The notes under the pieces: model-generated | Databases searched by the model: none | Told to the model about the DNA's origin: nothing | Seen by the model: the letters and a program-made list of their open reading frames with translations, nothing else | Translations under genes and position numbers: made by a program | Virus record (IMG/VR): IMGVR_UViG_3300042465_000552 | Coordinates: 1-24,479 of that record | Source of the DNA: a virus | Direction: 5' to 3' (one strand) | DNA length: 24,479 bases | Shown: positions 1 through 24,479 of the stretch, piece after piece | How the letters are laid out: every line of letters begins with the position of its first letter | Position numbering within the stretch: the stretch's first letter is position 1

Positions 1-2
1 AT

Positions 3-299
3 ATTAACGGACAATTTTTTGCAAGCAATGAAGCCTATGCAATAAATCCAGTTAGAGATTCATGGAGTCCAGAAAGTCCAGTTGAAATAAATGTTGATTA
101 TCCTTATCAAGATTCTACAAGTTTTGGAATAAGAGTTTATTATAAAATATTTCATCAAGGGCAACATATTGTTTCGGTTAATCAAGTGTATCAACCATAC
201 TATGGATTGGGAATTAATAAAGCAAATAATGAACCTAAATATAGAAATGCTCCTTTTGAAATTTATGTCGATGGTAATGGCAATTACATATATTGGTAA
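3..299 (+). CDS. C-terminal end of unknown phage protein (5' truncated)
   Basis: The frame starting at base 3 is open from the left edge and ends with TAA at 297-299, giving the last 98 residues of a protein whose start lies outside the window. The visible part is rich in Asn, Tyr, Gly and Ser (for example it ends GNGNYIYW), has no transmembrane segment and no motif I recognise. This composition, and its place just ahead of the lysis genes, would suit the C-terminal domain of a tail-tip or receptor-binding protein, but that is only inference from position and composition. The reading frame is well supported by codon structure and absence of stops. The following 48 bases before the next gene hold no clear terminator. 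Confidence 0.7.
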   Translation: MNGQFFASNEAYAINPVRDSWSPESPVEINVDYPYQDSTSFGIRVYYKIFHQGQHIVSVNQVYQPYYGLGINKANNEPKYRNAPFEIYVDGNGNYIYW

Positions 300-347
300 A
301 ATTTTGGATAATAGCTATTTATGATTGTAAACTAAACAAACAACCAA

Positions 348-617
348 ATGAAATTAGATTTTAACTTTGACTTTATTGGTCTTGATGACCAAGTATTTGA
401 GGGTGGTAATGCTGGTAAAATGTTAGCTGGCGCATTGGCCTCCGCATCCAAAGGCGATGCACTTAAATTTTGGGATTGGGCAAAGAAATTATTTAAAGGC
501 GAGGTCTTAGATTTAGACAAGTCAGACCAAGAAACTTTAAAAGGATTTGTAAAAGATTCAGAATCATTTACCGTTTTAGCAAAAGCGCAGTTATTAGAGA
601 TATTTATAAAAGACTAA
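348..617 (+). CDS. Small conserved-type phage protein, function unknown
   Basis: An 89-residue acidic protein with no signal peptide or membrane segment. It begins with a short beta-like stretch (KLDFNFDFIGLDDQ), has a Gly/Ala-rich middle (GKMLAGALASASKGDALKFWDWAKKL) and a helical, charged C-terminal half ending in LLEIFIKD. From memory, proteins with this plan occur in Bacteroidota phages and prophages near tail-end and lysis genes, without an assigned function. The start at ATG 348 follows an A-rich leader (AAACAAACAACCAA), the usual initiation context in Bacteroidota. It is followed one base later by the next gene, so the two are surely co-transcribed. I cannot name a function. Confidence 0.7.
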   Translation: MKLDFNFDFIGLDDQVFEGGNAGKMLAGALASASKGDALKFWDWAKKLFKGEVLDLDKSDQETLKGFVKDSESFTVLAKAQLLEIFIKD

Positions 618-618
618 T

Positions 619-924
619 ATGATAGTATTCATTGAGCCAGTTAAAGGAGTTAGAGAAATAGCAGACCGAGTAGAAATCAAGGTTGTTAATTACGCTCTTC
701 AGAATCCTGAGCAAACTTTGTATTTTAAATTAATGAGCCAATTTAATCCGATGATTGAAGAAGGCAATCTTATTATCCCTGAGCCTATCGTGGCGCAATG
801 GGGAGTCGATGATTCTTTTATCGTTAAATGGGCGCTTGAAACATTAGGGTTAGAAGAAAAGAAAATAGTTCCTTTAGAGGAAACTTTAGAAGAAGAAGTT
901 GCACCTGAAATTGAAGGCGAATAA
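619..924 (+). CDS. Small acidic protein, function unknown
   Basis: A 101-residue soluble protein. Residues 1-85 look like a compact alpha/beta fold (MIVFIEPVKGVREIADRVEIKVV at the start, then QWGVDDSFIVKWALETLGLE). The last 20 or so residues are strongly acidic (EETLEEEVAPEIEGE) and probably disordered. No recognisable motif. The stop codon overlaps the next start (AATAATGAATG at 921-931), which implies translational coupling to the membrane-anchored coiled-coil protein downstream. Part of the run of small genes just ahead of the endolysin; a role in late particle assembly or lysis is possible but not shown. Confidence 0.65.
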   Translation: MIVFIEPVKGVREIADRVEIKVVNYALQNPEQTLYFKLMSQFNPMIEEGNLIIPEPIVAQWGVDDSFIVKWALETLGLEEKKIVPLEETLEEEVAPEIEGE

Positions 925-1238
925 TGAATGATTGGGAAGAGATAGTAATACCAGGAGTCACGGGTTTATTTGGTTCATTAATTACCTGGCTATTTGGTCG
1001 CAAAAAAGAAAAAATTGAGGTACAATCTTCCGAGATTACAAACGTTCAAGAAGCAATTAAAATTTGGAGAGAAATGGCAACTGATTTAAAAGCAGAGGTT
1101 GCTGATTTGAAAGAGAAAGTAGAAACCTTGACTACTGAGATTCATAATTTGAGAAGTGAGAATATTGAATTAAGAGCAAAATTAGATGAAGGTCAACCAA
1201 ATAAGCCCAAAAGGACTAAGCCTAATAAAGCAGAATAA
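924..1238 (+). CDS. Membrane-anchored coiled-coil protein, holin candidate
   Basis: A 104-residue protein with three visible parts: a short acidic N-terminus, one hydrophobic segment at about residues 8-24 (VIPGVTGLFGSLITWLF) followed by basic GRKKEK, and a long heptad-like coiled coil (about 40-90) ending in a Lys/Pro-rich tail. One transmembrane segment followed by a charged coiled coil directly before the endolysin is compatible with a small single-TM holin or a holin accessory. The family is not one I can name, so the holin role is inferred from topology and position only. The 3' end (from 1186) is overlapped by the homing endonuclease reading frame in another frame, probably a consequence of that element's insertion. 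Confidence 0.65.
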   Translation: MNDWEEIVIPGVTGLFGSLITWLFGRKKEKIEVQSSEITNVQEAIKIWREMATDLKAEVADLKEKVETLTTEIHNLRSENIELRAKLDEGQPNKPKRTKPNKAE

Positions 1239-1932
1239 GTTTTATGTTTACGAACATTTAAAACAAAATACTGGGGAAGTTTTTTATATAGGTAGAGGAT
1301 GCAGAAATAGAGCATTTCAAAGTAGAAGTAGAAATAGTCATTGGAAAAACATTGTCAATAAATATGGCATTGATGTAAATATTATTTACAAAAATCTTAG
1401 CTCTTCAGAAGCAAATCAAAAAGAAAAAGAATTAATTGAATTTTACGGTTTAGATAATTTATGCAATATGACATCTGGAGGAGATTGTAATATTGTAATA
1501 AAAAAACAAGCAAGAGATAAAATGTCAATTGCTAAAATTGGCAATAAAAATGCTTTAGGTCATTCTTGTAATAATATTGAAAATAAAGAAAAAATGAAGC
1601 ATTATGGTAATACAAATATGCTTGGTAAAAAACATTCTATTGAAACAAAATTATTAATATCAAAAAATAGAAAAGGTAAAATTCTTTCAAAAGAATCAAA
1701 ACTTAAACAAAGCGAATCCTTAAAATTAGCTTATTTAGAAGGCAGAAAATTAAAACATAATCTTGGTCAACCAGCGTGGAATAAAGGAATTTCTCCTTCT
1801 AAAGAAACTATTGAAAAACAAAAATTAAAAAAACTTGGAGTTAAAAGGAATCCTCATTCAGAAGAAACCAAAATTAAAATGAGATTAGCTGCATTAAATA
1901 GATATAATGATAAGTTCACAACAAGCGCTTAA
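1186..1932 (+). CDS. GIY-YIG homing endonuclease with NUMOD3 repeats
   Basis: A 248-residue free-standing homing endonuclease. The GIY-YIG nuclease core is at about residues 19-100: the variant first motif is VYEH (19-24, after KFY), the second YIGRG (34-38), with a following Arg and a conserved Glu region (KEKELIEFYGLDNLCN). The C-terminal two thirds carries basic NUMOD3-type DNA-binding repeats (about 113-128, 145-172, 218-238; for example GKKHSIETK and HSEETKIKM). Such enzymes nick or cut a DNA site and spread their own gene by recombination. The frame starts at ATG 1186 inside the preceding gene and ends at 1932 inside the endolysin gene. No ATG lies in frame immediately before KFYVYEH, where relatives normally start, so the native start may have been lost and expression may be weak. 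Base composition is more A-rich and CpG-poor than its neighbours. Confidence 0.85.
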   Translation: MKVNQISPKGLSLIKQNKFYVYEHLKQNTGEVFYIGRGCRNRAFQSRSRNSHWKNIVNKYGIDVNIIYKNLSSSEANQKEKELIEFYGLDNLCNMTSGGDCNIVIKKQARDKMSIAKIGNKNALGHSCNNIENKEKMKHYGNTNMLGKKHSIETKLLISKNRKGKILSKESKLKQSESLKLAYLEGRKLKHNLGQPAWNKGISPSKETIEKQKLKKLGVKRNPHSEETKIKMRLAALNRYNDKFTTSA

Positions 1933-2326
1933 AAAATACGGAGTAGCAACTCAAGCAAATCCTTATTTAATTCTTTGGGATGTGCCATCTGAATTAGAAA
2001 TTGGAATTATTCCTAAAAGAATTTATTGTAATAAGGATATGGTTATACCATTAACTAATGCTTTTAAAAAACTTATTGATAGTAATTGTGTAAAAGAATT
2101 AAAGACTTGGGATGGATGCTTTAATATTAGAAATAAAAGAGGTTTAAATTCTATGAGTTTACATTCTTGGGCGATTGCAATAGATGTAAATGCATTTGAA
2201 AATGGATTAAATCAAATACCAAAATTGTCAAAAGAATTTGTTGAATGTTTTACTTCTTCAGGATTTGATTGGGGTGGAACTTGGACAAGAAAAGATGGTA
2301 TGCATTTTCAATTATCTAAAATATGA
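1907..2326 (+). CDS. Endolysin, M15-family D-Ala-D-Ala / L-Ala-D-Glu carboxypeptidase
   Basis: A 139-residue zinc peptidase of the M15 (VanY/peptidase M15_4) family that would cleave peptide stems of peptidoglycan during lysis. The zinc ligands are visible: His86 and Asp93 in SLHSWAIAID (the HxxxxxxD spacing is exact) and His133 in DGMHFQL; Asp130 just before it is the likely catalytic acid region, and GFDWGGTW (119-126) is the family's usual block. There is no signal peptide or wall-binding domain, so the enzyme would need a holin to reach the wall. The start at ATG 1907 overlaps the last 26 bases of the homing endonuclease. The stop overlaps the start of the spanin candidate (ATGA), giving an endolysin-spanin pair. 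Confidence 0.88.
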   Translation: MISSQQALKKYGVATQANPYLILWDVPSELEIGIIPKRIYCNKDMVIPLTNAFKKLIDSNCVKELKTWDGCFNIRNKRGLNSMSLHSWAIAIDVNAFENGLNQIPKLSKEFVECFTSSGFDWGGTWTRKDGMHFQLSKI

Positions 2327-2772
2327 AAAAACTAATCCTTTGTTTGCTAATTGCAAACTTTTTTATTTCATGTCGGCCACAAAAATCGGTTATAATCGAA
2401 AAAGAAAAGATTCGTATAGACACAATTCGTGACTACAAAGTAATAACAAAATTCAATGCGGTATATGATACGCTAATCATTGAGAATCCTTGCGATTCTA
2501 CGGGCATATTAAACACTTTCTATTCAAAGATAACCGTTCCTCAGGGTAAGATTATTATCAGGTCTTATAAGGGAAATATACAAGCTACCGTTAATATCGA
2601 TTCAATCGAAAACGTGTATAAAAATATGTACGTTTCAAGTTTAAAATCGGATAGTTCATCAACTAATAAAGAAAAAATAACCAATATTATTCCAACTTGG
2701 TGTATCTTAACCATTATTTTTCAAGGATTAATAATCTTTGGTTACTTATATCTAAGAATATTCCATGTATAA
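2323..2772 (+). CDS. Lipoprotein with C-terminal transmembrane segment, u-spanin candidate
   Basis: A 149-residue protein with a lipoprotein signal at the N-terminus: MKK, a hydrophobic core, and a lipobox ending FISC with Cys17 as the lipidated residue. The mature chain has charged and beta-rich sequence (about 20-118), then a single hydrophobic segment at about 122-145 (starting IIPTWCILTIIF) close to the C-terminus. An outer-membrane lipid anchor plus an inner-membrane C-terminal anchor is the defining topology of unimolecular spanins such as phage T1 gp11, which fuse inner and outer membranes in the last lysis step. Its ATG overlaps the endolysin stop, the usual neighbourhood. No sequence homology to T1 gp11 is claimed; the call rests on topology and context. 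The alternative is an ordinary phage lipoprotein. Confidence 0.75.
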   Translation: MKKLILCLLIANFFISCRPQKSVIIEKEKIRIDTIRDYKVITKFNAVYDTLIIENPCDSTGILNTFYSKITVPQGKIIIRSYKGNIQATVNIDSIENVYKNMYVSSLKSDSSSTNKEKITNIIPTWCILTIIFQGLIIFGYLYLRIFHV

Positions 2773-2956
2773 AATTGACATCGAGCCAGTGGAAAAACCA
2801 AAATCAAGAGCAAATGATTTATTGTTTACAATGATGGATGTCTTAGAAAACATCGAACACATTGACGATGCTGGCTATGTTTTAAGAATGAAAGTTATAA
2901 ACAATATCGAGTTTTTAGTCGATGTTTTAATGGAAGAATATGAAAATGGAAGATAA
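2765..2956 (+). CDS. Small unknown protein
   Basis: A 63-residue soluble, acidic, mostly helical protein (for example NDLLFTMMDVLENIEHIDDAGYVLRMKV, shown here only as a composition guide). No motif recognised. It overlaps the end of the spanin candidate by 8 bases and is itself overlapped by the phosphoesterase gene by 17 bases, so it belongs to the same transcript and is probably translated by coupling. The overlaps at both ends support it being real. Its size and position suggest an accessory to the downstream HTH-phosphoesterase, but nothing in the sequence shows that. Confidence 0.6.
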   Translation: MYKIDIEPVEKPKSRANDLLFTMMDVLENIEHIDDAGYVLRMKVINNIEFLVDVLMEEYENGR

Positions 2957-3932
2957 AATATTAAAGATTAGAGAACATTTTTACTCTACTAACATGAGTA
3001 AAACCGATTTCCATAAACAATTTTTTGAAATGTATGGGTATCAAAATTCTGAATCTTTAAGAAAGTTTATGATTAAAAAGAATATAACTTCAAAAGATAG
3101 GTCATTACAAGAAATAAATAAAATCATTCCGCCAGTAGTCGCAAACTATAATCTTGAAACACTTGACAATTTTGGAATAGAAGAAAGCATTGGCAAGGAA
3201 TATGTGTCGGCTAAACTGCCAAGTCATTTAAAAAAGATTGGAATCTTATCAGATATTCATTTTCCCTATCATGACCTTCAGGCTTTGACTTGCGCTATCA
3301 AGCATTTAAAGGAGCAAGAGATTGACTGCTTGTATTTAAATGGAGATATACAAGACTTCTATTCTATTTCCCGACACGAGAAGGAAAAGGATATGCGAGA
3401 TTTTAAGCGTGAAGTAGATATGAATAGGGATTTCTTGCAGAGGTTAAGGGATTTATTTAGAACAATTCCAATTTATTATAAACTTGGCAACCACGAAAAT
3501 CGATTTGCCAGGTCATTACAATTACAAGCTGAAGAGTTTGCTCAAATACACGACCTTCAATTCGATGTATTTTTTAGATTAGATAAATTAGGCATCACAA
3601 TGATTGAAGATTGGCAAGGAATGGAGATGGGCGATTTGTTAGTGATTCACGGGCATGAGGGTTTTGGCACTGGTGGATTAAATCCAAGCCAATCATTATT
3701 TAATAAAATGTTTTGCAATACTTTAATGGGTCACGTTCATAGGAAAACCGTTACAACAAAGAAGAATGGTTTTGGGCAATATATTAACACTTATTCAACT
3801 GGTTGTTTAACATCTTTAAATCCTAAGTATATGCCATATAATCAACATACACATGGTTTTGCAATAGTTGAAATTGATAATGGTAAATCAAAAGTTAATA
3901 ATATTCAGATAATTAACGGAAAAGTTTTGTAG
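2940..3932 (+). CDS. HTH plus calcineurin-like metallophosphoesterase
   Basis: A 330-residue protein. Residues about 1-60 look like a small helical DNA-binding-like region (FYSTNMSKTDFHKQFFEMYG, SLRKFMIKKN). Residues 98-325 form a metallophosphoesterase: SDIH (104-107), GDIQD (135-139), GNHE (183-186), HGHE (237-240) and GHVH (264-267), which together give the full two-metal ligand set, so the enzyme should be active. Substrate cannot be told; relatives act on DNA ends, nucleotides or phosphoproteins. An alternative start two codons on (ATG 2946) is equally good. It is the last gene before a strong terminator. Its position at the end of the lysis operon is odd for a DNA-metabolism enzyme. Confidence 0.85.
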   Translation: MKMEDKILKIREHFYSTNMSKTDFHKQFFEMYGYQNSESLRKFMIKKNITSKDRSLQEINKIIPPVVANYNLETLDNFGIEESIGKEYVSAKLPSHLKKIGILSDIHFPYHDLQALTCAIKHLKEQEIDCLYLNGDIQDFYSISRHEKEKDMRDFKREVDMNRDFLQRLRDLFRTIPIYYKLGNHENRFARSLQLQAEEFAQIHDLQFDVFFRLDKLGITMIEDWQGMEMGDLLVIHGHEGFGTGGLNPSQSLFNKMFCNTLMGHVHRKTVTTKKNGFGQYINTYSTGCLTSLNPKYMPYNQHTHGFAIVEIDNGKSKVNNIQIINGKVL

Positions 3933-3969
3933 GTTTGTGGTTTCATAGTTAAATAGGTTTAAGTAATAG

Positions 3970-4007
3970 AATCCCTATCGGTCATATCGGTGGGGATTTT
4001 TGTTTTA
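3970..4007 (+). terminator. Intrinsic terminator T1 after the phosphoesterase gene
   Basis: AATCCCTATCG (3970-3980) pairs with CGGTGGGGATT (3988-3998), with two G-T wobbles, around a 7-base loop GTCATAT. The hairpin runs straight into TTTTTGTTTT. This closes the transcript carrying the lysis genes. The loop plus two stem bases (CGGTCATAT, 3979-3987) is also complementary to ATATGACCG at 4007-4015, see findings. Confidence 0.8.
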
Positions 4008-4082
4008 TATGACCGTTAAATAAATAATTGGGATATTATTAAAATAAAATTATATAAAGTTTTTTTATTTAATAATTATATT

Positions 4083-4090
4083 TATATTTG
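4083..4090 (+). promoter_or_regulatory. Bacteroidota-type promoter -7 element for the early operon
   Basis: TATATTTG at 4083-4090 matches the TAnnTTTG -7 element of Bacteroidota primary sigma promoters. A T-rich block (GTTTTTTT, 4059-4066) lies 16 bases upstream where a TTTG/TTG -33 element is expected, so the upstream element is degenerate. It sits in the gap after terminator T1 and 22 bases before the ATG at 4113, so transcription would start near 4094-4097 with a very short A-rich leader. The 180-base gap 3933-4112 holds only this promoter, the terminator and AT-rich spacer. Confidence 0.65.
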
Positions 4091-4112
4091 TAAACACTTA
4101 AACAATAACAAA

Positions 4113-4307
4113 ATGAAAAATTCAAACACAAACACAAAATTAAACAAATTTGTAAAGGCTTTTCAAGTTTACAAATCAGGTAGGGCAATTGGCGACACAA
4201 ACCCTTGGCAAACAATTTTAATTCCAGAATCAGAATTTAATGATGAAGTTTTACAAAAAAAAATTAATTGGTACATTTATTTAGGATTCACTGTAAAAAA
4301 CATTTAA
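4113..4307 (+). CDS. First gene of the early operon, small unknown protein
   Basis: A 64-residue soluble protein starting MKNSNTNTKLNKFVKAFQVY. It contains RAIGDTNPWQTILIPESEFN and an aromatic C-terminus (INWYIYLGFTVKNI). No motif recognised. It is the first coding sequence behind the TAnnTTTG promoter and ends one base before the next start. The pattern (start, short variable region, hydrophobic end) is typical of small early phage proteins that act on host machinery, but no function can be assigned from sequence. The start is supported by the A-rich AACAATAACAAA leader. Confidence 0.65.
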   Translation: MKNSNTNTKLNKFVKAFQVYKSGRAIGDTNPWQTILIPESEFNDEVLQKKINWYIYLGFTVKNI

Positions 4308-4308
4308 C

Positions 4309-4440
4309 ATGAAAAAAACAATCGAGTACATCAAAGACTTTTACCAAACTGACCGAGAAGGTTTACTTGGTAGCATTGCAATTACAATATTTGGATATCT
4401 TTTATTTTGGCACATCTTACCTATAATCTCAGGACTATGA
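4309..4440 (+). CDS. Small single-TM membrane protein
   Basis: A 43-residue open frame, MKKTIEYIKDFYQTDREGLL then a hydrophobic segment at about residues 19-42 (GSIAITIFGYLLFWHILPII). The N-terminal half is charged and amphipathic, the C-terminal half would span the inner membrane. It starts one base after the previous stop and its stop overlaps the next start (CTATGA at 4435-4440), so it fits the operon without gaps. That tight packing, not homology, is the evidence that it is coding. Function unknown; small early membrane peptides in phages can affect host envelope or exclusion. Confidence 0.55.
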   Translation: MKKTIEYIKDFYQTDREGLLGSIAITIFGYLLFWHILPIISGL

Positions 4441-4583
4441 AAAAGTATAAAGCAAAATTCAAAGACGATGCTGGGTTCTATACTTGCACCTGGTTTTTCG
4501 ACGAACTGGAAGACTTTTGGGCAGCAGTTTGCAGAGAAGAACGAGTTTACAAATCAAAATTTCAACAATTAATCTTAGACTAA
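4437..4583 (+). CDS. Small unknown protein, 48 residues
   Basis: Starts at ATG 4437, overlapping the previous TGA, and ends TAA 4581-4583 one base before the ERF gene. The 48-residue product begins MKKYKAKFKDDAGFYTCTWF and contains FDELEDFWAAV followed by a basic C-terminal region. It has two Cys and many aromatic residues for its size, no membrane segment. The seamless packing between two other genes supports it being real. No function can be assigned. Confidence 0.55.
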   Translation: MKKYKAKFKDDAGFYTCTWFFDELEDFWAAVCREERVYKSKFQQLILD

Positions 4584-4584
4584 A

Positions 4585-5136
4585 ATGGAAAACAAATTAG
4601 CAGAAATTCAAGCAAAGGTAAAAGCACCTAAAGGTCAATTCAATTCATTCGGCAAATACAACTACCGAAGTGCCGAGGACATCCTTGAAGCGGTCAAGCA
4701 AGTAGTTAATCCGATGGGTTATTCTATTACCGTTAGCGACACGATAATAAACGTAGGCGATAGATATTACATTAAGGCAACCGCAACGCTTACAAACGGC
4801 AAGGAAACGTACACAACGGATGGATATGCTCGAGAAGAAGAAAGCAAGAAAGGTATGGATGGAAGCCAGGTCACTGGGGCGAGCAGCTCATATGCTCGAA
4901 AATATTCATTATGTGGATTATTTGCTATGGATGATACAAAAGATTCCGATGCGACAAATACTCACGGTAAAGAGGAGGCTAAAAGTTTACAAATGTGGAA
5001 ACAAGAAATTGACAAATGTAAATCGGTAGAAGATTTAAATAGCTATTATGCTAACTCCCAGCAATCAATTAATGGCAATAAAGATATATTAGCATTATTT
5101 TCAACTAAAAAATTAAGTTTCACAATTAACCAATAA
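4585..5136 (+). CDS. erf: ERF-family single-strand DNA annealing protein
   Basis: A 183-residue protein of the ERF superfamily, recombinases that anneal complementary single strands (P22 Erf type) and help circularise or recombine phage DNA. The N-terminal region has the usual FNSFGKYNYRSAEDIL block (19-34), followed by beta-rich sequence, and the signature GASSSYARKYSLCGLFAMDD (98-117), which is the clearest family hallmark. The last 60 residues are a more variable helical tail. The adjacent SSB-like gene four bases downstream makes biological sense, since annealing proteins act with SSB on single strands. No exonuclease partner is visible next to it; the VRR-NUC protein at 9227 is too distant to count as one. 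Confidence 0.9.
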   Translation: MENKLAEIQAKVKAPKGQFNSFGKYNYRSAEDILEAVKQVVNPMGYSITVSDTIINVGDRYYIKATATLTNGKETYTTDGYAREEESKKGMDGSQVTGASSSYARKYSLCGLFAMDDTKDSDATNTHGKEEAKSLQMWKQEIDKCKSVEDLNSYYANSQQSINGNKDILALFSTKKLSFTINQ

Positions 5137-5140
5137 TCAA

Positions 5141-5437
5141 ATGAGCAAGTTAGTAAGCATTTCAATTAACGTAGATTTGTTAGACAAGTCTAAATTGTAC
5201 AAAGGTAAGAAAGGTACATACCTTAACATCAGCGGATTCTTAAAAGAGGATGCTGATAACTACGGAAACTTCGGTTTCGTAACGCAAGATGGAGTTAAGA
5301 CTCCCGAAAGTAATGCTCCAATCTTAGGTAACTTTAAGATTAAAGGAACGGAAGGGTTTAGCGCTCAATCTTCAAGGCCAGCGCCCGTTTTTGATATTCC
5401 AAGTGCTACATTAGTCGAGAACGATTTACCTTTTTAA
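5141..5437 (+). CDS. SSB-like protein with acidic DLPF C-terminal tail
   Basis: A 98-residue protein. Residues 1-70 are beta-rich (LVSISINVDLLDKSKLYKGK, TYLNISGFLKEDADNYGNFG), as expected of a single OB fold. A Pro/Ser-rich linker follows, and the chain ends VENDLPF, the same kind of acidic tip ending in a Pro-Phe that bacterial SSBs use to bind partner proteins. It is shorter than a cellular SSB. Position directly after the ERF annealing protein supports single-strand binding in recombination/replication. The fold is inferred; I do not recognise a classical SSB signature in the core. Confidence 0.65.
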   Translation: MSKLVSISINVDLLDKSKLYKGKKGTYLNISGFLKEDADNYGNFGFVTQDGVKTPESNAPILGNFKIKGTEGFSAQSSRPAPVFDIPSATLVENDLPF

Positions 5438-5439
5438 CG

Positions 5440-5643
5440 ATGGAAGACCACGAAATAAAATACCAGGAAGTTTATGAGAGAGCATTCCTGGAAGTTCATT
5501 TTTCAAAATTACTTAACTCTGATGAAAAAGAATTAAATTTTGAAATGAATATTACAAAACAATGTTTTGAAAGTGCCGTACAAGATAAAAGATTTTCACA
5601 AGAATTTTTAAACAAATTTAATCATGGAAGAAATACAATTTAA
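5440..5643 (+). CDS. Small unknown protein
   Basis: A 67-residue soluble helical protein, acidic in the N-terminal half (MEDHEIKYQEVYERAFLEVH) and more basic near the end (QEFLNKFNHGRNTI). No motif recognised. It starts two bases after the SSB-like gene and overlaps the next gene by 20 bases, fitting the operon. Function unknown; a role in recombination or replication is suggested only by position. Confidence 0.6.
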   Translation: MEDHEIKYQEVYERAFLEVHFSKLLNSDEKELNFEMNITKQCFESAVQDKRFSQEFLNKFNHGRNTI

Positions 5644-6121
5644 TCCACAACAATTCGAGATAGGTTTATTCGGTCATAATCCTATCCAAGATATGAGCAA
5701 GGCTCAGATTAATCACTTGGTTCATTTGATTAACGAGGGAGTCAAAGAAGGTGGCAAGGACATAAAGTCTTTGCTTGCAATTGCATCAAAGTATCAGTTG
5801 TTATTTTCTGAACTGGAGAAGACATTAAAGGAGCAAGCAGTTGACGAACTTTTAAAATACGACAAAGGTCGATTTGAAATTCATAGTGTCGAGATGCAAG
5901 TGGCTGAGGTTGGAACGAAATACGACTTTAGTGCAACTAAGCAATGGGTAGATTTACAAGACCAAATCGATGAGTTAAAAGAAAAGCAAAAAGAAGTCGA
6001 GAAGTTTTGTAAAGGGATTAAGAATAAGACTATTACCGTAGACGAAGAAACGGGCGAATCGTTTGAGTTCTATCCTCCAGCTAAGTCAAGTACAACATCA
6101 ATCAAAAAAACAATATTATAA
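5624..6121 (+). CDS. Coiled-coil protein, Gp157-like accessory of the recombination module
   Basis: A 165-residue protein. After a short N-terminal segment (NPQQFEIGLFGHNPIQDMSK) it is mostly helical, with a coiled coil at about 105-130 (VDLQDQIDELKEKQKEVEKF) and a C-terminal region containing TVDEETGESFEFYPPAKSS. Phage recombination modules often carry a helical protein of about this size next to the annealing protein and SSB (for example siphovirus Gp157, PF05565); this gene has the same place and shape but I cannot confirm membership. Start at ATG 5624 overlaps the previous gene; its last base is the first base of the next ATG. Confidence 0.65.
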   Translation: MEEIQFNPQQFEIGLFGHNPIQDMSKAQINHLVHLINEGVKEGGKDIKSLLAIASKYQLLFSELEKTLKEQAVDELLKYDKGRFEIHSVEMQVAEVGTKYDFSATKQWVDLQDQIDELKEKQKEVEKFCKGIKNKTITVDEETGESFEFYPPAKSSTTSIKKTIL

Positions 6122-6360
6122 TGATTAAGATAAAGAAAAGCAATATACATCAGGCGGTTGCCGATAGCTTAAACAAGAAAGGTATCTTGCCTTTCTCTGC
6201 AAGAGAGTGGAACGTTTTAAATGTCCAGCAAGTAGTGTACTGGAATACCAGGAATAGAGAAAGTGGATATGTTAAATATCCCGAAGTAATGAGAGAGGTT
6301 CAACTAATAGCTAAACAAATGCAAGATGAAAAATCAGGGCAAATCGAACAACTCAACTAA
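6121..6360 (+). CDS. Small unknown protein
   Basis: A 79-residue basic N-terminus protein (MIKIKKSNIHQAVADSLNKK) followed by a Trp-containing central block (ILPFSAREWNVLNVQQVVYW) and a helical end (REVQLIAKQMQDEKSG). The central part could be a small helix-turn-helix, but I see no firm signature. Its ATG begins on the last base of the upstream stop (TAATG) and its 3' end is overlapped by the following small membrane protein. Function unknown. Confidence 0.6.
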   Translation: MIKIKKSNIHQAVADSLNKKGILPFSAREWNVLNVQQVVYWNTRNRESGYVKYPEVMREVQLIAKQMQDEKSGQIEQLN

Positions 6361-6445
6361 AACGGCAGAATTTCTCACGATGGTTGGCATCGCTGGAATA
6401 ATAGCCGTATGGATATTTTATTTAATCGTAGATTTATTAAGATGA
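6326..6445 (+). CDS. Small single-TM membrane protein
   Basis: A 39-residue frame, MKNQGKSNNSTKTAEF then a hydrophobic segment (LTMVGIAGIIAVWIFYLIV, about residues 17-36) ending DLLR. It starts 35 bases inside the previous gene and its TGA overlaps the ATG of the next frame (GATGA at 6441-6445). The polar N-terminus plus a perfect membrane segment and the overlap arrangement make it a plausible real gene, although it is too short to be sure. Function unknown. Confidence 0.5.
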   Translation: MKNQGKSNNSTKTAEFLTMVGIAGIIAVWIFYLIVDLLR

Positions 6446-6597
6446 AAGAACTTACATTCAACCAATGGCAAGACCATTTGAGCAAGCAATTGCAAAAGGA
6501 TTATAAAAAATTGTATCAAACCTCAAAATTTAAACCAAATGAAAACAAGTTTCAAAAAGTATCACGAAGAGAATCCGCAGATTTACATAGAGTTTAA
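6442..6597 (+). CDS. Small basic protein, 51 residues
   Basis: Begins at ATG 6442 (overlapping the previous TGA), product MKELTFNQWQDHLSKQLQKD then a Lys-rich region. An upstream in-frame ATG at 6409 would add 11 residues but lies inside the previous gene and is less likely. The last 59 bases overlap the next gene in another frame, so one of the two C- or N-terminal ends may be shorter than drawn. The first 30 residues look convincingly coding; the rest is uncertain. Function unknown. Confidence 0.4.
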   Translation: MKELTFNQWQDHLSKQLQKDYKKLYQTSKFKPNENKFQKVSRRESADLHRV

Positions 6598-6805
6598 GCG
6601 ATTGGCATATCAGCTAATCAATCGAGGGTATGTAAGGCTTGGAGCAAAACAAATCTTTGAAGTCATTAGATGGCACACAATGGTCGAAGGAAATGACGGC
6701 TACAAGGTCAACAATAATTATACTTCTGACTATGCCAGGTTATTTGAATCAGACCATCCGATTTATGCTGGATATTTTCTAAAAAGACTTTGTAAATCGG
6801 TTTAG
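6539..6805 (+). CDS. Small phage protein, last gene of the early operon
   Basis: An 88-residue protein with a basic N-terminus and the sequence NPQIYIEFKRLAYQLINRGY, then LGAKQIFEVIRWHTMVEG and NNNYTSDYARLF. I recall similar proteins in Bacteroidota phages, near replication genes, with no assigned function; the layout (Arg/Lys, conserved RWHT) hints at nucleic-acid contact. It is followed at once by the promoter of the structured RNA at 6789-6819, whose -33 element lies inside this gene's end. No terminator separates them. Confidence 0.65.
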   Translation: MKTSFKKYHEENPQIYIEFKRLAYQLINRGYVRLGAKQIFEVIRWHTMVEGNDGYKVNNNYTSDYARLFESDHPIYAGYFLKRLCKSV

Positions 6806-6819
6806 TTTTTTTATATTTG
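6789..6819 (+). promoter_or_regulatory. Consensus Bacteroidota promoter for the structured RNA
   Basis: TTTG at 6789-6792 and TATATTTG at 6812-6819 are separated by 19 bases, matching the Bacteroidota consensus (TTTG, 19-21 bases, TAnnTTTG) at both elements. It is the best promoter match in the window. Transcription should start near 6823-6826. The -33 element overlaps the last codons of the preceding gene. What follows immediately is not a coding region but three hairpins and a terminator, so the promoter drives a short RNA, a leader for the gene at 6924, or both. Confidence 0.8.
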
Positions 6820-6821
6820 AA

Positions 6822-6917
6822 TCAATAAGCCAAGAGGGTAGGAGTTCTTGGGTTATTTAATGGTTTAAAAAACCGAAGCCAGTTTTGCACTCCTACGCAG
6901 ACTGGCTTTTTTATTTT
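6822..6917 (+). ncRNA. Candidate kissing-loop small RNA or attenuator leader
   Basis: About 95 nt between a consensus promoter and a U-tract. Hairpin 1: CCAAGA (6830-6835) pairs with TCTTGG (6846-6851), loop GGGTAGGAGT. Hairpin 2: GGTTT (6862-6866) pairs with AAACC (6870-6874), loop AAA. Hairpin 3: AAGCCAGT (6876-6883) pairs with ACTGGCTT (6901-6908), then an upper stem TGC/GCA (6886-6888 with 6897-6899) whose loop is exactly ACTCCTAC (6889-6896). That 8-base loop is the perfect complement of GTAGGAGT (6838-6845) in the loop of hairpin 1, so the two loops can kiss, within or between molecules. No convincing ORF lies in the transcript. It may be a free small RNA or a regulator of read-through into the initiator-like gene. 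I do not recognise a known RNA family. Confidence 0.7.
6876..6917 (+). terminator. Intrinsic terminator T3 (third hairpin of the structured RNA)
   Basis: A perfect 8-bp stem AAGCCAGT/ACTGGCTT with an upper TGC/GCA stem, followed by TTTTTTATTTTT (6907-6918). It ends 7 bases before the ATG at 6924, so transcription from the 6812 promoter would stop before that gene unless the hairpin is overridden. Its loop is the pairing partner of hairpin 1. Confidence 0.8.
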
Positions 6918-6923
6918 TAAAAA

Positions 6924-7580
6924 ATGAAATATTACTTACACGATTCCAATTCATTTAATGATGAAAAGATAACTGAGTTATATCTTGAATTTGGATACGA
7001 AGGTCTTGGGTTATTTTATACTATTTTAGAAAAACTTGCTTTACAAGAAAAGCCAATTAAGACAAAAGTTCTTAAACATCAGTTAAATGTTGGCAAAAAA
7101 TTAGATAAAGTTTGGGAGTTTATTGAGCAAATTGATTTGATTTCTACAAATAATGGAGAAACTTTTAACAAACAATTGCTAAACTTTAGCAAAAAGTATC
7201 AAGTTTCAAAAGAAAAAAATGCAAAACGAATTTTAGAATGGCGTGAAAATCAATCAGTTAGCGAAAATGTAACACGTTCAGAACTTGTTCGTAACGCTGA
7301 TAAAGTAAAAGAAAGTAAAGTAAAGGAAAGTAAAGTAAAGTTAATAGATATAATAACTCCTCACATTTTTCTTTTAGGAGATGAATACGATAATTTTTAT
7401 GCTTACTGGACTGAACAAAATAAATCAGGAAAGGAAAGATGGGAGTTAGAAAAATTCTTTAATATTGAAAGAAGAATAAATACTTGGATAAATAATAAAA
7501 CCAAATTTAACAACAATGGAAATACAACTGAGAAACTTGGAACAAGTGCCGCAAGAATGGAAGCACTTAGGAAGTGGTAA
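6924..7580 (+). CDS. Lin1244/Lin1753-like (DUF4373) replication initiator-like protein
   Basis: A 218-residue protein. The N-terminal 90 residues match the Lin1244/Lin1753-like domain (DUF4373): HDSNSFNDEKITELYLEFGY, EGLGLFYTILEKLA, then a winged-helix-like stretch ending NKQLLNFSKKYQVSKEKNAK. A Lys/Glu/Ser repeat (KVKESKVKESKVK, about 128-140) links it to a C-terminal helical domain (ERWELEKFFNIERRINTWINN). Such proteins take the place of DnaD/replication-initiation proteins in many phages, so a role in starting replication or loading the helicase is likely but not proven. The gene starts 7 bases after terminator T3, so its expression depends on read-through from upstream or on an unseen promoter. 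It overlaps the next gene by 65 bases. Confidence 0.8.
   Translation: MKYYLHDSNSFNDEKITELYLEFGYEGLGLFYTILEKLALQEKPIKTKVLKHQLNVGKKLDKVWEFIEQIDLISTNNGETFNKQLLNFSKKYQVSKEKNAKRILEWRENQSVSENVTRSELVRNADKVKESKVKESKVKLIDIITPHIFLLGDEYDNFYAYWTEQNKSGKERWELEKFFNIERRINTWINNKTKFNNNGNTTEKLGTSAARMEALRKW
7305..7340 (+). repeat. 15-bp tandem repeat inside the initiator-like gene
   Basis: GTAAAAGAAAGTAAA (7305-7319) and GTAAAGGAAAGTAAA (7320-7334) followed by a partial copy to 7340, 2.4 copies with one mismatch. It encodes the KVKES repeats that form the linker of the protein. Being a multiple of three, copy-number change keeps the frame. Similar Lys/Glu/Ser linkers are common in DUF4373 proteins. Confidence 0.85.
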
Positions 7581-8259
7581 TGCAATAGCAATAAGACAAG
7601 CACAAAGCGCCATTACTTTGCGTGTAAGGAACGAAGAAGATATAAAGCAAGCATTACGCTACTCTATGCTTTTGGTTGGATTACGAGGAAGCAATCTGCC
7701 GACTGAAGAAGAAAAGTTTGTATTGACTAATTTTGTTAAATCTAATTTTGGAAATAATACTTGCGAGGAAATAAAACTTGCTTTTGAAATGGCAGTCGCT
7801 GGCAAGTTAAATATGGATTCTAAATGCTATGAGAATTTCTCATGCGAATACTTTGGAAGAATTATGAGTGCTTACCAGGAGTATGCAAGACAAGAAATTA
7901 AAAACCTACCTAAACCAATAGAGCCAGTGAAAGAAAAACCAAGTGATGAAGAATTAAAAAAGCAGGCAATTGATACTGCCAATGAATATGCAAATCAGAT
8001 TAGGCATTGCGAAAAGAACGATAAGAAATTTACATTTATTGCTGGAGGTCTTTCAATTCTATTTGATTACTTAGAACAATTTAAGATTCCGACAATATCA
8101 AAGGAAGAACGAATCGAACTTTGGAATAAATATGCTGGCATTCAGGACATCGAAGAGCGGAAAATGCATTGCAAAACTCAAGGGTATATTAAATTTGTTA
8201 ATAGTTTAGTTACATTTGATTGTCATATTGATAATGATGGAACTATTAAACCAAATTAA
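7516..8259 (+). CDS. Replication-module protein, function unknown (helicase-loader position)
   Basis: A 247-residue soluble protein with helical N-terminal part (QALRYSMLLVGLRGSNLP, EEEKFVLTNFVKSNFGNNTC, FEMAVAGKLNMDSKCYENFS, EYFGRIMSAYQEYARQEIKN), a Pro/Lys/Glu linker at about 130-150, and a second helical domain with several His and Cys (IRHCEKNDKK, RKMHCKTQGYIKFVN). No P-loop is visible, so it is not an AAA+ loader of the DnaC type. Its place directly after the initiator-like gene, with a 65-base overlap, is where phages often keep a helicase loader (as lambda P follows O); that is inference from order. I recall similar proteins in Bacteroidota phages, without assigned function. Confidence 0.7.
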   Translation: MEIQLRNLEQVPQEWKHLGSGNAIAIRQAQSAITLRVRNEEDIKQALRYSMLLVGLRGSNLPTEEEKFVLTNFVKSNFGNNTCEEIKLAFEMAVAGKLNMDSKCYENFSCEYFGRIMSAYQEYARQEIKNLPKPIEPVKEKPSDEELKKQAIDTANEYANQIRHCEKNDKKFTFIAGGLSILFDYLEQFKIPTISKEERIELWNKYAGIQDIEERKMHCKTQGYIKFVNSLVTFDCHIDNDGTIKPN

Positions 8260-8261
8260 AA

Positions 8262-8915
8262 ATGAAAAAAGTCTTAATAGCTTGCGAAGAAAGCCAAGCA
8301 GTTACCATAGCATTTAGGAGATTAGGCTTTGAAGCATTTAGTTGTGATATATTACCATCTACTGGCGGACATCCTGAATGGCATTATCAGCAAGATGTAT
8401 TTGAAGTAATAAATAAAGGTTGGGATTTAATGATTGCGCATCCTCCTTGCACTTATCTTTCAGTTAGTGGTGCAAAGCACCTTTACAATAAAGATGGCAG
8501 TCCTAACGAAGAAAGATATAATAATCAAAGACAGGCTTTACTTTTTGTTAAACAATTAATGGATGCCAATATTAAGTATATTGCAATTGAAAATCCAATT
8601 AGCGTAATATCGACTAAATTATGCAAGCCTGACCAAATAGTTCAACCTTATTGGTTTGGAGATTCAGCAAGCAAAAGCACTTGTTTATGGCTTAAAAATC
8701 TTCCTAAATTAGAGCCAACTGATATGGTCAACAAAGGACATTTTAAAGAATGGATTGGTAAGAATGGTAAAACAAAAAAACAACCGATGTGGTATTACGA
8801 AGCATTGACAAAAGCAAAAACTACTGAAGAACGTAGGGGATTAAGAAGTAAAACATTTCAAGGCATAGCAGATGCGATGGCTAATCAATGGGGAAACTAT
8901 ATTTTAAACCAATAA
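8262..8915 (+). CDS. C5-cytosine-methylase-like protein
   Basis: A 217-residue protein with the core of a cytosine-C5 DNA methyltransferase: LIACEESQAVTIAFRRLGFE (motif I region, 5-24), FSCDI (26-30), the catalytic PPC at 61-63 in HPPCTYLSVSG with Cys63, and ENP at 110-112 (motif VI). It is shorter than a full Dcm-type enzyme and lacks an obvious separate target-recognition domain; the C-terminal part has SKSTCLWLKNLP and FQGIADAMANQWG, the equivalent of the final motifs. Phages carry this compact version widely. It could methylate phage DNA to resist restriction or be part of another pyrimidine modification; the sequence cannot decide. No restriction enzyme is next to it. Confidence 0.8.
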   Translation: MKKVLIACEESQAVTIAFRRLGFEAFSCDILPSTGGHPEWHYQQDVFEVINKGWDLMIAHPPCTYLSVSGAKHLYNKDGSPNEERYNNQRQALLFVKQLMDANIKYIAIENPISVISTKLCKPDQIVQPYWFGDSASKSTCLWLKNLPKLEPTDMVNKGHFKEWIGKNGKTKKQPMWYYEALTKAKTTEERRGLRSKTFQGIADAMANQWGNYILNQ

Positions 8916-8920
8916 TAAAA

Positions 8921-9130
8921 ATGAAAAGAAAACTAATTTATGGAACTGCACTGGCATTAATTTGCTATGCTTATTATTATGCGATTAAAAATAATCGGAC
9001 AATAGAAAAAAATAATGAGCCAAAGTGGGTATTCGGAATTTCCGAATCTGAGGATATTTACACGGATACGATAGATTTAAGGTTATACACAAGTCACGGA
9101 AGACTAAAATATAACGTTAAAGATAATTAA
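8921..9130 (+). CDS. Small membrane-anchored protein
   Basis: A 69-residue protein beginning MKRKLIYGTALALICYAYYY, a positive N-terminus and a single hydrophobic segment (about 4-24), then a polar domain with acidic residues (ISESEDIYTDTIDLRLYTSH). Topology suggests an inner-membrane anchor with a periplasmic tail. I chose ATG 8921, which follows AATAATAAAA, over an in-frame ATG at 8888 that would lie inside the upstream methylase gene. No motif recognised. The 96 bases after it (9131-9226) hold AT-rich spacer without a consensus promoter or terminator that I can find. Confidence 0.6.
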   Translation: MKRKLIYGTALALICYAYYYAIKNNRTIEKNNEPKWVFGISESEDIYTDTIDLRLYTSHGRLKYNVKDN

Positions 9131-9226
9131 CAATTAGCAGTAAAATGTAAAATATGTATAATGTTATTTATATGCAATTGGGTATAAATAATTAAGATAT
9201 TTAATTTTTATATGAGATAAGGTATA

Positions 9227-9577
9227 ATGAGAAACGAACACGAGCATAAGCTCCAGGTTGCAATTTGTAAATGGTTGGATTGGACACAAGACTTTTACTA
9301 TTATGCGATACCAAACGGAGGCGCAAGGCATAGGCTGGTTGCAATTAAATTAAAAATGGAAGGAGCAAAGGCTGGAGTTGCTGATATGTTTTGGATGGTT
9401 TCTAATAAGCGATGGAAAGGATTGTTTGTCGAGGTTAAGATTGACAAGGGAACTCAGCAACCAAATCAAAAAGCATTTGAATTGATAGCCATTAATCACG
9501 GGTATTATTATGCGATTGTAAGGTCGATTGAAGACTGCGAGAGTTTGATTCGGAGATTTAGATTAGATGAGATTTGA
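9227..9577 (+). CDS. VRR-NUC domain nuclease
   Basis: A 116-residue stand-alone VRR-NUC protein (PF08774, PD-(D/E)XK superfamily). The family pattern is complete: an N-terminal Glu/Gln helix (HEHKLQVAICKWLDW), YAIPNGGARHRLVAIKLKME with the conserved Asn-Gly-Gly and Arg, GAKAGVADMFWM with the catalytic Asp, FVEVKID with the Glu-x-Lys, and QQPNQKAFELI with the conserved Gln. Phage VRR-NUC proteins are structure-specific or Holliday-junction-type nucleases in replication or recombination. The gene stands in the replication module, followed by the small protein and DUF3310. Start at ATG 9227 gives a full-length family member. Confidence 0.88.
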   Translation: MRNEHEHKLQVAICKWLDWTQDFYYYAIPNGGARHRLVAIKLKMEGAKAGVADMFWMVSNKRWKGLFVEVKIDKGTQQPNQKAFELIAINHGYYYAIVRSIEDCESLIRRFRLDEI

Positions 9578-9786
9578 AGAATAATCATTTAAATGCAATC
9601 AAATGGATTACAATGAGATTACAACGACCTACGATTCAAGTAGTTATCGATTGCGCAACCTATCTCGATTTGAATTATAGTCTTGAAATAAATTTAAATC
9701 GAATCAAAATTGAAAACGGTTCTTCATATCCAGCATACCGACAAACAAAAAAAATTAAGGATTATTTGGAATTGCACGGATTATAA
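9574..9786 (+). CDS. Small unknown protein, start uncertain
   Basis: The frame runs from a TTG at 9574 (overlapping the VRR-NUC TGA) to TAA 9784-9786, 70 residues. The first in-frame ATG is at 9613 and gives a 57-residue product beginning MRLQRPTIQVVIDCATYLDL. The start cannot be settled from sequence: TTG would give tight coupling, ATG the more usual codon. The protein has a helix-rich sequence with a basic end (KKIKDYLELHGL) and could be a small DNA-binding protein, but no HTH signature is certain. Confidence 0.5.
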   Translation: MKNNHLNAIKWITMRLQRPTIQVVIDCATYLDLNYSLEINLNRIKIENGSSYPAYRQTKKIKDYLELHGL

Positions 9787-9800
9787 TGTAAACTTTGCAA

Positions 9801-10031
9801 ATGGAAAAGATTAATTATCAAGGAGTTATCAAAGAAGAGGTCAATCATCCTGAGCATTATCAGGGTAATGGCATTGAGGTTATTGACATAATAGATGCTT
9901 TCGACCTTAATTTTAATCTTGGCAATTCAATTAAATACATACTGCGAGCCGACAAGAAAGGATTTAAAAAGAAAGATTTAGATAAAGCGGTTTGGTATTT
10001 GAATCGGGAACTTGAAAAGTGGAAAGGTTAA
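9801..10031 (+). CDS. DUF3310 protein (annotated as nucleotide kinase in some phages)
   Basis: A 76-residue protein matching DUF3310 (PF11753): NHPEHYQGNGIEVIDIIDAF, NLGNSIKYILRADKKG and DLDKAVWYLNRELEKW are the three family blocks. This family is widespread in tailed phages; it is often labelled nucleotide kinase by resemblance to T7 gp1.7, which phosphorylates dTMP/dGMP, but no P-loop is visible and activity is unproven here. The start is ATG 9801; an in-frame TTG at 9795 would add two residues only. It is the last gene before terminator T2. Confidence 0.85.
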   Translation: MEKINYQGVIKEEVNHPEHYQGNGIEVIDIIDAFDLNFNLGNSIKYILRADKKGFKKKDLDKAVWYLNRELEKWKG

Positions 10032-10037
10032 TTTGGG

Positions 10038-10090
10038 AAGCCATTTCGGTAGGAATTATCGAGGTGGCTTTTATCGTTTATTTTATTTTT
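10038..10090 (+). terminator. Intrinsic terminator T2 after the DUF3310 gene
   Basis: AAGCCATTTCG (10038-10048) pairs with CGAGGTGGCTT (10060-10070), 11 pairs including two G-T wobbles, around an 11-base loop GTAGGAATTAT. It is followed by a T-rich tract TTATCGTTTATTTTATTTTT. It separates the replication operon from the sigma-like gene. The hairpin shares the TCGGT...TATCG-GGTGG pattern with terminator T1. Confidence 0.75.
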
Positions 10091-10091
10091 G
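10084..10091 (+). promoter_or_regulatory. Possible -7 element ahead of the sigma-like gene
   Basis: TATTTTTG at 10084-10091 matches TAnnTTTG and lies 22 bases before the ATG at 10114, the same spacing as the promoter ahead of 4113. The -33 position falls in the terminator stem and has no TTTG, so the upstream element is missing. A promoter is needed here because T2 closes the previous unit. Low confidence. Confidence 0.4.
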
Positions 10092-10113
10092 AAATAATCA
10101 GAAAATCAAAGGA

Positions 10114-10626
10114 ATGACCAGGTCGCAAATCATTGAGGAACTTTATAATTCAAAGGAGATTAAGCAAGCCTTGATGAAAATGCACCCAGCAAATTTAAGG
10201 GAAGAACTTAAGCAAGAAATGTTCGTTAATCTTTGCTCAATAACCGAAGACAAATTTTGGTCTATATACAATAACAACGGAAGCAACGGATTAAAGTTTT
10301 GGCTTGTTAGATGTATGCTTAATATGATTTATAGTACTGGAATGAATCAACCATTCTTTAGGCATTTCAGAGCCAAGTACGAATCAATTGATGGGTTAGA
10401 AGAGTTAGTGCATATTGAGGATGAATCAAAGGATTACAAAGAAAAGCTATTTAATCGAGTGGAGGTAGCAAGAAAAGAGTTATCATGGTACGAAGATATG
10501 CTACTCGATACTTATGTCGAATTGAATTTTAATCAAACGGAGATTTCGAGAAAGACTGGCATTCCGTATATGTCCATAGTCAAAACGATTTCAAACATTA
10601 AAAAGAAAATAAGGGATGAAGCCTGA
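10114..10626 (+). CDS. Sigma-70-like transcription factor
   Basis: A 170-residue protein with the plan of a small sigma-like factor: an N-terminal helical region with FWSIYNNNGSNGLKFWLVRCMLN (a sigma region-2-like block), a linker with SIDGLEELVHIEDES, and a clear C-terminal helix-turn-helix at about 139-166 (FNQTEISRKTGIPYMSIVKT then ISNIKKKIR), the region-4-like part that reads promoter DNA. Phage-coded factors of this kind switch host RNA polymerase to middle or late promoters. It is the first gene after terminator T2, upstream of the packaging and structural genes, which fits such a switch. The region-2 assignment is less sure than the HTH. Confidence 0.75.
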   Translation: MTRSQIIEELYNSKEIKQALMKMHPANLREELKQEMFVNLCSITEDKFWSIYNNNGSNGLKFWLVRCMLNMIYSTGMNQPFFRHFRAKYESIDGLEELVHIEDESKDYKEKLFNRVEVARKELSWYEDMLLDTYVELNFNQTEISRKTGIPYMSIVKTISNIKKKIRDEA

Positions 10627-10798
10627 CGAGAAAGCTAAAAGTTTGTTGATTAATGCCCTTTATTTTTGTGGCAATAAAGCATTTGCTTTCGAATTAGCTT
10701 TGTACTTTTGTTCATTAATTCTTGAGCAGAAATTAAAGGCGGATGACCGTGCTTACTGGAGTGTAGTGCAAGATGAAATTTACCAAACAAACAAATGA
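10616..10798 (+). CDS. Small unknown protein
   Basis: A 60-residue helical protein, MKPDEKAKSLLINALYFCGN then a Phe/Leu/Ala-rich stretch (AFAFELALYFCSLILEQKLK). It has two Cys and looks like a short soluble helical hairpin rather than a membrane protein. It overlaps the sigma-like gene by 11 bases and the next gene by 4 (AATGA). The N-terminus (KPDEKAKSLL) resembles that of the protein at 11019 (TPKEKAEELV), so the two may be distant paralogues. Function unknown. Confidence 0.6.
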   Translation: MKPDEKAKSLLINALYFCGNKAFAFELALYFCSLILEQKLKADDRAYWSVVQDEIYQTNK

Positions 10799-11022
10799 TA
10801 ACAATAATAGCAGCCGTTTCTTTTGCAGTCTTTTTTACAATGACTAATTTATATCAGTCATTCGGACTAAACTTTAAGCCGTTTAGTTGTACTCCTTGTC
10901 TAAGTACCTGGAGCGCTATCGTTTTAATTGTCGTACCTATGCAGTTTCAAGAGTGGATTGCAATCGTGTTTAGTTCGGGTATATTAGGAGCGGTCATTTT
11001 TAGATTGATTAACAAACTATGA
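10795..11022 (+). CDS. Small membrane protein with CxxC motif
   Basis: A 75-residue protein of two to three membrane segments: about 1-22 (MITIIAAVSFAVFFTMTNLY), about 38-55 (STWSAIVLIVVPM) and about 55-72 (EWIAIVFSSGILGAVIFRL). Between the first two lies KPFSCTPCLSTW, with a Cys-x-x-Cys pair near the membrane surface. I recall small proteins with a KPF.C..CLS.W pattern in Bacteroidota phages and prophages, without known function; metal binding or a redox/disulfide role is possible. Both ends overlap neighbours by 4 bases (ATGA), so it is part of the operon. Confidence 0.65.
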   Translation: MITIIAAVSFAVFFTMTNLYQSFGLNFKPFSCTPCLSTWSAIVLIVVPMQFQEWIAIVFSSGILGAVIFRLINKL

Positions 11023-11219
11023 CACCAAAAGAAAAAGCAGAAGAGTTAGTAGATAAATTTCTTTATATTGAAAATGAATACAAAGAATATTTAGATTTTA
11101 AACAAGCCAAAGAATGTGCATTAATTGCAGTAGATGAGATAATTTTTATTTTAGCTGAAGATATAAATCCATTAGTTAATTATTGGTTTAAAGTTAAATT
11201 AGAAATTGAAAATTTATGA
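11019..11219 (+). CDS. Small helical protein, unknown
   Basis: A 66-residue acidic helical protein: MTPKEKAEELVDKFLYIENE, then KQAKECALIAVDEIIFILAE. The TPKEKAEELVDKF...AKECALIAVDEI pattern is, from memory, common among short proteins of Bacteroidota phages and is not assigned a function. It overlaps both neighbours by 4 bases. The base composition is slightly more AT-rich than neighbours. Confidence 0.65.
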   Translation: MTPKEKAEELVDKFLYIENEYKEYLDFKQAKECALIAVDEIIFILAEDINPLVNYWFKVKLEIENL

Positions 11220-11500
11220 CCGAGCAAGAGATAGCATTTATAGAAGCTAATATTATAAACTTTGAGGCGGTTGCTTTAGGGTTTACCAAAAACATTGACC
11301 GAGAAGTTCTTGAAGAATATGCGAGTTTATATCGTAAATATGTTAATAAAGATTTTAACTTCAATTCATGGTGTGGCAGTTGTGTCTTTGATATGCTTAA
11401 AAGATTGTCTGCACATTACGAAGGATTAAAGTATATTGCAAAACTCAACCAACCAAAACCAAACGATGTCCAAACTAAGAATCTGCGCAGTCGGAAGTAG
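11216..11500 (+). CDS. Small unknown protein with WCGSC block
   Basis: A 94-residue protein with FNSWCGSCVFDMLKRLSAHY near the middle and a basic C-terminal tail ending TKNLRSRK. The WCGxC block resembles a thioredoxin-like Cys pair only superficially, because no thioredoxin fold pattern surrounds it. Proteins with a WCGxCVFDML block seem familiar from Bacteroidota phages, with unknown function. It overlaps the glycosyltransferase gene by 35 bases. Confidence 0.6.
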   Translation: MTEQEIAFIEANIINFEAVALGFTKNIDREVLEEYASLYRKYVNKDFNFNSWCGSCVFDMLKRLSAHYEGLKYIAKLNQPKPNDVQTKNLRSRK

Positions 11501-12485
11501 ACATTCAGGAGTCACTTACCATCGATTAGCATTGCCATTATCAGTAATGAAAAAGGAGTATTGTATTATCACAGATACAATGACCGAAGAGATGCTGATT
11601 GAGAAGGCGATAAACGTGGTCGTAGTCAATCGTTTTTGCGAATTAATACCATTGCCCGATTTATTAAAATGGAAGGCTAAGATTGGCTTTAAATTGGTTG
11701 TCGATATTGATGACTACTGGGAGTTATTTTCTCAGCATTTATCTGCGCCAACATATCGGTCTTTAGGAGTCACTCAAGTAATTAAGAATTATATTAAAGT
11801 GGCGGATGTTGTAACGACAACTCACAACCGATTACGGCTTGAGATTATTAAGATAAATCCTAACTGCTTTATTCTGCCGAATGCTTTGCCATTTGACCGT
11901 GACCAATTTACTGCGGTAAGAAATGTAAACGAATTTGTTAACATTGCTCACACGGGTAGCATTACTCACTTTCCTGACATGAAGCAGTTAAAGAATCCGA
12001 TTAGAGAATTAGCCAAGTCTAAATCATTTAAGGAGTCAACACGGATGCTTCTTTGCGGTTGGAATAAAGCAAATGAGTTTCATTGGAAGCAGATGGGCGA
12101 TTGGTTTACGGCTGGAGAAAGATTAAACCACAAGATACTTGAATCGATGCCCGTAGATTTATATATGAATTTCTACCTGGAGGCTGACATATTACTTGCT
12201 CCATTGCTTGACAATAAATTTAACCGATTAAAATCAAATCTAAAGGCATTAGAGGCTGGCGCTAAACGGATTCCCTTGATGGCAATTAAACGAGCGCCTT
12301 ACGATGACATTCCAACGGTATGTTGGGTTGATAATTGGGAGAGAGATATTAAAAGAATGGTATTCTCAAAGCAAATGAGAACGGATTTTGGCGAGTCAAA
12401 TGCTGAATATGTCCGAGAGCATTATGACCTATTTAAAATTAATGAAGTGCGTTTAGCTATTTATACTAAGTTATTAGAATCATAA
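11466..12485 (+). CDS. Glycosyltransferase, GT4-like (GT-B fold)
   Basis: A 339-residue protein with the look of a GT-B glycosyltransferase. The N-terminal domain starts KLRICAVGSRHSGVTYHRLA, with VVDIDDYWEL (about 80-90) and VVTTTHNRLRLEI marking a Rossmann-like half. The C-terminal domain has AHTGSITHFPDMKQL, LLCGWNKANEF, and DILLAPLLDNKFNRLKSNLK followed by ALEAGAKRIP, the usual E-x7-E-like donor-binding region (here an Asn/Lys/Glu version). I chose ATG 11466 because the 10 residues before it derive from a TTG start inside the upstream gene. It transfers a sugar from a nucleotide sugar to an unknown acceptor. The next two genes suggest a small glycan or modification pathway. Confidence 0.75.
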   Translation: MSKLRICAVGSRHSGVTYHRLALPLSVMKKEYCIITDTMTEEMLIEKAINVVVVNRFCELIPLPDLLKWKAKIGFKLVVDIDDYWELFSQHLSAPTYRSLGVTQVIKNYIKVADVVTTTHNRLRLEIIKINPNCFILPNALPFDRDQFTAVRNVNEFVNIAHTGSITHFPDMKQLKNPIRELAKSKSFKESTRMLLCGWNKANEFHWKQMGDWFTAGERLNHKILESMPVDLYMNFYLEADILLAPLLDNKFNRLKSNLKALEAGAKRIPLMAIKRAPYDDIPTVCWVDNWERDIKRMVFSKQMRTDFGESNAEYVREHYDLFKINEVRLAIYTKLLES

Positions 12486-12498
12486 TTAAATTTTAGAT

Positions 12499-13146
12499 AT
12501 GAATAATTTTTATCATAGTGGCGCTACTGGAGATGTCATTTTTTCTTTGCCTACAATTCAAGCATTAGGCGGAGGCACATTGCATTTAGTTCTACCTGAT
12601 AATTTATATGATACAATTTTGCCATTACTTGAGGCGCAAGATTATATTTTTGAAGTAAGGAAAGGGAGAGAATTTATTCCGCCAATTTATGATTTAGATT
12701 TATTCCGTAAAAATAGAGATTTGCATTTAACTCATTTGGTCGATTTGCATTTACAAACGTTCCAAATTAAAGGGGATATTTGGAAACAAGGATGGTTAAA
12801 AGTTGAGCCGATAAAATCCAATAATAGTTTTATTAATATTACTTCAAGATATGTCAATCCAAATACGGATTGGGTCAAAGAAATTAACTTTTTAAAAGAC
12901 AATTCAGATAACGTTTATTTTATTGGCTATGAATCTGAATATGAGCCGTATAAACATTTGATTGAGAGGTATGAAATTAAGGATTATTTAGAACTTGCGC
13001 AATTACAATTAGGTGCTAAATATGTTAGTGGGAATCAATCAAGTTTTATGGCAGTTGCTCAAGGGATTGGTCGAGATTATAGATTAAGTCAAGCAATTGG
13101 ACATACTAATAACAATCAATTTTTACCAAAAGAAACAATAATATGA
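12499..13146 (+). CDS. GT9-like (heptosyltransferase-type) glycosyltransferase, short
   Basis: A 215-residue protein that starts NNFYHSGATGDVIFSLPTIQ, the hallmark N-terminus of GT9/ADP-heptose transferase-like enzymes (…GxxGDxxxxLP). The later part has NVYFIGYESEYEPYKHLIER and LAQLQLGAKYVSGNQSSFMA, the donor-binding-like G-x-D/N-S region. It is shorter than cellular GT9 enzymes (over 300 residues), so it is a compact phage version. It could add a sugar to the product of the GT4-like enzyme, or to a phage protein or DNA base. It is separated from the GT4-like gene by 13 bases, and its stop overlaps the next ATG. Confidence 0.7.
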   Translation: MNNFYHSGATGDVIFSLPTIQALGGGTLHLVLPDNLYDTILPLLEAQDYIFEVRKGREFIPPIYDLDLFRKNRDLHLTHLVDLHLQTFQIKGDIWKQGWLKVEPIKSNNSFINITSRYVNPNTDWVKEINFLKDNSDNVYFIGYESEYEPYKHLIERYEIKDYLELAQLQLGAKYVSGNQSSFMAVAQGIGRDYRLSQAIGHTNNNQFLPKETII

Positions 13147-13679
13147 GCCGTGTAACCGACAAAGAATTTTTTGATATTGAAATCAAGGCTGGAATAACTC
13201 CCGAAAATCCTGATTATTATAACTTGATGGATGCAACGGCAAACATAATTTCTGAGTATGCAAGAACGGTAATAGAGATTGGCGCTGGCATGGGTACACT
13301 TGGCGAATGCTTAGAAAAAAGAAGGATAAATTATTATGGGATTGAGCCTAATAAATACCATCAAGAATATGCTTATAAAAGAGGAGTTATATTACACGAA
13401 ATTACCGACTATCCCGACCATTGTCAAATGGTTGTTAGCATTGAAGTAATGGAGCATTTAACGGATGAGCAAATAAAAGATTATATGAACAATATTAATT
13501 GTCAATATTTCTTATTTTCTTCAACTCCTTATTTTACAACTCCTGAGCAAGATGAGGCTTGGGGTCATATCAATATTAAGTCCGAAGAAAAATGGATTGA
13601 GTTCTTTGCTCAATTCGGATTTAGCTTAGAAAAGAAATTAACACTACCGACCGAGTGGTCATTACTATTTAAAAAATGA
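13143..13679 (+). CDS. SAM-dependent methyltransferase (class I)
   Basis: A 178-residue class I methyltransferase. Motif I is VIEIGAGMGTLGECLEKRRI (about 41-60), followed by the acidic residue in YYGIEPNK (motif II) and VVSIEVMEHLTDEQI (about 98-112, motif post-I/III, of the UbiE/COQ5-like kind). It has no DNA-methylase signature (no PPY/PPC), so substrates such as sugar hydroxyls, lipids or small molecules are more likely. Adjacent glycosyltransferases suggest it methylates a glycan. It overlaps both neighbours by 4 bases (ATGA). Confidence 0.8.
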   Translation: MSRVTDKEFFDIEIKAGITPENPDYYNLMDATANIISEYARTVIEIGAGMGTLGECLEKRRINYYGIEPNKYHQEYAYKRGVILHEITDYPDHCQMVVSIEVMEHLTDEQIKDYMNNINCQYFLFSSTPYFTTPEQDEAWGHINIKSEEKWIEFFAQFGFSLEKKLTLPTEWSLLFKK

Positions 13680-14845
13680 ATATTACAACAACCAAACTGA
13701 CCGACATAAAGTCGAATCCAAACAATCCAAGAATTATCAAGGATGACAAATTTAAAAAGTTAGTAGCATCGATTAAGGAATTTCCTCAAATGCTATCTTT
13801 ACGACCTATTGTCGTTAATGATGATATGATTGTACTTGGAGGTAATATGAGATTAAAGGCTTGCAAGGAAGCTGGACTAAAAGAAGTGCCAGTTATAAAA
13901 GCAAGTGACTTAAACGAAGAACAACAAAAAGCATTTATAATTAAGGACAATGTTGGATACGGAGAATGGGATTGGGATATGCTTGCCAACGAATGGGATG
14001 CCGAAGAATTAGTTGAGTGGGGATTAGATATACCTAATTTTGATATTAAAGATTTAGGAACGGCTGAGGAAGATGATTTTGATGTGCCTGATGGAGGAAT
14101 AGAAACAAATATTGTAATTGGAGATTTATTTGAAATAGGAGAGCATCGTTTGCTTTGTGGAGATTCAACGGATAGTGATGCAGTTGCTAAATTAATGAAT
14201 GGTCAAAAGGCTGACATGGTATTTACCGACCCTCCTTATGGAGTTAGTTATCAATCAAATATGAGAACTAAATCTGATAAATTTGAAGTACTTAAAAATG
14301 ATGATGTTTTTATAACTGAATGGATTAATAATTTACCATTATTTTCAAATGGTTTTGTTTTTGTTTGGACATCTTGGAAAGTATTAAAAGATTGGATTGA
14401 AATATGTTCACAAATTGGAGAATTATCAAATTTAATTGTTTGGGATAAAGGTGGTGGTGGTATTGGAGATTTAAAAAAAACATTTTCAACTGATTTTGAA
14501 ATTGCATTAGTATATCATAGGGGAGCTGAAATTAAAGGAAAAAGATTAGGTAGTGTTTGGAGTGTTGGAAAAGATGGGGCAAATAAATATTTACATCCAA
14601 CACAAAAACCAGTTGGATTAGCTGCAATGGCAATTGAAAATATTTTAACCATTAATAAAATTTGTTTAGACTTTTTTCTTGGCTCAGGCTCAACAATGGT
14701 AGCATCACATCAGCTTAATCGTAAATGCTATGGAATGGAACTTGACCCTAAATATTGCCAGGTAATTGTTAACCGAATGATAAAGTTAGACTCAACATTA
14801 ACAATTAAAAGAAACGGAGAGATATGGCAAACGAACAAAATTTAG
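13676..14845 (+). CDS. ParB-like domain fused to beta-class DNA methyltransferase
   Basis: A 389-residue fusion. Residues 1-130 form a ParB/Spo0J-like N-terminal domain (LTDIKSNPNNPRIIKDDKFK, VLGGNMRLKACKEAGLKEVP with the GGxxR box at 55-59). After a short acidic linker, residues about 145-389 form a DNA methyltransferase: DPPYG at 185-189 (motif IV) and DFFLGSGSTMVA at about 332-343 (motif I), followed by CYGMELDPKYCQVIVNRM. Motif IV before motif I is the permuted beta-class order, and DPPY implies an N6-adenine or N4-cytosine methylase. Phage ParB-methylase fusions commonly sit just before terminase, as here. The middle (between the motifs) contains the target-recognition region and is CpG-free. 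Confidence 0.9.
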   Translation: MNITTTKLTDIKSNPNNPRIIKDDKFKKLVASIKEFPQMLSLRPIVVNDDMIVLGGNMRLKACKEAGLKEVPVIKASDLNEEQQKAFIIKDNVGYGEWDWDMLANEWDAEELVEWGLDIPNFDIKDLGTAEEDDFDVPDGGIETNIVIGDLFEIGEHRLLCGDSTDSDAVAKLMNGQKADMVFTDPPYGVSYQSNMRTKSDKFEVLKNDDVFITEWINNLPLFSNGFVFVWTSWKVLKDWIEICSQIGELSNLIVWDKGGGGIGDLKKTFSTDFEIALVYHRGAEIKGKRLGSVWSVGKDGANKYLHPTQKPVGLAAMAIENILTINKICLDFFLGSGSTMVASHQLNRKCYGMELDPKYCQVIVNRMIKLDSTLTIKRNGEIWQTNKI

Positions 14846-15234
14846 TAAGTTTTAAGAAAGGTCAATCAGGCAATCCAAATGGGCGACCAAAGAAATATGT
14901 TACGTTGTTAAAAGAATCAGGTTATAATATGACCGAGATTGGAATAACAATTCGTAAAATGCTTGCTATGAATATTGACCAACTTAAAGAGATATTCGAT
15001 AATCCCGAAAGTTCAATATTAGAAAAGACAATTGCTGGAGCAATGAATAAATCTTTAAAGAATGGCTCTTTGTATTCAATAGAAACTTTATTAAGTCGAG
15101 TATTTGGAAAGCCAAAAGAATCGGCTGACATAAAACAAGATACTGAAATAACCATAAAATTTGCCAATGGAGATTATCCTACCGACTCCACACGAGGCGC
15201 AGAAAAAAGTATTACAGAGCAAGGCGAGGTTTAG
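14824..15234 (+). CDS. terS: Terminase small subunit-like protein (DUF5681-like)
   Basis: A 136-residue protein. The N-terminus carries FKKGQSGNPNGRPKK (10-24), the DUF5681 signature, a basic DNA-binding-like entry segment found on small terminase-like proteins. The middle is helical (IGITIRKMLAMNIDQLKEIF, LEKTIAGAMNKSLKNGSLYS), and the end is polar (KQDTEITIKFANGDYPTDST). Small terminases bind pac/cos DNA and hand it to the large subunit. The call rests on the signature and the place directly ahead of the large subunit, which it overlaps by 68 bases. It also overlaps the end of the methyltransferase gene. Confidence 0.8.
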   Translation: MANEQNLVSFKKGQSGNPNGRPKKYVTLLKESGYNMTEIGITIRKMLAMNIDQLKEIFDNPESSILEKTIAGAMNKSLKNGSLYSIETLLSRVFGKPKESADIKQDTEITIKFANGDYPTDSTRGAEKSITEQGEV

Positions 15235-16333
15235 AGTGCTTATGTGCGGGCGAAGATTTGGCAAGTCATTGATTAGCCAGGTCATCACTTGCGTGGAGGC
15301 ATTACAAGGTAAGTCAGTTGCTTATATTACTCCGACCTACAAATTAGCCAAAGTCTTTTTTGATGATATTGCTTTAATACTTCCTCCTGAAGTAGCAACT
15401 TCTAACATATCAGATTTAACTTTTAAATTGGCTACGGGTGGAGTCATTCGATTTTATACGGGCGAAAGATTAGACAATCTTCGAGGTATGCGATTCCATT
15501 ATGTTATTATCGATGAGGCTTCATATATTCCCGATTTAGAGAACGGTTGGAATAATGCTATAAGACCTACCTTAACCGATTATAAAGGCAAGGCGCTATT
15601 TCTATCGACTCCGAGAGGCAAGAATTATTTCTATTCTTTATATTTAAAAGGATTAGAAGCAAACGGAGAATGGGAATCGTTTAAATATTCGACTTACGAT
15701 AATCCTTATATTGCAAATTCTGAAGTCGATTCAATTAAGCAATCAGCAATTCCCGTAGTATTCGAACAAGAGTACATGGCTAACCCAGCTGAGAACGCTG
15801 CGAATCCATTTGGAAGTGAGGCAATTCGTAAGTGTACATCGGACATTTCTACCAATATTGTTAAATGTTACGGAGTCGATTTGGCAAAGTACTCAGATTG
15901 GACTGTAATTATCGGTTTAGATAATAGTGGCAATGTAGCTTATTATGACCGATTTCAGAAAGATTGGGCAAGCACTCAGAACATAATCCGCAATTTACCA
16001 AAAGCACCGATGTTAATTGATAGCACTGGAGTAGGCGACCCGATAGTAGAGCAATTACAACGGGAAGGCATGGACATAGAAGGATTTAAATTTACAAGCC
16101 AAAGCAAGCAAGAATTAATGTTAGGTCTTCAAGTTGCAATCCATCAGGAACGAGTACACTATCCTGAAGGTATGATTAAAAATGAGTTAGAGGTTTTTGA
16201 GTACCAATATACATCTCACGGAGTTAAGTATTCAGCACCTACGGGATTTACGGATGACTGCGTATGCGCATTAGCATTAGCGTGGCGCAAGTTTGATTTT
16301 AAGTCAGGAACGGGCAGATACAACTTTGTTTAA
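15167..16333 (+). CDS. terL: Terminase large subunit
   Basis: A 388-residue packaging motor/nuclease. Walker A is GRRFGKS (28-34), Walker B VIIDEA (113-118), and the coupling motif STPRG (147-151). The C-terminal nuclease has its RuvC-like acidic residues in CYGVDLAKYSDWTV (Asp238), LIDSTGVGD (Asp285) and FTDDCVCALALAW (Asp363/Asp364). Both halves are intact, so the protein should be functional. It is somewhat shorter than many TerL proteins (about 450-500) but is complete. The start is ATG 15167; the two residues before it come from a TTG at 15161. Its start lies inside the small subunit gene, which gives coupled translation. Confidence 0.95.
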   Translation: MEIILPTPHEAQKKVLQSKARFRVLMCGRRFGKSLISQVITCVEALQGKSVAYITPTYKLAKVFFDDIALILPPEVATSNISDLTFKLATGGVIRFYTGERLDNLRGMRFHYVIIDEASYIPDLENGWNNAIRPTLTDYKGKALFLSTPRGKNYFYSLYLKGLEANGEWESFKYSTYDNPYIANSEVDSIKQSAIPVVFEQEYMANPAENAANPFGSEAIRKCTSDISTNIVKCYGVDLAKYSDWTVIIGLDNSGNVAYYDRFQKDWASTQNIIRNLPKAPMLIDSTGVGDPIVEQLQREGMDIEGFKFTSQSKQELMLGLQVAIHQERVHYPEGMIKNELEVFEYQYTSHGVKYSAPTGFTDDCVCALALAWRKFDFKSGTGRYNFV

Positions 16334-16349
16334 TTAGCTATTTATAAAT

Positions 16350-17111
16350 ATGAACTGGAAAGATGTCACGGTATGGCAATGGCAACAAATTCAAGTTTTA
16401 TCCGATAAAAAGGATTCAATCAAAGATTATGATTTGATTCTTGAAACGGTTGCAATTTTACAACATAAAACAAAGCAAGAGATTCTTGCATTAGATAAAA
16501 ATAAAATAAACCAAATAGTAAAGGATATTGAGTTTTTAAATAATTCAAATCCTGAAATTAAAGCGGTTAATTTTATAAGGGTAGGAAAGAAAAAGTATAA
16601 ATGTAATTACGATGCTAAGTTTAGTCCGGCTGGTAGATATATTGAAACTAAATATTTCTTAAACGATATTAAAGCAAACTTACATAAGATAGGCGCATCA
16701 ATGATTTTACCTATGCGACCTACTTGGCGAGGATGGAAAGAAGATAAATACGAATCTAAATATCATATTGATTATGCGGAGGATTTATTATCAGCGCCAT
16801 TTGAACAAGTCTTTGGAAGTGTAATGAATTGGATTACTAATATTAAAAATCTTGATTCGGGATTTAAAGGATTATTTAATTCAGAAGGAAAAGGAGAAGT
16901 TGAAGATTCAAGGCAAGTTAAAAATAGTTTTATGAATCAGTTTGGTTGGATATATCAGGCTTCATTAATTAGTGAACACGAAAAGATTAAACTTGAAGAT
17001 GTATTTGAATTACCAACAATTCAGTTTTTAAATGATTTAAGTTATATATCGGCAAAAATTAATTACGATAACGAACAAAGAAAAAAGATAAGTGGCAACA
17101 AATATAACTAA
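16350..17111 (+). CDS. Tail assembly chaperone-like protein
   Basis: A 253-residue protein starting MNWKDVTVWQWQQIQVLSDK, a WKD(I/V)TV-x-Q(W/F)Q-x-I pattern I associate with tail-assembly-chaperone-like phage proteins. Helical stretches follow (YDLILETVAILQHKTKQEIL), then a middle domain with FIRVGKKKYKCNYDAKFSPA and RPTWRGWKEDKYESKYHI, and a helical C-terminus. It directly follows TerL (17 bases), where many phages have portal. No portal signature is visible. Chaperone assignment is from the N-terminal pattern and the tail genes that follow; the C-terminal 150 residues are unexplained. It overlaps the next gene, which begins with GTG. Confidence 0.55.
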   Translation: MNWKDVTVWQWQQIQVLSDKKDSIKDYDLILETVAILQHKTKQEILALDKNKINQIVKDIEFLNNSNPEIKAVNFIRVGKKKYKCNYDAKFSPAGRYIETKYFLNDIKANLHKIGASMILPMRPTWRGWKEDKYESKYHIDYAEDLLSAPFEQVFGSVMNWITNIKNLDSGFKGLFNSEGKGEVEDSRQVKNSFMNQFGWIYQASLISEHEKIKLEDVFELPTIQFLNDLSYISAKINYDNEQRKKISGNKYN

Positions 17112-17778
17112 GGAACAATTAGCTAATTTAGATGTACTTGAAATAACGGGCAAAGATGCAAGTTATTACGGTACTCCTAAAGCCTTAGACTCAGTTGGTA
17201 AATTATTAGATAAATCAGTAGAGATATTTCTTAGAAGGGCAATCGCTAAAATTAATCAAAAGAAAAGGATTAATACTGGCGATATGCAAGATATTAGAGT
17301 AATTCGAAGAGAGTTTTCTAATAGTCGTTATAGATATGATATTGGATATGATGATAATAATCCAGCAAGCGAATACTGGGCATTCCAAGACAAAGGAGTT
17401 AAGGGAGTTACAAGTGGGCAACCATCAAGTAGTCCTTATGCTTTTAAAAATATAAAGGTTGGTAGAGAATTTTTAACTAATTTAATTAAGTGGTATGCAA
17501 GCCATAGAAATTATATTAAGAACGAAGACCAAAAAAAGAATTTAAGAGGTCTTCAAAAAAAAAGAGCAAAACTTGGCAACATTGCAGAAAATAAAATTAA
17601 GGGTATTTCTTTTGCTACTGGAGTAAAAATTAAAAAAGAAGGATTACCAACAATTGGATTTGCAAAGGCTGGATATGATGCTGCATTTAATGAGCAGTTC
17701 TATAAAAATTTAGCTAAAGCATTAGGAAAAGATATTAAAATAAATATTGTAGAAACGATAAAGGTTAAACAAAAGTAA
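17092..17778 (+). CDS. Head-tail joining / tail completion-like protein
   Basis: A 228-residue basic protein starting with GTG at 17092, 20 bases inside the previous gene. Early part (ATNITKEQLANLDVLEI, KLLDKSVEIFLRRAIAKINQ) is helical. The middle has an exposed, Arg/Lys-rich segment (DIRVIRREFSNSRYRYDIGY, WAFQDKGVKGVTSGQPSSSP, YAFKNI) similar in layout to HK97 gp10-type joining proteins, in which a basic helix and a WxFxxxGxxG stretch are typical. It ends with a basic region. The gp10-like assignment is from layout, so it is tentative, but the position among tail genes supports it. Confidence 0.55.
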   Translation: MATNITKEQLANLDVLEITGKDASYYGTPKALDSVGKLLDKSVEIFLRRAIAKINQKKRINTGDMQDIRVIRREFSNSRYRYDIGYDDNNPASEYWAFQDKGVKGVTSGQPSSSPYAFKNIKVGREFLTNLIKWYASHRNYIKNEDQKKNLRGLQKKRAKLGNIAENKIKGISFATGVKIKKEGLPTIGFAKAGYDAAFNEQFYKNLAKALGKDIKINIVETIKVKQK

Positions 17779-17780
17779 TA

Positions 17781-18929
17781 ATGGCAAACAATTTATACGT
17801 ACCAGATTCATATACATCGGCGCACGATAGTTTATGGTTTAGAGCAAATTTTGATAACAAAGCACAAGCAAGTTATAAATATGTTTTTGATGTTTTTGTA
17901 AATAGTTTAAAAGTTGCCACATTAAGAAACTATCCTGATGCTGGAGGTTATGGAGTTGTTGATGTCGCTCCTATCGTAAGAAATTATTTAACGAGTGGAT
18001 TTACTCCATCAGGAAGTTCATTGTTACATTTTGCTGGCTCATTTTTATTTATAGATTATACGGTAAAAGTTGGAGAAGAATGGTTAGGTCAAGAACCGAT
18101 TTTAAATATTGCAACAAGTAATGAAAAAGGATGGAACTATTCACTAAATCCTTTTCGAACTTCGATAAGTACTTATGCTAATAAATTTTTAACATCAAGA
18201 GATAGAACGGCCGGAGAGGTTATGAATGGCGAGAAGTTTTATATTACTTATTTTAATGCAAACTTATCAGCAGTAACGGCAACGATTCAAAAGATAAATG
18301 AAGATGGAAGTAATAGTGGAAGTCCATCAACGGGAGGAACTTTATCGAGCCTTTCTTCTTTGCTTTTAGATTTAAGTCCTATGGCAATTAATTCATATTT
18401 AGGAACAACATTTATTGCCTCCACGACATACGGATATAAGGTAACGATTGGCTCAGATACAATGATAATGAAACAAGTTTGTGCACCAAGATTTACTCCC
18501 GTTAAATTAGTATTTCAAAATCAATTCGGAGGTTATGACACTTATGCTTTTCGCTTACTTAATCGCCAACAAAAGAATTTTAAAAGAACGACTTATCAAA
18601 CTGCTGATTATCAAAGGAGCGGAACTTCAATGGCTTTTAAAAATAGTTCCGGAGTTCATTATGGGGGAGCGCAAGCATTAGCCACTCAAATCGATTATAG
18701 TTACCTTGTAACGAGTGATTATGTATCGGCAGTAGATTATGCTCTTGGCGCTGAATTGCTTGCTTCTAACGAGGTTTATTTACATATTACGGATGGGGCA
18801 AACGAAGACTATTATCCAATTATTATGAAGGATACTAATTACCAAGAAAAGATTAGTACTTCAGATAAATTATTTAACTATCAACTTCAATTTGATTTAG
18901 GGCAAAAACAATTTAGCCAATACCGATAA
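17781..18929 (+). CDS. Tail structural protein
   Basis: A 382-residue beta-rich protein. It starts MANNLYVPDSYTSAHDSLWF, with FDVFVNSLKVATLRNYPDAG and VDVAPIVRNYLTSGFTPSGS, and later stretches such as RNSSG and GGTLSSLSSLLLDLSPM. The beta-rich, Gly/Ser/Thr/Tyr-rich composition and position between the joining protein and the large tail protein point to a tail tube or distal tail component. I recognise no named family. The stop overlaps the next start (TAATG at 18927-18931). Confidence 0.55.
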   Translation: MANNLYVPDSYTSAHDSLWFRANFDNKAQASYKYVFDVFVNSLKVATLRNYPDAGGYGVVDVAPIVRNYLTSGFTPSGSSLLHFAGSFLFIDYTVKVGEEWLGQEPILNIATSNEKGWNYSLNPFRTSISTYANKFLTSRDRTAGEVMNGEKFYITYFNANLSAVTATIQKINEDGSNSGSPSTGGTLSSLSSLLLDLSPMAINSYLGTTFIASTTYGYKVTIGSDTMIMKQVCAPRFTPVKLVFQNQFGGYDTYAFRLLNRQQKNFKRTTYQTADYQRSGTSMAFKNSSGVHYGGAQALATQIDYSYLVTSDYVSAVDYALGAELLASNEVYLHITDGANEDYYPIIMKDTNYQEKISTSDKLFNYQLQFDLGQKQFSQYR

Positions 18930-21115
18930 TGATAACCGAAATAATAATTGAACAACAAAGGCTCGATTTATTTGAAGATATAGGAGCAGAACTAAACTAC
19001 GCAATAGATGACATTAAAGACTTTTCAGCGAGGAATACAAACTATTCTAAAACGATTAACGTACCTGGTAACGCAAACAATAACAAAGTGTTTGGTCATA
19101 TCTATAATTTTACCAGTGGTAACATTAAACTTACTGATGAAGACGGCCAAGATACTTTACCAAATGTGGGTTATAATTTTGACCCGACCAAGCAAGCAAA
19201 TTGTCAGATATTTGTCAATAAAATTCAAGTATTTAAGGGAGTTCTTCGCCTTTTGGAGATAACCATTCAGAACGGAGTTATTGAATATCAGTGCGCAGTA
19301 TTTGGAGAGTTAGGTGGATTCGCCTCCGCAATCGGAAACGAGTTGCTTGAGGATATGGATAACTTTAATAAGTACGTTCAGCAATGGAATAAAACTACGG
19401 TTGTTAATTCTTGGACTGCTTCAGGTGTCGCAAGTGGTTTAGGAATTGTTTATCCTTTAATTGATTACGGTAATTGTAAGCACGGCACAAAAGATTGGCA
19501 TTTAGATTCCTTTAGACCAGCATTTTTTGTCCACGAAATAATGGATGGAATAATTACTAATTCAAAGTACACATATACATCTGCCTTTTTTGATACTCCT
19601 TATTTTAGAAGTTTAATCATTCCAAATAATAAAGCAAATCTTGAGCAATTGACACAAGATTTATTAAGAGTTGCAAGCAATACGGCTTTAGATAGTGGTT
19701 CAAGTTATGGTACTGCTGGAGATTTGGTATTTAATGTAATAACAAATTTAGTTTTATTTTCAAATACGGCTAATTCATCGTTTACATTTATAGCACCAGG
19801 CACTAATAATACATTAGGGAAAATTAGATTATCAGGTAGCGTATCATTGTCAAGACCAGGTACGATGACAATTAAATTATATCAATCTGCGTCAATAGTT
19901 TACGAAGAAACTTACACGACTTATGTCGATTATCAGCAAATACCTATCGATTGGCTTGTAACTACTTCCTTAGATTTAGGAGATGAATTAAGTGTAAACG
20001 CTACTTTTTTAGCATCTGAAACTTATGTAACATTAGACCCTGATTTAGTTTTAGAATTTGTTTCAGATTACGCTCAAAGTGATAATGCTTCTTTAGATGT
20101 TGTATTAAATATGAAACATCTACTTCCTAAAGGAATACAACAAAAAGATTTTTTTGCTTCAATATGTAGAATGTTTAATTTATACGTTTATGAAGACCCA
20201 CAAAAATCAACACATCTTTTAATTGAGCCTTATATTGAATTTTATAGGAGAGGCGCTGGCTTCTTAAAAGTAAACGATGTCGGCGAGTTATTATTACACG
20301 GAGAGCCTGGCGATACTACGGGGTTGCTTTTACTTTCAGACCCTATTGCTGATTCAATCGATTGGTCAAATAAAGTAGATTATTCAAAAGAGATTTCGAT
20401 TAAACCAATGTCGGAATTAAATGCGAGGTATTACGATTTTCTTTATACTGAAGATGATGATTATTACAATGAAGCCTATAATAAAAAATACAATGAAACC
20501 TATGCAGATAGAAAAGAAGATACAAGATTTCAATTTGCTGAAGATAGGTCAGAAACTAAAATAATTTTTAGTCCAAGTATATTAACTGCTTCAAGTACGG
20601 ATACTAAATTAAGGGCAAATTTATTTAAAGAAACTAATGGAACTGCTGAAAGGAAAGACAATAATATTCGTATTATGTTTTTCAAAAGTTCAACAAGTCC
20701 AAATTATAATATAAGAGAAGTATATCCAGATAACGGCAATTTAACACATCCTCATGGATTAGACGCTTATGGTTATGCTGGGCATTTAGATGACCCAATA
20801 GAGCCGACATTAGATTTAAATTTTGGAGCGCCAAATGAGTTTTATTTCAAGTTAACAAATCCTTATCCATCGGCTAATTTATACAATGCGTGGTGGGATG
20901 AATATTTGGCTGAAATAATAAACAAAGATAGTAAGCTATTAAGTTGCTATTTATATTTAACCGTTCAGGATATTCATTCGCTTGACTTTGCTCAACTGAT
21001 TTATATTGATGGCGCATTATGGAGATTAAATAAAGTAATTGACTTTAATCCGAGTATTCCTAAAACAACCAAATGTGAATTGTTAAGAGTAATTGAATTA
21101 TTTTATCCAAGTTAA
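18929..21115 (+). CDS. Large tail tip / baseplate-like protein
   Basis: A 728-residue protein. The N-terminal part (about 1-140) reads RLDLFEDIGAELNYAIDDIK, RNTNYSKTINVPGNANNNKV and VFKGVLRLLEITIQNGVIEY, a beta-sandwich-like start that I associate with tail-tip proteins of Bacteroidota phages. The middle (about 265-420) is a Thr/Ser-rich beta domain that may bind carbohydrate, and the C-terminal part has acidic DDDYYNEAYNKKYNETYADR repeats (about 510-530) and ends in RVIELFYPS. A hub/baseplate or distal-tail role is the best fit, not proven. It lies directly ahead of the tape measure. Confidence 0.6.
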   Translation: MITEIIIEQQRLDLFEDIGAELNYAIDDIKDFSARNTNYSKTINVPGNANNNKVFGHIYNFTSGNIKLTDEDGQDTLPNVGYNFDPTKQANCQIFVNKIQVFKGVLRLLEITIQNGVIEYQCAVFGELGGFASAIGNELLEDMDNFNKYVQQWNKTTVVNSWTASGVASGLGIVYPLIDYGNCKHGTKDWHLDSFRPAFFVHEIMDGIITNSKYTYTSAFFDTPYFRSLIIPNNKANLEQLTQDLLRVASNTALDSGSSYGTAGDLVFNVITNLVLFSNTANSSFTFIAPGTNNTLGKIRLSGSVSLSRPGTMTIKLYQSASIVYEETYTTYVDYQQIPIDWLVTTSLDLGDELSVNATFLASETYVTLDPDLVLEFVSDYAQSDNASLDVVLNMKHLLPKGIQQKDFFASICRMFNLYVYEDPQKSTHLLIEPYIEFYRRGAGFLKVNDVGELLLHGEPGDTTGLLLLSDPIADSIDWSNKVDYSKEISIKPMSELNARYYDFLYTEDDDYYNEAYNKKYNETYADRKEDTRFQFAEDRSETKIIFSPSILTASSTDTKLRANLFKETNGTAERKDNNIRIMFFKSSTSPNYNIREVYPDNGNLTHPHGLDAYGYAGHLDDPIEPTLDLNFGAPNEFYFKLTNPYPSANLYNAWWDEYLAEIINKDSKLLSCYLYLTVQDIHSLDFAQLIYIDGALWRLNKVIDFNPSIPKTTKCELLRVIELFYPS

Positions 21116-21117
21116 TA

Positions 21118-23079
21118 ATGGCTCAAAAAGAAAATGTAATAATTACCGTTGAAGCAAAGACTGGAGATTCCGCTAAAGATGTAGGGAATTTAAAAGACAA
21201 AATTGACGAAGCTGGTGAAAGTGCCGAGAAAGCTGGTAAAAAAGCAGAAGGAAGTAAAGGAGCATTTAGTTCTTTAGGTCAAGCAGTTAAGACCCTTGCA
21301 AGCGCATCTATTATATTAAAGGTATTTGAGAAGTTTGGAGAAATACTTTCAGGCAATTCAAAGATTACAAATATTTTAGCAGTAGCAACTGAATCCCTTT
21401 CGATTATAGTTAGTGACTTTGTTGGTTTTATTGTTGGTAATACTGATAAGGTAGTTAATTTCTTTAAAGATGCTTTTGAAAGACCTGGAGAATTTGTAAA
21501 GAATTTAGGTAAAAATATCCAAGATAATTTAATTGAAAGATTTAATTCTCTTTTAGAAGTTAGTGGATTTCTTGCCTCAGCATTTAAAAACTTATTTGCT
21601 GGGGAATTTGAGAAAGCATTAACTAACGTAAAAGATGCGGCAAAAGAATCGTTAGATGTAGTAACGGGTATTGATGATACTGGAGATAAATTAGTTGAGG
21701 CTGGTAAAAAGGTTATTGATTATACTAAAAATGTAGTAAAGGCTGCAAAGGCAAACGTTGACTTACAAAATAATGCAGAATTAGCCGCAGCGAGATTAGG
21801 TGGTTTAATTGAAAAATTTGATAGGGAAGCCGAAAAGCAAAGGCAAGTTAGAGATGATACTACTAAATCGGTAGCCGATAGAATTAAGGCTAATGAAGAA
21901 TTAGGGAAAGTTTTAGAAAAATCACAAGAAGCACAATTAGCACAAGCTGGATTGTTAATTCAAGCGGCAGATGCTAACTTAAAAAAAGATGCGGGGTCAA
22001 TAGCATTTCAAAAAGCAAAAATTGAAGCACAAAATCAATATGCGGCAGTTTTAGCACAAGTTGAAGGATTTAGGTCAGAGCAATTAATTAATCAAACAGG
22101 ATTATTATTAGAGCAACAAAATCTTGATAAAACAAGAATACAAAATCAAAGTCTTTTATTGATTGCCCAAAAGAAAGCAAATGCAGATTTAATTGTTGAT
22201 GAATTAGAAAAGGCTCAACAAAAAAGAAAGATTTTAGATGAGGAGGCAGAAGTTGAATTAAAAAGATTACAAGATAACATTAACATAGCTGGTTTAGGAA
22301 CTCAAGCAAGAGTTGATGCTGAAATTGAATTTGCAAATAAGAAACAAGAAATTGAGGTCAATAAATTAATTGCTGATAATGAAATAAGAACTATTAAATA
22401 TAATAGGGAATTAGAAGATTTACAATTTATTCAAGATAATGAACTTGCTAAATTTGATGCTAAACGTAAAGCAGTTGATGATGAATTAGAATTATTAAAA
22501 AAGCAATTAAAAGATAAGTTAATTGTTGAAAGAGATTACAATAAAAGAGTAAAAGAATTAAGTCTTCAAAGAAAGGAAATTGATAGAGCCGAGCGTGTAC
22601 AAAAAGAAGAAAACGCTAATGCAATCGGTGGAATATTAGGCGCATTATCAGGTTTAGCAGAACAAGGTACGGCATTACAAAAAGGATTAGCTTTAGGACA
22701 AGTTGCTATTGATACGGCAACTTCTATTTCTTCTTTAATGGCAGTTTCAGAAGCAAACCCATTAAATACATTAACTTTTGGAGGTGCTGGTATTGCTCAA
22801 TATGCGGCAGGTATTATAAGAATACTTGCAAACGTTGCTCAAGCTAAAAGTATTTTAAGTGCAGTTCCAGGTGGAGGCTCTGCGCCAAGTACAAGTATTT
22901 CAGTACCTACGGCAGAAGCGCCAGTAACTCCAAGTTTTACTCCTAATGCACCAACTGCTTTAGACCAAACTTCAATTAATGCCATAGGAAATATTAATAC
23001 ACGGGCATACGTTGTCGAGTCAGATATTACGGGAAGTCAAAAAAGAATACGGAGAATCGAAAACTCTGCAAGAATTTAA
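21118..23079 (+). CDS. Tape measure protein
   Basis: A 653-residue protein, the longest helical one here. The N-terminal 60 residues (AKTGDSAKDVGNLKDKIDEA, GESAEKAGKKAEGSKGAF) are followed by hydrophobic helices (about 60-105, ILAVATESLSIIVSDFVGFI), long Lys/Glu/Gln/Ala coiled-coil sequence (about 190-495), a second hydrophobic stretch (about 500-580, NAIGGILGALSGLAEQGTAL, ILANVAQAKSIL), and a Ser/Pro/Thr-rich C-terminal tail. This arrangement is typical of tape measures, which set tail length and pass through the membrane at infection. By the usual rule of about 0.15 nm per residue the tail would be near 100 nm, an estimate only. No lytic-enzyme domain is visible. Confidence 0.8.
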   Translation: MAQKENVIITVEAKTGDSAKDVGNLKDKIDEAGESAEKAGKKAEGSKGAFSSLGQAVKTLASASIILKVFEKFGEILSGNSKITNILAVATESLSIIVSDFVGFIVGNTDKVVNFFKDAFERPGEFVKNLGKNIQDNLIERFNSLLEVSGFLASAFKNLFAGEFEKALTNVKDAAKESLDVVTGIDDTGDKLVEAGKKVIDYTKNVVKAAKANVDLQNNAELAAARLGGLIEKFDREAEKQRQVRDDTTKSVADRIKANEELGKVLEKSQEAQLAQAGLLIQAADANLKKDAGSIAFQKAKIEAQNQYAAVLAQVEGFRSEQLINQTGLLLEQQNLDKTRIQNQSLLLIAQKKANADLIVDELEKAQQKRKILDEEAEVELKRLQDNINIAGLGTQARVDAEIEFANKKQEIEVNKLIADNEIRTIKYNRELEDLQFIQDNELAKFDAKRKAVDDELELLKKQLKDKLIVERDYNKRVKELSLQRKEIDRAERVQKEENANAIGGILGALSGLAEQGTALQKGLALGQVAIDTATSISSLMAVSEANPLNTLTFGGAGIAQYAAGIIRILANVAQAKSILSAVPGGGSAPSTSISVPTAEAPVTPSFTPNAPTALDQTSINAIGNINTRAYVVESDITGSQKRIRRIENSARI

Positions 23080-23090
23080 AAACAAATAAT

Positions 23091-23681
23091 ATGAAATTAC
23101 CAATTTATCAACTTGAAATTAGTGACGATTTAAATGACGATGTTGAAGTTGACTTCGTTGCTTTGGTGGATAGACCAGCAATCGAAAGAGATTTCTTAAA
23201 GTTTAAAGAAGACAAGGCTAAATTCGTTATTCAATCAGAAGATAGAAGAATTGTTTCAGGCGCTTTGATGTTAGCCGATACTCCTATTTATCGTAACGAC
23301 CAAAATGGCGAGTATTACGTTACGTTTACTAAAGATACGATTGAGAAGATAGCGCAAAAGTTTTTTAAGAAAGGTTACCAATCAAACGTAAATTTAATGC
23401 ACGATGAGGCTTTAGCAGTTGAAGGAGTAACGATGTATGAATCGTTTATCGTAGATTCATCACGGGGAGTAATGGCAATGAAAGGATTTGAGGATGCACC
23501 TGAAGGTTCTTGGTTTGGAAGTTTTAAAGTCGAAAATGAATCGGTTTGGAATAAGATTAAATCGGGCGAGTTTAAAGGATTTAGTGTTGAAGGCATATTT
23601 AATTATAAGAAAGAAAAACAACCGATGAGCGTTGAAGAATCGCTATGGTCTGAGATATGTTCGATTTTAGAACAAGTCTAA
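23091..23681 (+). CDS. XkdF-like prohead protease
   Basis: A 196-residue protein matching the XkdF-like putative serine protease family: VDFVALVDRPAIERDFLKFK (about 22-41), IVSGALMLADTPIYRNDQNG, FVTFTKDTIEKIAQKF-like text, NVNLMHDEALAVEGVTMYES with the catalytic-type His, IVDSSRG, and GSWFGSFKVENESVWNKI followed by GEFKGFSVEGIF with the candidate Ser. Such proteases cut scaffold and capsid proteins during head maturation. The scaffold-like and capsid genes follow at once, which supports the call. The start at 23091 follows AAACAAATAAT, an A-rich leader. Confidence 0.82.
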   Translation: MKLPIYQLEISDDLNDDVEVDFVALVDRPAIERDFLKFKEDKAKFVIQSEDRRIVSGALMLADTPIYRNDQNGEYYVTFTKDTIEKIAQKFFKKGYQSNVNLMHDEALAVEGVTMYESFIVDSSRGVMAMKGFEDAPEGSWFGSFKVENESVWNKIKSGEFKGFSVEGIFNYKKEKQPMSVEESLWSEICSILEQV

Positions 23682-23736
23682 ATGATAAAGTATTAATTAA
23701 TCAGTATTTATAAGTAAACAATAGTAAAAACAATTT

Positions 23737-24321
23737 ATGAACGTTTCAGAAGCAATTGAAAAAATTAAAGTTATGTTAGCGGATAATGCCGTTGCACAAA
23801 CTGAAGAAATTGCACCTGAGCCAGCGACTCAATTGGTATTTGAAACTTACGACCTTAAAGATGGTAGTAAGATTGACTTATCAGCATTAGAGATTGGCGC
23901 AGATGCTATGCTTGTTGATGAATCAGGTAACTCAGTATCTGCTCCCGATGGAGAGTATGAACTTGCTGATGGTACTATGATTACCGTTGTTGGTGGTAAG
24001 GTTGAAGGAATTGAAACTCCTCAAGCCGAAGCACCAACTTCAGAAGAAGCTCCTATGGAAATGGAAGTGGATTCTCAATTTGATGAAATGAATGCTACTA
24101 TCACTTACTTGCAAGCCGAGAATGAGGCATTAAAAAGCAAGTTAGGAGAATTAGAAAGCAAGTTTAATCAAGGATTTAGTGAAATGTTAAGCGTATTGGA
24201 AGGATTTTCTAAGACTCCAGTTGCTGACCCAATCCAAAATCCAAAAAACAATTTTAGAATCGTTGAGCCTAAGGCTGACAAAATAGAGCGATTCTTGGAA
24301 AGAGTTAAAACTTTAAATTAA
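23737..24321 (+). CDS. Scaffold-like protein
   Basis: A 194-residue acidic protein. A first part (SEAIEKIKVMLADNAVAQTE, LVFETYDLKDGSKIDLSALE, SVSAPDGEYELADGTMITVV) is beta-rich with repeated DG turns. The second part is a helical coiled coil (ATITYLQAENEALKSKLGEL, about 130-165) and a basic C-terminal end (KADKIERFLERVKTLN), the layout of many head scaffold proteins, whose basic end binds the capsid shell. It sits between the protease and the probable capsid gene. The 55-base gap before it (23682-23736) is AT-rich with no clear promoter or terminator. Confidence 0.7.
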   Translation: MNVSEAIEKIKVMLADNAVAQTEEIAPEPATQLVFETYDLKDGSKIDLSALEIGADAMLVDESGNSVSAPDGEYELADGTMITVVGGKVEGIETPQAEAPTSEEAPMEMEVDSQFDEMNATITYLQAENEALKSKLGELESKFNQGFSEMLSVLEGFSKTPVADPIQNPKNNFRIVEPKADKIERFLERVKTLN

Positions 24322-24342
24322 AAATTTTAAAAAAGAAAAATT

Positions 24343-24479
24343 ATGGCATTTGTTGTAAGTACATTAACGGATTACGCCAAAGAAAACGAAGCATTATTAG
24401 TAACATCTTCAGTTCTTGGCTCTAAAACTGCTACTTTGATTAAATCTCAAGGAAACGTTTTAGTTGGAGTAAAATCTTC
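24343..24479 (+). CDS. Probable major capsid protein, N-terminal part (3' truncated)
   Basis: ATG 24343 follows an A-rich leader (AAAAAAGAAAAATT) and the frame is open to the right edge, giving 45 residues: MAFVVSTLTDYAKENEALLV, TSSVLGSKTATLIKSQGNVL and VGVKS. The arrangement protease, scaffold, then this start, and the helical KENEALL onset, fit a major capsid protein. The rest lies outside the window, so the fold cannot be checked. Confidence 0.7.
   Translation, partial: MAFVVSTLTDYAKENEALLVTSSVLGSKTATLIKSQGNVLVGVKS

Follow-up and report, generated by a model that had tools for sequence, protein, structure and literature searches.

In a viral genome fragment of 24,479 nucleotides (IMG/VR record IMGVR_UViG_3300042465_000552, positions 1–24,479, hereafter the window), three consecutive hairpins are located between a Bacteroidota-type promoter and a gene resembling replication initiators, and the loop of the first hairpin is complementary to the loop of the third. 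The question raised by this locus is whether the two loops are really paired in an RNA and which role such an RNA could play ahead of the gene.

Architecture of the RNA element

The promoter, the three hairpins with intact stems, the U-tract and the 8-base complementarity between loops 1 and 3 were all found where the original prediction had placed them (Table 1), while the lower stem of hairpin 1 was absent from it. The promoter box and the U-tract are both read on the + strand; the spacing from TTTG to the -7 box is 19 nt, and TTTG falls in the 3'-terminal part of the upstream 88-aa gene. Loop 1 is composed of GG and GTAGGAGT, and all 8 nt of loop 3 are complementary to it. The whole element, from hairpin 1 through the U-tract (6824–6918), has a minimum free energy of -32.7 kcal/mol (z = -3.98), and none of 200 shuffled sequences folded equally well.

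Table 1. Positions of the leader elements and neighbouring genes in the window
Feature	Positions	Strand	Basis
Upstream 88-aa gene, end of the preceding co-oriented block	6539–6805	+	phrog_13625
-33-like element TTTG	6789–6792	+	read in sequence; may partly reflect coding sequence
-7 box TATATTTG, Bacteroidota-type promoter	6812–6819	+	read in sequence
Hairpin 1 (lower stem AATAA 6824–6828 / TTATT 6853–6857, across a G-G mismatch; upper stem CCAAGA 6830–6835 / TCTTGG 6846–6851)	6824–6857	+	fold and covariation
Loop 1 GUAGGAGU, 5' partner of the kissing helix	6838–6845	+	covaries with 6889–6896
Hairpin 2, small linker hairpin GGUUU/AAACC (GGTTT 6862–6866 / AAACC 6870–6874)	6862–6874	+	fold
Hairpin 3, terminator hairpin (terminator stem AAGCCAGT 6876–6883 / ACTGGCTT 6901–6908; apical stem TGC 6886–6888 / GCA 6897–6899, closing the 8-nt loop)	6876–6908	+	fold and apical covariation
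Loop 3 ACUCCUAC (DNA ACTCCTAC), 3' partner of the kissing helix	6889–6896	+	exact complement of loop 1
Terminator U-tract TTTTTTATTTTT	6907–6918	+	read in sequence
First operon gene, replication-initiator-like, Lin1244_N N-terminal domain	6924–7580	+	Pfam, PHROG

Such nested complementarity had been judged hard to explain by chance. A class-agnostic detector of the pattern (complementary loops of at least 7 nt in two hairpins and a T-run) gave 27 matches when both strands of 1.7 Mb of block-shuffled DNA were scanned, that is about 0.4 per window, so that the single sequence is only suggestive and it is the covariation described below that is decisive. Since one window proves little, homologues were fetched by their genes and not by their loops. 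Another loop match lies at the terminator following the gene at 2940–3932 (3930–4050), where the loop CGGTCATAT could form a 9-nt pairing with ATATGACCG, which follows shortly after the T-run; this site, the second-best + strand match of the class A model (22 bits), is within chance for one sequence.

No Rfam 15 family reached the gathering threshold in the window, in line with the original statement that no known family is recognised, nor in 13 loci mostly belonging to other classes, and none of the guanidine families matched the window even at E <= 5. The best sub-threshold match, bglG-cis-reg (29.4 bits vs a cut-off of 80), was rejected as a chance fit to the terminator. In the open-access literature, supplementary lists of large RNA surveys excepted, no paper describing this set of kissing-loop leaders was found. 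The DNA sequence of loop 3 is one that we take to be identical to a universal 16S segment (338F primer); mimicry of 16S rRNA was rejected and the match is regarded as a coincidence, because other lineages carry quite different loops at the same place.

Covariation and classes of kissing leaders

Homologues were retrieved through the downstream gene and the upstream 88-aa gene (phrog_13625, of unknown function, with 80 viral homologues), the latter serving as syntenic anchor, and the loops were ignored. The intergenic loops change together, as in the pairs GUAGGAGU/ACUCCUAC, GUCGGAGU/ACUCCGAC, GUGAGAG/CUCUCAC, GUGGUAG/CUACCAC, GUCAGAGU/ACUCUGAC and GUCGUAG/CUACGAC. When classes A and F (leaders of the type GUNNNAG...CUNNNAC) are pooled, the middle triplet is complementary in all 43 non-redundant loop-blind cases, which include six loop types (GUAGGAG, GUCGGAG, GUGAGAG, GUGGUAG, GUCGCAG, GUCAGAG), each with its exact complement; with permuted partners the mean is 14.3 and the maximum 23. 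This comparison of related phages had been set beforehand, and in it each loop follows the changes of its partner.

In an alignment of 25 loop-blind class A sequences made with MAFFT (A2), the kissing helix shows compensatory changes at its three middle pairs (26 cells) with one unpaired cell, which we put down to a single sequence (L026) whose loop was misplaced by three columns by MAFFT; the flanking pairs are near-invariant, the outermost pair alone is optional, and the signal is lost when the 3' partners are slid by 1–3 columns. The hairpin 1 stem has compensatory changes at 7 of 11 pairs, with 97.8% of cells paired, and the apical pairs of hairpin 3 covary in all three positions. A second alignment (A1) gives the same covariation and is only supportive, because it was partly selected by loop sequence. 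Faster evolution of the loop than of the stem, which would be a sign of diversifying selection, is not seen, the hairpin 1 stem having equally many compensated cells. The preservation of pairing while the letters change indicates a real RNA element, and the maintained complementarity of the two loops indicates a loop-loop (kissing) helix under selection; on this comparative evidence, which demonstrates the kissing helix and the two hairpins, the element is a real and apparently undescribed RNA.

The kissing leader, as judged from the sequences compared, is one architecture occurring in several unrelated sequence classes and not a single family. In class B, an RNA unrelated to that of class A but built on the same plan is located downstream of the same 88-aa gene; its hairpin 1 loop CUCACUAC pairs with the hairpin 3 loop GUAGUGAG, the variants CUCUCGAC, GUUCUCAC, CUUCUCAC and CUCCUUAC (L364) are all compensated, and 8 of 8 pairs are formed in 17 of 17 aligned sequences with two-sided changes at five pairs. 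Three further loop-blind scans, starting from other initiator families, covered 231 upstream regions, of which 104 are non-redundant. Hairpins whose loops can kiss over at least 7 bp occur in 63 of these 104 vs 34 of 520 shuffles (6.5%); a few of the 63 are chance matches, as in the shuffles. Class F, comprising the leaders of initiators that are presumably DUF6291-like, has the loops AGGUGAGAG, AGGUAGGAG, GGUGGUAG, GUCGGAG, GUCGCAG and GUGGAAG. Class C has the loop AUGGUAC, in which variation was not seen, and class D (L042 and L070, upstream of position 2001) has two 7-nt loops that are wholly complementary (GUCGCAU, GUCGUAU and GUCGGAU, each with its complement); rarer loop forms are GUUGUGAG, GUCGAGAU and GAUAGUAGC. 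An element like hairpin 2 is found again in classes A and F and not in B, C and D.

Class E consists of two leaders (L450 and L451) situated about 20–130 nt before the gene start (position 1201), in which the terminator loop (GUGUGUU or GUGCUG) has two possible partners, namely loop 1 and a second copy of loop 1 located in a hairpin directly before the ATG (CCUAA-AACACAC-UUAGG or CUAA-ACAGCAC-UUAG). Both copies (AACACAC, ACAGCAC) change together, and these two sequences hint at partner switching.

A scan of contigs gave six initiator homologues, one of which (from a Hymenobacter MAG, L286) has a weak loop match of 5–6 nt. A contig assigned to a Deltaproteobacteria MAG (L284) encodes an initiator 77% identical and is more likely a mis-binned Bacteroidota phage contig. 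Two contigs of about twice the usual ~30 kb, 3300043436_001856 (63.2 kb; L047 and L062) and 3300027969_000114 (59.3 kb; L054 and L180), carry two leader-plus-initiator modules each and could be joined genomes, tandem prophages or assembly chimeras.

Genomic setting

The product of the gene downstream matches Pfam PF14297 (Lin1244_N; 26.3 bits vs a cut-off of 25) and, weakly, PHROG 2562 'replication initiation protein' (E 6e-5), in agreement with its earlier description as initiator-like. Among 90 distinct leaders, a -7-like box is present upstream of the RNA in 87, and 6–9 T occur within 9 nt after hairpin 3 in 89. The ATG follows the first T-run by 0–23 nt (median 8.5, n = 90), so that there is no room for a second promoter and the downstream genes would need read-through. 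A possible second promoter close to the ATG, formed by TATTTTTA within the U-tract, was rejected for lack of conservation as a -7 box. In five loci (L024, L032, L034, L037, L063) HNH-type or other small genes are inserted exactly between leader and initiator, and the leader, itself intact, has kept its place behind the promoter and now precedes the new first gene. The first downstream gene varies and is mostly replication-initiator-like, and unrelated RNAs of the same plan replace one another at the one site after the 88-aa gene. The spacing between T-run and ATG, the promoter box, the insertions and the initiator-like first gene point to a replication-operon leader with a terminator that needs read-through.

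Elsewhere in the window, the ORF at 1186–1932 has, judged by eye, a GIY-YIG/NUMOD-like look (homing endonuclease). The gene at 10114–10626 encodes a sigma-factor-like protein (phrog_1740, E 1.8e-5), a possible means for the phage of redirecting transcription later on.

Possible function of the leader

The reading to which we give reasonable credence is that the RNA heads the phage replication operon as its 5' leader and acts in cis as a kissing-loop attenuator; the element would thus probably decide, as far as its sequence and position can tell, whether the replication genes are transcribed. Intrinsic termination at hairpin 3, with expression via read-through, is strongly implied, and the regulatory step and its signal are what we infer. 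Among the three roles originally proposed, the attenuator is the best supported, because the RNA lies between promoter and start codon and keeps with the promoter despite insertions; a small RNA and a self-associating RNA are less supported. On the other hand, a stable free-standing small RNA would give the same covariation.

As in transcription attenuator leaders in general, the terminator is located between the promoter and the first start codon with no second promoter between them. In lambda, the short leader made from pR' (6S RNA) ends at a terminator soon after its phage promoter, and the operon behind it is expressed only by antitermination, which is controlled by the Q protein and involves no loop-loop pairing; the present leader is alike in being short, presumably terminated and placed before a phage operon, and differs by its loop-loop pairing. 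The put RNA of HK022 is a phage-encoded antiterminator, a promoter-proximal leader of two hairpins that acts on read-through, and as far as is known it includes neither a terminator nor kissing loops. The likeness is one of description, both being promoter-proximal phage leaders; unlike put, the present RNA ends in a U-tract.

Guanidine-IV consists of two kissing hairpins, of which the 3' one is an intrinsic terminator, and it has been proposed that the kissed, extended pair stretches the linker and the outer terminator pairs cannot close (PMC7736828, PMC11611296, PMC9788692). Guanidine-IV (mepA / GGAM-1), with its Gd4v variant, and the phage leader share a loop-loop pseudoknot of two hairpins, the 3' one being the terminator, and a start codon shortly after; in the phage leader the two-hairpin pairing with a 3' terminator is found in the predicted fold and in the covariation. 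In contrast to guanidine-IV, the phage leader gives no Rfam match with the guanidine-IV covariance model, its kissing helix of 7–9 bp varies freely in the middle, its classes share no ligand-pocket consensus, the downstream genes are phage replication genes and not guanidine exporters, and the carriers are Bacteroidota phages. A terminator leader controlled by tertiary pairing is of a known kind, and this set of leaders is absent from Rfam 15.

In the attenuator reading, a transcript starting from the promoter at 6812 would form hairpin 1 and then the terminator hairpin; hairpin 3 and the U-tract would end an RNA of ~95 nt, and the operon from 6924 would be expressed by read-through only. By analogy with guanidine-IV, loop 1 would catch loop 3 as it emerges, and the rigid pair of kissed hairpins would strain the short linker, with kissing and full closure of the terminator stem in competition. 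This balance would set the amount of polymerase entering the replication genes and could be shifted by RNA copy number, a protein, polymerase speed or a small molecule; the kiss, with a duplex energy of -7 to -12.4 kcal/mol, would be able to form without a ligand, so that a separate switch signal would be needed. A rough geometric estimate (2.8 A per stacked layer and about 6 A per linker nucleotide) suggests for classes A and F that a single straight molecule has no room for the kiss together with fully formed hairpins 1, 2 and 3; something would therefore have to open, which fits an attenuator with competing states or an intermolecular pairing.

Pairing between molecules is the basis of an alternative that appears rather unlikely, in which the terminated ~95-nt RNA builds up as phage copies multiply and pairs through its loops with the nascent leaders of other copies, raising or lowering termination in copy-number or superinfection control. 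In pT181 and ColE1, kissing hairpins with 7–8-nt loops are found near a replication function, with attenuation in pT181. The phage leader is alike in its kissing hairpins, its loop size and its neighbouring replication gene and, on the attenuator reading, would resemble pT181 in attenuation too, but the partner in pT181 and ColE1 is an opposite-strand antisense RNA, while the two loops seen here belong to one sense RNA. Self-recognition in trans is consistent with the compact promoter-to-terminator unit, with the division of the loop types into discrete groups whose ends are fixed and whose middles vary, as specificity groups would, with the two fully paired 7-nt loops of class D, a geometry known from ColE1 RNA I/II, with the second covarying partner of the class E terminator loop just before the ATG, and with the linker of classes A and F, which, containing hairpin 2, is short for an unstrained intramolecular kiss on a rough A-form estimate. 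However, pairing within one molecule, where the effective concentration is high, is a simpler reading, the kiss changes no faster than the hairpin 1 stem, and phages sharing a loop type are found together in one contig or one sample (as L054 and L180, from one contig), so that orthogonality is not evident. A fuller version, in which a single sense RNA carrying both kissing halves senses its own abundance, switches the replication operon and excludes phages of the same loop type, the loop types diversifying like plasmid incompatibility groups, is slightly more doubtful again. Titration of the loops by the released short RNA is an attractive possibility, and pairing that also works in trans would, if true, represent a novel form of copy-number or immunity control in phages.

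The comparison with phi29 pRNA, also part of the original prediction, found no support beyond the complementary loops. The pRNA of phi29-like phages is a packaging RNA of about 174 nt that acts with the gp16 ATPase and whose complementary loops are able to pair between molecules; the present RNA is instead a leader with a terminator at a replication operon and without Rfam match, and the phage has a large-terminase gene (15161–16333) related to those of other tailed phages.

It is distinctly unlikely that the RNA is a stand-alone phage small RNA (a regulator, a sponge or a protein-binding RNA) stabilised by the intramolecular kiss, with an incidental position at the operon head and downstream genes read by transcription from upstream. 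Its own promoter and terminator, stable fold and compactness would suit this role, but it always stands directly before a co-oriented gene start even when the gene differs, transcription from upstream would also meet the terminator, and no extended trans target of the loop is found in the window, where near-matches are at chance level (12 vs 8.5 +/- 2.9 expected). A new riboswitch superfamily, in which a small molecule or ion would stabilise the kiss and permit read-through as guanidine does in guanidine-IV, is highly improbable: the architecture is the same and unpaired bases beside the kiss are conserved within classes (GG in class A loop 1; ACATTATAG and GAAG in class B), but the conserved bases differ between classes occupying the same site and the kiss is long enough to do without a ligand. 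Finally, an ordinary intrinsic terminator between operons with a chance loop match has almost no probability, since a single 8-bp match of neighbouring loops is not astronomically rare but the compensated loop changes in many lineages and unrelated classes refute it.

As an attenuator, the leader would be a widespread regulatory RNA of Bacteroidota phages, with one architecture in several unrelated classes, placed to control entry into phage DNA replication. The dozens of matched kissing-loop pairs on a terminator would form a natural series by which the control of intrinsic termination by kissing loops, with or without a ligand, becomes directly testable, and tests are possible now because cultivated Flavobacterium, Olleya and Cellulophaga phages carry the leader.

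In isolated phages, direct blastn gave only chance pieces and a gene-guided look-up, with hairpins checked by eye and not by covariation, was more successful. No kissing leader was found in the stretch before the gene in Riemerella PJA1, Leeuwenhoekiella Arctus_1 and Porphyromonas phages, nor was one seen in Polaribacter Freya/Danklef, as judged solely from the annotation, which shows no gap to match. In the isolates that have the leader before their replication gene block, the pair UGAGAGC::GCUCUCA is present in Flavobacterium phages elemoA/B/D, GUGAGACG::CGUCUCAC in Flavobacterium phages tooticki, sniff, lillamy, hemulen and hattifnatt, CGGGCAGG::CCUGCCCG in Flavobacterium phage 11b, GUGGUGG::CCACCAC in Olleya phage Harreka_1 and CUCUCACAA::UUGUGAGAG in Cellulophaga phage phi19:3.

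Follow-up and report, generated by a model that had tools for sequence, protein, structure and literature searches.

In the ParB-Tls locus (Iyer et al. 2013, as relayed in the part of PMC6536676 devoted to it), the space from a ParB-like gene to the large terminase gene is occupied by DNA methylases and other DNA-modifying genes, and ParB may be fused to the methylase; the same account finds 36 m6A/m4C methylases with a ParB fusion ahead of the terminase in Paracoccus phages, and relays a proposal that ParB guides the modification machinery while DNA is packaged. Psychrobacter phage Y8A, as presented in an excerpt of PMC10434257, has a ParB-domain gene shortly upstream of the terminase as well as a Mom gene. 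According to the passages of Bellas et al. (2020, PMC7468147) on variable regions, near-identical cryoconite phages swap the DNA methylases of their packaging module, one variant carries an acetyltransferase in the same region, and glycosyltransferases are among the variable genes. Sugar chemistry is described elsewhere: capsid and tail tube subunits of mycobacteriophages are glycosylated (Freeman et al. 2023, as summarized in portions of PMC12619734 and PMC10955285), and phapecoctaviruses encode a dTDP-rhamnose pathway (an excerpt of PMC7552041).

Here we describe a locus of the uncultured phage IMGVR_UViG_3300042465_000552, whose host is probably a member of the Bacteroidota, within a window of 24,479 nucleotides (the whole stretch of DNA that was analysed). 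What we observe is a constant core of maintained genes under purifying selection, beside partner genes that are exchanged between relatives. Four co-oriented genes here are best read as two systems, a glycan block and a DNA slot; two neighbouring modification systems before the terminase is our best overall explanation, one finely balanced between holding and failing. The DNA slot shares with the ParB-Tls locus of PMC6536676 its DNA-modifying genes, its ParB fusion and its position before the terminase, and is a member of that published locus. In contrast, the ParB-Tls passages of PMC6536676 describe no exchange of the methylase middle among near-identical phages, no link to a terminase allele and no glycosyltransferase core, and those of PMC7468147 describe no constant glycosyltransferase core with exchanged decorators. 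The DNA slot is thus of a known kind; less usual is the constant glycosyltransferase with its exchangeable decorators. Mycobacteriophage glycosylation differs in its hosts and partner enzymes, and the present system is known from genes alone. In the Y8A excerpt, Mom lies elsewhere in the genome, whereas in relatives of the present phage it sits in the ParB slot.

Gene layout and sample of relatives

All four open frames of the block (11466-14845) run in the same orientation, on the plus strand. The first glycosyltransferase gene, GT1 (11466..12485), starts at ATG 11466, with an alternative TTG at 11436 that gives a longer product. Upstream of it lies orf94 (11216..11500, plus strand), the gene of a small and conserved partner protein that contains the stretch WCGSC; orf94 overlaps GT1 by 35 nt and is absent from the sequence-only reading. 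That reading had the genes coupled by short overlaps, which holds for the 4-nt overlaps between the putative second glycosyltransferase gene, GT2 (12499..13146, plus strand), and the methyltransferase gene, MT (13143..13679, plus strand), and between MT and the ParB-methylase frame (13676-14845, plus strand), but not between GT1 and GT2, which are separated by a 13-nt gap. It also had the genes leading into a terminase, as indeed they do: directly downstream of the ParB-methylase come a TerS-like protein (14824..15234, plus strand; DUF5681, PF18932 at 5.4e-9, called TerS by position), which the methylase overlaps by 22 nt, and then TerL (15188..16333, plus strand; frame open from TTG 15161), which carries allele A, Terminase_6N and 6C domains over cut-off and a match to phrog_2 (9.6e-42).

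Relatives were taken as TerL matches, the best 80 of at least 597. Of these 80 loci, 53 had 4.5 kb or more of sequence before TerL and were counted; the 27 with less were left out. The sample of 53 may hold several contigs of one population; its enzyme classes overlap in that one glycosyltransferase may match two queries, and the HAD counts include a shared N-terminal part. The TerL search of phage records revealed no close cultured relative: 71 records match at E 1e-20, all below 60% identity, and the 25 listed are all at or below 31.7%. A GT1 scan of genome contigs confirmed 2 of 69 stretches, and a second scan, with a GT2 profile, returned 43 loci, none of them new.

A constant GT1 and orf94 core

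All 53 relatives carry GT1 and orf94 ahead of the terminase, and GT1 is kept down to 64% TerL identity; the block had been called accessory, a word too weak for these two genes in this sample. Median pairwise dN/dS is 0.074 for GT1 (32 sequences), 0.132 for GT2 (15) and 0.144 for MT (28), low values from which we take all three to be maintained genes; that of orf94 is 0.063. The orf94 product matches nothing in Pfam or PHROG, nor any phage record at 0.01.

GT1 belongs to phrog_7162, a glycosyltransferase family (6.5e-58), and gave no Pfam match; PDB sequence profiles returned no relative, with weak matches to unrelated proteins only. Its AF2 model is confident (pLDDT 83.7) and, as modelled, has a GT-B fold. 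Foldseek places the model among GT4-type enzymes (7qsg, E 4.6e-11, TMq 0.70), and the highest Z score in VIA belongs to 6kih (27.3 over 317 residues, rmsd 3.0). EX7E is the GT4 donor-domain motif. In all 15 aligned GT1 sequences E263 is invariant and Leu or Met stands eight residues earlier, so that the first Glu is absent at the expected spacing; because EX7E is incomplete, we label GT1 GT4-like and do not file it as GT4.

Exchanged partner genes

MT has a class I SAM domain (Methyltransf_23, PF13489, 1.2e-7, 32 bits against a cut-off of 27), and PDB profiles match various methyltransferases. A NanM-type putative sugar O-methyltransferase was matched at 0.001 and 18.6 bits, under its cut-off of 44; we infer that MT acts on a glycan. 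MT is one of several types that occupy the interval. Among the 53 relatives, 37 carry a methyltransferase of the window type, two the phrog_32762 type and two Methyltransf_24, so that a family other than that of the window occurs in 4/53; these types and TylF are mutually unrelated. GT2 is present in 11/53, a hexapeptide transferase with a GT-A in 9/53 and a PLOD-type glycosyltransferase in 2/53. In all, at least one methyltransferase, second glycosyltransferase or hexapeptide acyltransferase stands beside GT1 in 51/53 relatives, the exceptions being L235 and L079, which have GT1 and none of the searched decorators. On the distant contig L174, GT1 and orf94 adjoin a TylF-type O-methyltransferase (PF05711, 1.1e-20; the only gene with a TylF match) and another short GT9-like protein. 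Given these decorators and the TylF gene, we favour a decorated, often methylated glycan, and the methylated sugar first proposed for this block remains the best reading of its glycosyltransferase and methyltransferase genes.

Other genes also enter the interval, namely clusters 6, 18 and 20 (by eye HNH-like, ATPase-like and GIY-YIG-like) and the PAPS-reductase-like cluster 13.

Co-location is no proof of a shared pathway. A terminase-side recombination hotspot could gather accessory genes so that the adjacency of glycosyltransferases and methyltransferase has no functional meaning; the presence of clusters 6, 18, 20 and 13 would agree with this, as would the packaging-module hotspots reported in PMC7468147. 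We consider this quite unlikely, since a glycan-type enzyme or methyltransferase accompanies GT1 in nearly every relative (the 51/53 above, a count without an enrichment test) and one methyltransferase type takes another's place among relatives. That GT1, orf94 and the decorators act in one pathway is, on balance, the more probable state of affairs.

GT2 is a putative glycosyltransferase. It had been called unusually short, and rightly so: it has 215 aa, against 313-323 aa in four longer relatives from bacterial assemblies. Its profile matches longer proteins in 5/395 genomes, and these are alignable with GT2. The 12 aligned phage copies, chosen for near-full length, share the same 215 columns, so that GT2 is a compact form of the protein rather than one truncated in this phage. 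The accompanying GT9-like label fares less well. A weak signal is there, in that hhalign against four E. coli heptosyltransferase-type proteins gave 11% probability (E 0.003); GT2 itself, however, has no Pfam match, and a longer relative reaches PF01075 at 0.04 and 13.7 bits, below the cut-off of 22. PDB sequence profiles gave no relative of GT2, only weak unrelated matches, and its structure was dropped as evidence because the model is poor (pLDDT 48, Foldseek best E 1.9). A tblastn search of 50,697 phage records at 1e-3 found no match to either GT2 or MT. Within GT2, residues 21-100 are less alike (0.81-0.87) than residues 101-200 (0.94-0.99). GT2 accompanies a single class of MT allele: MT identity of at least 84% was found in 13/13 loci with GT2 and 4/14 without (Fisher p 1.5e-4), a link for which the 84% cut was chosen after seeing the values and which adjacency alone could cause.

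Proposed pathway and acceptor

We propose that GT1, with orf94 as its constant partner, would take a sugar from a nucleotide-sugar of the host and attach it to an acceptor that stays constant, and that exchangeable decorators would afterwards lengthen, methylate or acylate the glycan. In this phage the decorators would be GT2 and MT, and other glycosyltransferases, methyltransferases or hexapeptide acyltransferases in relatives. As the decorators are exchanged, related phages would bear different glycans. As acceptor, a virion protein is our first guess, followed by the host surface and lastly DNA; we put the virion protein forward tentatively, as a possibility somewhat short of even.

The host surface has a case of its own. 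GT1, GT2 and MT could alter a lipopolysaccharide-like glycan, either to block superinfection or to keep progeny from binding debris, and decorator exchange would then track host glycan diversity. On 3/4 contigs, the neighbours of longer GT2 relatives include glycosyltransferase-like and exporter-like genes (named by eye), which favours such a substrate, and the relevant passages of PMC7824862 and PMC7326821 read polymorphic cyanophage glycosyltransferase clusters and an RfaB-type phage glycosyltransferase, respectively, in the same way. However, the retention of GT1 in 53/53 relatives down to 64% TerL identity is more constant than we would expect of a host-tuned target, and by eye the window holds no flippase-like or polytopic frame. 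We regard a host-surface role as rather unlikely.

Taking the virion protein as acceptor, the fullest form of our proposal is a "glycotype", in which GT1 and orf94 would initiate on a constant virion protein and swapped decorators would diversify the coat, beside a ParB-Tls slot that would diversify the DNA mark and is linked to the terminase allele; two exchangeable "identity" modifications, of particle coat and of genome, would then adjoin. We offer it as speculation, unlikely as a whole. If our main reading is right, phages of ~33 kb hold a fixed sugar-chemistry locus with a varying product, which implies selection on phage glycans beyond a few model phages.

The ParB-methylase slot

The DNA methylase exceeds the cut-off for ParB_N (29.9 bits, cut-off 26.3) as well as for N6_N4_Mtase (96.3 bits), with the terminase downstream; it joins a ParB-like domain to an N6/N4 DNA methylase, the middle of which is swapped between alleles. 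Seventeen distinct full-length alleles were read, of which 11 gave the 55 pairs. Of the six left out, L144, L151, L106 and L096 belong to different lineages, and in L120 and L104 the C-terminal motif escaped the motif search. Mean identity over the 11 alleles is 97.0% in the constant ParB-like part (residues 1-120, 13676..14035, plus strand), 33% in the exchanged middle from DPPY to LGSGS (14228..14677, plus strand; minimum 17%), which holds the catalytic region and presumably that for target recognition and falls into five types at a 50% cut, and 86% in the C-terminal end (14678..14845, plus strand; minimum 73%). In the slot, relatives with the same ParB carry instead a Mom (1.2e-33), TAGT (9.6e-18) or C5 methylase (4.5e-44) gene. 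Judged by these families, the slot very probably protects phage DNA from host restriction.

Presence of ParB follows the TerL allele (15/15 vs 1/16 over 31 loci, Fisher 5.7e-8), a pattern noticed by eye before the test; the exception is L028 (TerL 72%). The TerS-like protein is found together with the ParB slot and with allele A of the terminase. Neither GT2 (p 1, 31 loci) nor the MT allele (p 0.72, with 4 MT-less loci counted as low) nor, in the 24 loci with data, the gene that follows TerL (p 1) shows such a link to the terminase allele. The test left out loci with GT1 below 85% or a short TerL match, and it treats loci as independent although they are related. Because ParB follows the terminase allele and not GT2 or MT, we place the DNA methylase outside the sugar pathway. 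The sequence-only reading had joined it to that pathway, a grouping that finds no support in this linkage, in the exchanged middle or in the presence of ParB in 13/53 relatives against 53/53 for GT1.

The two systems could nonetheless meet on DNA, with the glycosyltransferases adding a (methylated) sugar to phage bases together with the DNA-modification slot. T4 alpha-glucosyltransferase (1y8z) is among the Foldseek matches of GT1 (rank 30, TMq 0.66), and TAGT follows ParB in L022, L077 and L173. GT1 relatives of ~32% identity occur in Stephanstirmvirinae (the phAPEC8 group), in tandem with other glycosyltransferases in PQ433349 and next to proteins with weak TAGT similarity (0.0012 and 0.00089, each below the cut-off); that cluster is near primase and polymerase genes, a setting which also speaks for DNA, whereas the present GT1 is near the terminase. 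Against this, GT1 occurs both in relatives that have ParB and in those that lack it, and an excerpt of PMC8594841 describes Vequintavirinae and relatives, Phapecoctavirus among them, as exceptionally susceptible to restriction. A sugar on DNA is also made less likely by the finding of PF00303 (the thymidylate-synthase/hydroxymethylase family) in only 1/37 viral records, many of them fragments, against 9/14 in the control; Tet_JBP was found in 0/40 records, with the control silent too, and the window, itself a fragment, was part of neither set. We hold DNA glycosylation to be very unlikely. T4 AGT does not appear among the 50 VIA matches listed for GT1, which has no bearing on the question.

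The DNA slot is a natural experiment, with the same ParB and different modifiers in near-identical phages of one terminase allele, and this makes the published link between ParB, packaging and modification testable. In L047, ParB and the C5 gene are separated by an extra gene that is methyltransferase-like.

Gene layout and protein identities

The sequence-only reading named four genes, a pair of glycosyltransferases, a SAM methyltransferase and a ParB-DNA methylase, and all four were found where it placed them in this virus record of 24,479 bases. Its proposed coupling by short overlaps holds for three junctions (4 nt, 4 nt and, at the terminase gene TerS, 22 nt) but not for the first, where the glycosyltransferases GT1 (11466-12485) and GT2 (12499-13146) are separated by a 13-nt gap. 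A small gene, orf94 (11216-11500), overlaps GT1 upstream. Median pairwise dN/dS of 0.063 to 0.144 across orf94, GT1, GT2 and the methyltransferase (MT, 13143-13679) indicates that these are maintained genes.

GT1 belongs to phrog_7162, and its good predicted model (pLDDT 83.7) identifies it as a GT-B enzyme closest to GT4-type transferases. The GT4 motif, EX7E, contains two Glu; since the first of them is absent from GT1, we name it GT4-like. For GT2, family searches returned nothing apart from one chance-level match. Its profile matches longer proteins in 5 of 395 genomes from the class of a Chitinophagaceae MAG; the translated ones measure 313-323 aa, and one of these proteins reaches GT9 below threshold. 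MT is a class I SAM methyltransferase whose glycan substrate is putative, and the fourth gene (13676-14845) fuses ParB_N to an N6/N4 DNA methylase. A second putative DNA methyltransferase lies at 8262-8915 (phrog_757, 2.9e-65; no Pfam match).

A constant glycosyltransferase with exchanged neighbours

Among the best 80 of at least 597 relatives by the terminase protein TerL, we counted the 53 with at least 4.5 kb upstream; these are best-scoring matches, in which the same populations may recur. Both orf94 and GT1 are present in all 53. GT2 occurs in 11, MT of the window type in 37, another methyltransferase family in four, a second glycosyltransferase of any kind in 22 and a hexapeptide transferase in nine; 51 of 53 carry at least one methyltransferase, second glycosyltransferase or hexapeptide transferase, and L235 and L079 have none of the families of this kind that were searched for. 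Relatives at 64-65% TerL identity carry mainly a hexapeptide transferase and a GT-A enzyme. In L265 the set consists of a GT2-family enzyme (8e-13), a PLOD-type glycosyltransferase (2.4e-23) and Methyltransf_24 (1.3e-12). L174 carries a TylF-type O-methyltransferase (1.1e-20) and a different short GT9-like protein adjoining orf94. A HAD-like protein, whole or as its N-terminal part, is found in 41/53; in the window none was found in the GT1-GT2 interval. Such proteins at L031 2266-2697, L173 8995-9417 and L278 6141-6563 have an N-terminal part of the 'KCSNGKWRIG' type, which in some relatives is joined to another C-terminal part.

We propose that GT1 would initiate a glycan on a constant acceptor, which the flexible enzymes would then decorate. 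That this glycan is methylated is best supported by unrelated methyltransferases replacing each other, one being of a sugar-methylating family. The candidate acceptors are a virion protein, the host surface and DNA. The constancy of GT1 would favour a phage-made acceptor. A surface glycan is favoured by the exporter-like and GT-like genes that, by eye, adjoin the longer GT2 relatives on three of four contigs inspected (the fourth, L206, looks unlike these and is perhaps phage). DNA is disfavoured, as a hydroxymethylase-family gene occurs in only 1/37 viral records, many of them fragments. That one record is the L048 contig (G023), where this gene of the thymidylate-synthase family lies at 2210-2944. 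Phage glycosyltransferases are interpreted as surface modifiers in PMC7824862 and PMC7326821, and as virion modifiers in PMC12619734. In the portions of the open-licence literature searched, we found no description of a constant glycosyltransferase with exchanged decorators adjoining the terminase.

The ParB-to-terminase position

The slot between ParB and terminase is already known from the literature as the ParB-Tls locus; PMC6536676, citing Iyer et al. 2013, describes it, and methylases swapped in phage packaging modules appear in PMC7468147. Across 11 same-lineage ParB-methylase alleles (55 pairs), identity is 97.0% over residues 1-120, 33% in the middle and 86% at the C-terminal end, the middle falling into five types at a 50% cut. 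ParB without a fused methylase is followed by Mom in L025 (1.2e-33), TAGT in L022 (9.6e-18) or an ATPase-GNAT protein in L032; in L047 a further methyltransferase-like gene and then a C5 methylase (4.5e-44) follow ParB. Overall, ParB occurs in 13/53 relatives, with Mom in three, the ATPase-GNAT protein in one and the C5 methylase in one. The slot most likely protects DNA against restriction.

ParB was present in 15/15 loci with the window's TerL variant (allele A) versus 1/16 others, by a Fisher test framed, like one other, after the pattern was seen and counting relatives as independent; such tests linked neither GT2, MT nor the gene after TerL to the terminase allele. The block may be kept together by its 22-nt overlap with TerS, and a functional link between slot and packaging is possible.

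At three loci (L022 3245-4817, L077 3360-4932, L173 9778-11104) the gene directly after ParB encodes a DNA glycosyltransferase of the TAGT type, and no thymidylate-synthase-family gene was found in the two short viral contigs among them. The L028 slot (9544-13134), with ParB pieces, a GNAT protein, a PAPS-reductase-like protein and a second ParB-like gene, is perhaps another modification module.

Relatives, host and genome extent

Against 50,697 phage records, TerL gave 71 matches at E 1e-20, all below 60% identity and, for the 25 listed, at most 31.7%. Titles of two related contigs (Chitinophagaceae MAG, Mucilaginibacter MAG) suggest Bacteroidota hosts, binning errors being possible. Because two relatives of 33,439 and 32,786 bases hold most window genes, with additional capsid-like and portal-like frames (by eye) 3' of them, the window probably spans some three quarters of one genome. 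Neither PF00303 nor TAGT was found in these two, whose unmatched frames were compared with the window only.

A tape-measure-like frame (by eye, 21118-23079) is 95% identical in L180 and 35% in L176. The frame at 1186-1932 matches NUMOD3 over cut-off and GIY-YIG slightly below; its first residues nearly match a lysozyme-like frame (by eye) at the same place in L175 (381-836), and an M15-like peptidase frame (by eye, 1907-2326) comes next. In this region (1186-2326) a homing-type gene may mark the site where a lysis gene was exchanged.
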